Notes under the pieces: generated by a model
What the model was told of the DNA's origin: nothing
Seen by the model: the letters and a program-made list of their open reading frames with translations, nothing else
The model's database searches: none
In this document: in pieces, positions 1 to 64,000 of the stretch
Position numbering within the stretch: the stretch's first letter is position 1
Layout: every line of letters begins with the position of its first letter
NCBI GenBank assembly: GCA_021736445.1
Contig: JAIPGA010000003.1
Coordinates: 1-64,000, forward strand
DNA from: Synergistales bacterium
GTDB lineage: Bacteria; Synergistota; Synergistia; Synergistales; Aminiphilaceae
Length of the DNA: 64,000 bases
Direction of reading: 5' to 3'
Made by a program: the position numbers and the translations under genes

Positions 1-1724
1 CCTTCGGTGACCAGTTCGTCGCTCAACACCCGTCCCTCGTCGTCGAGAGGGGTGTTGGCACGTCCTACGTAGAACTCGTCTTCCTCGTCGGCCGAGAGAT
101 AGGTCACCTCGTCGGTCACCACGCCCTCCTCGACCCGGCGTTTGGGTGTCACCAGGAAGCCGTACTCGTTGATCCGGGCGTAGGTGGCCAGCGAGGTCAC
201 CAGCCCGATGTTGGGCCCTTCGGGGGTCTCGATGGGGCAGACCCTGCCGTAGTGGGTGTAGTGGACGTCACGGGCCTCGAAACCGGCGCGTTCGCGGCTG
301 AGGCCTCCCGGTCCCAGAGCGGAGAGACGCCGTCGGTGGGTGAGCTCCGAGAGGGGGTTGGTCTGGTCCATGAACTGCGAGAGCTGGCCGGAACCGAAGA
401 ACTCCCGCAGCGAAGCGGAGATGGGCCGGATGTTGACCAGCTCCCTGCCGGTGGCGCTGGAGAGATCCGGGATGGTGGTCATCCGCTCCTTGGCGATACG
501 CTCCATACGGAGCAGTCCGATGCGGACCTGGTTCTGGAGCAGCTCGCCGACGGCGCGCACCCGGCGGTTGCCCAGGTGGTCGATGTCGTTGGTCTGCCCC
601 TCGCCGTTGCGCAGGTCGATGAGACCCTTGATGATCTCCACGACATCCTCCACCGTCAGCAGCCGTCTGGACTCCGGAATGGCGAGACCCAGCCGCTTGT
701 TGGCCTTGTAGCGCCCCACGCGGCCGAGGTTGTAGCGCCGGGAGTCGAAAAAGAGGCTGTTGACATACTCGCGGGCCTGCTCCATCCGTGCGGGCTCGTT
801 GGGACGCAACCGACGGAAGAGTTCCAGAATGGCGGCGTCGGCGCTCCTGGTGTTGTCCCGCTCGAAGGTGGCCGCCAGGGAGCTGTCGACGTTCCAGATG
901 TGGACCCTGGTGCGTCCCAGGTTCCACAGCTCCTCCAGATGCTCCTTGGTGAGGCGGTCGTTCTTTTTGATCACCTCGTCGCCGGCATCGTTCACGATAG
1001 GCTCGGCGATGAGCCGCCCCCGCACCTCCTCCTCGATGAGCTCCACCTCTTCGGCGTAGCCGCCGAAGAGGTGGAGAATCTCATCCTCCTCGGCGATCCC
1101 GAAGGCCTTGAGGAGCATGGTGACGGGGATCTTCTTTCTGTTGTCTATATTGACGGAGAGCACGTCGCCGGGAGTGAGGTCGAACTCCAGCCAGGCGCCG
1201 CGGTCGGGGATCACCTTGGCCGTAAAGGTCTCCTGCCCCGGCACGCCGTCGCCGCCGCTGAAATACACGCCGGCGGAGCGGGCCAGCTGGTTGACCACCA
1301 CCCGTTCCGTTCCGTTGACGATGAAGGTTCCGTTTTCCGTCATCACCGGGAAATCGCCGAGGAAGATCTCCTCTTCCTTGATCTCCCCGTTTTTTCTGTT
1401 GACCAGTCTGATGGTTCCCCGGACAGGGCGGGACCAGGTCAAATCGCGCTGCCGCCCCTCTTCCTCGGAGATATTGGGGGGGCCGACATAGTAGCGGACG
1501 AATTCGAGAGCGAAGGAGCCGTCGTAACTTTCGATGGGAAAGATCTCTTCGAAGAGCTCCTGCAATCCTACGTGGCGCCGGTTGTCAGGGTCTTCCTCGG
1601 ATTGGAAAAAGGTTTGGTACGAGTTCCGCTGAACCTCGATCAGGTCCGGCAGATCCACAAGGTCCCGGGTGCGCCCGAATGTGTAGCGCTCCCGCCTCAC
1701 GTCCGTGGGGGCGACTTGCCTCAT
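1..1724 (-). CDS. rpoB: RNA polymerase beta subunit, N-terminal part (runs off left edge)
   Basis: Beta subunit of the core transcription enzyme. About 574 codons are visible, from ATG 1724 (GGAGGT about ten bases upstream) to the window edge, so the C-terminal half is missing. The rifampicin-pocket segment is clear near residues 445-475: SQFMDQTNPLSELTH followed by RRRLSALGPGGL. The Gln, Asp, His (residue 463) and Ser where resistance changes usually fall are all wild type. Next come THYGRVCPIETPEGPNIGL and the start of the following conserved block. Unusually, the gene directly upstream is a tRNA rather than rplL, so rpoB has its own promoter here. Identity is certain; only the length is unknown. 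Confidence 0.98.
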   Translation of the reverse strand, partial: MRQVAPTDVRRERYTFGRTRDLVDLPDLIEVQRNSYQTFFQSEEDPDNRRHVGLQELFEEIFPIESYDGSFALEFVRYYVGPPNISEEEGRQRDLTWSRPVRGTIRLVNRKNGEIKEEEIFLGDFPVMTENGTFIVNGTERVVVNQLARSAGVYFSGGDGVPGQETFTAKVIPDRGAWLEFDLTPGDVLSVNIDNRKKIPVTMLLKAFGIAEEDEILHLFGGYAEEVELIEEEVRGRLIAEPIVNDAGDEVIKKNDRLTKEHLEELWNLGRTRVHIWNVDSSLAATFERDNTRSADAAILELFRRLRPNEPARMEQAREYVNSLFFDSRRYNLGRVGRYKANKRLGLAIPESRRLLTVEDVVEIIKGLIDLRNGEGQTNDIDHLGNRRVRAVGELLQNQVRIGLLRMERIAKERMTTIPDLSSATGRELVNIRPISASLREFFGSGQLSQFMDQTNPLSELTHRRRLSALGPGGLSRERAGFEARDVHYTHYGRVCPIETPEGPNIGLVTSLATYARINEYGFLVTPKRRVEEGVVTDEVTYLSADEEDEFYVGRANTPLDDEGRVLSDELVTE

Positions 1725-1787
1725 GGGAGCTACGACCTCCCTGTTAGTAGAGTTAAAATCGTTGCGGGACAGATGTGACGAGCGTGC

Positions 1788-1816
1788 ATCATAGCAAAAG
1801 GGCCTCTCCGTGTCAA
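1788..1816 (-). promoter_or_regulatory. rpoB promoter, overlapping the tRNA-Leu terminator
   Basis: On the minus strand a consensus -35 TTGACA (1811-1816) is followed after exactly 17 bp by -10 TATGAT (1788-1793), which also carries the TGC of an extended -10. The predicted start is near 1781, giving a leader of about 57 nt before the rpoB ATG. The -35 lies in the loop and arm of the terminator hairpin 1798-1834, so the two signals share DNA. Confidence 0.8.
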
Positions 1817-1834
1817 TACACACGGATGGCCCTT
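1796..1834 (-). terminator. Rho-independent terminator of tRNA-Leu
   Basis: The outer arms AAGGGCC (1798-1804) and GGCCCTT (1828-1834) pair perfectly. An inner CCGTGT/ACACGG stem closes a small loop. On the minus strand the hairpin is followed by TTTT. It lies 19 bp beyond the tRNA 3' end. Confidence 0.8.
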
Positions 1835-1852
1835 CCGTTATCAGTCTTTCTA

Positions 1853-1939
1853 TGGTGTCGGGAGGGGGACTTGAACCCCCACGGTCTTGCGACCACTAGA
1901 TCCTGAATCTAGCGCGTCTACCAATTCCGCCACCCCGAC
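1853..1939 (-). tRNA. tRNA-Leu (anticodon CAG)
   Basis: An 87-nt class II tRNA with encoded CCA (1853-1855) and discriminator A. The acceptor stem GTCGGGG pairs with TCCCGAC, ending in a G-U pair. The D arm (GGCGGAATTGGTAGACGC), the T arm with GTTCAAGTCC, and the long variable arm typical of leucine tRNAs are all present. The anticodon stem CTAGA/TCTAG encloses loop TTCAGGA, so the anticodon is CAG (1903-1905), reading CUG. It sits between sua5 and rpoB with its own promoter and terminator. Confidence 0.97.
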
Positions 1940-1958
1940 ATCTCTCATGACGGCGAAG

Positions 1959-1987
1959 ATTGTAGCAATATACGGCGGCTTTGGCAA
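1959..1987 (-). promoter_or_regulatory. tRNA-Leu promoter
   Basis: Minus strand: -35 TTGCCA (1982-1987), 17-bp spacer, -10 TACAAT (1959-1964). The expected start near 1952 is about 13 nt before the mature tRNA 5' end. The same hexamers and spacing recur at greA (56271-56299). Confidence 0.8.
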
Positions 1988-2046
1988 GTACCCCGACGCA
2001 TTTCGGTGTTTCAGGAACCGCTGCGGACGGTCGCAGCCATCGGCGG

Positions 2047-6936
<4,890 letters not shown>

Positions 6937-6972
6937 GGTGAACCCCTCCTCGTAGGTTAGCTGCGTTCTCCT

Positions 6973-7791
6973 CTATTCCGACTGCCCCAGTAGAAAGTCT
7001 TTGACGCTGTTTCTGGCCGCCCCGCACTGTTCGGCAACCACGGCGGCGATATCGCGGTCCGAGAGGCCCCGGTCATGCAGGGCGGCGGCCAGCGCCCGCC
7101 AGTCGCCTTTGCTCTGCCGGCTCTCCCCGCAGCCATCCACCACCAGGACGAGCTCTCCTTTCAGCCGGCCTCCGGCTGCGGTCTCCTCCAGCTCCGAAAG
7201 GGGGCCCCGGTGCACCGCCTGGTGGATCTTGGAGATCTCCCTGACCACGGCGGCCCGGCGATCCCCCAGGACCCGGCGGATGTCGGCAAGATGGCGCTCC
7301 GCCTTGTGGGGCGAGAGATAGAAGACCACCGTGCCGGGAACCTCGGCGATCCCCTGCAACGCCCGGCGGAACTGGCCGCTCTTTTCCGGCGGGAACCCGA
7401 AGAAGAGAAAGGGAGCGGTGGGAAACCCCGAGAGCACCAGGGCGGGGATCACCGCATCGGGTCCGGGAAGCACATCCACCGGAATCCCTTCGTCCCGCGC
7501 CGCCTGGAGCAGATAGCCCCCCGGATCGGAGAGGACGGGCATCCCGGCATCGGAGACCAGCGCCACCAGCTCGTCTCTGTGGAGGCGTTCCACCAGCTGG
7601 ATTGTCCGCCGCCGCTCGTTGTGTTCGTGGCAGGAACACAGCGGCGTGGAGATCCCGTGGAAGCGCAGCAGCTTGGCTGTCCGCCTGGTGTCCTCGCAGG
7701 CGATGACGTCGGCTTCCTTCAGGACGCGCAGAGCCCGAAGCGTGATGTCTTCCATGTTGCCGATAGGTGTGGGAACGACGGTCAGAGGCAG
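6973..7791 (-). CDS. rsmI: 16S rRNA 2'-O-methyltransferase RsmI (C1402), non-canonical start
   Basis: Methylates the ribose of C1402 in the 16S rRNA decoding centre. The family signature VPTPIGNMEDITLRAL opens the protein. CEDTRRTAKLL, LVSDAGMPVLSDPG, and FFGFPPEKSGQ follow, all in register with the family. About 272 aa, normal length. No ATG, GTG or TTG lies at a sensible place: the frame reads ATT GCC CTG CCT CTG ACC before the conserved block. CTG 7791 is chosen because AGGAG lies nine bases upstream; ATT 7797 is the alternative. The start lies inside the end of trmN (10-bp overlap). Confidence 0.9.
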   Translation of the reverse strand: MPLTVVPTPIGNMEDITLRALRVLKEADVIACEDTRRTAKLLRFHGISTPLCSCHEHNERRRTIQLVERLHRDELVALVSDAGMPVLSDPGGYLLQAARDEGIPVDVLPGPDAVIPALVLSGFPTAPFLFFGFPPEKSGQFRRALQGIAEVPGTVVFYLSPHKAERHLADIRRVLGDRRAAVVREISKIHQAVHRGPLSELEETAAGGRLKGELVLVVDGCGESRQSKGDWRALAAALHDRGLSDRDIAAVVAEQCGAARNSVKDFLLGQSE

Positions 7792-8597
7792 GGCAATCCA
7801 CTCCTGGTGTAGGCCTCCAGAAAGGCACCGCTCTCCCTGCCGTCGCTCCCGCGCACAAAGAGCGGCGGGAAGACCTTCAGTCCCGGACGCCCGTCCCGGA
7901 CAGCCTTGAGCAACACGGTCTTCGCCTCCTTCGAGGGATCGGGGTGGACACACCGAAGGCCCTTGGGTTCCATGTTCCGCCCGGACAGCTCGCCGAGGAG
8001 CGTCACCAGACGGGGTGCTCGAAACACAATATAGATCCTTCCCCGGGACCGCAACAGATAGTGTGCGGCCTCGGCCACATCGCGCATTGTACAGCAGAGC
8101 TCGTGGTTGGCCACCGCCTCCTCCGGTGTCGGGCTGGGGCGGCCGCCGGAGGTGGTGCCGTAGGGCGGGTTCACGGCCAGCACATCGAAGCCCCCCGGGG
8201 GGAAGAGCCGCCGGTGTTCCCGCAGGTCGCCCTCCCGCACGGCGATCCGGTGGCCCAGCCCGTTGCGTTCGGCGTTGCCCCTGGCCATGGCGGCAAGCTC
8301 CGGCTGGATCTCCAGCCCCTCGACCGATGCATTCGGGCAACGCCAGGCGGTGAGCAGCGCCACCGCTCCGTGGGCGCAGCCGAGGTCCAGAAAGCGCTCC
8401 CCGGCTTTGACCTTCAGGGCCGCCGCAAGCAGGACGGTGTCCAGGTTGACGCGGGGCCCCCTGTGGGGCTGGCGGATGGTCAGCGAGCCGTAGAGCAGGT
8501 CATCCTCGGTATAGCCCTGCGGCTGCGCGCCCCCCGGGGATCCGTTGTGCCCCGTCGCCATGCCCGGGGTCTCCTCCGCTCCGGCAGAAGGGTTCAT
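7782..8597 (-). CDS. trmN: tRNA1(Val) A37 N6-methyltransferase-like protein
   Basis: A 271-aa class I SAM-dependent methyltransferase. The SAM-binding loop is FLDLGCAHGAVALL near residue 75. The catalytic motif VLAVNPPYGT near residue 140 is the N-P-P-Y of adenine-N6 methyltransferases. The entry segment LTIRQPHRGPRVNLDTVLLA matches the TrmN6/YfiC group. ATG 8597 overlaps the smc stop (ATGA) with GAGGA six bases upstream. It is followed by rsmI, a pairing common in bacteria. Specificity for tRNA1(Val) A37 is inferred from the family; other RNA targets are possible. Confidence 0.85.
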   Translation of the reverse strand: MNPSAGAEETPGMATGHNGSPGGAQPQGYTEDDLLYGSLTIRQPHRGPRVNLDTVLLAAALKVKAGERFLDLGCAHGAVALLTAWRCPNASVEGLEIQPELAAMARGNAERNGLGHRIAVREGDLREHRRLFPPGGFDVLAVNPPYGTTSGGRPSPTPEEAVANHELCCTMRDVAEAAHYLLRSRGRIYIVFRAPRLVTLLGELSGRNMEPKGLRCVHPDPSKEAKTVLLKAVRDGRPGLKVFPPLFVRGSDGRESGAFLEAYTRSGLPCL

Positions 8598-11500
8598 TCC
8601 CAGTCCTCGAGACGGACGCCCACGACTTGCGAGAGCCCCGGTTCCCTCATGGTTACCCCGTAGAGCAGGTCGGCCTGTTCCATGGTGTACCTCCGATGGG
8701 TCATCACCAGCAGCTGGATCCTTGCGGCGTACTCCCTGGCCAGATCGGCGAAGCGCCTGAGGTTCACCTCGTCCAGCGCCGCGTCCACCTCGTCCAGTAC
8801 GGCGAGGGGCACCTGGGCGATCTCCATGGCGGCGAAGAGGAGGGAGATGGCCGTCAGCGACTGCTCGCCCCCCGAAAGCTGTCCGATGTGCTGGGGTTTC
8901 TTCCCGGGCGGCCGGGCGATCACCTCCACGCCGGCATCCCACAGTGTGGCGTCGCCGGTGAGCCGCAGATAGGCCTCCCCACCGCCGAAGAGGCGGCCGA
9001 AGAGGCTGTCGAAACGGTTGTTGATGCCCTCCATGGCGGCGGAAAAGAGCTCGCCGGCCTGGTGGTCGGTATGGCTGATGAATCCCTGGAGCTCCTCCCG
9101 CCCCTGCTGCAGATCGGCAAGCTGTGCGTCCAGATAGGAGAGGCGCTCTTCCAGTGATGCGTCCTCGGAGAGCACCCCGAGGTCGTAGGCGCCCAGTGCG
9201 CGCTGCTCCCGTTCCAGGGCGCGCATGGAGGAACGCAGGCTCCGCGCACCGGCGTCCGCCCTGATCGTTCCGGGGCCGGGATAGGGGAAGCGTTCTTCCC
9301 AGCTGTCGACCAGCTCTTCCCGCTCCCTTCGGAGCGCACTACGGGACATCTCCGCCTGTTCGATTCGGTGCCGGAGTGCCTGCAGCCGCTTGCGGGCCGC
9401 TTCAAGGCGCGCCTCCTTCCGCCGGGCTTCGCGCCGCAGCGCCGCGTCCTCCGAGGAAAGACGGCGCAGTTCTCCATCGCGGCTGCCCAGTTGCTCCCAG
9501 CTTGTGAGGTACTCCCGGCCGATCCGGCGGAGTTCGCCGAGGTGCGACTCCCGTTCGTCTTCAATCCGCCTGTGCTCACCTTCGAGGTTCTCCAGGGCAT
9601 CCCGGGCCTCCCGCGCTTCTCTCCGCAACCGCTCCAGGAGTGCCCGCGCGGCGTCGACCCGTTCGACGGCAAGCTTCTCTTCCTGCCTGGCCGACGCGAG
9701 GCGGCCTTCCAGATCGGTGGGGACAGCCGCCCGCGGCGAGCCCAGGGAGGCGATCCGTTGGTCCACCTCGGCTTTCTCCCCGAGCAGAGCCATAAGCTCC
9801 CGACCGCTCCGGGAGAGGCCCTGCTGCAGCTCCTCGGACTCCTTCCGGATGCCCTCGAGCCGCCGCTCGCTCTCGGAACAGGCCTCCTCGGCGCGTCGTT
9901 TCGCCTCCTGCGCCTCCTTCAGGGCGGTCTCGGCCGCAGTCGCGGCCCCGGCAGCGCGCTCCTCCTCGCGTTCTGCCGCCTCGAAGGCTTCCCGGCGGTT
10001 CTCCGTCTGCGCCTGCAGCTCCGCCACCCTGCGCTTCGCCTCGTCGATCCGGCGCTTCTGTTCGATGGCACCGGTTTTCTTCCGCTGTCTTCCGCCGCTG
10101 ATGGTGCCTCCGGGCAGAAAGACATCGCCCTCCAGGGTCACCAGAGGAAAGCGCGCACCCTGCCGCACCGCCTGCCGGCCGTCGCGGTCGGATTCCACGA
10201 TCAGGAGATCGCCGAGAAGGTGCTCCACACAGGGTTTCCAGGCCTTCTCGATCTCCACGAGATCCACCGCCCACCCCACCGCAGCGAGGTCTCCCTGGCG
10301 GAATCCCCGCTGCGGGGAACGGGGCCGGGCGCGTTCCAGGGGAAGGAAGGTGGCCCTCCCCACGGCGGCGCGTTTGAGGTGGTCCAGACAGCGGCTGGTT
10401 TCATCCATGGTCTCCGTAAAGAGCCAGTACTGGCGCCCGCCGAGGAAGGCCTCCAGGGCGGGAACCAGCTCGCGTCCGCAGCTGAAGGTCTCCGCAGCCG
10501 GAACGGGGCCGACATCGATCCGGCCGAGCTTGGCCGCGGAAAGCAGATGCTGCACCGGTTTCGGATATCGGGACGTGACGGCCTCATCCTCCAGGGATTC
10601 CAGGGCGGCGCGCTCCCGGGCCAGATCACGCTGAGCACGCTGGTACCGGGCTCCCTCCTCCTTGCAGTGTTCGCCCAGCTCGCGAAGCCGCTGTCTGGCC
10701 TCCCGCAGGCAACGCTCCCGTTCCGCCAGCGTTTCGGCCAGACCGTCGTCCCCTTTGCGGTGCGATCCCAGCTCCGCCTCCTCGGCCTTCCGGCGCTTTC
10801 CCGTCTCCGCGTACTGCGATCCAAGGGCGGACAGCCGCCCACGGAGACGGCCCTCCCGGTCCTCCAGCCCGCCGCGGCGCTCCCGGAGCGTGGAGAGAAG
10901 CTGCCGGGCCTTCCTGGCCTCGGCGCCCTTTCTGGTCCACTCCTCTTCCAGGGCGACGCGGTGTTCCCGGAGCTCCTCCGCCCGGGCCTCCAGCTCGCTG
11001 TAGTGGGATTCCTTCGCCTTCAGTTCCTTTTCCAGCGGTCCGATCCGTTCCCGCATCTCCCCACTGCGCCGCGACAGTTCCTGAAGGCGCCGGCGGTGCT
11101 CCTTGACCGCCACGGCCGACGTGAATCCCTTCCGAAGGAGGGCGTCGCAGCGGTCCCGAGCGGATCGCTTTTCTCCCCCGCAGTGTTTCAGCTGCTCCTC
11201 CAGCCGCTGCCTCCGCTCCTCCAGGGGGGCGACGCCCCGCTTCCACCCCGCTGCCAGGAATCGGGCACGTTCCTCCAGGCTGCGGTCAGCGGTCAGCTCC
11301 CCCTCACGCTGCGCAAGCTCCGCGTCGATCTCCTCCACCCGCGTCCAGTAGTGGTCGCGGCGGAGGATGTCGAGCCGATCTTCGATGGCCTTGGCCTCGG
11401 TGGCCTCGGCGACCCTGGGGGCGATCTCCTCCCTCCTTGTCTGGAGCTCGGCACGGAGGGTCCTGATGCGGCGCAGCTCCTCTTCCACCTCGGAGAGCTT

Positions 11501-12016
11501 GTCCACGGCGCCGGAACGCTTCCTGCGGTAGGCGTCGATGCCGAAGAGGGTCTCCAGGTGCTCCCGCCGCTGGGCGGGGCGGAGCCGGATCATCTCCGCC
11601 ACCTCGCCCTGGCCGATGAAGGCAAAGCGGTCGCCCTCGAGGTTCCACTCCTGCTTCCGGCGATCCAGATCCTGGAGACGGGCCCGCCTGCCGTCGACGG
11701 TCACCTGACTGGTTCCGTCGGGCGACACCGTCCGCTTGACGGCTGTCACCCGTCCCTCCTGCTCGAGCTGGAGGGACGCCGAGGCCTCCCTGGCCCCGGG
11801 GAGGGAGAGGCTTCCCTGGAAGACCAGTTCGTTCTGCCTGACGATCCGCAGCCGTCCGGCGTGGTTGTCGCCCAGCACCCAGCGCAGGGCGTCGAGGAGA
11901 TTGCTCTTGCCGCTTCCGTTGGGACCCACCACGGCTGTAAACCCCGGGCTGACCGGCAATTCGTGGCGGCCGCCGAAGCTTTTGAAACCGTCAAGACATA
12001 TCTGTCGAATGTACAA
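8594..12016 (-). CDS. smc: Chromosome-partition SMC protein
   Basis: ATPase of the condensin-like complex with ScpA and ScpB, which are not in the window. The 1140-aa protein has Walker A GPNGSGKSN near residue 35 and long Arg/Glu-rich coiled coils (about 170-490 and 660-990). A hinge lies between, and the C-terminal head carries LSGGEQSLTAISLL and Walker B PLAVLDEVDAALDE. TTG 12016 is chosen because homologues start M-Y-x-x-x-x-x-x-GFKSF; it gives MYIRQICLDGFKSF with AGAGG upstream. It overlaps rng by 26 bp. Linkage to rng rather than to ftsY or rnc differs from the Firmicutes arrangement. Confidence 0.97.
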   Translation of the reverse strand: MYIRQICLDGFKSFGGRHELPVSPGFTAVVGPNGSGKSNLLDALRWVLGDNHAGRLRIVRQNELVFQGSLSLPGAREASASLQLEQEGRVTAVKRTVSPDGTSQVTVDGRRARLQDLDRRKQEWNLEGDRFAFIGQGEVAEMIRLRPAQRREHLETLFGIDAYRRKRSGAVDKLSEVEEELRRIRTLRAELQTRREEIAPRVAEATEAKAIEDRLDILRRDHYWTRVEEIDAELAQREGELTADRSLEERARFLAAGWKRGVAPLEERRQRLEEQLKHCGGEKRSARDRCDALLRKGFTSAVAVKEHRRRLQELSRRSGEMRERIGPLEKELKAKESHYSELEARAEELREHRVALEEEWTRKGAEARKARQLLSTLRERRGGLEDREGRLRGRLSALGSQYAETGKRRKAEEAELGSHRKGDDGLAETLAERERCLREARQRLRELGEHCKEEGARYQRAQRDLARERAALESLEDEAVTSRYPKPVQHLLSAAKLGRIDVGPVPAAETFSCGRELVPALEAFLGGRQYWLFTETMDETSRCLDHLKRAAVGRATFLPLERARPRSPQRGFRQGDLAAVGWAVDLVEIEKAWKPCVEHLLGDLLIVESDRDGRQAVRQGARFPLVTLEGDVFLPGGTISGGRQRKKTGAIEQKRRIDEAKRRVAELQAQTENRREAFEAAEREEERAAGAATAAETALKEAQEAKRRAEEACSESERRLEGIRKESEELQQGLSRSGRELMALLGEKAEVDQRIASLGSPRAAVPTDLEGRLASARQEEKLAVERVDAARALLERLRREAREARDALENLEGEHRRIEDERESHLGELRRIGREYLTSWEQLGSRDGELRRLSSEDAALRREARRKEARLEAARKRLQALRHRIEQAEMSRSALRREREELVDSWEERFPYPGPGTIRADAGARSLRSSMRALEREQRALGAYDLGVLSEDASLEERLSYLDAQLADLQQGREELQGFISHTDHQAGELFSAAMEGINNRFDSLFGRLFGGGEAYLRLTGDATLWDAGVEVIARPPGKKPQHIGQLSGGEQSLTAISLLFAAMEIAQVPLAVLDEVDAALDEVNLRRFADLAREYAARIQLLVMTHRRYTMEQADLLYGVTMREPGLSQVVGVRLEDWE

Positions 12017-13487
12017 CAGGTGGTGCCTCTTTCTGCAGTAGTTTCTCCACTTCGTGGCTGATCTGGGTGTGCTTGCCCTGATCGTGCAGCCGGAACTTGT
12101 CCCAGGCGAACTCCGGCACCTCAACGAGGAAGAGCTTGCGTTCCAGCTCCTCCTCCCAGCTATCGTGGTAGTTCTCGGCGATGTGGCGTGCGATGTCGGG
12201 GTGCAGCTCCAGAAGCAGAGCCTCCGCCTTGTTGGTGCGGGCGACCTTGCGCAGGAAACGCTTGATCATCAGGGCCACGCTGTCTTCCTTCAATACCCAG
12301 CCGTGGCCGGCACAGAAGGGGCAGCTGCGGGTCAGGGCCGCCTTGAGGTCCGGTCTGGCCCGCTTCCGGGTCATCTCCACCAGACCGAGCTTGGAGACCC
12401 CGTAGACGCGGGCGCGGTAGCGGTCGTGCTGGAAGGCCTCCCGCAGGCGGCTGAGCAGCCTTTCCCGGTCCTCTTCGTGTTCCATGTCGATGAAATCGAT
12501 GACCACGATGCCGCCGACGGCACGGAGCCGCAGCTGCCGGGCGATCTCCTCGGCGGCCTCCAGGTTGGTGTTCAGCACGGTACTCCGGAGATCGGTAGAA
12601 CCGATGTATTTCCCGGTGTTCACGTCGATCACGGTGAGCGCTTCGGTCTGCTCGATCACCAGGTAGGCGCCGGAGGGGAGCCAGAACTTCCGGTCCAGCG
12701 CCGTCTCCAGCTCCCGGTCGATGCCGTAGAACTCGAAGATCGGGGTGCTGCCGCTGTACACCCGGATCTCCGGGGCTTTCATATGACAGTAGCGTTCCAC
12801 GTACTCCCGTACACGGTCGGCCTCTTCACTGCTGTCCACAACGATCTCCTGCACCTCTTCGTCCAGCTCGTCACGCAGGATCTTGCCCAGCAGCCCCGGG
12901 TCGCGGTAGAGCAGGGAGGGGGCCGGCTGGGTCTCGCTGTTGTGCTTGATCTCCTCCCAGAGCGTCAGAAGGCGCTGGAAGTCCTCCTGCAGCGGCTCGT
13001 CCTCCACACCTTCGGCGACAGTGCGGACGATGACGCCGTGTTTGCCGCTCCGGAGGGATTTGACAAGATTCCGCAGTCGTTTCCGCTCGGCTCCGGAGGT
13101 GATCCGTCGGGAGACGCCGATGTCGCGCCGTCCGGGAACGAGCACCAGATAGCGTCCGGGAAGGGAGATGCGGGGCGTGACCCGGGCCCCCTTCCCCTTG
13201 CGTGCCGATTTCACGACCTGGACGATGATCTCCATATTCTGCTTGATCTTCATCTTCCCGGCGTCGGCGAGATAGAGAAAGGCGTTCCGCCCATCGCCGA
13301 GATTGAGAAAGGCTGCGTGCATGCCCTTGATAACGCTGTCCACACGGGCCTTGTAGATCTCGCCGGTCCGTTGCCGCTCCCACATCCGTTCGTGGAAGAG
13401 CTCGGCGAGCCGTCCGTTTTCGACAATGGCCACCCTGTTCTCTTCTGTTTCCACTGTATTGGCGATGATTCTGTTATTCGATTCCAT
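11991..13487 (-). CDS. rng: Ribonuclease G/E family endoribonuclease
   Basis: Single-strand endoribonuclease for rRNA maturation and mRNA turnover. The 498-aa length fits RNase G and lacks the long RNase E scaffold tail. An S1-like domain lies near residues 35-125. Catalytic acidic residues sit in TVIDVNTGKY and VVIDFIDM. The zinc link CPFCAGHG follows. ATG 13487 is preferred over ATG 13496 because GAGGA then lies nine bases upstream instead of abutting. It overlaps the DUF2344 gene (14 bp) and smc. The radical SAM, DUF2344, rng order recurs in several phyla. Confidence 0.95.
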   Translation of the reverse strand: MESNNRIIANTVETEENRVAIVENGRLAELFHERMWERQRTGEIYKARVDSVIKGMHAAFLNLGDGRNAFLYLADAGKMKIKQNMEIIVQVVKSARKGKGARVTPRISLPGRYLVLVPGRRDIGVSRRITSGAERKRLRNLVKSLRSGKHGVIVRTVAEGVEDEPLQEDFQRLLTLWEEIKHNSETQPAPSLLYRDPGLLGKILRDELDEEVQEIVVDSSEEADRVREYVERYCHMKAPEIRVYSGSTPIFEFYGIDRELETALDRKFWLPSGAYLVIEQTEALTVIDVNTGKYIGSTDLRSTVLNTNLEAAEEIARQLRLRAVGGIVVIDFIDMEHEEDRERLLSRLREAFQHDRYRARVYGVSKLGLVEMTRKRARPDLKAALTRSCPFCAGHGWVLKEDSVALMIKRFLRKVARTNKAEALLLELHPDIARHIAENYHDSWEEELERKLFLVEVPEFAWDKFRLHDQGKHTQISHEVEKLLQKEAPPVVHSTDMS

Positions 13488-14097
13488 ATCGATCATTCCT
13501 CGTTATAACGAGAGGACATACGTGATCTCCTCCATCTTCTCCCACGGCCATCCGAAGGATGGCGAGATCCTCCCATCCGGCGATCACCCCACGCTCTCCG
13601 AGCGCCTTGACCAGCGATGACACGCTGCGCTGGGGATCGTTCACCAGCATCCGGAAGGCCCCTCCCCGCTCCTGCCAGGCGCTGCAGCCCTTCCAGGGGA
13701 CACCCTCCGCCTGGAACAGCCTGCGCATCGCCGCCATGGCTTCTGCCGAAAAGGGAGCCAGGAGATACTCTGCAAGGCGGCACCGCTTGTTCAGGGCGGC
13801 GCCGTCAACCTCATTGTAGTCGGTAATCATCAGTCCGGAGGGCAGTTCGTCGCTCATCCTCCCCATGGCTTCCCGGCTCCACGATTCGAGCCAGATCTCC
13901 ACCGGTTCGGCAAGCCCCACCACACCGACAGGGAGAGCCGGGCCGAGGCTGAGCTTCGGTTTCGGTGAGAATCCCTCGGTATAGCGGGGCGTCATCCCGG
14001 CACGCCGGGCCGCACGGGCAAAGATCGGAGGCAGCTCCACGTGGGAAATGAAGACGGCGCGCCGCCGTTTCTGATAGAGGAAACGGAGCCGGACCAT
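13474..14097 (-). CDS. TIGR03936/DUF2344 family protein, partner of radical SAM gene
   Basis: A 207-aa protein opening MVRLRFLYQKRRRAVFISH and then RYTEGFSPKPKLSLGPALPV, the hallmark of the DUF2344/TIGR03936 family. In many bacteria this domain is fused to the C terminus of the B12-binding-like radical SAM protein; here the two are separate genes with a 1-base gap. Function is not established; constant linkage to radical SAM and RNase G genes suggests RNA or ribosome modification, which is inference. ATG 14097 lies just past the previous stop with GGAGG inside the upstream gene end. Confidence 0.85.
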   Translation of the reverse strand: MVRLRFLYQKRRRAVFISHVELPPIFARAARRAGMTPRYTEGFSPKPKLSLGPALPVGVVGLAEPVEIWLESWSREAMGRMSDELPSGLMITDYNEVDGAALNKRCRLAEYLLAPFSAEAMAAMRRLFQAEGVPWKGCSAWQERGGAFRMLVNDPQRSVSSLVKALGERGVIAGWEDLAILRMAVGEDGGDHVCPLVITRNDRYGIE

Positions 14098-14098
14098 C

Positions 14099-15931
14099 CT
14101 ACCCCTCCTCCCCGGGGACCGGGCAGAGACGCCCCTGGAGACCGCAGAGGTTGCAGCCCTCCCAGCGGCAGTCGCCGGTGGGCGCTCCCCTGTAGGCCCG
14201 TTCCCGTTCGCGCAGGAGAAAGGCCTTGTCCACACCGGTGTCGATATGATCCCAGGGAAGGGCCTGCTCTGTGGAACGCTCCGCCAGGCAGGCGGCGGGG
14301 TCGACGCCGCAGGCGGCGAAGGCCTCGTCCCAGAGCGAGATATCGAAGCATTCGCTCCAGCCGTCGAAGCGCGCGCCTCTCCGCCAGGCCGCCTCGATCA
14401 CGTCGGCGATCCGCCGGCCGCCCCGGGCGATCGCGCCTTCCAGAACGGTCTGTTCGGGTTCGTGGTACTTCACCGCCACCTTGCGGTTCCGGTTGCATCC
14501 CTGCAGGAACCGTCCCTTGCGGCGCAATTCCTCCCGGCTGTTCTGGGCCTCCCACTGAAAGGGGGTGTGGGGCTTGGGGACAAAGCCGGCCACGGAGACA
14601 TGGACCCGGGCCCGCCTGGTGTGCCTGGCGCCGATCTGCTGGACCTGCCGGGCCAGTTTGACGATGGCCTCCAGCTCCTCGTCGGTCTCCGTGGGGAGCC
14701 CCATCATGAAGTAGAGCTTCAGGTGCTCCCATCCCCCGGCGAAGGCCCGCTCGGCGGCGTCCAGTACGGCGTCGTCAGTGACCCCCTTGTTGATCACATC
14801 CCGCAGCCGCTGTGTCCCCGCCTCGGGGGCGAAGGTGAGACCGCTCTTCCGCATACCGTCCAGACGGGCCGCCAGCTCCACGGAGAAGGCGTCGACCCGG
14901 AGGCTGGGCAGACTCAGCCGGATGTTGCGCTCCCGGAGCCAGGGTTCGAGGAGGCCCAGAAGCTCCTCCAGTTCGGAGTAGTCGCAGGTGGCCAGGGAGA
15001 CCAGCCCAATCTCGTCGTAGCCTGTGGTCTCGGCAAGGCGCCGCACCGCGTCGGCGATCACCTCGGGCGAACGCTCCCGCACCGGCCGATAGACCATGCC
15101 GGCCTGGCAGAAGCGGCAGCCCCTGGTACAGCCGCGGAATGCCTCCACGGCAGCACGGTCGTGGACGATATCCATGGTGGGCACCACCATGTCGTCGGGA
15201 AGAAAGGCGCGTTCCAGATCCTCCACGATCCGCCGCCGGACCGGGAATGTCTGCCTGCCGTCCAGGGCCCTGACGGCCCCGCCGGCGTCGGCCCGGGAGA
15301 AAAGCGGTACGTAGAGCCCCGGCAGCCGCGCGGCCGCCTCCAGCCGTTCCTCCCGTCCGGCGCCTCTGGTCTCCCTGAGACACCACAGCAGCTCCGGAAG
15401 GAGTTCCTCGGCATCTCCGGCGACAATGGCATCGAAGAAGGGGGCCGAGGCCTCGGGAGCCAGCGCCCCGGGCCCTCCGGCGATCACCAGCGGATCTCCA
15501 TCCTCCCGCCGTTCCGCCCGCAGAGGGATTCCGCCGAGATCAAGCATGGTCAGGATGTTGGTGGTGTTCAGCTCGTACTGCAGACTGAACCCCACAACAT
15601 CGAAATCGCAGAGCGGACGCTCCCCTTCCAGAGAAACCAGAGGCCATCCTTTGGACCGCAGCTCCGCTTCCATGTCCACCCAGGGGCAGTAGGCCCGCTC
15701 GGCGTCGGCGAAGGGGAGCCGCCGTATCAGCTGGTAGAGAATGGTGTAGCCCAGGAAACTCATGCCCACCTCGTAGACATCGGGAAAGGCGAGGCAGACC
15801 CGAAGGGGATCGCTTTCGCCGCCCTTCGGCGGCGGCGCACCGTGTTCGCCCCCGATATAGCGGGCCGGTCGCCTGACCCGCGACAGCAGCGCCCGCAGGG
15901 GGTCGCCGAATTCCGGATATCGCTGTAACAC
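14099..15931 (-). CDS. Radical SAM protein of the TIGR03960 type
   Basis: A 610-aa protein with a B12-binding-like N-terminal region (about 45-190, containing FPDVYEVGMSFLG). A radical SAM core follows, with the cluster-binding motif CTRGCRFCQ near residue 260. A helical tail ends in CRWEGCNLCGLQGRLC, which could hold a second iron-sulfur cluster or zinc. GTG 15931 is chosen for its GGGAGG eight bases upstream; an in-frame GTG at 15970 has no ribosome site. The DUF2344 partner follows after one base. The reaction is unknown. The gene is 48 bp downstream of rodA. Confidence 0.87.
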   Translation of the reverse strand: MLQRYPEFGDPLRALLSRVRRPARYIGGEHGAPPPKGGESDPLRVCLAFPDVYEVGMSFLGYTILYQLIRRLPFADAERAYCPWVDMEAELRSKGWPLVSLEGERPLCDFDVVGFSLQYELNTTNILTMLDLGGIPLRAERREDGDPLVIAGGPGALAPEASAPFFDAIVAGDAEELLPELLWCLRETRGAGREERLEAAARLPGLYVPLFSRADAGGAVRALDGRQTFPVRRRIVEDLERAFLPDDMVVPTMDIVHDRAAVEAFRGCTRGCRFCQAGMVYRPVRERSPEVIADAVRRLAETTGYDEIGLVSLATCDYSELEELLGLLEPWLRERNIRLSLPSLRVDAFSVELAARLDGMRKSGLTFAPEAGTQRLRDVINKGVTDDAVLDAAERAFAGGWEHLKLYFMMGLPTETDEELEAIVKLARQVQQIGARHTRRARVHVSVAGFVPKPHTPFQWEAQNSREELRRKGRFLQGCNRNRKVAVKYHEPEQTVLEGAIARGGRRIADVIEAAWRRGARFDGWSECFDISLWDEAFAACGVDPAACLAERSTEQALPWDHIDTGVDKAFLLRERERAYRGAPTGDCRWEGCNLCGLQGRLCPVPGEEG

Positions 15932-15979
15932 TAGGCTGTCCTCCCATCGACAGGCACGCTGGAGACCCACAGGGTCCCG

Positions 15980-17083
15980 TTATTCATACTGCCGCTGTAC
16001 CTCCACATAGACACTCTGGACCAGTCCCAGGGCGATACCCAAAGCGAGGAGCGCACTGCCGCCATAGCTCAGAAAGGGAAGGGGCAGTCCGGTAATGGGC
16101 GCCAGTCCCATGCTCATGGCGACACACTCCATCAGCTGGAACCAGATCCAGGCGGCGATACAGCCTGTCATGACCTTGCTCCGCAGATCCCGCGTCTTGA
16201 TGCCGGCGCGCATGATCCTCCACAGGAGCAAACCGAAGAGAATGAGGACCGTCGTCGTCCCGATAAAGCCGTTCTCCTCGGCGAAGACGCTGAAGATGAA
16301 GTCGGTGTGCGGCTCGGGCAGAAAGCGCAGTTTGCTCTGTGTTCCTTCCAGGAACCCCTTGCCGAGGAGCCCCCCCGATCCGACGGCAATCCGGGACTGG
16401 ATGACATTGTACCCGGCGCCCAGGGGATCGATATGGGGATTGATGAAGACCAGCAACCGCAGCCGCTGGTATTCACGCAGCAGCTGCCACCCCACCGGCA
16501 GGAGGAGGAGAACGCCCCCCATCAACCCTCCCAGATAGAGCATCGGGCTTCCGGCGAGAAAGACCGCCACCAGCGTCATGACGGCGTAGACACCGGCGCT
16601 TCCGAGATCCGGCTGGGCAAGCACCAGAACCCCGCCGAGTCCGGCGACGGCGAGCACAAGCAGAAAGTTCGCGCCGCTGGTCGGGGGATGGCGCGAGAGG
16701 TGTTTGCCCAGAACCAGCGCCAGAACAACCTTCCCGAATTCCGAAGGCTGCAGCGTGAAGGGGCCGATGGCCACCCAGCTCTTCGCACCGTGGGAGCTGA
16801 TCCCCACGACAAGCACCCAGACCATCACCAGGAGGAGGAGCCAGTAGAGCTGGTAGGCTATGCGGAGCGCCTCCCGGTGCCCCACCCGGAGCGTCACCAG
16901 CAGAGCGATCAGGGAAAGGACCCCCCAGACACCCTGACGCAGCGCGTAGCTCTGCCCTGTCCCGTAGGCCGCACTGTAGACGGAAACGACACCGATCATG
17001 AACAGCGAACCGGCGATCAAAAGCATCCAGAAATCCATCGCCAGCAGTCGCTCGAGGAATGTGGTTTCGCGATTATGTTCCAT
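15980..17083 (-). CDS. rodA: Rod-shape SEDS glycosyltransferase RodA
   Basis: Integral-membrane peptidoglycan polymerase of the elongasome, working with PBP2 (18944-20677) and MreBCD. The 367-aa protein has about ten membrane helices, with WVAIGPFTLQPSEFGKVVLA near residue 105, QSRIAVGSGGLLGKGFLEGTQ split around the periplasmic loop near 240, and the C-terminal LPLPFLSYGGSALLALG. ATG 17083 lies inside the end of minE (11-bp overlap), so translation is probably coupled. A second SEDS candidate, ftsW, is not in the window; the close link to mrdA and mreBCD supports rodA. Confidence 0.95.
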   Translation of the reverse strand: MEHNRETTFLERLLAMDFWMLLIAGSLFMIGVVSVYSAAYGTGQSYALRQGVWGVLSLIALLVTLRVGHREALRIAYQLYWLLLLVMVWVLVVGISSHGAKSWVAIGPFTLQPSEFGKVVLALVLGKHLSRHPPTSGANFLLVLAVAGLGGVLVLAQPDLGSAGVYAVMTLVAVFLAGSPMLYLGGLMGGVLLLLPVGWQLLREYQRLRLLVFINPHIDPLGAGYNVIQSRIAVGSGGLLGKGFLEGTQSKLRFLPEPHTDFIFSVFAEENGFIGTTTVLILFGLLLWRIMRAGIKTRDLRSKVMTGCIAAWIWFQLMECVAMSMGLAPITGLPLPFLSYGGSALLALGIALGLVQSVYVEVQRQYE

Positions 17084-17354
17084 TACCCGTGATTCCGCTG
17101 AAACCCCGTTTGACCTTCCGCACCGGGATATTGGCGACCAGAGCGACGGAACGGTCTTCGCGTTCGAGCTGCAGTTCGATGTTCCGCTCGTCAATCTCCA
17201 TATAGGAGCTGATCACCTCGATCAGATCGTTCCGCAGCCGCTCCATGGCCTCGCCGGAGATATCCGAGCGGTCGTGGATGAGCACAAGCTGCAGCCGCTC
17301 CTTGGCGTCGTTCTTTGAGCCCTTCGCCCCGAAAAGGCGCGATATCAGTGACAT
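17073..17354 (-). CDS. minE: Cell-division topological factor MinE
   Basis: A 93-aa protein that stimulates MinD ATPase and drives Min oscillation. The N-terminal membrane-binding segment MSLISRLFGAKGS, the anti-MinCD stretch AKERLQLVLIHDRSD, and the C-terminal dimerisation domain (EIDERNIELQLERED...VALVANIPV) are complete. It lies 20 bp after minD and overlaps rodA. The presence of MinE, rather than DivIVA/MinJ, implies an oscillating Min system. Confidence 0.95.
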   Translation of the reverse strand: MSLISRLFGAKGSKNDAKERLQLVLIHDRSDISGEAMERLRNDLIEVISSYMEIDERNIELQLEREDRSVALVANIPVRKVKRGFSGITGNGT

Positions 17355-17374
17355 TCCCGTACCCCCAGACGGCC

Positions 17375-18175
17375 CTAGAGGCCGAAGAGTTCCTTCACCT
17401 TGCCGAAGACGCCGCCCTTGGCGCGTTCCACAAGATCCATAAAGGGGATGTCCTCGCCGATCAGGCGGGACCCGATATTGGTGAAGGCTTTGGTCGCCGG
17501 CGAGTGCCCCCTCATCGTCAACGGTTCGCCCTTGTTGCTGGAGGTCAGCACCCTGTCGTCCTCCGGAATGATACCCACAAGCTCGATGGCCAGGATATCG
17601 AGGACATCGGGGACATCGAGCATGTCGCCCTTCTTGACCATCCCCGGCCGGATCCTGTTCAGGACCAGACGGATCGGCGACTTGCCCATGGACTCCAGCA
17701 ATCCGATAATCCGGTCGGCGTCGCGGACCGAGGCGACCTCCGGCGTGGCGACCACAATCGCTTCGTCGGCGGCCACGGCGGCGTTCCGAAAGCCGCTCTC
17801 GATTCCGGCCGGGCTGTCGACCAGCACGAAATCGAAATCCCTTTTCAGGGCTTCACCGAGCTCCTCCATCTCTTCCGCTTTGATGGCATCCTTGGTCCGG
17901 GTCTGGGCCGCCGGAAGCAGATGGAGGTTCGGGACCCGCTTGTCCCGCACAAGCGCCTGATGGAGCTTGCAATTCCCCTCTACATAATCCACTATGGTGT
18001 AGACAATCCTGTTTTCGAGCCCCAGCATGACATCCAGGTTCCTGAGCCCGATATCGGCGTCGATGGCGGCGACCTTGTACCCGCGGCTCGCCAGCGATAC
18101 CGACAGATTGGCGGTGAGAGTGGTCTTGCCGACGCCTCCCTTGCCCGACGTCACCACGATAACCCGTGAATCCAT
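17375..18175 (-). CDS. minD: Septum-site ATPase MinD
   Basis: A 266-aa ParA/MinD-family ATPase that recruits MinC to the membrane. The deviant Walker A SGKGGVGKTT lies at residues 10-19, followed by the switch segment DADIGLRNLDVMLG and Walker B FDFVLVDSPAG. The C terminus FGKVKELFGL forms the amphipathic membrane-targeting helix. ATG 18175 has GGAGGT about eight bases upstream. An in-frame upstream extension is open but lacks ribosome-site support. The 63 bp to minC is the longest gap in the whole 27-kb run. Confidence 0.96.
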   Translation of the reverse strand: MDSRVIVVTSGKGGVGKTTLTANLSVSLASRGYKVAAIDADIGLRNLDVMLGLENRIVYTIVDYVEGNCKLHQALVRDKRVPNLHLLPAAQTRTKDAIKAEEMEELGEALKRDFDFVLVDSPAGIESGFRNAAVAADEAIVVATPEVASVRDADRIIGLLESMGKSPIRLVLNRIRPGMVKKGDMLDVPDVLDILAIELVGIIPEDDRVLTSSNKGEPLTMRGHSPATKAFTNIGSRLIGEDIPFMDLVERAKGGVFGKVKELFGL

Positions 18176-18238
18176 CCTCTGTACCTCCCCCTGAGCAGTT
18201 GCTGCCTTCGTCTGCTTCCTCACTCCACGCCGACCCGG

Positions 18239-18928
18239 CTATTCCGGAAGAAACCGAACCACAAAGGATTCCTCCTCCAGTGAGACGAGCACAGCGCTCC
18301 GCCACCAGGAAACGCCCTCGTCCAGGTAGCTTACCTTGTCGGCGATTCGGGCCTGAGGAGCCTCAAAGGAACCACAGATCAGCGAGCTTCCGCTGTTCCC
18401 GTAACACCCCGCGTGGGCGACACCCTGGAGCCGGCCCCATACCACGATGCTGCCGCCGGCGTAGACCTCGGCGCCGTCGTTGACATGCCCCAGCAGCACC
18501 ACATCTCCTCCATGTTCCACCCGCTGTCCGGAGCGAAGAGACCGATACACGTAGAGCGTTCCGGCCGCCGGGTGCGGCTGCGTTCCCGTCGATTCGGGCT
18601 GTTGGTCCGGTTCGCCCACAACGCATCCCGCTCCCCGCAGGAGCGCCAGGGTCGCCACCGAGTAGGAGACCCAGGCGATCACCTTCAAACCTGTCTTCCA
18701 CACGAAGCGGCGGAGCAGCAGAGAGAGTTCCTCGGCCTCGTATTCCCTCGCCTGCAGGTCGATCACCGCCTCGGCTCCCTCAAGAAGCTGCGCCGCCTCG
18801 GCGGAAAGCAGATCGATCTCCTCCCGGAGCTCCTGGAGGGTCAGATCCTCCCGGATGGTCACCCGTACGCCGTTTTTGTCTCCCTTGAGCAGTATTCCTG
18901 CCTGCTCCCTCGATTCCGTGCTCCGCAT
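18239..18928 (-). CDS. minC: Septum-site inhibitor MinC
   Basis: A 229-aa inhibitor of FtsZ assembly, activated at the poles by MinD. Residues 1-105 form the weaker-conserved FtsZ-binding domain. A Pro/Gln-rich linker (about 106-122) follows. The C-terminal beta-helix has the family repeats GQRVEHGGDVVLLGHVNDGA, EVYAGGSIVVWGRLQGVAHA, and the A-C-F-like tail SLICGSFEAPQARIA. ATG 18928 has GGAGGG nine bases upstream and is 15 bp after the mrdA stop. Confidence 0.93.
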   Translation of the reverse strand: MRSTESREQAGILLKGDKNGVRVTIREDLTLQELREEIDLLSAEAAQLLEGAEAVIDLQAREYEAEELSLLLRRFVWKTGLKVIAWVSYSVATLALLRGAGCVVGEPDQQPESTGTQPHPAAGTLYVYRSLRSGQRVEHGGDVVLLGHVNDGAEVYAGGSIVVWGRLQGVAHAGCYGNSGSSLICGSFEAPQARIADKVSYLDEGVSWWRSAVLVSLEEESFVVRFLPE

Positions 18929-18943
18929 TGCCTGCAGCCCTCC

Positions 18944-20677
18944 TTACCTGCCCCTGCATAGGTAGGCGAGCATCTTGCCCACCAGCGGGCTCGCCGCCCT
19001 GCTTCCGTGTCCGCCTCCCTCAACCAGAGCCACGGCGACATACCGGGGATCCTCCACGGGCGCATAGCCGACAAACCAGGCATGGTCCTCTCCGTGGGGA
19101 TTCTGGGCCGTCCCGGTCTTGCCCGCCACGGAGACACCGAACTGCCCGGCACGCTCGCCTGTCCCCCCGGGTTCCACCACCTCGATCATCCCTTCCTGCA
19201 CGGCCGAAAGGACCTGCTCGGGGATGCCCACAGGCACCCCCTCCTTCTGATGCCGTCGGCCCAGATATGGTTGCACGAGGGTTCCGCCGTTGGCAATCGC
19301 TGCGTAGACACAGGCCATCTGGAGCGGCGTCACCAGCAGGTAGCCCTGCCCGATGACGTAGTTGGCCGTATCGCCGGGATACCAGGATTCCCCGATCTGT
19401 TTTTGCTTCCAGCTCCTGCCGGGGGCGTTCCCGGCCTTCTCGCCCGGAAGATCGATCCCGGTCCGACGCCCCAGACCAAAACGCTCCGCCCAGCTGTGGA
19501 GGGCGTCGATGCCGGTCCGCAGTCCCAGCTCGTAGAAGTACACGTCACAGGAATCCCGGATCGCCTCGATGACGTTCTCGCTGCCGTGCCCCCAGCTCTG
19601 CCAGCATTTGAATGTCCGGTTGCCGATCTTCAGATAGCCGGGACAGTGGAAGCGGGTATGCCTGGTCACGGCCCCTTCGGCCAGGCCGGCGACAGCAGAT
19701 ATGGCCTTGAAGGGCGACGCCGGCGGATAGGTGCCGCCCACTCCCCTGTTCAGCATCGGCCTGTCTTCGGCGACCACAAGGTCCTTCCACTCCGACTCCA
19801 CGATGCCCCAGGTCAGAGGGTTGACGTCGAAGGGCGGTGCCGAATAGAGCACATGCACCGCTCCGGTACGGACGTCCAGCGCCACGATGGCGCCCTTTCT
19901 GTCTTCCAGAAGCCTGGCGGCCAGCCGCTGGGCCCCGAGATCAAGCGTGAGATGGATATCCTCACCGGCCGCCGGCTCTTTGTAGGCCACCCGCTTCAAC
20001 CGTCTTCCCCCGGCATCCACCTCGATGGCCTCCTCGCCGGGCACCCCCCGAAGCGCATCCTCGTAGTACCGCTCGATCCCGGTCTTCCCGATATCATCAC
20101 CGCCCCGGTACGTCCCCTCCTGCCCCTGGGACTGGAGTTCCTGCTGGGTGATCTCACCGACATAGCCGGTGACATGGGCGGTCAGATCACCGAATGGATA
20201 GGTGCGGCGCCACACGGGATAGGGGAAGAGAAAGCGCGGAAAGTCCGGATCCGCCAGCATACCGGCGATCTGCGGCATGGTGAGGTTCGACACCAGGGTC
20301 ACCGCCCGATAGGGCGTCCAGTACTGGCGCTTGATTCTTCCTTCCAGCCTGTCGGCCTCCAGGAACACGCCGTGGTCCTGAAAGAAGCCGGCGATCCGCT
20401 GAAGGCGGTCCGGCGAACGCAGGTTCAAGGGATACCCGCGTATGTCGTAGGTGCGGACATTCTGGGCCAGGGCCAGGTTGTTCCGGTCATAGACCTGTCC
20501 CCTCTGCGGCGGAACCCGGATCAGGCGGAGCCTGTTGTTGGCGGCAAGCCGGACGTATCGATCGGCTCGGGCGATCTGAAAGGAAAAGAGCGCTGCAACG
20601 AGCAGCACGATACAGGCGAGCATGACAAAGAGCCACGCCACCAGCCTGCCGTCCATACTGAGGCGCTTAGGGTGCAC
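18944..20677 (-). CDS. mrdA: Penicillin-binding protein 2 (elongasome transpeptidase)
   Basis: Class B transpeptidase that crosslinks side-wall peptidoglycan with RodA. The 577-aa protein has one N-terminal membrane anchor (residues about 12-34) and a pedestal domain. The transpeptidase catalytic SPFK holds Ser321 and Lys324, followed by SCD (376-378) and KTG (520-522). SPFK differs from the usual STFK or STMK but keeps the SxxK pattern. GTG 20677 is chosen for GGAGG upstream and overlaps mreD by 11 bp; ATG 20656 is possible but has no ribosome site. Confidence 0.95.
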   Translation of the reverse strand: MHPKRLSMDGRLVAWLFVMLACIVLLVAALFSFQIARADRYVRLAANNRLRLIRVPPQRGQVYDRNNLALAQNVRTYDIRGYPLNLRSPDRLQRIAGFFQDHGVFLEADRLEGRIKRQYWTPYRAVTLVSNLTMPQIAGMLADPDFPRFLFPYPVWRRTYPFGDLTAHVTGYVGEITQQELQSQGQEGTYRGGDDIGKTGIERYYEDALRGVPGEEAIEVDAGGRRLKRVAYKEPAAGEDIHLTLDLGAQRLAARLLEDRKGAIVALDVRTGAVHVLYSAPPFDVNPLTWGIVESEWKDLVVAEDRPMLNRGVGGTYPPASPFKAISAVAGLAEGAVTRHTRFHCPGYLKIGNRTFKCWQSWGHGSENVIEAIRDSCDVYFYELGLRTGIDALHSWAERFGLGRRTGIDLPGEKAGNAPGRSWKQKQIGESWYPGDTANYVIGQGYLLVTPLQMACVYAAIANGGTLVQPYLGRRHQKEGVPVGIPEQVLSAVQEGMIEVVEPGGTGERAGQFGVSVAGKTGTAQNPHGEDHAWFVGYAPVEDPRYVAVALVEGGGHGSRAASPLVGKMLAYLCRGR

Positions 20678-21128
20678 GGAAGGGACCCTCCTTGCGCATC
20701 AGCCACATCCCGCCCTGAACAAGAAAGGGAAGCGCCATCAGCTGCTGCAGGATCAGCAGGAGCAGCGTATCGCGTTCGGGAAAGTCCAGAAGAAGCACCC
20801 TGGTGGTTCCCGCGGCACAGTGGCAGCCTCCGGCGATCAGGACAACGATCATCGCCGTCCGGGCCTGACGGGGGATGGCGCTCCAGATACCGAACCCAAC
20901 CGTCAAAATGGCGACGTAGAGAACCGAGGTGAATCCCGGAAGCCCGCTCCATCGCAGATCCCAGAGCAGGCCTCCGAGAAAGGCGCTCCAGATCAGGGTG
21001 CTCAGGTCGTATTCCTCTGTAACCCCCTGAAAAAACAGAGCAAGGAAAAAGAGCTCCGGCACAAAGAATCCCCGGGCAAGAAGCACCTGGAGCAGATCCT
21101 GGGCATACCAAAAGAACGCGAGCCACAT
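20667..21128 (-). CDS. mreD: Rod-shape protein MreD
   Basis: A 153-aa hydrophobic protein with about five membrane helices, the MreD component of the elongasome. Sequence conservation in this family is low. Identification rests on the hydropathy, the length, and the position between mreC and mrdA. ATG 21128 overlaps the mreC stop (TGATG) and the stop overlaps mrdA. Confidence 0.85.
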   Translation of the reverse strand: MWLAFFWYAQDLLQVLLARGFFVPELFFLALFFQGVTEEYDLSTLIWSAFLGGLLWDLRWSGLPGFTSVLYVAILTVGFGIWSAIPRQARTAMIVVLIAGGCHCAAGTTRVLLLDFPERDTLLLLILQQLMALPFLVQGGMWLMRKEGPFRAP

Positions 21129-21913
21129 CAGGGCCGATCTCCCCTCTTCACCAGCACCTGCACAGCGTAGAGGCGGGAGAAGGTGCTCTCCGCCGCCACA
21201 CCGTAGGGACGGAGGCCTGCCGTTTCAACGCCCGGTTCACGCACCGCACCCACAGGAATCCCCGGGGGGAAGACCTCGCCCACCAGTGCCGTGGAGAGAT
21301 GCATCCCCTCTTCGAGCTCCCTGTCGGGGGGGATAAACCGGAGGACCACGCCACCCCGGTTGTCTCCCTGGACAACGCCGAGATCCCTGGTTTCCTCGAC
21401 CACCACGGGAATGCTGAGCCCCGAAGAGGTCAGCAATTCCACCCAGGCAAAGGATCTCCCCACATCAACCACCCGGCCGACCAGCTTCCCCTTGTTCAAC
21501 ACCGGATCCCCGATACCGACCCCCTGGCGGGTTCCTGCATCGACGCGGAGCCGCTGCCACCATTGGTGGGGATACCGCAGATCCACCATGGCCGTCACCA
21601 GATGGGGCCGCGCAAGGGGCTCCACGTTCGGCCTCTGTTCGGTCAGCGCTCTCCGCAGAGCGAGATTCTCCTGTTCCAGCTTCTCTATGTGGCGCATATA
21701 GTCGGTACGTTCGGCGTTCCAGCGGTAGATCGCCACCGCCCCTTCACGGAGAGCCTTCGCCGGGTATTCGGGGACAGCCAGCACGACTGTCACCGTATTC
21801 ACGGCATCCCTCGTTCCGGCAAACTGCAACGAACAGCCCAGCAGAACAAGGCCGGCGATGCAGGCGATCAGGCTATGCGCCCAGGGCGACTGGATCCCCT
21901 CCCAACGCATCAT
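21128..21913 (-). CDS. mreC: Rod-shape protein MreC
   Basis: A 261-aa periplasmic scaffold with one N-terminal membrane helix (residues about 12-30). A coiled coil (about 65-95, YMRHIEKLEQENLALRRAL) is followed by the MreC beta domain containing GIGDPVLNKGKLVGRVVDVG and VQGDNRGGVVLRFIP. It links MreB in the cytoplasm to PBP2 outside. ATG 21913 is followed at once by a second ATG; the ribosome site is weak. It begins 24 bp after the mreB stop. Confidence 0.92.
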   Translation of the reverse strand: MMRWEGIQSPWAHSLIACIAGLVLLGCSLQFAGTRDAVNTVTVVLAVPEYPAKALREGAVAIYRWNAERTDYMRHIEKLEQENLALRRALTEQRPNVEPLARPHLVTAMVDLRYPHQWWQRLRVDAGTRQGVGIGDPVLNKGKLVGRVVDVGRSFAWVELLTSSGLSIPVVVEETRDLGVVQGDNRGGVVLRFIPPDRELEEGMHLSTALVGEVFPPGIPVGAVREPGVETAGLRPYGVAAESTFSRLYAVQVLVKRGDRP

Positions 21914-21937
21914 GGTCTCTCTACCGGCGGACCGGCA

Positions 21938-22993
21938 CTACTGCACTCCCTTGTCCACGGAGATCAGCACCTTTTTCATACTGTCCAGCTCCTCCAGCAC
22001 CTTCCCCACACCATTGGCCACGCAGAACAGAGGGTCTTCGGCGATGGTCACAGGGATCTTCAGCGCCGACTGCAGGTAGGTCCCCAGTCCGCGGAGCAGG
22101 GCACCGCCGCCGGTGAGCACCAGCCCCTGATCCACGATATCCCGGGCCAGCTCGGGCGGGGTGCGCTCCAGGGCGTCCCGCACGAGGTCCTCGATATTCT
22201 GCACCGTGGGCTCCAGGGTCTCCCTGATCTCCTCGGAGGTGATGCGCACCGCCTTGGGCAGACCGTCCATGAGATCCCTGCCCTTGACCTCCATGGTCAT
22301 CTCTTCTTTCAGGGGCACGGCGCTGCCGATGTTCTTTTTGATCTCCTCCGCGGTCACCTCCCCGATGCTCAGGGTGTACTGCTGCCGCAGCATGGAGACA
22401 ATGGACTGGTCCATCTCGTCGCCTGCGGAACGCAATGAGCTCTTGATCACAATGCCGCCCATGGAAAGCACGGCCACCTCCGTGGTGCCCCCGCCGATAT
22501 CCAGGATCATGTTGCCGGTGGGCTTGTAGATCTCCAGACCGGCACCCAGGGCCGCGGCGATAGGCTCCTCGATGACATAGGCTTCGCGGGCTCCGGCACC
22601 GAGGGTGGCATCGATAATGGCCCGCCGCTCCACCTCGGTGACACAGGCCGGGGCGCAGATGACGACCCGGGGATGGGAGAGAAAGCGGTGGCTCGTATTC
22701 ACAAGGGACATGAAGTGTCCGATCATGACCTCTGTCATCTCGTAGTCGGCGATCACGCCGTGGAGCAGCGGGCGGACCGTCAGGACACCGTTGGGGGTCT
22801 TGCCGACCATCGCTTTCGCCGCCGCCCCCACGGCGATCACATCCTCCCGGTTTTTCTTTCCTGTTCTACGCAGGGCCACAGAGGAGGGTTCGATGGCTAC
22901 GACGCCTTTGCCTCGAAGGTACACCACGAAATTCGCCGTTCCCATGTCGATACCCACATCTCTGCTCAGCAACCCTGAAAAACGTTTCAGCAC
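21938..22993 (-). CDS. mreB: Rod-shape actin homologue MreB
   Basis: A 351-aa actin-fold filament protein that guides cell-wall elongation along the membrane. Phosphate and nucleotide motifs are DVGIDMGTANFVVY, PRVVICAPACVTEVERRA, EEPIAAALGAGLEI, DIGGGTTEVAVLSMGGIV, and VLTGGGALLRGLGTYL. GTG 22993 overlaps the radC stop by seven bases. The radC-mreBCD-min order matches the Bacillus cluster. Confidence 0.97.
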   Translation of the reverse strand: MLKRFSGLLSRDVGIDMGTANFVVYLRGKGVVAIEPSSVALRRTGKKNREDVIAVGAAAKAMVGKTPNGVLTVRPLLHGVIADYEMTEVMIGHFMSLVNTSHRFLSHPRVVICAPACVTEVERRAIIDATLGAGAREAYVIEEPIAAALGAGLEIYKPTGNMILDIGGGTTEVAVLSMGGIVIKSSLRSAGDEMDQSIVSMLRQQYTLSIGEVTAEEIKKNIGSAVPLKEEMTMEVKGRDLMDGLPKAVRITSEEIRETLEPTVQNIEDLVRDALERTPPELARDIVDQGLVLTGGGALLRGLGTYLQSALKIPVTIAEDPLFCVANGVGKVLEELDSMKKVLISVDKGVQ

Positions 22994-23685
22994 GTCATCC
23001 CCTCGCTTTCATCCCACAAATGTCTGGGAACGGGATACATTTCGCCACCCGCAAGGATAAAATGATCAACCAGCTTGATATCCAGCACCGCCAGTTTCCG
23101 GGCCACATTGACCGTCAGCGTGATGTCGTCGCGGCTGGGCCGCGACGCACCGTCGGGATGGTTGTGGGCCAGGATCATGGCCTCCGCGCCGAGACGAACC
23201 GCCCGCCGCAGAAGGTAGGGCAGATCCAGAAAGGCGCCGTCGAGCCCGCCGTGGGAGAGCACCTCCCTGCCAAGCACCCTCTTCCGGCTGTCGAGGAAGA
23301 GGGAGAGGATGTATTCGCGCTCCGCCGCGGCATACTGCACGCTCCACTCCCGGATCTCCTGTTCCCATCCGGGAAGCGTCGCCTGTTCCTCCCGTTTCGC
23401 CGTCAGATACCGTCTGGCCAGCTCCAGGGCCGCGGCCAGATAGGCGGCCTTGGCCTTCCCCACTCCTTTGATGGAACGCAGCTCCTTCGGGGTGGCCCGC
23501 GCCAGTCCCTGGATGCCCCCAAACTCGCGGAGCACCTCCCCGGCGAGGTCCAGCACATCCCTGCCGGCGCCGCCTGTATTGAGGAGAATCGCGATGACCT
23601 CCGATACGCTCAGGGCACCCGGCCCCTGCCCAAAGAGACGCTCCCGCGGCCGTTCTTCGGCCGGAAGATCCTTGAAGGAAGACAT
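22987..23685 (-). CDS. radC: RadC/JAB-domain protein
   Basis: A 232-aa protein with N-terminal helix-hairpin-helix motifs (about 35-95, including LRSIKGVGKAKAAYL) and a C-terminal JAMM metalloprotease-like domain with HNHPDGASRPSRDD at residues 174-187. All predicted metal ligands are present. Despite the name, a direct DNA-repair role is not established. It lies between the metallo-hydrolase gene (6-bp gap) and mreB (overlap). Confidence 0.93.
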   Translation of the reverse strand: MSSFKDLPAEERPRERLFGQGPGALSVSEVIAILLNTGGAGRDVLDLAGEVLREFGGIQGLARATPKELRSIKGVGKAKAAYLAAALELARRYLTAKREEQATLPGWEQEIREWSVQYAAAEREYILSLFLDSRKRVLGREVLSHGGLDGAFLDLPYLLRRAVRLGAEAMILAHNHPDGASRPSRDDITLTVNVARKLAVLDIKLVDHFILAGGEMYPVPRHLWDESEGMTC

Positions 23686-23691
23686 GGGGGA

Positions 23692-24321
23692 TCAACGGGG
23701 CCAGAAGGGGTTGGTGCGCCGCTCTTCCCCCAGGGTTGTCTCCGGCCCGTGCCCCGGATAGACGGCAATCCCGTCGGGGAGTGCGCCGTACCGCTTCAGG
23801 GAATCCCTGAGGGTCCGCTCGTCACCTCCGGGAAGGTCCGTGCGGCCGATGCTCATGGCGAAGAGGGTATCCCCTGAGAAGAGCGCCTGTTCGTCGCCTT
23901 CGGAAACGAGGAAGGAACAGCCGCCCGGCGTGTGTCCGGGCGTATGGAGCACTTCAACGGCCATGGCTCCCGCCTGGAGGTGGTTCCCGTCCTCCAGTGA
24001 TTGCTCCGGCGGGGCGCAACGGCAATCCCGTCCCATGGCTGCGGAGAGGTTCTCCGAGGGATCGGCCAGCTTGGGCGCATCCTCACGGTGGATCGCCGCA
24101 GGCGCGCCGGTCCGGCTGCGGAGCCGCTCCAGGCCCCATATGTGATCGGCATGCCCATGGGTCAGAAGGATCAGTTCCAGGGCAAGATCCTCTTCGCCGA
24201 TCAACATCAGCACCTCCTCGGGGTCACCTCCGGGATCGATGAAGCAGGCCTTCCTGCCGTCATCCCAGAGGAGATAGCCGTTGGTCCAGAGCGGTCCCAG
24301 GGGAAAACGCCGTATATTCAC
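23692..24321 (-). CDS. Metallo-beta-lactamase-fold hydrolase (glyoxalase II-like)
   Basis: A 209-aa single-domain MBL-fold enzyme. Metal ligands are [10 protein letters not shown] near residue 54, HTPGHTPGG near 126, FSGDTLF near 148, and the last His in VYPGHGPET near 190. This is the short glyoxalase-II-like group, which hydrolyses thioesters or related small molecules. The true substrate is unknown. GTG 24321 has GGAGG nine bases upstream and overlaps the dtd stop by four bases. Confidence 0.88.
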
Positions 24322-24773
24322 ACCTGATTGCCTCCTTTACTGTCGATCATCAGCGTCACCGGCCCGCTGTTACACAGGCTGACACGCATGAACTCCCGGA
24401 ACACACCTGTCTGTACAGGAATGCCGTCTTCGCGGAGACGGGCTACAAATCTATCGTAATACTCCTCAGCCTTTTCGGGAGGCGCCGCCCCCACAAAGGA
24501 GGGGCGCCGTCCTTTCCGGCAGTCACCGTACAGGGTAAACTGCGAAATCACAAGGGCCGACCCACCGATGTCCTTCAGGGAACGGTTCATCTTCCCCTTC
24601 TCGTCTTCGAAGATACGAAGACCCGGGATCTTGCCCGCCAGCCACTCCAGATCCCTGTCGCCATCGTCGACACCCACCCCGAGAAGGATGCAGAGCCCCT
24701 CTTCTATGGCCCCTTCCCGCCGCTGGTCCACCTCGACGTCCGCCCATTCGACCCGCTGCACTACCGCACGCAT
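24318..24773 (-). CDS. dtd: D-aminoacyl-tRNA deacylase
   Basis: A 151-aa proofreading enzyme that strips D-amino acids or glycine from mischarged tRNA. Both family motifs are present: SQFTLYGD near residue 80 and the cis-proline motif as [10 protein letters not shown] near 136. ATG 24773 gives the typical MRAVVQRV start, with GGGGGT upstream. Four bases separate it from relA, the usual Firmicutes arrangement. Confidence 0.96.
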
Positions 24774-24777
24774 CCCG

Positions 24778-27108
24778 TCACCCCCGAACGACCTGCATAA
24801 CGCCTGGCACGGCATTGACCTTTGCGATGACATGATAGAGATGTTCGAGATCACGCACCTGGATCTCCGCTGTCATCACCGCCCTGTTGGCTCCCTTGAC
24901 GCTGGCCCTGACACCGACGATGCTCGCCTCCGCAGCGTTGATGGCCTGACTGATGTCGGCAAAAAGCGTCGGCCGGTCGCCGGCCTCGACGTTGATCCGC
25001 GCGGGATACGAGTGCGCCACCCTGTTCCCCCAGCTGACGTTCACCAGCCGGTCCCGGGCCGCATTCTTGATGTTGCCGCAATGCACATGGTGGACCGTGA
25101 TGCCGCGGTTCTTGGTGACATAGCCCACAATAGGGTCACCGGGTACGGGGCGACAGCAGTTGGCGATGCTGACCAGAACCCCCTCGTCCCCTTCCACGGC
25201 GATTTCCGAATCGAATTCCCGCTTGTGCTCCGGTGTCCTGGTCTCGGGAAGCTCCTCGGGCTGCGCCGGCTTCCGGCTCTTTTGCACGACTTTGGAGGCC
25301 ACCGCTTCGGGGTTCCTGTTGCCGCTGCCGATCTCCGCAAGGAGCTCATCGGCGTGGGCAAAGCCGTAGTCCCGGGCCGCCCGATTCATCTGGCCCTTGT
25401 AATCCTCCACCGCCCCGGAACCTTCATACCCCTTCTTGCGGAGCTCCCGGTCGATGAGCTCCCTGCCCCGGGAGACGCGGCGCTCCCGCTCGGCCCGCTC
25501 CTTCTGCCGGAAATAGGAGCGGATCTTGGATCTGGCACGGTTGCTTCGGACGACCTTCAGCCAGTCCCTGGAGGGATGTCCCTGCGGCGAGGTGAGCACC
25601 CGGACGATGTCGCCGTTCTGGAGGGTGTAGTCCATGGAGACGATTCGTCCGTTCACCATGGCCCCCACACACTTGTGCCCCACTTCGGTGTGGATGGAAT
25701 AGGCGAAATCGATGGGCGTCGATCCATTCGGGAGGTTGACCACATCCCCCTGGGGTGTGAAGACGAAGACCTCCGAGGTCAGCACGTCCTCCTTGAGGTG
25801 CTCCAGAAAGGACGAGGGCTCCTCCGCATCGGACTGCTCCTCCAGGGCCTGACGCACCCAGGTGAGACGCTGGTCCAGTTCGTCCGTCTTGTTCCTCTTT
25901 TCCTTGTACTGCCAGTGGGCGGCGATCCCGTACTCGGCGATCTGGTGCATCTCCCAGGTGCGGATCTGCACCTCCAGCGGTTCCCCGCTGGGGCCCACCA
26001 CAGTGGTATGCAGCGACTGGTACATGTTGTTCTTCGGGTTGGCGATATAGTCGTCGAACTGTCCCGGAATCGGCTTCCAGAGGGTGTGGACCGTACCAAG
26101 GACAGTGTAGCACTCGGTAATGGTGGAGACGATCACCCGTACCGCCAGGAGATCGTAGACCTGTTCCAGCGACAGGTTCTTGCGCTGCATCTTTTCGAAG
26201 ATGCTGAAAAAGTGCTTGGCACGGCCCGTGATATAGATATCGATGTCCGAGCTTTTCACTCTCTCCTGCAGGGCGTTGATGGCGTCTTTCACCACCGCCT
26301 CGCGTTCGGGGAGTTTCTTGCGCACCCGACGGCGGATCTCATAGTACATGTCCGGATCCTGGATCTTGAACGCCAGGTCCTCCAGCTCGCGCTTGATCTG
26401 ATAGATGCCCAGGCGATGGGCAAGCGGCGCGTAGATCTCCAGGGTCTCCTTGGCGATCCGGAGCTGCTTGTCCCGCCGCAGCGACTGAAGGGTCCGCATG
26501 TTGTGGACACGGTCGGCGAGTTTGATCAGGACCACCCGGATATCCTTGGCCATGACGATGAACATCTTGCGGAGATTCTCCGCCTGGTAGTCCTCGATGG
26601 ACTTGAAGGGAAGCTTGCCGAGCTTCGTCACCCCGTCAACGAGAACCGCCACGTGGTCGCCGAACTTCTCGGCCAGCCGCTCTTTGGGAACGGCGGTGTC
26701 CTCGAGGATATCGTGGAGGATCGCGGCAAGCAGTACCTCCCGCTCAAGCTGCATCTCGGCGAGTATGGTGGTCACGCTGATGGTGTGGGTGGTGTAGGGG
26801 TCCCCGGAGGAACGCCACTGCCCGTCATGGGCATCGGCGGCGAAGACAAAGGCTTCACCGAGTTCGGCGAGCTCCCCGCTGTCCATATACTGGACAGCCT
26901 TGCTCCACAGCTCCTGCCAGACCAGCTTGAGCGACGCCACGCGCTGCTGTGCCGGAACACGGCCCATAAAGCTGTCGCGGAGCTTCTGCAGGCTTTTACC
27001 GGTGCTCTTCGCCCCTCCACTGGCACCAAGCGCGCCTACAGCCGACTGCGGTGCCTTGGAGCCCTCTTTTCTGTGCGAACCCACGATACTCCCCCCTGTG
27101 CCTGCCAC
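24778..27108 (-). CDS. relA: Bifunctional (p)ppGpp synthetase/hydrolase, RelA/SpoT family
   Basis: Makes and degrades the stringent-response alarmone. The 776-aa protein has an HD hydrolase domain with an intact HDILEDT (residues 132-138) and a synthetase domain containing [15 protein letters not shown] and [14 protein letters not shown] domain ([23 protein letters not shown] in part) and a C-terminal ACT domain follow. Because the HD motif is complete, both activities are expected, as in the Rel group. GTG 27108 (GAGGGG upstream) is used; GTG 27084 is equally plausible. recJ precedes and dtd follows. Confidence 0.95.
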
Positions 27109-27120
27109 GCAGGCCCCTCT

Positions 27121-28818
27121 TCAGGGAACAACAACCCCCTCCAGGACAAACTGCCGTTCTACGCTCCCCCTGAATGCGGACAAACGGGGTCTGTAGACCC
27201 AGCCCCGGATATCTGCAATCCCCTCCAACGCCTTTTTCCCGTTAAAGGCAAGCAGTTCCGCCGCCCCACAACGGACCGCCGCATGCCGTTCGCCCTTCCC
27301 AAGCGTACGCAATTCCGGTGTCCCACAGGCATCCACGTAGAACCGTGGAGGACTGTTGCCCATACCAAAGGGACCGAGACGCTCCAGATCGGCCACCTCT
27401 TCAAACTGGATCTCACCGGGAGGGACGGCGAGCACCTCTACTCCCCGCTCCTCAGGGACGATCGCTCCCAGTTCGGCTTCCAGTCGCTCCGCCACCTCTT
27501 CCCAGTGTTCCGGGAGTACGCTGAAACCCGCAGCCGCATGGTGCCCGCCCCAGGCCTCAAGCTGCGGATCCAGCGGCTCCAGGACATCCAGGGCATTCCC
27601 GCCTGGCGGAACACGGAGGGAACCGCGGATCAGCGGCCCCATTTCGGTAGCCAGCGCCACAGGTTGATTGTACGTTCCACAGATACGGCCCGCAATGCCG
27701 CTGAGCAACCCCGCGGGCCAGGCGTCCTCCTTGAGGACCTTTCGTCCCGCTTCGTAGAGAGGGGCGATCTCTTTGACCATGCGTGTGGAGAGGGTGCGGC
27801 GTTTCCTGTTGAGCTCCACCAGCCTGGAGACATGCTTCTCGAAACCTGGATTGTCCAGCAGCACCTCCACCGCCACGTCAGCCAGATGCATCCTGCCTGC
27901 CGCGTTGATCGAAGGCCCCAGCCGCATGGCGATATCCCGCTCCGTCATCCGCTTCGGGTCGATATACAGGGCTTTCATCAACAGGCCGAGACCGTTACGT
28001 CGGGGGGAACGCAGTCTCTCCAGTCCATCAGCGACCAGCGCACGGTTCAGCGGACCCAGCTCCATGCAGTCCGCCACCGTGGCCAGGGCGACCAGGTCCG
28101 TCTGTTCCTTCAACCAGGAACGCGGGACCACGGCATGCTGATACGCCCAGACCCAGAGAACCGCCGCAGCGCAGAGCCGGCGGGCCTCCAGCCGGGATTC
28201 CCGGACGAAGGGATTCACAATCTGCACACCCCGGGGGATCTCGCCCTCTCCGGGACGATGGTGGTCGAAGACCAGCACGGGGATCCCCGCTGCAGCCGCC
28301 ACCTCCAGGGCCTGTTCGTCCCGCGTGCCGCAGTCGACGGCAAGCACCAGATCACATCCGCGCGAGACGATCTGCTTCATCACCCCGCTGTGCAGTCCGT
28401 AGCCGTCCCTGTTGCGATGGGGGATGAAGTACCGCACCGTTGCTCCGAGGCGCATACAGATCCGCACCGCCAACGCCGTGGCGGACACGCCGTCGGCATC
28501 GTAGTCACCGTAGACCACCACCTGTCGACCCGGACCCGCCCGGTTGGCGAGAAGCACGCTCTCGTCGCCGTCTCCAAGTCCCTGCAGGGAGGACACGGCC
28601 TCTTCCAGTGGAGGGGTGAAGAGATCCCGTTGCTCCGGCGCCCCGTCGCGACAGAGACGTGCTGCGGCCGCCACCAGAGGCGTCGTCCCCAGTTCCTCCG
28701 CGTCGCGCTCCGCCGTGCTGTCGATGGTCCTGTATGTGATCTCCCCGGCTTTCCAAAAGGCAAGCATGCGATCGGTCAGAAGCCGGTCAGCTGGATTCGC
28801 CCCGGCCCGGCTCTCCAT
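27121..28818 (-). CDS. recJ: Single-strand-DNA exonuclease RecJ
   Basis: A 565-aa DHH/DHHA1 phosphoesterase with 5'-3' exonuclease activity in recombination and mismatch repair. Motifs are VVYGDYDADGVSATAL near residue 100, AVDCGTRDEQA, VFDHHRPGEGEIP, and the DHHA1 GGHHAAAGFSV near 430. The start is uncertain: ATG 28818 overlaps the upstream gene by 32 bp with only AAGGA abutting it, and ATG 28767 starts just after that gene but has no ribosome site. Order recJ-relA-dtd after secDF is as in Bacillus. Confidence 0.93.
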   Translation of the reverse strand: MESRAGANPADRLLTDRMLAFWKAGEITYRTIDSTAERDAEELGTTPLVAAAARLCRDGAPEQRDLFTPPLEEAVSSLQGLGDGDESVLLANRAGPGRQVVVYGDYDADGVSATALAVRICMRLGATVRYFIPHRNRDGYGLHSGVMKQIVSRGCDLVLAVDCGTRDEQALEVAAAAGIPVLVFDHHRPGEGEIPRGVQIVNPFVRESRLEARRLCAAAVLWVWAYQHAVVPRSWLKEQTDLVALATVADCMELGPLNRALVADGLERLRSPRRNGLGLLMKALYIDPKRMTERDIAMRLGPSINAAGRMHLADVAVEVLLDNPGFEKHVSRLVELNRKRRTLSTRMVKEIAPLYEAGRKVLKEDAWPAGLLSGIAGRICGTYNQPVALATEMGPLIRGSLRVPPGGNALDVLEPLDPQLEAWGGHHAAAGFSVLPEHWEEVAERLEAELGAIVPEERGVEVLAVPPGEIQFEEVADLERLGPFGMGNSPPRFYVDACGTPELRTLGKGERHAAVRCGAAELLAFNGKKALEGIADIRGWVYRPRLSAFRGSVERQFVLEGVVVP

Positions 28819-29107
28819 CCTTCATGGTGCGTTCCAGCTGGTCCACCCGCTCCTGAAGCTGCTGGAATCGATCCTGCGGAACCAGGGGAAGGAGCGCCAG
28901 CACCCTGGAGAGCTCACTCCTGGCGCCTTCGAGAAGGACCTCCCGCCGCTCCCGCAACGTGGAGGCCATACCGTCGGTGATCCCCTGGACATCCTCGCGT
29001 GTCAGCCGTCCCTCCTCCACGAGGGGCTCGAGGTTTTTCCTGCAGGCTTCGACAGCCGATGACTGCACTCCGATGCCTTCCATGATCAGCTGCAAGATGG
29101 ATTCCAT
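28787..29107 (-). CDS. Small helical coiled-coil protein, phasin-like, function unknown
   Basis: A 106-aa, highly charged and almost fully helical protein with no signal peptide or membrane segment. It has a Leu-heptad stretch near the C terminus (LQERVDQLERTMKD). The pattern MESILQLIMEGIG...ACRKNLEPLVEEGRLT recalls small phasin-like or polyhydroxyalkanoate-regulator-like proteins, but no catalytic motif is visible and I do not assign a function. ATG 29107 has GGGGG eight bases upstream. It is the first gene after promoter 29135-29143 and so heads the 27-kb run. Confidence 0.75.
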   Translation of the reverse strand: MESILQLIMEGIGVQSSAVEACRKNLEPLVEEGRLTREDVQGITDGMASTLRERREVLLEGARSELSRVLALLPLVPQDRFQQLQERVDQLERTMKDGEPGRGESS

Positions 29108-29134
29108 ACCGTTACCCCCTTTCTGTCGTACCAC

Positions 29135-29143
29135 AGTATACCA
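29135..29143 (-). promoter_or_regulatory. Extended -10 promoter at the head of the 24-gene run
   Basis: Minus strand TGG followed by TATACT gives an extended -10 element. No good -35 lies 16-18 bp upstream. The predicted start near 29128 leaves about 21 nt before ATG 29107. It begins only six bases after the T-run of the secF terminator. Confidence 0.55.
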
Positions 29144-29148
29144 ACCTA

Positions 29149-29187
29149 CGAAAAATGGGGACGATGGACCCCACCATCATCCCCATT
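29149..29187 (-). terminator. Rho-independent terminator after secF
   Basis: The arms AATGGGGA (29154-29161) and TCCCCATT (29180-29187) pair, and GATGG/CCATC continues the stem after one mismatch. On the minus strand a run of five T follows. It lies 16 bp beyond the secF stop. Confidence 0.8.
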
Positions 29188-29203
29188 GACAGGACAGAAG
29201 ATC

Positions 29204-30076
29204 CTAACGCTCGGGGCTACGCTCGTACCACGCGCAGAGCACCCCTCCGGAGATGTAGATGGAGCTGTAGGTCCCCACCACGATACCCACCAGCAGCGCA
29301 AAGGAGAAGTTTGCGATCACCGGGCCGCCCCAGATAAAGAAGGCGAGCACGGGAAGGAAGGTGGTCAGCGAGGTGTTGATGGTCCGGGAGAGCATCTGGT
29401 TGATGGAGGTGTTGAGAAGCGGCGCGATGCCCCAGTTGCGCAGGAAGCGCCAGTTTTCCCGCACCCTGTCGAGAACGACGATGGTGTCGTTCAGTGAATA
29501 GCCGACAATGGTCAGGATCGCCGCAATGAAGGGAAGCGAGATCTCCCGCCAGGTGAGGCTGAACACACCCAGGGTGATGATGGTATCGTGCAGCAGCGCC
29601 AACACGCTGGATACGGCGAAACGGAAGCGGAACCGCACCGTAATATAGGCCAGTATCCCGATCAGGGCGATGGCGACGGCCAGAAGCGCCTCGTTGCGCA
29701 GCTGCTCCCCCACCACGGGACCCACCTTTTCCAGACGGAGGACATCCACATCGGGATGCTGTGTGCGGATCGCGGCAAGCGTCTGCTCGCGCACCTCCCC
29801 CTGGTGGCTCTGAAGGCGGATCAGGATCCCCCTGTCGCTATAGGCCTGAATCTGCGCGCCCTCCTGCCCGACATCGCCAAGCAGGGTGCGCATCTCGTCC
29901 ACCGAGACCCGGGAGGGGAACTCCAGCTGCATCAGGATCCCGCCCTGGAAATCGATCCCAAGATTCAGCCCCCGCGTCACAAGCAGCCCAAGGCTGGCCA
30001 CGATGAGCACGATACTCACCAGAGCCGACACCTTTCTGCCCTTCATGAAGTCTATATTCCAGTTGCGTGCAAACAT
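29204..30076 (-). CDS. secF: Protein translocase subunit SecF
   Basis: A 290-aa RND-fold membrane protein that, with SecD, uses the proton or sodium gradient to pull preproteins across the membrane. The N-terminal LGIDFQGGILMQLEFP, a periplasmic loop of about 90 residues, then VGYSLNDTIVVLDRVREN and a five-helix bundle match SecF. ATG 30076 is 22 bp after secD. Confidence 0.96.
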   Translation of the reverse strand: MFARNWNIDFMKGRKVSALVSIVLIVASLGLLVTRGLNLGIDFQGGILMQLEFPSRVSVDEMRTLLGDVGQEGAQIQAYSDRGILIRLQSHQGEVREQTLAAIRTQHPDVDVLRLEKVGPVVGEQLRNEALLAVAIALIGILAYITVRFRFRFAVSSVLALLHDTIITLGVFSLTWREISLPFIAAILTIVGYSLNDTIVVLDRVRENWRFLRNWGIAPLLNTSINQMLSRTINTSLTTFLPVLAFFIWGGPVIANFSFALLVGIVVGTYSSIYISGGVLCAWYERSPER

Positions 30077-30098
30077 GGGTCGCTAAACTCCTTTCGCT

Positions 30099-31481
30099 TC
30101 ACTTCAACCTGGCGGCGTGCTTGGCGAGAAACGTTTGCAGCAGGACTCTCGTTACGAGCACAGCGCTGAACACACTGGCCACGATACCGATACTCAGCGT
30201 AACGGCAAACCCCCGTATCGGTCCGCTCCCGAAATAGTACAGCACCGCAGCCGCGATCAGTGTGGTGATGTTGGCGTCGAGGATGGTGGTAAGCGCCTTC
30301 CGGAAGCCGGAGTCGATGGAGGCGAAGGGGGTCTTTCCGGCTCGGATCTCCTCCCTGACTCGTTCGTAGATCAGGATGTTTCCGTCCACCGCCATCCCGA
30401 TGGTAAGGATGATCCCGGCGATGCCGGGCAGTGTCAGCGTCGCTTTCAGGCTGATCAGGGCGGCGAAGACGAGGAGCAATGTGACGCCCAGCGCCGTGAC
30501 GGCTGCGGTCCCCAGCAATCGGTAATACGCCAGCATGAAGAGGATGACCAGAGCGGCGCCGATGAGCCCGGCCCGGAGCCCGTCCTGGATGGAATCCGCA
30601 CCGAGGGTGGGTCCGACCGACCGGTTCTCCAGGATCTCCACGGGCACGGGCAGTGCGCCGGCACGGAGCATGATGGCCAGGCGGCGCGCCTCGGAGGAGG
30701 TGAACTTGCCCGATATCTGGGCGTTGCCGCCGCTGATCCGTTCCTGCACCACCGGTGCGGAGACAACGGTACCGTCAAGAACGATAGCAAGCTGTTCGCC
30801 TACCAGCTCGCTGGTGGCCTGGTCAAAGAGCCTGGTCCCCTCGGCGTTGAACTCCAGGGTGACCACCGGGCGTCCCAGACTGCCGTAACTCGTGCTCGCA
30901 TCCTTCAGCGACTTGCCGGACACCATGGTTTCCCCAAGCAGATAGGTGCGGCCCTGTTCGTCCCCGGCAACAGTCAGATCCGGATTGCCCTCGGCCCGCT
31001 CCTTCATCCGCTCGGCGTACTGTGCCGCTTCTTCCCTGGCCTGCTTCCACCGCTCCAGGGTCTTCCGGTAGGCCTCTTCGGAATCGTAGTTCTCCCGTTG
31101 CGGAGGCTCGGGCAGCGTCGGCGATGCCGACTCCACAGGCTTGAACTCCAGCAAAGCGGTCTTCCCGATCAGTTCCAGCGCGGCCTCCGGATCCTGCACG
31201 CCGGGCAGGTCGACGATGACCCGGTCTGTTCCGGAGCGCTGGATCACCGGTTCGGTGACACCGTACTGATCGATCCGGTTCCGCAGGACAGCCAGCAGCC
31301 GCTGGATACTGTCCTCGGTCACCGGGTTCTGGGGTGTGGATTTCGCCTTCAGGAGAATGTGCGCTCCGCCTTTGAGATCCAGTCCAAGGCGGATCTTGTC
31401 TTTAATCGGGAACACGGAAATCGCGGCTGCGGCTACGATAACAAGCACAAGCATCAGCCGCCAGCGATCACGTCTCAGCAT
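30099..31481 (-). CDS. secD: Protein translocase subunit SecD
   Basis: A 460-aa RND-fold partner of SecF. The first membrane helix (about 9-27) is followed by LGLDLKGGAHILLKA, and the P1 periplasmic domain spans about 50-280. The transmembrane block carries DGLRAGLIGAALVILFM, GIAGIILTIGMAVDGNILIYE, and RGFAVTLSIGIVASVFSA. ATG 31481 has GAGGG upstream. A strong terminator-like hairpin (31546-31578) separates it from yajC, which is unusual. Confidence 0.97.
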   Translation of the reverse strand: MLRRDRWRLMLVLVIVAAAAISVFPIKDKIRLGLDLKGGAHILLKAKSTPQNPVTEDSIQRLLAVLRNRIDQYGVTEPVIQRSGTDRVIVDLPGVQDPEAALELIGKTALLEFKPVESASPTLPEPPQRENYDSEEAYRKTLERWKQAREEAAQYAERMKERAEGNPDLTVAGDEQGRTYLLGETMVSGKSLKDASTSYGSLGRPVVTLEFNAEGTRLFDQATSELVGEQLAIVLDGTVVSAPVVQERISGGNAQISGKFTSSEARRLAIMLRAGALPVPVEILENRSVGPTLGADSIQDGLRAGLIGAALVILFMLAYYRLLGTAAVTALGVTLLLVFAALISLKATLTLPGIAGIILTIGMAVDGNILIYERVREEIRAGKTPFASIDSGFRKALTTILDANITTLIAAAVLYYFGSGPIRGFAVTLSIGIVASVFSAVLVTRVLLQTFLAKHAARLK

Positions 31482-31545
31482 TCTTTACCCTCCCCGTACC
31501 AAAACACCTGTCATCTGTGGTCCTCTCTATCCAACCGGATTCACG

Positions 31546-31578
31546 AAAAACGGAGTAGGCGCTGCCGCACCCACTCCG
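31546..31578 (-). terminator. Terminator-like hairpin between yajC and secD
   Basis: A 12-bp stem (31551-31562 with 31567-31578, all positions paired including two G-U) closes a 4-base loop and is followed on the minus strand by five T. By form it is a full intrinsic terminator lying 31 bp after the yajC stop. No strong promoter is visible in the 64 bp before secD, so it probably attenuates secDF relative to yajC. The rest of the 127-bp gap holds only the secD ribosome site. Confidence 0.75.
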
Positions 31579-31608
31579 CAACAACACTCAGAGCCTACAG
31601 GCGGCTCA

Positions 31609-31947
31609 CTAGTCTCCGCTTCCGCTCTCCTGCTCGGTCTCCTCCTCGGAGGATTCCTCCATGGCCTCCTCCTGGGCGCTGTCCATCTTGAAGGAGATAG
31701 AGGCTTTCATCACCCGGGCCTTGATGCCGTCGGCAATCTCAACGATGAAGCTGTCGCCCTTGAGATCCTTGACCGTGCCCCAGAATCCTCCGGCGGTGAC
31801 CACCTTGTCGCCCTTCCGGATCGAGGCAAGCATCTCCTCGTGCTGCCGTTTCTTTTTCTTTTGCGGACGAAGAATCAGAAAATAAAAGATGACACCGAAT
31901 AATACCAGAGGCATCAACATGCCCAGAACGCTGCCTTGCTGCTGCAC
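31609..31947 (-). CDS. yajC: Preprotein translocase accessory subunit YajC
   Basis: A 112-aa protein with one membrane helix (residues about 8-25, ending IFYFLILRPQKKKKRQ), then GDKVVTAGGFWGTV and a very acidic tail. It joins SecD and SecF at the holotranslocon. GTG 31947 has GGAGG eight bases upstream. It is first in its transcription unit. Confidence 0.95.
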   Translation of the reverse strand: MQQQGSVLGMLMPLVLFGVIFYFLILRPQKKKKRQHEEMLASIRKGDKVVTAGGFWGTVKDLKGDSFIVEIADGIKARVMKASISFKMDSAQEEAMEESSEEETEQESGSGD

Positions 31948-32002
31948 TCAAACCGCCTCCCTTAGGTTGGTTCCCTTCATGGTCGCGAAACGAACAGGGC
32001 TT

Positions 32003-32031
32003 ATTGTACCATGCACGGTGGAGAGAAAAAA
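32003..32031 (-). promoter_or_regulatory. yajC promoter, extended -10
   Basis: Minus strand -10 TACAAT (32003-32008) with an upstream TGG, 17-bp spacer, and a poor T-rich -35 (32026-32031). The predicted start near 31997 gives a leader of about 50 nt. The element begins 35 bp past the rex stop. Confidence 0.65.
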
Positions 32032-32065
32032 CACTCACGAAAATCTGCCGCAGGAAGCCGCGACT

Positions 32066-32707
32066 TCAGTCGTGGCTCGCTGACTCCTGCGCCTGTTTGA
32101 GATAGAAGAGCAGCTTCTCCAGTTCTACGGAGATATCGACGCTGTAGACAAGCACGTCCTCCGGCGCCACCACCGGCGTGGGGGAAAAGGAGAGTATCCC
32201 CTGGATCACCCCGCTTTCCGCGGCCTTGTCCACACAGGACTGCGCCGCATGGCCGGGGACGGTGAGGATCACCACCTCTATCTCCAGTTCCCGGATCCGC
32301 TGCGGCATCTCCTCTACATGGTAGCAGGGGATGCCGTGCACCTCGCCGCCCACCTTGCTCTCATCCACATCGAAGAGCGCATGGATATTGAACTTCTCGC
32401 TCCGCAGCGAATTGTACCCCAACAGCGCCTCGCCGAGGTGTCCCACCCCGACGAGGCCGATATGCCACACCTGCGGGGAAGCGAGGATCTCCCGTATGTG
32501 GGAATACAGCCGGTCCACATGGTAGCCGACGCCCCGCTTCCCGATCTCGCCGAAGTAGGAGAGATCCTTCCGGACCTGGCTCGCCTTGAACGCGAGGATC
32601 TCGCCGATATCCTGGGAGGAAACGACCTTGCGCCCCTCTTCGTGCAGTTGCTTCAACAGTCTGTAGTACTGTACCAGTCGTTCTACGGTGGGTTCTGCAA
32701 TCTTCAT
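32066..32707 (-). CDS. rex: Redox-sensing transcriptional repressor Rex
   Basis: A 213-aa NADH/NAD+ sensor that represses fermentative and respiratory genes when NADH is low. The N-terminal winged helix (about 1-80) includes ILAFKASQVRKDLSYFGEIG, and the Rossmann domain starts at IGLVGVGHLGEALLGY. The C-terminal domain-swapped helix is present. It follows ridA after 53 bp, with no clear promoter between. No convincing Rex operator was found upstream of any gene here. Confidence 0.96.
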   Translation of the reverse strand: MKIAEPTVERLVQYYRLLKQLHEEGRKVVSSQDIGEILAFKASQVRKDLSYFGEIGKRGVGYHVDRLYSHIREILASPQVWHIGLVGVGHLGEALLGYNSLRSEKFNIHALFDVDESKVGGEVHGIPCYHVEEMPQRIRELEIEVVILTVPGHAAQSCVDKAAESGVIQGILSFSPTPVVAPEDVLVYSVDISVELEKLLFYLKQAQESASHD

Positions 32708-32760
32708 TCAGCCGATTCCCCTTCCCCGTACCGCATTCTCGCCTGACTCGGGGACCGGCA

Positions 32761-33141
32761 TTACCCCTTCAATGCCACCGTTTCGATTTCCACCTTCGCG
32801 CCCTTGGGGAGCGCCGCTACCTGGATAAAGGACCGCGCCGGGGGAGCATCGGCGAAACGCTTGCCGTACACCTCGTTGACCGCCTGGAAATAGGCGATGT
32901 CTGTGGCGAAGATGGTCGTCTTCACTACATTGTTGAAATCCAGCCCCTGGGATTCCAGCAGTGCGGCGATGTTCTCCATGGTTCGCACCGCCTGCTCCTC
33001 AACACCCTCACCTACAAGCTCTCCCGTCGCCGGGTCGAGGCCGACCTGCCCGGAGAGAAAGAGCATGTTTCCGGCCCACATCCCCTGACTGTAGGGCCCG
33101 ATAGCCGCCGGAGCATTGTCTGTGGAGATTGCCTGTTTCAT
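32761..33141 (-). CDS. ridA: RidA/YjgF-family 2-iminobutanoate deaminase
   Basis: A 126-aa enzyme that hydrolyses reactive enamines and imines formed by PLP enzymes such as threonine dehydratase. The active-site arginine (Arg103 in PPARSFIQVAALPKGAKVEIE-like order) and the GPYSQG segment are present, so the deaminase subgroup is likely. ATG 33141 has AAGGAGG seven bases upstream. Confidence 0.94.
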   Translation of the reverse strand: MKQAISTDNAPAAIGPYSQGMWAGNMLFLSGQVGLDPATGELVGEGVEEQAVRTMENIAALLESQGLDFNNVVKTTIFATDIAYFQAVNEVYGKRFADAPPARSFIQVAALPKGAKVEIETVALKG

Positions 33142-33170
33142 CGTTTGTCCTCCTTTTGCCGACATCCGTC

Positions 33171-33190
33171 AAAGAGCCCCGGAGGGGCCC
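33171..33190 (-). terminator. Weak terminator candidate after eno
   Basis: GCCCC (33184-33188 on the complement) and GGGGC (33176-33180 on the complement) form a 5-bp stem with a 3-base loop, followed on the minus strand by TCTTT. A separate 16-bp palindrome at 33219-33234 lies directly after the eno stop. Either could end the rqcP-eno transcript; neither is strong. Confidence 0.4.
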
Positions 33191-33240
33191 CGTCCGATCC
33201 TCCTCTACGCCACTGCCGTGCGGTGTTCACCGCATCGTCG

Positions 33241-34518
33241 CTACCTGCAGCGGATTCGTTTCTTCCCGGCGAAGCCGCCCTGCATGCCGACCTCTTCGGC
33301 GATACGGAGCAGCTGGTTGTATTTGGCGACACGATCCATCCGCGCGGGCGCTCCCGTTTTGATCTGCCCCACACCGGTGGCCACGGCGAGATCGCTGATA
33401 AAGGCATCGTCGGTCTCACCGGAGCGATGGGAGACGACGGCACCGTAGCCGTTCCAGAGCGCCATCCGGATCACCTCCAGCGTCTCGCTCAAAGAGCCGA
33501 TCTGATTGAGCTTGATCAGGATGGCGTTGGCGATCCCCTCATCGATCCCCCTGGTAAAACGCCTGGGGTTGGTGACAAAGAGGTCGTCGCCCACAAGCTG
33601 CACGTCGTTCCCGAGCCGCTCCGTCAGGGCGGCCCAGCCGTCCCAGTCCTCCTCGGCCATGCCGTCCTCGATGGAAATGAGCGGATAGTCCTCACACAGG
33701 CCCGCATAGTAGTCCACAAGCTCCTGGGGCGTCAACGTCGCCCCTTCGCCCTTGAACCGGTAGACACCGTCGCCGTACATCTCGTTGGCGGCGGCGTCTA
33801 CGGCGAGACCGATCTGATCGCCCGGCGCATAGCCGGCCTTCCCGATGGCCTCCATCAAAAGGTCCAGGGCCTCCCGGGAACCGGCGAGGTCCGGAGCAAA
33901 GCCGCCTTCATCGCCCACAGCGGTGCTCATGCCGCGCTCGGCGACAATGGATTTCAGTGCAGCGTAGGTTTCCGTCCCCATCCGCAGCGCCTCGGCGAAG
34001 CTCCCGGCGCCGTGGGGGACAAGCATAAATTCCTGGATATCCACGTTGTTGTTGGCGTGCTCCCCGCCGTTGATCACGTTCATCAGGGGAACAGGCAGGA
34101 CACCGCCGTTGAGACCGCCGAGCCATGCCCAGAGAGGGAGCTCCCGCTCGCGGGCGGCCGCTCTCGCCGTGGCCAGGGAAACCCCGAGGATGGCGTTGGC
34201 CCCCAGCTTGTCCTTGTTGTCCGTTCCGTCGAGTTCGATCATGGTATCGTCGACCTCGTGCTGGTCGGCGGGATCCATCCCCAGCAGCTCCGGCGAGATC
34301 AGCGTATTGATGTTGTCCACAGCCTGCTCCACGCCCTTGCCGCGGTAGCGTGTTCCGCCGTCCCGGAGTTCCAGTGCCTCAAAGGTCCCCGTGGAAGCTC
34401 CGGAGGGGACGGCCGCCCTGCCCACGATACCGCTGTCGAGCCACACCTCGGCCTCGACTGTAGGGGTGCCCCTTGAATCCAGGATCTCCCGTCCGTGTAC
34501 ACCTACGATATAACCCAT
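33241..34518 (-). CDS. eno: Enolase
   Basis: Interconverts 2-phosphoglycerate and phosphoenolpyruvate in glycolysis. The 425-aa protein has [19 protein letters not shown] at the N terminus and GGEHANNN near residue 155. The magnesium ligands appear in [15 protein letters not shown] and [10 protein letters not shown]. The catalytic lysine region [15 protein letters not shown] and SHRSGETDD follow. ATG 34518 has GGGAGG six bases upstream. It is the second gene after rqcP (34-bp gap), an uncommon partner, and is the only glycolytic enzyme in the window. Confidence 0.98.
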
Positions 34519-34552
34519 CTCTATCCTCCCTGCTCTCTCCATTTCGAAGGCG

Positions 34553-34831
34553 CTATTCCTCCCAGGGAACACGCTCTCCGGAGACACGCCGCTCTTCGAG
34601 CACCTCGAAGGCTTTCGCCCCGCGCTTCAACTGTTTGTCGTCGGTTTCGACGACACGAACCACCAGCAGCCGTCTCGGATAGGCGATCTCGATCCGCGCC
34701 CCTTCCGTTACGGCAGTGGCGGGCTTGCCCTCCCTGCCGTCGATCCGGACCGCTCCGACCTCCACCATCTCACGGGCCCTGGCGCGCCGTTTGACGAGTC
34801 TGGAGCGCTTGAGGTAGAGATCCAGTCTCAT
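34553..34831 (-). CDS. rqcP: S4-domain ribosome-quality-control protein, RqcP-like
   Basis: A 92-aa S4 RNA-binding protein beginning [19 protein letters not shown] and carrying GAVRIDG and [11 protein letters not shown]. Spacing and the K-x-x-A-x-x-F-x-V-L-E-E tail match Bacillus RqcP (YabO), which works with RqcH on stalled 50S subunits to add alanine tails. Hsp15 is the nearest alternative, but it is longer. ATG 34831 has GAGG upstream. The gene has its own promoter and precedes eno. Confidence 0.83.
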
Positions 34832-34860
34832 GATTGCGCCTCTGTGCACGAACCGCGTGC

Positions 34861-34890
34861 AGTATAGCAAAGAAAGCATATTGGAGACAA
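34861..34890 (-). promoter_or_regulatory. Promoter of rqcP-eno
   Basis: Minus strand -35 TTGTCT (34885-34890), 18-bp spacer, -10 TATACT (34861-34866) preceded by TGC, an extended -10. The predicted start near 34853 gives a leader of about 22 nt. No terminator is visible between it and the rpoD stop. Confidence 0.75.
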
Positions 34891-34922
34891 GGCAATCGCT
34901 CGACAGGCCATGTATTCCTCCA

Positions 34923-36080
34923 TCATTCCAGGAAATCCCTGAGTTTCCGGCTTCTGCTGGGATGGCGCAGCTTCCGCAGCGCCTTGGCCTCGATCTGCCG
35001 GATCCGTTCGCGGGTCACACCAAAGCGCCGACCCACCTCTTCGAGGGTGTAGGGATGACCGTCCTCCAGCCCGAAGCGCAATCGCAGAACCTCGCGTTCC
35101 CGGTCGGTGAGGTCGCCGAGCATGCCCTCCAGCTGCTCCCGAAGCAGCTGACTGGAGGCGGCGTCCTCGGGGCTGGGGAGATCCTTGTCTTCCAGAAAGT
35201 CGCCCAGCTGGCTGTCTTCCTCCTCGCCGATGGGCGTCTCCAGCGATACGGGGTCCTGGGCGATCCGCTGGATATCCTCCACCTTCTCGGCGGGGATATC
35301 CATCTCCCTGGCGATCTCATCGGCGGCGGGCTCCCTGCCGAGACGCTGCACCAGCTGGCGCGAGACCCGGATCAGCTTGTTGATGGTCTCCACCATGTGC
35401 ACGGGAATCCGGATGGTCCGCGCCTGGTCGGCGATGGCCCGGGTGATGGCCTGCCGGATCCACCAGGTGGCATAGGTGCTGAACTTGTATCCCTTGCGGT
35501 AGTCGAACTTCTCCACCGCCCGGATGAGTCCCAGGTTCCCCTCCTGGATGAGATCGAGGAAGAGCATCCCCCGGCCGATGTACTTCTTGGCGATACTGAC
35601 CACCAGACGGAGGTTGGCCTCCACCAGGGCGCGCTTCCCCTCGGGGTCACCCGCCTCGACAAGCTTGGCCAGCCGCACCTCCTCCTCGGGAACCAGCAGC
35701 GAGATCTTGCCGATTTCCCGGAGATACATCCGCACCGGATCGGAGAGGGGGAGGTCTTCCAGTGTGCCCAGATCCTCCTCGGAGAGGGGGACAAGATCGC
35801 TCCTGGCCGCGTTCTCCTTCTCCTGGGCGGCCTCCTCGCGGACGTCGATCCCCAGTTCCATGATCTCCGAATAGAGGTTGTCCAGGTTCTCGGCATTCAG
35901 GTACTCCGGCGGAAGCATCTTCTCGATGTCCTCATAGGAGATGCAGCCCTTTTTCTGCCCCTCCTGCAGGAGCTTCCGAACACAACGGTAATAGGTCTTG
36001 ATCTCCTTGTTCACAGTCTCCTGATCGGGTTTCGTCTTTGCGGCCGCCTTCCCGCCGTTCTGCAGCTGCTCGTCCTGCAT
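34923..36080 (-). CDS. rpoD: Primary RNA polymerase sigma factor (sigma-70/SigA)
   Basis: Directs core polymerase to housekeeping promoters. About 385 aa, the compact SigA size without the large E. coli insert. Visible parts are region 1.1-like helices (residues 15-60), region 1.2 [11 protein letters not shown], region 2 [25 protein letters not shown] split by [17 protein letters not shown], region 3, and region 4 with [16 protein letters not shown] and [21 protein letters not shown] 36080 has GGGAGG ten bases upstream; ATG 36131, one base after the dnaG stop, would add 17 residues but lacks a ribosome site at proper distance. Confidence 0.96.
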
Positions 36081-36132
36081 GCTCCGCATGCCTCCCGTTC
36101 TCACCTTGGTATCACAGGTTACCTGCCCCATG

Positions 36133-37884
36133 CTATCTGTGTCGATGCCCTCCTTTGAGCTCCCTGCCCAGTTCCTTGAGCAGGGAGAGATCCTCCGGTG
36201 TCGCACTGCCCCGCCGGAATCGCTCCTGCACTTCCAGATACCGCTTCTGCTGCTTCTTCCGCTGCAGGCTCTCCAGCACGACGCGCAGCGTATTGCCGCT
36301 CTCCTCGAAGCGATCGCACATGGCCGCACCCAGAGCCAGGGCGCGCAGAGGCCGTCTGTCGCCGGTGATCAGCCACCGGCTCTCCAGCTCTTCCGGCGAC
36401 TCGCCCTGCAGCAGCGCCGCAGCGATATGTGCCAGCAGTTCGTTTTCCAGCAGCGGCAACACCTGCGCCGTCGGGGGAATCTCCCCGCTCCCCCGGCCGT
36501 TCCAGAGCAGATAGACCAGGGCGGATTCCAGGGAATCGGGGGTCTCCTGCTGTTCTGCCTCTATCTGCATTCCCTCTGCACTACTAGATACGTCCCCGGA
36601 AGGCCGATTCCCTGCCCGAGGTTTGCGGCCCTTTCGATATTCCTCCACCGTCTGCTGCACCTGGTGGGCGAACAACCCCAGTCCCGAGGCGACCTCGGGC
36701 AGGTAGGGCGCCGTGTCGATGTCAGGCAGCTCGGCCATCTTCTCGAGGATCTCCCTGGCCGCCGCCGGACGCCGCGCCTGATCCTGCAGAGCGGGACTCC
36801 GGAGTTTGAGATGATAGTTCAAAAGGGGAAGCGCCGATCGCTGTGCTTCTTGGAAGGTCTCCTTCCCGCCTTCCTCCCTGAGCAGATCGTCGGGATCGCT
36901 GCCTTCGGGAAGCGACACAACCCGCACATCCAGGCCGCGGGACTGCAGCAGATACATCCCCCGGAGCGTCGCCTCCTCCCCGGCAGCGTCGGCATCGTAG
37001 CAGATCAGGCACTGCGAAGCGAAACGGGTCAGGATGTCCGCCTGTCCCTCCGTGAGGGAGGTGCCCAGGGTAGCTACGGCATTGGTGAACCCGTGCATGT
37101 GCAGTCGGATGGCGTCCGTGTAGCCCTCCACCAGGATCGCCCGCCCGGCTTCACGCATGCCCTGTTTCGCCTTGTGGATCAGATAGAGAGAGCGGCGTTT
37201 CCGGAAGAGCTCGTTTTCCGGACTGTTGATGTATTTCGCCCCGTCGCCGCCCACGAGCCGTCCGCCGAAGGCCACCACGCGTCCCGATACATCGTGGATG
37301 GGAAAGATGATCCGACCCCGGAAGCGATCGTAGAGGCCGTTTCTGCCCTCCAGCACCAGTCCCGACTCGAGGGCCGCCCTGGTGGGCACCCCCTGTCGGT
37401 CCAGAAAGCGGCAGAGTCCGTCCCAGCTTTCACCGGCCCATCCGAGCTCAAAGCTCCTGGCGGTGGTGGCGTCGATCCCCCGGCGCTCCAGATAGCGCCT
37501 CGCCGGAAGGCCGGTCTTGCCGGTGAGATTCTCCGAGAAAAAACGGTTCGCCAGCGTCAGCAGCTGATAGGCGTCGGTCTTCCCCCCTTTTCCGCCCTCC
37601 CGCCGGAAGGTGACGCCGGCCCGCGGTGCGAGCAGCTCCATGGCCTCCACAAAAGAGAGCCCCTCCATCTCCATGACGAAGGAGATCAGGTCCCCGCCGG
37701 CGCCGCACCCGAAACAGTGGTAGGACCCACGCTCCGGGGAGACGTAGAAGGAAGGGGTCTTCTCGCTGTGGAAGGGACAGAGCCCGCGGTAGTTGCTGCC
37801 TACCTTGCGGAGTGCCACATAGTCGCCGATCACGTCGACGATATCCAGCCGTTCTTTCACGCTTCGCACAGCATCGTCCTGCAT
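36133..37884 (-). CDS. dnaG: DNA primase
   Basis: Synthesises RNA primers at the replication fork. The 583-aa protein has the CHC2-type zinc ribbon with Cys36, His39, Cys57 and Cys60, and the catalytic TOPRIM core with [13 protein letters not shown] and [14 protein letters not shown]-terminal helicase-interaction domain of low conservation follows. ATG 37884 has GGAGG upstream. It is followed by rpoD, part of the classical macromolecular-synthesis pair; rpsU is absent here. Confidence 0.97.
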
Positions 37885-37911
37885 CCCATACCTCCTCCAG
37901 AGAGGAAGGAA

Positions 37912-37936
37912 GAAGGGGGCGCAAAGGGCCCCCTTC
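37912..37936 (-). terminator. Terminator candidate between hppA and dnaG
   Basis: Nine-base arms GAAGGGGGC (37912-37920) and GCCCCCTTC (37928-37936) pair perfectly around a 7-base loop. On the minus strand the sequence after it is pyrimidine-rich (TTCCTTCCTCTC) rather than a clean T-run. It lies 28 bp before the dnaG start and probably ends the hppA message. No clear dnaG promoter was found in the rest of the 163-bp gap. Confidence 0.55.
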
Positions 37937-38047
37937 CAGCGCTTCCTATGGTGTTCCACACTCCCGTGCGCCTCCGGGGCCCCGCAGAACCGCCGGGACA
38001 CACGTCGGGAAGAGGGTCCGTACCGTACGGATCCCCCGCGACATCCG

Positions 38048-40012
<1,965 letters not shown>

Positions 40013-40089
40013 CTGCACAACTCCCTCCTTTTTTTGTTTCCACACAAGATCAGACGGCACCTGCCGGCACCGCCTGAAAAGTGCCTTAC

Positions 40090-40118
40090 ATTATAGACAC
40101 TGGCCGCACTGACGACAA
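40090..40118 (-). promoter_or_regulatory. hppA promoter
   Basis: Minus strand -35 TTGTCG (40113-40118), 17-bp spacer and a perfect -10 TATAAT (40090-40095). The predicted start near 40083 leaves a leader of about 70 nt. This is the best -10 in the window. Confidence 0.8.
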
Positions 40119-40164
40119 CCCATACCAGCCGAAACCGCGGGTGATACGCCGCTCGCGGGGGAGG

Positions 40165-40824
40165 CTATTCTTCCCGTTCACCCCGTCTCCGGGGCGGCGC
40201 AGCCAGGACAATGCCGCCGGTTTCCGGATCGGAGACCCCCTTGAGGGCGCGGATCATTCCGGCCACGCCGCCGCGGATGAACTCGCCCACAAAGGCCTTG
40301 ACGGGAACCCTGCGCCCCCCGACATAGACCTCCAGAGGGCCGGTGCCGCCCTCCTGCAGGATTCCGTCGACCCGTTCGAAGAGCCGCTGCGCTCCATCCT
40401 TCCCGTAGAGGGCCGGCTCCCTCCGATGGTCGTCCTCGGGGGCCTCGCGGTCATGGACGGCGAAGACCCCGGTGACCCCCTCGGGAATGGAGGAAGGCGG
40501 TCCCAGCCAGATCCGCGGGAACGGGAGCTGTTTTCCCCCTTCCAGTACCACCAGATCGAAACCGGGGAAACAGCGGGCGGTGATCTCGTGGATGTCTTCG
40601 GTTCCGGGGAGCTCCATCCGCGCGCCGTCCTCACCCCACCACACGGAGGGGACACTCCCTGCGAAGCCGCCCATATCGGTCCCCTGGGGGCTGCAGACCT
40701 CGTGCCGACTGTGTTTGATATAGCCCACCTGCCAGTTCCGCTCCGTCAGATACTGCACCAGGGAACGGCAGAAGGTGGTCTTTCCCGATGCTTTGAAACC
40801 GCTTACCGCAAGCACATAGGGCAT
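40165..40824 (-). CDS. mobB: Molybdopterin-guanine dinucleotide biosynthesis protein MobB-like
   Basis: A 219-aa P-loop GTPase. Walker A is SGFKASGKTTFCRSL at residues 8-22, with YIKHSRHE near 43 and the acidic FDLVVLEGGKQLPFPRI near 95. The family supports MobA in attaching GMP to molybdopterin. The C-terminal portion (about 145-219) is longer than E. coli MobB and includes a GPLEVYVGGRRVPVKAFV segment that I do not recognise as part of the core. No other molybdenum-cofactor gene is nearby. ATG 40824 has GGGAGG upstream; the gene is 40 bp after rnr. Confidence 0.82.
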   Translation of the reverse strand: MPYVLAVSGFKASGKTTFCRSLVQYLTERNWQVGYIKHSRHEVCSPQGTDMGGFAGSVPSVWWGEDGARMELPGTEDIHEITARCFPGFDLVVLEGGKQLPFPRIWLGPPSSIPEGVTGVFAVHDREAPEDDHRREPALYGKDGAQRLFERVDGILQEGGTGPLEVYVGGRRVPVKAFVGEFIRGGVAGMIRALKGVSDPETGGIVLAAPPRRRGEREE

Positions 40825-40864
40825 TGCGCGACCTCCCTGTTTCTCCGCGGCGCCGGCAGAGGCG

Positions 40865-42955
40865 TCACGCCGGTTCCAGCTCCATCTGGCCGAGCTGCTG
40901 CTGCACGCGCACCACACGGGTCCTGATCGGGTCGCCGAGACGATAGGTCTTGCCGCTTCTGCTCCCGATCATCGCCTGCTGGGGCTCCACATAGCGATAG
41001 AAATCCCCTTCCAGAAACCGTACCGGCAGAAAGCCTTCGGCGGTGTTGGAGAGCTCCACAAAGAGCCCCTGGGAGACCACACCGGAGATATTGCCCTGGA
41101 AGACCTCGCCGGTGCGGGTGGCCATGTATTCCAGGATCTTCATCCGTTTCGAGGCACGCTCCAGCTCGTCCACCGTCTCCTCGCGGGCGGTGGCGTGTTC
41201 GGCGACGGCCTTGAACTCGGCATAGCGATCCATGAGCCGTGCGGGCGGCGTTCCGTGGACCACAAGCGCCTTGACCACCCTGTGGACCACCAGGTCGGCG
41301 TAGCGCCTGATGGGAGAGGTGAAGTGGAGATACCGCTCCAGAGCCAGGCCGAAATGCCCGCTTGGTGCGGGCTTGTACTGGGCGCGGGGCAGCGACCGGA
41401 GCAGCAGCGTCTGGATGAGGCGCCGCCGCCTGGTCTTCTTCGCCTTCTCCGTGATCGCCCGCATGGCGCTGTGGTCGGGGCGGATACGGCCTTTCCAGAT
41501 CCCGAGGATCTCCAGCAGGTGCCGCAGCCGGTCGAGCTTCTCCTCGCTGGGCGTATCGTGGACACGGAAGACCGCAGGCACCTTGCGCTCCTCCAGAAAA
41601 CGGGCCACCAGCTCGTTGGCCAGCACCATGTACTGCTCCACGATCCGGTAGGTCCAGTACCGCTCCTTGACCCGGACCGAAAGCGGGGTCCCCGCGGCAT
41701 CCAGCCGCACCTCCGCCTCGGGCATATCGAAGCCCAGCATCCCTGCTTTGGTGCGCTTCCGCTCCAGGAGCGCGGCGACCTCGCTGAGCGCCCTCAGGGT
41801 GCCGAGCAGCTGCTTCCCGCCGGCACGCTCCGCTCCCCTGTCCAGGATATGCTGGGCCTCGGCGTAGCTCAGCCGCTCATCCACCTCCACGAGCGCCGGG
41901 GTGATGCGGTACCGCTCCACCTCACCCTCTCTGTCGAGCTCCACCATAACGGAGAGGCTCTCCCTGGACTCCCCGCTGCGGAGACTGCAGCGGTCGGAGG
42001 AGAGCTGGGGGGGAAGCATGGGCACCACCCGGTCCACCAGGTAGAGCGAGAAGGCCCGCCGTCGGGCCTCGCGGTCCAGGGCGCTCCCTTCGCGCACATA
42101 GGCCGAGACATCGGCGATATGCACCCACACACGCCACCCTCCTCCCTCGCGGGGCTCGATGGAGAGGGCGTCGTCGAAGTCCTTGGCCTCCTCGGGGTCA
42201 ATGGTGACGGTAAAAAGGGACTGCAGATCCTCGCGTTCCTCCTGCCCTCTCTCTGCAACCGCAAGGGCTTCGTCGGCCTCCCGCCAGGCGGCCTCGGGAA
42301 ACTCCGCCTGCACATCGTACTGCTCCATCAGGGCGGCGACACCCGTGCCCGGCTCCTCCTCGCCGCCGAGATGCCGCGTAATCCGCACCGAAGGCTCTCC
42401 GGCGCCGGGATAGCGGAGGATCTCGGCCACCACCACCGAACCGTCTTCCACCGCAGCTCCGCCATCTTCAAGGAGAAATTCCTCTTCGATGCGGGGATCC
42501 CTGGGGAACAAGCGGGGCTTCCCCTTTCGGCCCTGCCGCCGTACGGTCCCGACAATCTTGGACATCCCGCGGTGGAGCACACGGACCACGCTTCCGGAGG
42601 GGCGCTCCTCTTCGCCGTTGCTCCGCACCAGCACATGGTCGCCGTGCATGGCGCTCCCCTTGTCATCGGGGGGAATGAAGATGTCTTCCATATCATCCTC
42701 GTCGGGAGCGACAAAGGCAAACTGCCGGGGATGCACACTGATGATACCCGGGAGCATGCCGACGGCCCGGGCCCAGAAGATCCGTCCCTGGCTGTCCCGG
42801 TACACCCGGCCTTCCTGTTCCAGAGTTCGGAGAAGCTCCTTGAGCTTCCCCCGATCCCGGCCGCTTGCGTTCATCGCTTTGGCAAGTCTGGAAAGCCGTA
42901 TCCCTTTCCTGGAGGAGCTCCGTTGCAGCGCATCGATCACCTGCTGTCGTTCCAC
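40865..42955 (-). CDS. rnr: Ribonuclease R
   Basis: Processive 3'-5' exoribonuclease that degrades structured RNA. The 696-aa protein has an N-terminal helix-turn-helix (about 1-60) and cold-shock OB domains (about 65-215). The RNB catalytic domain carries TIDPEEAKDFDDALSIE and HIADVSAYVREGSALDREA. The C-terminal S1 domain includes GNISGVVSQGLFVELSNTAEGF. GTG 42955 has GAAGGA upstream. It follows guaA after 57 bp. Confidence 0.96.
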   Translation of the reverse strand: MERQQVIDALQRSSSRKGIRLSRLAKAMNASGRDRGKLKELLRTLEQEGRVYRDSQGRIFWARAVGMLPGIISVHPRQFAFVAPDEDDMEDIFIPPDDKGSAMHGDHVLVRSNGEEERPSGSVVRVLHRGMSKIVGTVRRQGRKGKPRLFPRDPRIEEEFLLEDGGAAVEDGSVVVAEILRYPGAGEPSVRITRHLGGEEEPGTGVAALMEQYDVQAEFPEAAWREADEALAVAERGQEEREDLQSLFTVTIDPEEAKDFDDALSIEPREGGGWRVWVHIADVSAYVREGSALDREARRRAFSLYLVDRVVPMLPPQLSSDRCSLRSGESRESLSVMVELDREGEVERYRITPALVEVDERLSYAEAQHILDRGAERAGGKQLLGTLRALSEVAALLERKRTKAGMLGFDMPEAEVRLDAAGTPLSVRVKERYWTYRIVEQYMVLANELVARFLEERKVPAVFRVHDTPSEEKLDRLRHLLEILGIWKGRIRPDHSAMRAITEKAKKTRRRRLIQTLLLRSLPRAQYKPAPSGHFGLALERYLHFTSPIRRYADLVVHRVVKALVVHGTPPARLMDRYAEFKAVAEHATAREETVDELERASKRMKILEYMATRTGEVFQGNISGVVSQGLFVELSNTAEGFLPVRFLEGDFYRYVEPQQAMIGSRSGKTYRLGDPIRTRVVRVQQQLGQMELEPA

Positions 42956-43012
42956 CGATATTCCTTCCTCACTGATTTTGTCAAACAGTCACATCCATTC
43001 TTTCTCCTGTTG

Positions 43013-44551
43013 CTACTCCCATTCGATTGTAGCAGGGGGCTTGCCGGTTACATCGACAACCACCCTGTTGATCTCGGGGATCTCGTTACAGATCCTCCGG
43101 GCCACCCCGTCGAGCAGGTCGGCGGGGAGACGCGTCCAGTCGGCGGTCATGCCGTCCTGGGCTTCCACGGCGCGCAGCGCCGCCACCTCCGCATAGGTAC
43201 GGATATCGCCCATCACACCGACGGTGCGTACCGGCAGCAGCACCACGAAGGCCTGCCAGATCTCGTTGTAGAGACCTGCCTTCCGGATTGCGTCGATAAA
43301 AACGGCGTCGGCCCGGCGGAGGGTCTCCAGCCGTTCCGGAGAGAGCTCGCCGAGGCAGCGCACCGCAAGACCCGGGCCGGGGAAGGGATGCCGCTCCAGG
43401 ATACCCCCCGGCACACCGAGGAGCCTCCCGATACGCCGGACCTCGTCCTTGAAAAGGTCCCGCAGGGGCTCCAGCACCTGGAGATCCATGTCCTCCGGCA
43501 GACCACCCACATTGTGGTGGGTCTTGATGGTCGCCGCCCCCTTGCCGCGCTTGCCGCTCTCGATGATATCGGGATAGAGTGTCCCCTGCAGCAGCCAGTC
43601 CGCACCGCCGTCGCGCTCCGCCGCCTCCTCGAAGACCCTGATGAAGACCTCGCCGATGATGCGTCGTTTCCGCTCGGGGTCACTGACCCCCTTCAGCGCC
43701 GTGAGGAATCGCTCCGAGGCGTCGACATGGCGCACCCTCAGGTCAAGAGCCTCGAAGGCCTGCATCACCTCCCGGGCCTCGTTCAGACGGAGGAGGCCGT
43801 TGTCGACGAAGATGCACTCCAGCCGGTCGCCGACGGCGTGGTGGGTCAGCGTGGCCGCCACGGTGGAGTCCACACCCCCCGACAGACCGCAGACGATCTT
43901 CTCGCCCCGGGTCTGTTTCCGGATCTCCGCTATCTTCTCCTCGCTCCAGGCGCCGAGATCCCAGCTGGGTTCGCAGCCGCAGATACCGTAGAGGAAATTC
44001 CGGAGGATCTCCTGTCCGTACTGGGTATGGACCACCTCCGGATGAAACTGGATGGCGATCAGGTGGCCCTCCGGGGTGGCGAAGCCCGCCGGAACACCAC
44101 CGGCGCTCTCGGCAAGCGAGACGGTCCCCTCCGGAAGTGTCGCGACCCGATCCCAGTGGCTCATCCAGACGGTAAGCTCCCGGGGGATCTCCGTAAACAG
44201 CGGATGGTCGGCGGTGATCCGGATGTCCGTTCTCCCGTATTCGGCGCTCTCTCCCTTGGTCACCTCACCGCCCATCACGTGGGCCATGGTCTGCATGCCG
44301 TAGCAGATGCCCAGAACGGGAAAGGTTTGCCGCAACAGCTCCGGTGCGATGGCCGGCGCCCCTTCCTCGGGAGCGCTGGCGGGCCCGCCGGAAAGCACCA
44401 CGCCGGAGGGGTCTCTGGCGATGATCTCTTCGCAGGGCGTGTCCCAGGGGAGGATCTCGCTGTAGACCTTGGCGTCCCGGATTCGACGGGCGATAAGCTG
44501 GGTGTATTGCGAACCGAAATCGATGACGATGATTGTATCGCTTCCTTGCAT
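43013..44551 (-). CDS. guaA: GMP synthase (glutamine-hydrolysing)
   Basis: Converts XMP to GMP with glutamine and ATP. The 512-aa protein joins a class I glutaminase domain (catalytic Cys83 in LGICYGMQ, His-Glu in IAIQFHPEV) to an ATP-pyrophosphatase domain (LSGGVDSTVAA). The GMP-synthase dimerisation domain ends in VVVDVTGKPPATIEWE. ATG 44551 is used; its ribosome site is weak. It is the first gene of guaA-rnr-mobB. I looked for a purine riboswitch in the leader and did not see one. Confidence 0.97.
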   Translation of the reverse strand: MQGSDTIIVIDFGSQYTQLIARRIRDAKVYSEILPWDTPCEEIIARDPSGVVLSGGPASAPEEGAPAIAPELLRQTFPVLGICYGMQTMAHVMGGEVTKGESAEYGRTDIRITADHPLFTEIPRELTVWMSHWDRVATLPEGTVSLAESAGGVPAGFATPEGHLIAIQFHPEVVHTQYGQEILRNFLYGICGCEPSWDLGAWSEEKIAEIRKQTRGEKIVCGLSGGVDSTVAATLTHHAVGDRLECIFVDNGLLRLNEAREVMQAFEALDLRVRHVDASERFLTALKGVSDPERKRRIIGEVFIRVFEEAAERDGGADWLLQGTLYPDIIESGKRGKGAATIKTHHNVGGLPEDMDLQVLEPLRDLFKDEVRRIGRLLGVPGGILERHPFPGPGLAVRCLGELSPERLETLRRADAVFIDAIRKAGLYNEIWQAFVVLLPVRTVGVMGDIRTYAEVAALRAVEAQDGMTADWTRLPADLLDGVARRICNEIPEINRVVVDVTGKPPATIEWE

Positions 44552-44615
44552 TGGACCAGGCGCATCCTTCGGCGCCCTTCACCTCCAGAGATACTACATA
44601 TGCCCCGTTACAGGC

Positions 44616-44624
44616 ATCATACCA
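44616..44624 (-). promoter_or_regulatory. guaA promoter, extended -10
   Basis: Minus strand TGG followed by TATGAT; no clear -35. The predicted start near 44609 gives a leader of about 58 nt. It begins 25 bp after the groL terminator T-run. Confidence 0.6.
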
Positions 44625-44648
44625 GAAGTCCCGCCTGAAGGAACGTGC

Positions 44649-44680
44649 AAAAAAGAGAGGGCCCCCGCGAGGGGGACCCT
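44649..44680 (-). terminator. Rho-independent terminator of groS-groL
   Basis: GGGTCCCCC and GGGGGCCC arms (one bulged base) close a 4-base loop. On the minus strand TCTCTTTTTT follows. It lies 37 bp after the groL stop. Confidence 0.85.
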
Positions 44681-44717
44681 GCTCCGCTGATCTCTATGGT
44701 ACGGGTCGGAGGCCGGA

Positions 44718-46412
<1,695 letters not shown>

Positions 46413-46441
46413 TCAGGTCTGCTATGCCGCCGACAGATCGG

Positions 46442-46729
46442 TTATTCGGCGATGGCGAGCACGTCGCGCTCGCTGAGGATGAGGTAGTCGTCGCCCTCAA
46501 CGTTGACCTCCGTGCCGCCGTACTTGCTGAAGATCACCTTGTCGCCCTTCTTCACTTCCAGGGGAAGCTTCTGTCCGTTGTCGAGAACCTTGCCGGTGCC
46601 GACAGCGACAACCTCACCTTCCTGGGGCCGCTCTTTGGCGGTGTCGGGCAGGTAGATGCCGCCCTTCGTCTTCTCGTCCTGAGTCAGTACCTTGATCACG
46701 ATCCGGTCTCCAAGGGGCTTGAGATTCAC
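46442..46729 (-). CDS. groS: Co-chaperonin GroES
   Basis: A 95-aa lid of the GroEL chamber. [14 protein letters not shown] at the start, the mobile loop [18 protein letters not shown], and [20 protein letters not shown] are all typical. GTG 46729 is chosen because GGAGGG lies seven bases upstream; TTG 46735 would leave only two bases. First gene after the CIRCE operator. Confidence 0.98.
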
Positions 46730-46759
46730 GTGCAATCCCTCCTTATTGATTTATCGCTA

Positions 46760-46786
46760 TTAGCACTCAACGAAGATGAGTGCTAA
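46760..46786 (-). promoter_or_regulatory. CIRCE operator (HrcA binding site) of groS-groL
   Basis: A perfect TTAGCACTC-N9-GAGTGCTAA inverted repeat, 30 bases before the groS GTG and just after the predicted transcription start. In many bacteria HrcA binds here and is titrated off under heat stress. The hrcA gene itself is outside the window. Confidence 0.97.
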
Positions 46787-46800
46787 CTTCGCCAGGGCAA

Positions 46801-46829
46801 ATACTACGTCCTCACCGCCTCAAGCTCAA
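46801..46829 (-). promoter_or_regulatory. groS-groL promoter
   Basis: Minus strand -35 TTGAGC (46824-46829), 17-bp spacer, -10 TAGTAT (46801-46806). The start is expected near 46794, directly before CIRCE, the usual arrangement for HrcA repression. Confidence 0.7.
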
Positions 46830-46844
46830 CGTCGCTCAAGGCGG
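46815..46844. repeat. 11-bp inverted repeat covering the groES -35
   Basis: Arms 46815-46825 and 46834-46844 pair over 11 positions (two G-U on the minus-strand RNA) around an 8-base loop. There is no T-run after it, so it is not an ordinary terminator of tsaD. It overlaps the whole -35 hexamer of the groES promoter. Confidence 0.6.
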
Positions 46845-46921
46845 TTCAGGGCGAAATATTATCCAAAATTGCCTCTGGGCTTCCTTTAAGGCGTCATTGC
46901 TCCCTATTTGTTCGAAAGGGC

Positions 46922-47938
46922 TTAGAGCAACGGCAGAGGGAGCGAGGGGTCCGGCGCAAGGGAGAGGTCGGAACGCACCCCCCGCCGCCAGGCGCTGTAC
47001 CCTGCGGCGGCGATCATGGTGGCGTTGTCGGTGCAGAGCCCCCGGGGCGGCAGATAGGTCTCCAGGTCATCGAGCAGAGCCATCCGCCTCCGCAGCTCGG
47101 AGTTGGCGGCCACACCGCCGGAGACGGCGACCCGGGAAACACCGGTCCGGCGGGCAGCCAGACGGATCTTGGCCAGCAGTGCAGAGACCGCAGCGTGCTG
47201 GAAGGCAGCGCAGATATCCGCCCCCGGGAGGTCGGCGCCGGCCTGTCGGCACGCCCGCACCACCCAGAGCACCGCCGTTTTCAGGCCGCTGAAGCTGAAG
47301 GCGATCTCGTCGCTATTCTTCATGGGAACGGGGAAGGCAAAGGAACCGGGGTCTCCGCTCCCGGCGAGACGGTCCACCTCGGGGCCTCCCGGATAGTCGA
47401 GATCCAGGAGTTTGGCCACCTTGTCGTAGGCCTCCCCCACGGCGTCGTCCCGGGTGCGGCCCAGGACCCGGTAGTCCCCCAGAGCACGGACGAGGACAAG
47501 CTCCGTATGGCCGCCGGAAGCGATCAGGCTGAGGAAGGGAGGAGTCAGCTCGGGGAAGGCGGTGACGTTGGCGAAGATATGCCCCTCCAGGTGGTTGACC
47601 CCGATCAGCGGCAGCTCCCATGCCTGGGCGAGGCCCTTGGCGCACATCACCCCCGTCAGGAGCGACCCCATGAGCCCCGGTCCGGCGGTGACGGCGATGA
47701 GGTCCAGCTCCCGGGCCGGATTGTTGACGCCCGCCTCGGCGAAGACCTCCTGCAGCAACGGCAGCAGCACCTCCTGATGCCGCCGCGACGCCCGCTCCGG
47801 GACCACCCCGCCGAAGGGGGCATGGTCCGCATTCTGGCCGGCGATCCTCGAGGCCAGCTCCTCCCGCTGCCCCCTGAGGACGCAGACCCCCGTATCGTCA
47901 CAGCTTGTTTCAATGCCCAGGGTCATCCCTTCGGTCAC
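46922..47938 (-). CDS. tsaD: tRNA N6-threonylcarbamoyladenosine transferase TsaD
   Basis: Transfers the threonylcarbamoyl group made by Sua5 (2047-3030) to A37 of tRNA. The 338-aa ASKHA-fold protein has GIETSCDDTGV (8-18), metal ligands His116 and His120 in NHLEGHI, SLIASGGHTEL, and FSFSGLKTAV. The final metal Asp lies in CTDNATMIA. GTG 47938 is chosen for GGAGG eight bases upstream; ATG 47926 has no room for a ribosome site. It follows murJ by 15 bp. TsaB and TsaE are not in the window. Confidence 0.97.
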   Translation of the reverse strand: MTEGMTLGIETSCDDTGVCVLRGQREELASRIAGQNADHAPFGGVVPERASRRHQEVLLPLLQEVFAEAGVNNPARELDLIAVTAGPGLMGSLLTGVMCAKGLAQAWELPLIGVNHLEGHIFANVTAFPELTPPFLSLIASGGHTELVLVRALGDYRVLGRTRDDAVGEAYDKVAKLLDLDYPGGPEVDRLAGSGDPGSFAFPVPMKNSDEIAFSFSGLKTAVLWVVRACRQAGADLPGADICAAFQHAAVSALLAKIRLAARRTGVSRVAVSGGVAANSELRRRMALLDDLETYLPPRGLCTDNATMIAAAGYSAWRRGVRSDLSLAPDPSLPLPLL

Positions 47939-47953
47939 TGACTACGCCTCCTC

Positions 47954-49519
47954 TCATACATCCTTACCCTTCTGTTTGCGCCGCAAGGCCCCGCGTATCC
48001 AGCTCCACTCGTCACAACCGATCCGGAGCGTCAGCAGGGTATAGCAGGCAGCACCCACCAGAATCGTGACACCCATCCAGCCCGCCCGGAGCAGTGCGCC
48101 CGCAGCCTCAGGATAGGGAATCCAGCCTGTCCACAGCACAACACTCCCGGCCATGGCCCCCGCTGCGGCGAGGATCTTTGCGTTCCATGCCGATTCGAAA
48201 ACGGGAATGCCCCGCCCCAGAGCATGCCTGAGGATCAGGTATCCACAGAACGCCGAAGCGGTGAAACCAGAGGCGATGCCCAGAGCGATCCCCCTGTAGC
48301 CCAGGAACTGCATCAGCGTGAGGCTCGCCGTCAGGTTCACCACCACGCCCGATCCCGTCACCACCATGGCGCCGCGGGGCAGACCCAGGGCGTAGAGCGC
48401 CCGCATCAGCACGGTGGTGCAGGCCATGCCCGGCAGACCCAGGGCGAACATGGCCAGGGCGCCGCTGGTCCGCTCCAGCGCCCAGAGATCGAAGGCCCCG
48501 CGGAAAAAGAGCAGATGCACCAGCTCCCGGGAGACCAGCACCATCCCCGCCATCACCGGCACCACGATAAAGAGGGCGAAGCGGAGGGCGTCGCGCATGA
48601 AGTCGACAAAGGCATCCCCTTCGTCCGCAGAGAGACGGGAGAGCAGCGGCAGCACCGCCTGGGAGATGGCGACCACAAAGAGCCCCAGCGGCAGCTGCAG
48701 CACCCGGTCGGCGTAGTTCATGGCGCTGATGGTCCCCCCTTCGAGGAAGGAGGCCAGCATCCGGCTGATCACCGGATTGACCTGATTCAGGGAGAGCCCT
48801 GCGGCATAGGGCAGAAAGAGCGCCAGCATCCGCCGCAGCTCCGGGTCGTCCCGCCTCGGCTTCGCGGGGATCAGGGGCATGGCCAGGTGGGCCGCCCAGA
48901 ACCACTGGAGCAGCCACTGGATCAAGCCGCCGAGCAGCACCGCCGCCACCAGGCTCCACACGCCTATCCGTTCCGCCAGGAGCACCGCCACGGTGATGAA
49001 GGCGATATTGCTGCATGCCGGCGCCACCGCCGAGACAAAGAAGCGTTCCATGCTGTTCAGCACCCCCATGGCCAGCGCCGCCAGGGAGACAAAGAGCAGA
49101 AAGGGGAAGACCATCCGGGTCATGCGGGCCGCCAGCGCCAGTCCCTCGCCGCTGAATCCCGGCGCCAGGATACGTGCCAGCCAGGGCGCACAGAGGATGC
49201 CCCCGACCACCGTCAGGGTTCCGGCGACGAGGAGCACCGTCATGGCCTGCCGGGCCAGCGAAAGCGCCCGCCGCTTCCCGGCGCTCTCGAGCGTCCGGGA
49301 AAAGACGGGGACAAAGGAAGCGGAGAGGGCGCCTTCGGCGAGGAGCTGCCGGGAGAGATTGGCCAGCGTATAGGCCACGTAGAAGGCGTCAAGCTGCCTG
49401 GTGGCGCCGAAGAAGGCCGCTACCAGGATCTCCCGGGCCAGACCGAGAAAACGGCTCGCCAGGGTTCCCAGCATCATCGTCAGTGCGTGTCGGACCATCC
49501 GGATATTGCGGGAACTCAC
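47954..49519 (-). CDS. murJ: Lipid II flippase MurJ
   Basis: A 521-aa MOP-superfamily transporter with about 14 membrane helices that moves lipid II across the membrane for peptidoglycan synthesis. Family features are the N-terminal LGTLASRFLGLAREILVAAF, FGATRQLDAFYVAY, LSASFVPVFSRTL, and the central LALFLPYAAGLSLNQVNPVI region. GTG 49519 gives MSSRNIRMVRHALTMMLG with AAGGAGG upstream. It is divergent from the plus-strand gene at 49583. The 63-bp gap between them holds no convincing promoter on either strand. Confidence 0.93.
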   Translation of the reverse strand: MSSRNIRMVRHALTMMLGTLASRFLGLAREILVAAFFGATRQLDAFYVAYTLANLSRQLLAEGALSASFVPVFSRTLESAGKRRALSLARQAMTVLLVAGTLTVVGGILCAPWLARILAPGFSGEGLALAARMTRMVFPFLLFVSLAALAMGVLNSMERFFVSAVAPACSNIAFITVAVLLAERIGVWSLVAAVLLGGLIQWLLQWFWAAHLAMPLIPAKPRRDDPELRRMLALFLPYAAGLSLNQVNPVISRMLASFLEGGTISAMNYADRVLQLPLGLFVVAISQAVLPLLSRLSADEGDAFVDFMRDALRFALFIVVPVMAGMVLVSRELVHLLFFRGAFDLWALERTSGALAMFALGLPGMACTTVLMRALYALGLPRGAMVVTGSGVVVNLTASLTLMQFLGYRGIALGIASGFTASAFCGYLILRHALGRGIPVFESAWNAKILAAAGAMAGSVVLWTGWIPYPEAAGALLRAGWMGVTILVGAACYTLLTLRIGCDEWSWIRGALRRKQKGKDV

Positions 49520-49582
49520 CGTTTCGGCTACCCTCCTTGCGTGCGGTACAGTATGGGATATGCGCGGAAAGGAATGAGAGGC

Positions 49583-50068
49583 ATGATACACGATAGCAAG
49601 GAAACCGTCATCTGGGGCGTCGGCAATCCTCTCTACGGCGACGACGGCGCCGGCGTCCGGCTGGCCGAGAGACTGCAGCGGCTCGCCCCCGCCGGCATGG
49701 AGGTCCAGATCTGCGAGACCGTGCCGGAGAACTACCTCGCCCCGCTGCGGAAGGCACCGCCTGCGCTCCTGCTGGTGGTCGACGCCGCCGACATGGGGCT
49801 CCCCGCCGGAACGGTGCGCCGCACCACCACGCCAGGCTGCGCCGGGGCTCCCTGGAGCAGCCACGGCATCGGCCTCCCCCAGCTCCTGGCGACACTGGAT
49901 GGGACAACGGACATATGGTACATCGGCATCCAGCCCCGCTCCACGGAGCTCTCCCTGGAGCTCACCGACGCCGTCGCCGCAAGCGTGGGCGACCTCTCCG
50001 CCACCCTCGCCGCCGGAAGGTGGGAATCCATCCCGCTCCTCTACCAGGAGAACCGTTCACCGAGGTAG
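49583..50068 (+). CDS. Hydrogenase maturation protease-like protein (HycI/HybD family)
   Basis: A 161-aa protein with the family signature [14 protein letters not shown] at residues 11-24. The two further metal-site residues expected from HybD are present, Asp67 in LVVDAAD and His94 in SSHGIG. The family cleaves a C-terminal tail from [NiFe] hydrogenase large subunits after nickel insertion. No hydrogenase or hyp gene is nearby, so the substrate is unknown. ATG 49583 has AAAGGA nine bases upstream. It is one of two plus-strand protein genes and overlaps the end of lptB by 28 bp. Confidence 0.85.
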
Positions 50069-50766
50069 AACTTGCGGGCCACCTCGCTCTCGGCGACCTC
50101 TTTGGGGCTCCCCTCGATGACGATCTGTCCCTGGTGGATCAGACAGGCACGGTCGGTGATGGCCAGGGTATCCCGCACATTGTGGTCCGTCAGGAGGATC
50201 CCGAAGCCCCTGTCGCGCAGCCCCAGGATGATCTGCTGGATATCGTAGACAGCGATGGGGTCGATCCCGCTGAAGGGCTCGTCAAGCAGCAGGAAGGCCG
50301 GCGAGATGGCAAGGCAGCGGGCGATCTCCAGCCGTCGCCGCTCACCGCCGCTCAGGGCGTAGCCGGGCACGTCGGCCACCTCGTTGAGCCCCAGATCGTC
50401 CAGGAGCCGTTCCAGCATGGCGTACCGCTCCCCCTGTTCGTACTCCTGCTCTTCCAGGACCAGGGCCAGGTTGCGGCGCACCGAGAGATCCCGGAAGACC
50501 GAGGCCTCCTGAGGGAGGTAGCCCAGACCGAGGCGCGCCCGGCCGTACATGGGCAGATCGGTGAGGTGCCGGTCGTTGAGATAGACCACCCCGCTGTCCG
50601 GCGGGACAAGACCGACGAGCATGTAGAAGGTGGTGGTCTTTCCCGCTCCGTTGGGGCCCAGAAGCCCGACGATCTCCCCTTCGGCCACCTGGATCTTCAG
50701 CGCGGACACGACGGTGCGTCCCTTGTAGGATTTGCCGAGTCCTCTGCCTACCAGCATCGAGCCCAT
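50041..50766 (-). CDS. lptB: LPS export ATP-binding protein LptB
   Basis: A 241-aa ABC ATPase that powers LPS extraction from the inner membrane with LptF, LptG and LptC. Walker A is [16 protein letters not shown], followed by the Q-loop region [14 protein letters not shown] with the LptB-type spacing. The signature [15 protein letters not shown], Walker [18 protein letters not shown], and TDHNVRDTL follow. ATG 50766 has GAGGAG seven bases upstream. It follows lptA by 15 bp and is the last gene of the T-box-controlled run. Confidence 0.94.
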
Positions 50767-50781
50767 GGCATCACTCCTCTG

Positions 50782-51606
50782 TCAGGGATTGGTATTCAGC
50801 GGAAAGGTCAACTGTGGCTTCCCGATGGCTTCAATGCGACGGGAATCCATGTGGTAGACGATGCTCTCGGCGCTGATGGAACGCTTCCCCTGCTCCGCAT
50901 GGGCCCCGCCGGTGATCACCGTGGTCCCCCGGTCGATGGAATAGACACATCTCTCGCCAGTGATCTCCACAGGCTCCGTCTCCGGCCTGTCCACCCTCAG
51001 GCGGATACCGCCGGAGGCGACGAAATCGGTGATCTCCGTCCCGTCCACCTCTCCCTCGATGGCCGCTGCCGAAACGGTGAGGGATTCCTCCCTGTCCACA
51101 TAACGCCTGAGCGTGTCGACACGCCACTGGTTCCCCTCCCGGATAAAGGAATCGGCTTCCACCAGCTGTTCCCCCATGACGGCCTGGATATCGCCGCTGG
51201 CGCTGTAGCGGGGCGGTGTCCCGGGAGAGAGACGGACGTTGTCGGCGATCAGCAGGCTGCCGGCGTGGCGCAGTTCGACGCCGCCGGAGACGCGCACCTC
51301 CATTTCCGTTCCCTTGACATACTCCAGCGACTGGCAGAGCAGGGAAAGCTCCTCGTTGGGCCAGTCCGCCGACACGGCCCCCGAAAGATTGACATAGCCT
51401 CCATCTCCCTTCGCCCAGCCCCGCTCCGCGGTGAGGACGCCCCCCTGGGCGCTCACCCGCACATCGCCCGAGGCGGCCACCATCGAGCGTTCGGCGTCGT
51501 AACGGAGCACATCCGCCGTGAGATGGGTCTGCCCGGCGGCCCATCCGCAGGAGATCCATCCACACCATACCAGCACAAGCGCCAACAAAGCCGGCACACG
51601 CCGCAT
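50782..51606 (-). CDS. lptA: OstA/LptA-like periplasmic LPS-transport protein
   Basis: A 274-aa exported protein with signal peptide (residues 1-23, ending ISCGWAAG). Two OstA-like beta-jellyroll stretches are visible: HLTADVLRYDAERSMVAASGDV... near 25-60 and EITGERCVYSIDRGTTVITGGA near 225. It should bridge the periplasm between LptC and LptD. It is longer than E. coli LptA (185 aa), so an added beta segment is likely. ATG 51606 has GGGGGT upstream. It lies 11 bp after asd and directly before lptB. Confidence 0.82.
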   Translation of the reverse strand: MRRVPALLALVLVWCGWISCGWAAGQTHLTADVLRYDAERSMVAASGDVRVSAQGGVLTAERGWAKGDGGYVNLSGAVSADWPNEELSLLCQSLEYVKGTEMEVRVSGGVELRHAGSLLIADNVRLSPGTPPRYSASGDIQAVMGEQLVEADSFIREGNQWRVDTLRRYVDREESLTVSAAAIEGEVDGTEITDFVASGGIRLRVDRPETEPVEITGERCVYSIDRGTTVITGGAHAEQGKRSISAESIVYHMDSRRIEAIGKPQLTFPLNTNP

Positions 51607-51617
51607 CGTTCCACCCC

Positions 51618-52628
51618 CTATTCCTGCCTCCCCTCCGGGGAGACAAGCAGTTCGGCGATCTGGACGGCATTCAGCGCCGCCCCCTTGCGGAGGTTGTCGG
51701 CCACCACCCAGAGGGCGACACCGCCGAGCATCCCCGTGTCCCACCGGATACGCCCCACATAGACCGGATCGGTGCCGGCGGCGGCCAGGGGAGTCAGACA
51801 GCCCTCGCCCCGGTCGGGACCGCAGACCTCCACCCCCGGCGCGTCCTCCAGCAGTTCCGCAACCTCCCCGGGGGTCACCTCCTCGGCACAGCGCACCGTC
51901 ACGGAGACAGCGTGCCCGCGCCGTACCGGAACACGCACCGCCGTACAGCTTACCTGGAGCCAGGGAGCATCGAGGATCTTCCGGGACTCCCGGACCATCT
52001 TCCACTCCTCGCCGCTGATGCCGTACTCGTCAAAGGAGCCGATCTGCGGCAAGACATTGAAGGCAATCGGCTCGGGGTACACCGACGGCGCGAAGGCTCC
52101 GTCCCGCAGCGCCGCTTCGCTGCCCCGGTCCAGCTCCTCCACGGCGGCGTTGCCGCTTCCCGATACGGACTGGAAGGTGACGGCATGAAAGGAAAGCAGC
52201 TCCCTGGCCCGGTGGATCGGGTGCAGCGCCGCCACGGTCTGGATGGTGGCGCAGTTGGGGTTGGCGATGATCCCTCGATGGCCCAGCGCCGCTTCGGGAT
52301 TGACCTCCGGCACCACCAGGGGGACATCCGGTTCCATCCGCCAGGCGGAGCTGTTGTCGATCACCACCGCTCCGGCCTCGGCCGCAACGGGCGCCCACTC
52401 CCGGGAGACCCCGGCGCCGGCGGAAAAGAGCGCGATATCCACCCCATCGAAGGCCTCTGCCGAGACGGGGCACACCTCCACACGCTCGCCGGCGAAGGAA
52501 ACGCTCCTGCCGGCGGAACGTTCCGAGGCAAGGGGCACCAGGCTGTCCACAGGAAAGGAACGCTCTTCCAGAATGGAACACATCTCCCCACCCACCAGGC
52601 CTGTGGCGCCGAGCACGGCGACCCTCAT
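51618..52628 (-). CDS. asd: Aspartate-semialdehyde dehydrogenase
   Basis: Reduces aspartyl phosphate to aspartate semialdehyde, the branch point to lysine/diaminopimelate and threonine. The 336-aa protein has the NADP loop VAVLGATGLVGGEM at the N terminus, the catalytic Cys126 in GIIANPNCATIQ, and the base His in RRGHAVSVTV. ATG 52628 overlaps the lysC stop (ATGA) with GGAGG upstream. Confidence 0.97.
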   Translation of the reverse strand: MRVAVLGATGLVGGEMCSILEERSFPVDSLVPLASERSAGRSVSFAGERVEVCPVSAEAFDGVDIALFSAGAGVSREWAPVAAEAGAVVIDNSSAWRMEPDVPLVVPEVNPEAALGHRGIIANPNCATIQTVAALHPIHRARELLSFHAVTFQSVSGSGNAAVEELDRGSEAALRDGAFAPSVYPEPIAFNVLPQIGSFDEYGISGEEWKMVRESRKILDAPWLQVSCTAVRVPVRRGHAVSVTVRCAEEVTPGEVAELLEDAPGVEVCGPDRGEGCLTPLAAAGTDPVYVGRIRWDTGMLGGVALWVVADNLRKGAALNAVQIAELLVSPEGRQE

Positions 52629-53839
52629 TGGAGCGCCTCCTCCACGAAGTGCCGGTGCAGCGCCGCCACCGCCTCCTGCACATTCTGCGAGGTCACGACA
52701 CAGGTGATGGACTGCGCCGAGGAGGCGATCATATCGATGTTGATCCCCTCCTCGGCAAGCAGCGAGAACATCTGCGAGGGCACCTCGGGATGGTTGGCGA
52801 TCCCGGCCCCGACCACGGAGATCCGGGCCACCTCGGTATCGAAGGTCACCCCCTGGGCCTCGATCTCCTTCGAAAAGGCCCGGCAGACATCGATGGCCTC
52901 GCCGAGCAGGTCCTTGCGGATCAGGAAGGCCATATCCTGCACATCACCGCGCATCACGCTCTGGATGATCATCTCCACTCCCACGCTCTCCTCGGCCAGC
53001 TCCGTGAGCAGCCGGGCGGCCACCCCCGGCACATCCGGAACGCCGAGGACGGCGACCTTGGCCACGTTGAGATCGTGGGTCACCGCCTGGACAACCAGTC
53101 GTTCGTGCACATCTTCCCGCATCACCCATGTCCCCTCCTCTCGATCAAAGGACGAAGCAACATAGACCGGCATCCCGTACCGGGCGGCCAGCTCCGCGCT
53201 CCGACCCTGCAACACCCGTGCCCCCGTCACCGCCATCTGGAGACAGACCTCCCAGGAGACGGCGCCGAGCTTTACGGCTCCCGGGACCACCCGCGGGTCC
53301 GCCGAGTAGATCCCCGGGACATCCGTATAGATACGGCAGCTCTCGGCCTCCAGGGCGGCCGCCAGCGCGATGGCCGACAGATCGGAACCGCCCCGCCCCA
53401 GGGTGATCACATCACCCCTGGGACCCTGGGCCTGGAATCCCGCCACCACGGGGATACAGCCTTCATCGAGGGCCTGCTGGACCTGCCCGGCGCGGATCTC
53501 CCGCACCCGGCCCTCCATGAAGTATCCGTCGGCCCGGAAGCCGGCCTGCGGCCCGGTGAAGGACCGGGCGCGCATGCCCATCTTTCCCAGGGCCAGGGAA
53601 ACCAGGGCAATGGTCTGCTGCTCGCCTGTGGCCAGCAGCTGGTCCATCTCCCTGCGGTCCAGAGCGCCCACCTCGTCGGCCAGAGAAAGCAAGCCGTCGG
53701 TGGTCTTGCCCATGGCCGACACCACCACGACAACCTGATTCCCCTGTTCACGGAAGGCGTGGACGCGCTCCGCCACGGCCCGGATGCGCTCCGGCGTGGC
53801 CACGGAGCTCCCCCCGAACTTCAGCACTAACAGGGACAT
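52625..53839 (-). CDS. lysC: Aspartokinase, monofunctional
   Basis: Phosphorylates aspartate, the first step of the threonine-lysine-methionine family. The 404-aa protein has the kinase domain with VLKFGGSSVATPERIRAVAE at the start and LGRGGSDLSAIALAAAL near residue 150. Two C-terminal ACT domains (about 265-404; VAVLGVPDVPGVAARLL, ARISVVGAGIANHPEV) should bind lysine or threonine for feedback. ATG 53839 has GGGAGG upstream and overlaps thrB by 13 bp. There is no fused homoserine dehydrogenase, and hom is not in the window. Confidence 0.96.
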   Translation of the reverse strand: MSLLVLKFGGSSVATPERIRAVAERVHAFREQGNQVVVVVSAMGKTTDGLLSLADEVGALDRREMDQLLATGEQQTIALVSLALGKMGMRARSFTGPQAGFRADGYFMEGRVREIRAGQVQQALDEGCIPVVAGFQAQGPRGDVITLGRGGSDLSAIALAAALEAESCRIYTDVPGIYSADPRVVPGAVKLGAVSWEVCLQMAVTGARVLQGRSAELAARYGMPVYVASSFDREEGTWVMREDVHERLVVQAVTHDLNVAKVAVLGVPDVPGVAARLLTELAEESVGVEMIIQSVMRGDVQDMAFLIRKDLLGEAIDVCRAFSKEIEAQGVTFDTEVARISVVGAGIANHPEVPSQMFSLLAEEGINIDMIASSAQSITCVVTSQNVQEAVAALHRHFVEEALQ

Positions 53840-54765
53840 AGGGCTCCCTCCCGGTGGACCTGCGCCCCGCCCTCGTCGATATCGAGCACGTAGAACCGCG
53901 AACGGACGCCGTGTTCGGCGAAGATCCGGCACATCCGTTCCGCCGCGTATTTGGGCGTTCCCTCCACAAAGGCCATCATGCTGGGGCCGGACCCGCTGAT
54001 GGCCACCCCCCGGCAGCCGGGGCACTCTTTGACCTCCTCGAGGATGTTCTCCCCGCCGGGGAAGAGGCGCGCCCGGAACTGCTGGTGCAGTTTGTCCTCC
54101 GTGGCCCAGGCAAGGTGCTCCCAGGCTCCGGTGGCCCAGGCCGCCGTCAGCAGGGCCGCCCGACTGACATTGAACACCGCATCCTTCAGCGGCACCGATT
54201 CCGGCAGGGCATCCCGGGCGTCGGCGGTATTCACCAGATACTCCGGTACGGCGACAACCACCGTCATCCGTTCCGGCAACGAGGAGAGCTTCACGTGCCG
54301 CAGCGTTCCGTTGTCGAGACAGCTGACCACCATCCCGCCCAGACAGGCGGGCACCACATTGTCGGGGTGCCCCTCCAGCCGGACCATCAGATCCAGAAGT
54401 TCCTCCCTGGGGAAGGGCCGTTCCCGCAGCGCATTGGCGAGCAGCACTCCCCCCACCACGGCGCTGGCGGAACTCCCCAGACCGCGGCAGAGCGGCACGG
54501 CGTTGAGGGCCCGGAAGGCGAGCCCCGGGGGCTCCCGGCCCCACTCCGTAAAGGCCTGTTCGTAGCAGCGTATGGCCAGATTCGCAGCGGGATCGTCCAG
54601 CTCCCGGCTCCCTTCGCCGACCACCTCCAGGCGGTACTCCCCCACTTCGAGGATCTCCAGAGCCTCATAGATATTGTAAAACGAAAGCGCCATTCCCAGT
54701 GTATCAAATCCCGAGCCCAGATTGGCACTGGTCGCCGGAACCCGGACACGTACAAGCGGCGTCAC
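53827..54765 (-). CDS. thrB: Homoserine kinase
   Basis: A 312-aa GHMP kinase that phosphorylates homoserine. RVPATSANLGSGFDTLGMAL lies at the N terminus, the phosphate loop NAVPLCRGLGSSASAVVGGV near residue 90, and the third motif GCRGVAISGSGPSMMAFV near 255. GTG 54765 overlaps the thrC stop (GTGA). Translationally coupled between thrC and lysC. Confidence 0.96.
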   Translation of the reverse strand: MTPLVRVRVPATSANLGSGFDTLGMALSFYNIYEALEILEVGEYRLEVVGEGSRELDDPAANLAIRCYEQAFTEWGREPPGLAFRALNAVPLCRGLGSSASAVVGGVLLANALRERPFPREELLDLMVRLEGHPDNVVPACLGGMVVSCLDNGTLRHVKLSSLPERMTVVVAVPEYLVNTADARDALPESVPLKDAVFNVSRAALLTAAWATGAWEHLAWATEDKLHQQFRARLFPGGENILEEVKECPGCRGVAISGSGPSMMAFVEGTPKYAAERMCRIFAEHGVRSRFYVLDIDEGGAQVHREGALCPC

Positions 54766-55802
54766 CGTCCAAGCACCCCCTTCAGGGCATCCCAGCTGTC
54801 GTCGATCTCCCGAGGGGCCGGGAGGGCATCGATCACCGCCTGGGGGTCCTTCAATCCGTTGCCGGTGAGCACCATGACCACCTTCTTCCCTGCGGGAAGC
54901 TCCCCTCTCTCCGCAAGCCGCTTCAGACCGGCAAGCGGCGCACAGGAGGCGGGCTCGGCAAAGATGCCCTCCCGGGAAGCCAGTTCCCGCTGTGCCGCAA
55001 GGATCTCCCGGTCACTGACCGAACCAAAGGCACCTCCGGACATCCGCGCCGCCCAGCGGGCCTTGGCCGCGTTCACCGGCCGGCCGATCCGGATGGCCGT
55101 AGCGACGGTCTCCGGGGTATCCACGGGCCGCCCCGTCACCATGGGCGAGGCACCTTCCGCCTGGAACCCCATCATCTGCGGTACCCGGGAGGTCATACCT
55201 ATCCGACGGTACTGGACAAAGCCCGCCCAGTAGGCGGTGATGTTCCCGGCGTTGCCCACCGGGATGGCCAGCCATTCCGGCGCATCGCCCAGCTCGTCGC
55301 AGATCTCCCAGGCCGCCGACCGTTGCCCCCAGAGGCGGAAGCGGTTGACGGAATTGACAATGGCCAGTCCCAGCTGGTCCGAGGCCCGGCGGGCCAGTTC
55401 CAGGGCCCTGTCGAAGTTGCCTCGGACCGCCACCACCTGCGCCCCGTAGAGCAGCGCCTGAGCCAGCTTGCCCATGGCCACATTCCCTGCGGGCAGCAAC
55501 ACATAGCAGGGGATGCCGGCATGGGCCGCGTAGGCCGCGGCGGATGCCGAGGTGTTCCCCGTGGATGCGCAGACCACCGCCCCGGCTCCTTCCTCCAGCG
55601 CCTTGGAGACAGCCAGCACCATCCCCCGGTCCTTGAACGACCCTGTGGGGTTCATCCCGTCGAACTTCGCGTAGAGGTCTATGCCCAGGGCACGCCCCAG
55701 GTGGCCGCACCGCACCAGCGGCGTGCCTCCCTCCTCCAGGGAGAGCCTCGGTGTGGCTCCGGCCAGCGGCAACAGCCTCTCATATCTGCGTAACAGTCCC
55801 AT
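54762..55802 (-). CDS. thrC: Threonine synthase
   Basis: PLP enzyme that converts phosphohomoserine to threonine. The 346-aa short form has the PLP lysine Lys57 in NPTGSFKDRG, VVCASTGNTSASAAAYAA near 85, and the phosphate-binding IPVGNAGNITAYW near 188. The C-terminal MVLTGNGLKDP segment is typical. ATG 55802 has GGAGGT six bases upstream; a short in-frame extension upstream lies in the T-box terminator and is not used. First gene of the operon. Confidence 0.97.
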   Translation of the reverse strand: MGLLRRYERLLPLAGATPRLSLEEGGTPLVRCGHLGRALGIDLYAKFDGMNPTGSFKDRGMVLAVSKALEEGAGAVVCASTGNTSASAAAYAAHAGIPCYVLLPAGNVAMGKLAQALLYGAQVVAVRGNFDRALELARRASDQLGLAIVNSVNRFRLWGQRSAAWEICDELGDAPEWLAIPVGNAGNITAYWAGFVQYRRIGMTSRVPQMMGFQAEGASPMVTGRPVDTPETVATAIRIGRPVNAAKARWAARMSGGAFGSVSDREILAAQRELASREGIFAEPASCAPLAGLKRLAERGELPAGKKVVMVLTGNGLKDPQAVIDALPAPREIDDSWDALKGVLGR

Positions 55803-55818
55803 CTCGTCACCTCCATAC

Positions 55819-55859
55819 AAAAAGGACGTTCCCTCTCCCTATGGAGACGGGGAACGTCC
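55819..55859 (-). terminator. Conditional terminator of the thrC T-box
   Basis: A 10-bp perfect stem (55824-55833 with 55850-55859) followed on the minus strand by five T (55819-55823). The 5' arm overlaps the T-box antiterminator sequence, so the two folds exclude each other. Confidence 0.88.
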
Positions 55860-56074
55860 CGCGGTTCCACTCCACTTCCGGCCCTTCGGGCCGGCTCTCT
55901 CGACGCGCCCTGGGGGCGCCTCCCGTGCCTTAGCGCAGATGGGATCGGCACATGCTCCCGGGTGGTACGCATCCCCCTGCAGCAGGGACTCTTGCAGCCG
56001 CGGAGTCCCTCTCTGTGTGCCGCACCTGGGGGTACGGTCCCGTTCATCGCGTTGGTTCGCATCATAAAGAATGT
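55819..56074 (-). promoter_or_regulatory. T-box leader, predicted threonine specific
   Basis: The minus-strand leader of thrC carries the T-box core TGGAACCGCG (within 55860-55873), the part that pairs with the free acceptor end of uncharged tRNA. A terminator follows: GGACGTTCCC pairs with GGGAACGTCC (55824-55833 and 55850-55859), then five T. Upstream lies a long structured stem I region with hairpin AGGGACTC/GAGTCCCT. Candidate threonine specifier codons ACC occur at 55964-55966 and 55961-55963; which one is used was not resolved. The A after TGG would match a U discriminator, as in many bacterial tRNA-Thr. Together with the gene order this predicts induction of thrC-thrB-lysC-asd on threonine starvation. 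Confidence 0.9.
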
Positions 56075-56079
56075 CTGAA

Positions 56080-56108
56080 ACTATACGACCCAGCGTCAAG
56101 CCTGTCAA
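56080..56108 (-). promoter_or_regulatory. Promoter of the T-box/thrC operon
   Basis: Minus strand -35 TTGACA (56103-56108), 17-bp spacer, -10 TATAGT (56080-56085). The start near 56074 places the whole T-box in the leader, about 270 nt before thrC. Confidence 0.85.
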
Positions 56109-56270
56109 GCTGAGGAACCGCGTCCGCCAGGAGGGAAGACAGCCGCGACAGCCCGGGTTTCCCGAAGGCGGACAGACAGGCCCGGGAGATGCGGTGGGAC
56201 CTTTCCGCCGCTTCGCCCCGCGGAAGCGCGCTCTCGCGGCGAGAATGGGCTGCAGACGGGAGAGCGGCGA
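56109..56270. other. Gene-free divergent spacer with several inverted repeats
   Basis: This stretch lies between the T-box promoter and the greA promoter. I see no gene in it. It holds GTCCGCC/GGCGGAC arms (56122-56128, 56167-56173), a CGCTTC/GAAGCG hairpin (56209-56214, 56223-56228) and a TCTCG/CGAGA hairpin (56232-56236, 56240-56244). No T-run follows any of them on either strand. Confidence 0.45.
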
Positions 56271-56299
56271 TTGCCATTTTCGGAAGAACTTGTTACAAT
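56271..56299 (+). promoter_or_regulatory. greA promoter
   Basis: Plus strand -35 TTGCCA (56271-56276), 17-bp spacer, -10 TACAAT (56294-56299). The start near 56306 leaves a leader of about 43 nt. Identical hexamers and spacing to the tRNA-Leu promoter. Confidence 0.85.
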
Positions 56300-56348
56300 C
56301 CTTCTCCAATGGAGTGGGTCCTGAAATGAGAAGCGGAGGTCGATTTTT

Positions 56349-56843
56349 ATGACACAAGCACAGACGCAAAACGGCAAAATTCAGATGACCAAAGAAGGCT
56401 ACGAAAAACTCAAGGAAGAGCTTGTTTCCCTTCGAACCGAAGGCCGCTCGGAGATCGCCCGCAAACTCGAAGAGGCCAGGAGTTTCGGTGATCTCAGCGA
56501 AAACGCCGAATACCACGCCGCAAAGGAAGAGCAGGCCCAGATGGAGACCCGGATCCAGTGGCTCGAATCCCGTTTGAGCCGGGTGGATCTCGTGGACACC
56601 AAGAGCATCGACACCAGCAAAGTGGGGCTCGGCGCCACGGTGACGATCCGGGATCTGGGCAACGCCAGGGAGTACACCTACACCATCGTCGGCTCCGACG
56701 AAACAGACCCCAAACAGAGCCGCATCTCCCAGGCCAGCCCCGTCGGCCAGGCGCTGCAGGGCAAATCCATCGGGGATGTCGCCCAGGTCAAGGTGCCCAA
56801 GGGAATCCGGGAGCTCAAGATCCTCGATATCCGCGCCAACTAG
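56349..56843 (+). CDS. greA: Transcription elongation factor GreA
   Basis: Rescues backtracked RNA polymerase by stimulating transcript cleavage through the secondary channel. The 164-aa protein has an N-terminal coiled coil (about 14-85), the tip acidic motif FGDLSENAEYHAAKE near 46-60, and a C-terminal FKBP-like domain with YTIVGSDETDP and ISQASPVGQALQGKS. ATG 56349 has GGAGGT eight bases upstream. One of two plus-strand protein genes; its last 29 bp overlap the end of ddl on the other strand. Confidence 0.98.
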   Translation: MTQAQTQNGKIQMTKEGYEKLKEELVSLRTEGRSEIARKLEEARSFGDLSENAEYHAAKEEQAQMETRIQWLESRLSRVDLVDTKSIDTSKVGLGATVTIRDLGNAREYTYTIVGSDETDPKQSRISQASPVGQALQGKSIGDVAQVKVPKGIRELKILDIRAN

Positions 56844-57831
56844 AAGGCGATCCGGCGGCGAAGGCGGTCCCGCTGTCAGAGGCCCTCTGCACCAGGTGAC
56901 CAAGGAGATCGGCGAAGGAATAGCCGGCGGCCTTCGCCGCCTTGGGCACCAGGCTGGTTCCCGTCATCCCCGGCACGGTGTTCACCTCGAGCAGGGCGGG
57001 TGCGCCTTCGCCGGAAAACCGGAGATCCACGCGGCTGTATCCTCTGCAGCCGAGCGCGATATGCGCACCGAGGGCATGCCGGCGGACCGCATCGGCGGCC
57101 TCCTCCCCCAGCGCGGCGGGCACCACGTAACTGCAGCAGCCCCGGGAGTACTTCGCCTGATAGGAGTAGAGACCGTTCAGCTCGTCGGGCACGATCTCCA
57201 CCACGGGGAGCGCCTCCAGACCGCCCCGGAGGTCTTCGAGCACCGTAACCGTCAGCTCCCGACCGGGGATATAGCGCTCCGCCAGGATCGCATCATCGTG
57301 GCGGAACGCCCTGGCGGCGGCATGCTCCAGTTCATCCCGACGCTCCACGATGGTGATGCCCACAGTGCTGCCGCAGGAACAGGGCTTGACCACCACCGTC
57401 CCGAAGACATCCAGCAGCTCCGACGCCACGCCGAGGAAACGCGCTTCGTCGGCCGCGCTCCCCTCCACCCACTCGGGGGTAGGCAGCCCCTGGGCCCGGA
57501 AACGGAGTTTGCTCAGCGATTTGTCCATCGCCACCATGCAGCTCTCCGGACCGCTCCCCGTATAGGGGACCTCCAGCAGCTCCAGCATCGACTGCAGTCG
57601 CCCATTCTCCCCCCAGGAGCCGTGCAGGGCGACAAAGACCACCGGGCGGGCTCCCTCACGCCGGACCTGCTCGACGGCGGCGATGAGATCGGCGGCTTTC
57701 CGCAGTTTACAGCCCCGGACGGTCCATTCCGTTCCACCGAGCGCATCGAGCACCGCCTTGCCGCTGGCCAGCGACACCTCCCGTTCCGGACCCTCTCCTC
57801 CGTAGGCCACAAGCACCACAGTCCCGCCCAT
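56815..57831 (-). CDS. ddl: D-alanine--D-alanine ligase
   Basis: Makes the D-Ala-D-Ala dipeptide for peptidoglycan. The 338-aa ATP-grasp protein has AYGGEGPEREVSLASGKAV at the N terminus and FVALHGSWGENGRLQSMLEL near residue 68. VVVKPCSCGSTVGI comes near 150, and the C-terminal metal segment ALLEVNTVPGMTGTSLVP near 285. The family usually has G-S-S-x-G in the ATP loop; here it reads CSCGSTVG. ATG 57831 overlaps the lptD-like stop (TGATG); GTG 57834 is an in-frame alternative. Confidence 0.94.
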   Translation of the reverse strand: MGGTVVLVAYGGEGPEREVSLASGKAVLDALGGTEWTVRGCKLRKAADLIAAVEQVRREGARPVVFVALHGSWGENGRLQSMLELLEVPYTGSGPESCMVAMDKSLSKLRFRAQGLPTPEWVEGSAADEARFLGVASELLDVFGTVVVKPCSCGSTVGITIVERRDELEHAAARAFRHDDAILAERYIPGRELTVTVLEDLRGGLEALPVVEIVPDELNGLYSYQAKYSRGCCSYVVPAALGEEAADAVRRHALGAHIALGCRGYSRVDLRFSGEGAPALLEVNTVPGMTGTSLVPKAAKAAGYSFADLLGHLVQRASDSGTAFAAGSPSSWRGYRGS

Positions 57832-59555
57832 CACGGCACACCCTGACGGTTGGTGTGGGGAATGCCCTCCGGAACCGCCCCCGGTCTGTCGAGTTCGTTC
57901 TCACCCAGGGCAACCCCCTGTCCCGGGAAGGCCGTCACCTCGATGAGCAGACCGACCCAGTCGTTGTCCCCGACAAGATCGTCCCGAACGGTCAGCTGCC
58001 AGAGAAGACAGCCCTGGTCGAAATCGAGCAGGTAGGCCATCTCCTCGAGATCCTCCTCTTTCAGATCGTAACCGCCGCGCATGGAGAGGGTCCAACGACG
58101 GTCGAAAGGAACGGAGAGCCACTGGTAGAGCTCACGAACATCGTCGTAGTCGTCCCACCTCATGGGGGAATCGCCGCGGACCCAGCGCTGGAAATAGCTG
58201 GTCGTCATGGGCAGACTCCCAAGGTACCAGTCGACGCCCGCAACCGCCTCATAGATGGTCTGGCCGGCGTCGTCCGCGCTGTAGTACTTCTGCTGCACCC
58301 GGCCTTTCCAGAAGGGGACGGCGTTTCCGCGGGGACGGTCCTCGCTGTAGAGCTCCACGCTCCCCGCCGTACGGTCGGTGTAGACACTGTCCTCCTTGTA
58401 GGAACCCCAGCTGCCGCTGAAACGCCAGTAGGCGCCGCTGGCGGAATCGCGTTCCCAGGGCCCCAGGATGGAAAGCTCCGGATACCGCCAGAGGGTGCCC
58501 TCAAAGCGTTCTCCCAGTGCCTTGTCGAAATCGAGTTTCTCCTTCTCGCTCCACTGGAGCACGGCCTTCCAGTCGTTGTACCGGGTTTCGATCCCCCATT
58601 TGGGGCGCCAGATGCGCCTGTCGCTGTCGCTGTCCCAGCTGTAGGAGGTGCTGTAGAAAACGCTGCTCCGCTCCCCCACCTTCTGTCGGAAGCTCGCCCA
58701 TCCCTCGAGGTTGGTCTTCGTCCAGTACTGGATACCGGCGCTGACCCTGCCGCTCTCCCACTCGTAGGGGCCCGCGATTCCGATCCCTGCGCCCCGGTCT
58801 TCGTCGTATCCCACCAGCGGCATGAAGGAGGTCTCCTGGGTCCTCCTGCGGAGGTCCACGATGTAGTCGAAGGGATAGCGGAAGAGCTGCGTTTCCCCCA
58901 GGTAGATGGCAGGCGATTTGACCCGCACCTTTTTGCCCGGCAGCACAAGGATCCGGGATGACTCCAGCCGATAGTGCGGCGGCCGTTCGGGGCAGGTCGT
59001 GAAGGTGCCCTTCTTCCACTCCGCCACCTGCTCCTGTCCGCCGGGTTCCGCCGCCCGCGCCTGGCGGCGGGTGATGATGTCCTCGGAGACAGCCTTGTCC
59101 ACAGGCAGAACCCGGAGCTGTTCGCCGTACAGCCGGACGGCATCGACGCTGCCGGAGGGCTTGGAGATGGTTCCCGATTCACTGCGGAGATCGTAGTCCA
59201 CCTTCTGTCCGGTGAGGCGGCGGCCCTGCCAGTTGATGACCACCGGCCGGTCCCCGGTGCCGGACGCTTCGATGGTACTGGTCCTGGTGTTCATCTGCAT
59301 GTAGGGTGACTGGAGCAGCAGCCCCTTGTAGCGGAGGTTCGCGTTGCCCTCCGCCGTGGCGACGCCCCCTGTTTCGTCGTAGGTCACCCGGTCCGCATCG
59401 AGGGTCACGTACTCCTCCTGTCCGTCCCGGGAGGGCGTCCCCGTAGGTTGCGGCGCTGCATCCGCCACGGAGCCGGCGGTCAGGACGAAGGCGATGACTG
59501 TCAGCGTGATCGTGATGTAACGGCGGCAATCGTTGTGTGCCCGGTATCGTCTCAA
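57831..59555 (-). CDS. lptD: LptD-like LPS-assembly outer-membrane protein (compact)
   Basis: A 574-aa exported protein. A signal peptide spans about 1-33; an OstA-like N-terminal domain (about 48-150) has YVTLDADRVTYDETGGVATA. The LptD boundary motif FTTCPERPPHYRLESSRI lies at 185-202, then LFRYPFDYIVDLRRRTQETS and many aromatic beta strands. E. coli LptD has 784 aa, so the barrel here is small. Only Cys188 and Cys516 remain in the mature protein and could form one disulfide. TTG 59555 has GGGGGA eight bases upstream and overlaps the lptC-like stop. Confidence 0.85.
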   Translation of the reverse strand: MRRYRAHNDCRRYITITLTVIAFVLTAGSVADAAPQPTGTPSRDGQEEYVTLDADRVTYDETGGVATAEGNANLRYKGLLLQSPYMQMNTRTSTIEASGTGDRPVVINWQGRRLTGQKVDYDLRSESGTISKPSGSVDAVRLYGEQLRVLPVDKAVSEDIITRRQARAAEPGGQEQVAEWKKGTFTTCPERPPHYRLESSRILVLPGKKVRVKSPAIYLGETQLFRYPFDYIVDLRRRTQETSFMPLVGYDEDRGAGIGIAGPYEWESGRVSAGIQYWTKTNLEGWASFRQKVGERSSVFYSTSYSWDSDSDRRIWRPKWGIETRYNDWKAVLQWSEKEKLDFDKALGERFEGTLWRYPELSILGPWERDSASGAYWRFSGSWGSYKEDSVYTDRTAGSVELYSEDRPRGNAVPFWKGRVQQKYYSADDAGQTIYEAVAGVDWYLGSLPMTTSYFQRWVRGDSPMRWDDYDDVRELYQWLSVPFDRRWTLSMRGGYDLKEEDLEEMAYLLDFDQGCLLWQLTVRDDLVGDNDWVGLLIEVTAFPGQGVALGENELDRPGAVPEGIPHTNRQGVP

Positions 59556-60100
59556 AAGCGCGTTCCCCCTAACACTGCCTGCACGTTCCCCGTGAAGAGG
59601 AAGACCCCCTTCCGGAAGCTCCCCCGGTCTGCCGAGAGCACGAGGATGTCCCCGCTTTCCGCACGGACCCGCACCCCGCCTGAGAGCACCACCTCCCGTG
59701 AAGCGGTGTGGATGCGCCCCTCCGCAGCCGAGAGCTGCAGATGCCCGCGATCTGTGCTCACGCCGCCGTGAACCATCTGCAAAGAAAGGACATCCAGGGA
59801 TTCCGCAAATGCCCCCCGTGAAGCCCGGAGCGAAACCTGCTCGCCCTGCGCACCGTGGAGATCCGCATCGACGGAACGGGCGTCGATGCCCCTGTCGTGC
59901 TTCCGGGCCTCACCGACATGGAGCAACAGATAGCCCTCCGACATCTCGTGGCGGTAGGTGGCTCCGCGCAGGACAATCCCCCGGTCCTGGCCGGTGTCCT
60001 GCAGCTGGGGCACCGTGCGGGACAGATCCTTCATCATCAGATAGCCGCCGGCGGCGATCGTTCCCGCCAGAAGCAGCAGCCCCAGGGCTCTACCAGACAA
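59552..60100 (-). CDS. lptC: LptC-like inner-membrane anchored LPS-transport protein
   Basis: A 182-aa protein with an N-terminal membrane anchor (about 4-24, ALGLLLLAGTIAAGGYLMM). A beta-rich periplasmic part follows, with GATYRHEMSEGYLLLHVGEA, ARSVDADLHGAQGEQVSLRA, and SREVVLSGGVRVRAESGDI, the OstA/LptC pattern. It would receive LPS from LptB2FG. TTG 60100 has GGGGT about eight bases upstream and overlaps the previous gene by 11 bp; a longer GTG form from 60163 is less likely. Identification rests on fold pattern and position beside the LptD-like gene. Confidence 0.75.
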   Translation of the reverse strand: MSGRALGLLLLAGTIAAGGYLMMKDLSRTVPQLQDTGQDRGIVLRGATYRHEMSEGYLLLHVGEARKHDRGIDARSVDADLHGAQGEQVSLRASRGAFAESLDVLSLQMVHGGVSTDRGHLQLSAAEGRIHTASREVVLSGGVRVRAESGDILVLSADRGSFRKGVFLFTGNVQAVLGGTRF

Positions 60101-61298
60101 TGCGCCAGACCCCGGATTCCTTGACAAGCGTGAGGGTGCGGCTCCGCAACACACGCATGACAAGCAGCTTCTGCGGCGCCGCCACCTTGACCTTCTCCGG
60201 CTGCTCCCAACGCAGTTTGTATCCGTTTTTGAGCGCCAGCGCGAAGTTGTCGTCCTCCAGTTTTTCGGCGAAGGCCTCGGCGGTCATGGCCTCCCGGGAG
60301 GATTCGGCAAGCAGTTCATACATGGCTCCGGCCTTCTTCTTCCGCCAGAGCTCCAGAAAACGCCGGACCAGCTGCTCCTTCGATTCCCCGAGCACCGCGT
60401 CGGGGTGCGGTGCCTCCGGCACCTCGGCAGCCGTCGGCTGATCGGAGGAGACCGGCTGGGGCGGAGCCGTGGGTTCCGGAACCGGTGTGGGGGAAACCCC
60501 TGCGCTCTGGGGAAGCACCAGCCAGCGCGGCGGCGTCGGCACCGGCGGTTCCGATGCCTTCGCAGGCTCCGGTGTGGCCGTCGGTTTCGGCACCGGTGTG
60601 GGTGTCGGCTTGCGGCGCTCCTGTTCTTCCGACGGCGCGGCGTCGCGCTGCCCTTCCGAGGCGCCGCCCTGCAGCGCTTCGGGGAGCTGCACCACCAGGG
60701 CATCGCCGGTGTAGGGCTCCATGTCGGCCGGCGCCCCTTCCCCACCTGTCGGCGCAAAGGCGAAACGCCGGGGTCTCCCGAAACCGAGCCCCAGCAGCTC
60801 CACCGTAAAGGACCCCTGCTGTTCCGGAAAGAAAACCAGCCCCTGGGTCACCCCCGTCAGCGGCTCGTCAAAGCGTTTGTCGTAGGATTGAAGCGGCACC
60901 TCCCGACCACCTGACGTCCGGAGCACCATCCGATCGGTCAAGGGATTGAGATCGAGCGGATCGCCGCCGAAGTGGTAGACCGTCAGCAGGATCGGCTCGG
61001 TGCGGTCGATCTTCAGCTCCTCTACGAAATCCTCCCTGTACCGTGCCCTCTCCGCAGGTGACAGGCCCCGCTTCGCCGCCTCCAGGTCCGCCCAGGGCCC
61101 AGCGAGATGTTCCGGATAGTGGACCATCCAGACCAGACAGTCGTCTCCCCAGTGGAAGACGGTATTCCGCTCGAGGATAGAGGAAACCTCCTGAAGAAGC
61201 TGCTCCTTCCGCGGCTCGCCAGACACGGCGCCGCCGCTCGCAAAAACGAAAAGAGCCAGTGCAACCAGAAAGATCCCTCGGGTTCGCGCAGTATACAT
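60090..61298 (-). CDS. Exported two-domain protein with proline-rich linker, function unknown
   Basis: A 402-aa protein with a signal peptide (about 1-27, ending GGAVSGEP). An N-terminal region (about 30-205) is rich in predicted beta strands, including LLTVYHFGGDPLDLNPLTDR and GLVFFPEQQGSFTVELLG. A Pro/Thr/Glu-rich linker runs about 218-300. A C-terminal domain (about 303-402, EQLVRRFLELWRKKKAGAMYELL) has the look of NTF2-like or MecA-N-like domains. No catalytic motif is visible. ATG 61298 has a weak ribosome site. It sits between a small exported protein and the lptC-like gene, suggesting an envelope role by context only. Confidence 0.8.
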   Translation of the reverse strand: MYTARTRGIFLVALALFVFASGGAVSGEPRKEQLLQEVSSILERNTVFHWGDDCLVWMVHYPEHLAGPWADLEAAKRGLSPAERARYREDFVEELKIDRTEPILLTVYHFGGDPLDLNPLTDRMVLRTSGGREVPLQSYDKRFDEPLTGVTQGLVFFPEQQGSFTVELLGLGFGRPRRFAFAPTGGEGAPADMEPYTGDALVVQLPEALQGGASEGQRDAAPSEEQERRKPTPTPVPKPTATPEPAKASEPPVPTPPRWLVLPQSAGVSPTPVPEPTAPPQPVSSDQPTAAEVPEAPHPDAVLGESKEQLVRRFLELWRKKKAGAMYELLAESSREAMTAEAFAEKLEDDNFALALKNGYKLRWEQPEKVKVAAPQKLLVMRVLRSRTLTLVKESGVWRIVW

Positions 61299-61322
61299 AG
61301 AGGGTATCCGTCCGCTCCCCTC

Positions 61323-61748
61323 CTAGAGGTCGTAGTCGATCACAGCGGAGACCCCGACACCCTGGACCCGACGAAAGCGCTCGATGGGATTCTTGGAATC
61401 GATGGGGATCAGAATCTTCACCCGGATCTTGCCCTGGAATGTGGCTTCCACCTGGGCGACCGCTTTGGTCTTGTTGACGGTGTTCTTCGGTCCCGACACC
61501 TGCGCGGCGCCGATTCGCGTTCCGGAACCCACGGAGACGATGGGCACCACCTTTGTGGATTCGTCGGACCCGACACCTCTGTTGAAGGTGATGGTGTTGA
61601 TGAAGTCATTCAGCGGCCCGGCGATGGCATCCACCACAAAGCCCCCGCCAACCACACCGATGATGTCCTTGAGGTCCACGGCCCGGGCCGGTGTCCCGCT
61701 TCCGGCCAGCAACGCAACAACCATGAGTACTGCAAGCAGTTTCTTCAT
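61323..61748 (-). CDS. Small exported protein, function unknown
   Basis: A 141-aa protein with a clean signal peptide (MKKLLAVLMVVALLAGSG, cleavage after TPARA). A Gly-rich hydrophobic stretch follows (DIIGVVGGGFVVDAIAGP, about 28-45), then a soluble beta-like region with IVSVGSGTRIGAAQVSGPKN and IRVKILIPIDSKNPIERF. I do not recognise the family. ATG 61748 overlaps the upstream stop by one base (TAATG), so it is translationally coupled. Confidence 0.8.
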   Translation of the reverse strand: MKKLLAVLMVVALLAGSGTPARAVDLKDIIGVVGGGFVVDAIAGPLNDFINTITFNRGVGSDESTKVVPIVSVGSGTRIGAAQVSGPKNTVNKTKAVAQVEATFQGKIRVKILIPIDSKNPIERFRRVQGVGVSAVIDYDL

Positions 61749-62806
61749 TATCTCTCATCCCTTCCTGTTGACGCATCCAGCTCTTCGAGGCGACTGTCGA
61801 TATCGGCACTCTCCTCTTCCGGGGCCTCCTGAGCGGCCTCCATCCCCGCCGTCTCCAGAGAGCTCTGCAATCCCTCCGGTACGGGGAAGGTCTCGGTCTC
61901 CACAGCGTGCTTCGTCTCCAGGTAGAACATGGTCCCCTCGGGCAGTTCCTTATCCTCGCCGCGGACAAAAAAACCGCCGGCCAGGCCGACAGGCCCCAGA
62001 AGGGCCAGCCCGACCATGCTCGTGCCCGCCGCCGCCACCACACTCTTGTCCGCCTCGGCGGCCTTCTTGGCCCTGTCTCCAACCGTCACGGGAATCACCG
62101 TCGGGCCCAGCGGAGCCAGCTCCCTGAACCGAACGTTGATCTCCGCAGAGCGGCCGAAACTCCTGGGCTGTTTGACCTCCGAGATCTCTCCGTAGACCAG
62201 GCTCCCCGCCGGGGCAACAAGGTGGGTGTCCTTAGCCAGACTCCCCACGAGGCTCATGGTCACCACGTCCCCCTTCTGGGCCGTGGAAGGCGAAAGACTC
62301 TCATTCAGTCTTACCTTGAGAAGCGTCCCGGCATCAACACGCCGTTTCTCCCAGCCCACGGCGTCCCCGAAGAGCAGGTTCATCAGCCGTTCCAGCCGCA
62401 TGGCAAGGGGCTTCGACGGTCGGCTGGTTCCGCTGATCTCCTCTTCCAGCCGCTGGACCCGCTGCATCAGGGGTTTACGCGGGTAGCAGCGCTGGTTGAT
62501 GGCCCATTCGGCCACATCGACCTTGAAAAGCAGCGACGGCTGCGATGCCGATCCCGTGCGCAGAAAATCGAGCAGCGCCTGCTGCCGTTCGGCGATGCTC
62601 CCGGGAAGCTCCCTGCCGAACAGATCCTTCTCCACCTTGGCCAGCCGCGGAAGCAGACCGCCCGACGCCACTGATCCGTAGACCGTGGTCTCTACGCTGT
62701 TCAGTACCTGAAGGGGCTGCCGTTCGGTATCCTGCGCACACACCGCCGGGGTCGCCGGCAGCATTGCCGCCGCAACCAGCGCAAGAACAATCCCTAGACC
62801 TTTCAA
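61748..62806 (-). CDS. Exported beta-domain protein, function unknown
   Basis: A 352-aa protein with a signal peptide (about 1-24, ending PAVCAQ). A helical region (about 50-150) includes LPRLAKVEKDLFGRELPGS and PLAMRLERLMNLLFGDA. A beta domain (about 157-290) follows with DAGTLLKVRLNESLSPSTAQ, KGDVVTMSLVGSL and VAPAGSLVYGEISEVKQPRS; this loosely recalls the beta domain of VirB10/TrbI-like proteins but lacks their context. An acidic tail closes the protein. TTG 62806 overlaps the pyrG stop (TTGA) with GGAG nine bases upstream. Confidence 0.8.
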   Translation of the reverse strand: MKGLGIVLALVAAAMLPATPAVCAQDTERQPLQVLNSVETTVYGSVASGGLLPRLAKVEKDLFGRELPGSIAERQQALLDFLRTGSASQPSLLFKVDVAEWAINQRCYPRKPLMQRVQRLEEEISGTSRPSKPLAMRLERLMNLLFGDAVGWEKRRVDAGTLLKVRLNESLSPSTAQKGDVVTMSLVGSLAKDTHLVAPAGSLVYGEISEVKQPRSFGRSAEINVRFRELAPLGPTVIPVTVGDRAKKAAEADKSVVAAAGTSMVGLALLGPVGLAGGFFVRGEDKELPEGTMFYLETKHAVETETFPVPEGLQSSLETAGMEAAQEAPEEESADIDSRLEELDASTGRDER

Positions 62807-64000
62807 CGCATCACGCTCCTCTCTGTTGCATAGGGTTCTCTCCTTCCGGCGGCTGCCACGAAATCCCGAAAGAGAGGGTGGGGACGCACCGGCCGCGAGG
62901 TGAACTCGGGATGGAACTGCACCCCCACAAACCAGGGGTGATCCACAAGCTCCACAATCTCTACAAGATCGTATCCCTCACAGATCCCCGCGGCCACCAT
63001 ACCGGCCTCGGCAAGCTGCCCCCGGTACCCGTTGTTCAGCTCGTACCGGTGCCGGTGCCGTTCGGCAATAACCTCCTCCGCATAGGCCTTCCCTGCCCTG
63101 GTCCCGGCAACGAGACGGCAATTGTAGGCTCCCAGCCGCATGGTCCCCCCCAGATCACGGATCTTCTTCTGCTCTTCCATCAGATGGATCACCGGGTTCG
63201 GGGTTCCGGGATCGAACTCCACGCTATGGGCGGCCGCGATACCACAGACATTCCTGGCAAACTCCACCACCGCCACCTGCATACCCAGACAGAGGCCCAG
63301 ATAGGGGACCCCCTGCTCCCGGGCGAACCCCGCCGCGGCGATCTTTCCTTCGGCTCCACGCGTGCCGAACCCGCCGGGAACGAGGATTCCCTGGACACCC
63401 TTGAGCAAAGCTTCCGCGCCTTCCTCTTCCACATCCTCGGCCTCCACGTGGCGCAGACGGATATTCACGCTGCTCGCCACGCCGGCGTGGTGCAGCGCTT
63501 CCACGACACTCAGATAGGCATCCTTGTGGCTCACATATTTGCCCACCATGGCGATCTCCACGACCCGCTCCGCCGAGGCGGCGCGCTCCACAAAGCTTCT
63601 CCAGTCGTCCATGGAGGGTTCGCAGCCCCGCTCCATCTCCAGGTGATCCAGGACCAGCGTGTCGAACTGCTGCTCACAGAGGGTGAGGGGAACCTCGTAG
63701 ATGCTTCGGGCGTCCAGCTCCTCCACAACGGCACGTTTGCGGACGTTACAGAAGAGCGCGATCTTGTCGCGGATATCCTCGACCAAAGAATAGCGGGAAC
63801 GGCAGACGATGACATCCGGCTGAATACCGATACGCCGCAGTTCATTGACGCTGTGCTGGGTGGGTTTGGTTTTCAGCTCCCCCGCCGCAGCGATGTAGGG
63901 CACCAGCGTAACATGGCAGAAGAGCGTGTTCTCCCTGCCCACCCGTGCGGCGAGCTGCCGGATCGCCTCCAGGTAGGGCAGTCCCTCGATGTCGCCCACG
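62803..64000 (-). CDS. pyrG: CTP synthase, C-terminal part (runs off right edge)
   Basis: Converts UTP to CTP with glutamine and ATP. About 399 codons are visible; the N-terminal start lies beyond position 64000. The end of the amidoligase domain is present (RSRYSLVEDIRDKIALFCNV, VEIAMVGKYVSHKDAY). The full glutaminase domain follows, with catalytic Cys in YLGLCLGMQVAVVEFA, the GGFGTRGAEGKI loop, and His-Glu in GVQFHPEFTSRP. Its stop overlaps the next gene start, coupling pyrG to the exported-protein/Lpt genes. Confidence 0.98.
   Translation of the reverse strand, partial: VGDIEGLPYLEAIRQLAARVGRENTLFCHVTLVPYIAAAGELKTKPTQHSVNELRRIGIQPDVIVCRSRYSLVEDIRDKIALFCNVRKRAVVEELDARSIYEVPLTLCEQQFDTLVLDHLEMERGCEPSMDDWRSFVERAASAERVVEIAMVGKYVSHKDAYLSVVEALHHAGVASSVNIRLRHVEAEDVEEEGAEALLKGVQGILVPGGFGTRGAEGKIAAAGFAREQGVPYLGLCLGMQVAVVEFARNVCGIAAAHSVEFDPGTPNPVIHLMEEQKKIRDLGGTMRLGAYNCRLVAGTRAGKAYAEEVIAERHRHRYELNNGYRGQLAEAGMVAAGICEGYDLVEIVELVDHPWFVGVQFHPEFTSRPVRPHPLFRDFVAAAGRREPYATERSVMR

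Follow-up and report, generated by a model that had tools for sequence, protein, structure and literature searches.

Can the terminator of one gene and the promoter of the next be the same piece of DNA, and are both kept there? The boundary between tRNA-Leu and rpoB in a Synergistales genome raises this question, and we analysed it within a 64,000-nucleotide stretch (hereafter the window). The first-pass annotation had placed a terminator hairpin at 1798-1834 and, inside it, the TTGACA of rpoB (1811-1816), with a 17-bp spacer to TATGAT. We consider it probable, at roughly 0.8, that 47 bases at this boundary form a conserved bifunctional terminator-promoter, which joins the terminator of tRNA-Leu to the promoter of rpoB. 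The features concerned are the following.

1788..1834, minus strand: composite terminator-promoter element (hairpin, U-tract, -35, extended -10), 47 bases
1798..1834, minus strand: tRNA-Leu terminator hairpin (5' arm, six-base loop, 3' arm), from fold and covariation
1811..1816, minus strand: rpoB -35 TTGACA, with TTG in the loop and ACA in the 3' arm
1796..1799, minus strand: U-tract of four U within the promoter spacer, read from the sequence
1788..1796, minus strand: extended -10, TGC then TATGAT (TATGAT at 1793-1788), from the promoter scan
1853..1939, minus strand: tRNA-Leu(CAG)
1959..1987, minus strand: probable tRNA-Leu promoter TTGCCA-17-TACAAT, from the promoter scan
3..1724, minus strand: rpoB, 5' part, running off the window (TIGR02013, E 8.5e-206)
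1736..1741, minus strand: rpoB ribosome-binding site GGGAGG, read from the sequence

The element runs 5' arm, loop GTATTG, 3' arm ACACGGAGAGGCCC with a pairing TT, then UUUU, GC and TATGAT. The final three bases of the loop and the initial three of the 3' arm together spell TTGACA, and the resulting minus-strand promoter (TTGACA-17-TATGAT) has 11 of 12 consensus matches, a 17-bp spacer and a TGN ahead of the -10. Folding of 1852-1780 gave -30.6 kcal/mol (z -5.1), a value equalled by none of 200 shuffles; the fold extends the hairpin by three weaker outer pairs (1837-1795), and the core stem is followed by four U (1799-1796). Fold and promoter scan together confirm the placement of hairpin, -35 and spacer, and the coordinates of hairpin and promoter overlap, as had been proposed when the two signals were said to occupy the same DNA. 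Besides this promoter, the scan listed just one promoter-like site within the first 6 kb, at 1987-1959; being directly upstream of tRNA-Leu (1939-1853), that site is probably the tRNA promoter. Our terminator scan of the window missed the hairpin at 1834-1798 because its rule requires at least five T in eight, and the four-U tract fails it. The terminator score of the element is 10.6, that is, above zero, although as the best of many windows it is optimistic.

The earlier claim that rpoB is parted from rplL is also borne out: rplL is on a different contig (C22), flanked by rplJ before it (read from the sequence) and by an endonuclease V gene after it. The window's own genome (G000) measures 2.45 Mb in 112 contigs and is 97.6% complete. 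We checked 33 of its tRNA genes (30 of 43 tRNA loci), of which 10 have a terminator in reach, 7 of these distinct; promoter overlap was seen at none of the other tRNA terminators in this set. Between the element and rpoB, two further features caught our attention. The GGGAGG ribosome site is complementary to a CTCCC just ahead of the rpoB ATG (1715-1745, minus strand), here and in many relatives; a hairpin formed from the two was rejected, its fold being no better than shuffles (z +0.78). A short motif, TCGTCA or TTTGTCA, recurs near the expected rpoB start in the window (about 1775-1787, minus strand) and in relatives, and reads TTGTACGATTGTACA in many genomes of family f8 (f and g denote family and genus labels assigned within our survey).

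This layout is conserved throughout the order. Of 180 genomes surveyed in the same GTDB order (which we infer to be Synergistales), 165 yielded rpoB, and the upstream regions of 150 of these 165 were examined; loci from a related-contig search (80 kept, none Synergistota by title) were set aside. A tRNA-Leu gene lies upstream of rpoB in the same direction in 98 of the 150 regions, is absent from at least 400 nt in 47, and could not be scored in 5 regions that were too short. Fusion is present in 86 of the 98 genomes with tRNA-Leu: 80 by a rule on the stem axis and 2 (f9) with another axis, all 82 assigned by script, and 4 on reading (G037 and G068, which are weaker, and G040 and G050, which lie beyond the search range). 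All four are matched by the covariance model described below (E 4.2e-5 or better). By genus, fusion occurs in 33 of 36 genera with tRNA-Leu versus 11 of 22 without. Comparison of this interval in related genomes had been proposed as a check, and its outcome is favourable. A promoter defined as TTGAC with a loose -10 is kept in 142 of the 150 regions, and of the 101 axis-centred cases, 91 have TGN ahead of the -10. As terminators, 83 of the 98 fused elements score above zero, again optimistically, each score being the best of many windows. The longest T run averages 4.5 across the 80 axis-rule fusions with tRNA-Leu, and the U-tract is often 3 in family f10, versus 4 in the window.

The 12 genomes of the 98 that have tRNA-Leu without fusion comprise 7 that are not fused and 5 without a TTGAC promoter. 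All six genomes of family f3 keep tRNA-Leu without fusion, and in the three that we read there is no clear separate terminator. G054 is also among the tRNA-Leu genomes without fusion; G067 has the hairpin and has lost the T-tract and -10; and fusion is likewise absent from two extra genomes with tRNA-Leu, G069 and G072. In G072 (locus L283), tRNA-Cys and tRNA-Leu stand immediately before rpoB with a gap of about 50 nt and no TTGAC promoter was seen, and rpoB may be co-transcribed with them. G159, counted as not fused, has by eye a possible remnant hairpin.

The position of the hairpin is tightly fixed relative to the promoter. Of 95 strong stems, 85 have their axis no more than 0.5 nt from the 5' edge of the -35. 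Among the 142 rpoB promoters in the order that could be scored, 98 have a hairpin whose centre falls within 1 nt of this edge, compared with 79 of 2,840 controls with shuffled flanks and 55 of 2,633 random positions. The fused arrangement, judged by these controls, is not a product of chance. We had tried a laxer hairpin rule (E <= -10, 8 pairs), which 83 of the 98 genomes with tRNA-Leu passed, and replaced it by the axis rule because 209 of 1,020 shuffled-flank sequences passed too. Under the lax rule 3 of 10 near-consensus promoters in the window's genome are nested: that of rpoB and two that look accidental.

Covariation of the arms provides further evidence. Among 52 of 77 distinct 36-mers, picked for stems on a common axis, 92.8% of cells are paired versus 69.2% in shuffles, and 212 paired cells have changed on both sides versus 66.6. 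Selection of this kind raises pairing by construction, and we therefore repeated the test on unselected sets, where the effect is smaller but clear. In 75 distinct 36-mers from 91 genomes with tRNA-Leu, the hairpin not being a criterion, 73.0% of cells are paired compared with 59.7% in shuffles (the highest of 300 being 62.3) and 39-45% when the axis is slid; cells changed on both sides number 229 versus 95.5 (maximum 126). All 142 genomes with a promoter give 64.7% versus 53.3% (371 versus 191.5 changed on both sides), and 51 genomes without tRNA-Leu give 53.4% versus 46.9% (125 versus 85.2), all such counts being inflated by kinship among the sequences. Even the sixth base of the -35 covaries with its partner, changing from UA to AU in 4 of the 52. 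Across these alignments the arms vary in sequence, yet the hairpin stays paired and the promoter hexamers persist, a pattern suggesting that both jobs of the element are under selection. Conservation across the order with covarying arms is our reason for regarding the dual function as real.

Nature has also taken the element apart. In 29 genomes the promoter is kept while tRNA and hairpin are gone (a TTGAC promoter, no tRNA-Leu in at least 400 nt, no centred hairpin), and family f8 supplies 21 of these. The remainder of the 47 genomes without upstream tRNA-Leu are 17 that are fused and one (G057) with the -35 in the 5' arm. The hairpin of G057 (locus L212) is distinct, with no tRNA-Leu within 900 nt, and is perhaps an independent fusion. 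Eleven f8 genomes keep the fusion after loss of the tRNA, and in 10 of these 11 a site resembling a promoter (11 of 12 matches) ends 61-77 nt ahead of the -35. Among 101 fused genomes, 17 have promoter-like sites before the hairpin. The direction of the upstream gene, considered as a reason for a hairpin without tRNA, was not readable from open frames. Conversely, tRNA-Leu is present and no TTGAC promoter was found in G107, G108, G110 and G111; the two that were read, G107 and G108, have a hairpin with 5 and 7 T and terminator scores of 26.3 and 56.4. In G128 and G129, tRNA-Leu(CAG) has been relocated and has its own terminator with about 10 and 7 T, which suggests that in the fused form it is the promoter that keeps the T-tract short.

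A covariance model (R1) shows where else such an element occurs. R1 was built from 41 sequences, including that of the window, and training sequences match by construction; it recovers the window element at its exact ends (1788-1834, E 5.4e-11), and the next match in the same genome has an E of 0.78, leaving the rpoB site as the only one there. A search of 185 genomes from the phylum gave a match at E <= 0.1 in 154, a figure that includes the 41 training sequences and weak matches that are not all at rpoB. Outside the order, four f11 genomes of another class (L278-L281) carry tRNA-Arg(CCG) instead of tRNA-Leu ahead of rpoB, with no clear fusion at rpoB in these four, so that the placing of a tRNA before rpoB may predate the fusion. 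G184, whose locus lay inside rpoB, was left out of this comparison.

A similar arrangement recurs beyond rpoC. At the boundary between rpoC and rpsL, a TTGA promoter is present at 58 of 59 loci, located between rpoC and the L7Ae-like, rpsL and rpsG genes (L272 756-802, L335-L349, L350-L379, L407-L426); G093 has no promoter, and G031 (L340; rpsL elsewhere) and five duplicate loci were excluded. A strong gapless helix lies around or over the -35 in 24 of 58 genomes from six families, compared with 48 of 5,800 shuffles. We used this helix test because a lax test was too weak (36 of 58 versus 434 of 1,160 shuffles). The window's own genome has no such helix at this boundary (helix weight 7.0). Many of the rpoC-side helices are without a T-tract, and they may therefore not be intrinsic terminators.

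How does the rpoB element compare with known systems? Like an intrinsic terminator, it has a GC-containing and stable stem-loop (-30.6 kcal/mol, z -5.1, with covariation) and then a T-tract just after a tRNA gene; unlike one, its T-tract is cut short by a -10, and a -35 sits in its loop and 3' arm. Like a housekeeping sigma promoter with an extended -10, it has TTGACA, a spacer within 16-18 bp, TGN and TATNNT, with -35 and -10 near consensus, but here the spacer doubles as terminator arm and T-tract. In E. coli, the frd terminator overlaps the ampC start region, with the ampC promoter upstream in frdD and the hairpin in the ampC leader. In both cases the terminator of one operon overlaps the region where the next operon starts, whereas here the -35 itself is within the hairpin. 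E. coli also has a partial terminator (attenuator) between rplL and rpoB, inside the rplJL-rpoBC operon. That too is a hairpin ahead of rpoB, but the present one follows a tRNA gene and has a promoter inside. Polymerase recycling offers another parallel, in that a terminator and a sense promoter lie within mutual reach. In the two published studies, restart in vitro followed 37% of termination events, or 55% with added sigma (PMC6978380), sense restart occurred in <2% of retained molecules with antisense restart preferred, and coupling of genes by a sense promoter near a terminator was named as a possibility (PMC6978322). Those studies concern in vitro templates and antisense starts, whereas here the distance is zero and the element is evolutionarily conserved and known from sequence. 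A literature search that scarcely covered subscription papers found no description of this element.

As RNA, hairpin and U-tract would end the tRNA-Leu transcript. As DNA, the loop, 3' arm, T-tract and TGN-TATNAT would provide the -35, spacer and extended -10 of a housekeeping rpoB promoter. We infer that both termination and initiation occur at the element in the cell. On termination, the active site of the polymerase would come to rest within the promoter spacer; if so, tRNA-Leu termination and rpoB initiation would exclude each other in time, and by this exclusion the outputs of the two genes would be coupled. The sign of the coupling (occlusion, hand-off or neither) is not given by the sequence. 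Termination may be leaky, because the U-tract is short (four in the window). It is unlikely for most genomes that rpoB is served by readthrough only, because the TTGAC promoter is kept, even in the 29 genomes without tRNA and hairpin.

There may be no regulatory link at all, if two ordinary signals merged long ago and neither can now be lost alone. Fusion does track tRNA-Leu (86 of 98 genomes with it versus 18 of 47 without), and after tRNA loss 29 of the 47 drop the hairpin and retain the promoter; yet 18 tRNA-less genomes are still fused, another promoter-like site reads into 10 of the 11 in f8, and fusion recurs at the rpoC-rpsL boundary. We regard such a merger as plausible, and would stop short of calling it probable. 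Distinctly improbable, to our minds, is a role as an attenuator, in which rpoB is also reached by readthrough transcription begun at the tRNA promoter or at another one upstream, and a leaky hairpin sets the amount passing: the short U-tract, the upstream promoter-like sites of 17 fused genomes and the E. coli partial terminator would agree with it, but the hairpin contains a near-consensus promoter, and no antiterminator fold was seen on reading the leader sequences. That the palindrome is a protein-binding site over the -35 is scarcely credible. Its axis is indeed fixed relative to the promoter, but arm sequence is not conserved, and the arms change freely with compensation while pairing holds, which an operator would not allow.

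The two signs of coupling can be weighed in the same way. The first-pass annotation had suggested that heavy tRNA transcription might interfere with rpoB initiation; in such an occlusion, passing and terminating polymerases would block the promoter, and strong tRNA-Leu transcription would lower rpoB initiation. The footprints of terminator and promoter overlap fully, as this would require, but a harmful block should favour separation, and 33 of the 36 genera with the tRNA retain the fusion; occlusion could instead be a wanted negative link. Overall we find it doubtful. The opposite sign would arise if the polymerase that releases tRNA-Leu remains at the rpoB promoter, binds sigma and restarts, with tRNA transcription feeding rpoB. 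In vitro, polymerase is usually retained on the DNA after intrinsic termination and can restart at nearby promoters (PMC6978380, PMC6978322), the distance here is zero, and a relay would accord with both the promoter-like sites ahead of the fusion in genomes that lack the tRNA and the second fusion beyond rpoC. On the other side stands the rarity of sense restart, with antisense preferred, in PMC6978322, and we consider a hand-off unlikely.

The conserved bifunctional terminator-promoter, our preferred reading, has one stretch satisfying an RNA-structure code and a promoter code together, an overlap that simple annotation tools miss, as our terminator scan did. Restart itself is known from single-molecule work, whose authors raised the coupling of genes by terminator-adjacent promoters, and natural loci for testing this are wanted. 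The element is a natural locus at which to test whether a stopped polymerase restarts at the next gene: it combines zero distance, an essential gene, many genera and natural variants lacking tRNA, hairpin or promoter. A wider scheme, which we think improbable, is a relay at rpoBC in which transcription of an upstream unit, either tRNA-Leu or a promoter standing in for it where the tRNA was lost, ends on the rpoB promoter and polymerase is handed onward, in many species also from the hairpin at the end of rpoBC to the rpsL-rpsG promoter. If that were true, selection would have used terminator-promoter fusion to couple the genes for tRNA, polymerase and ribosome.
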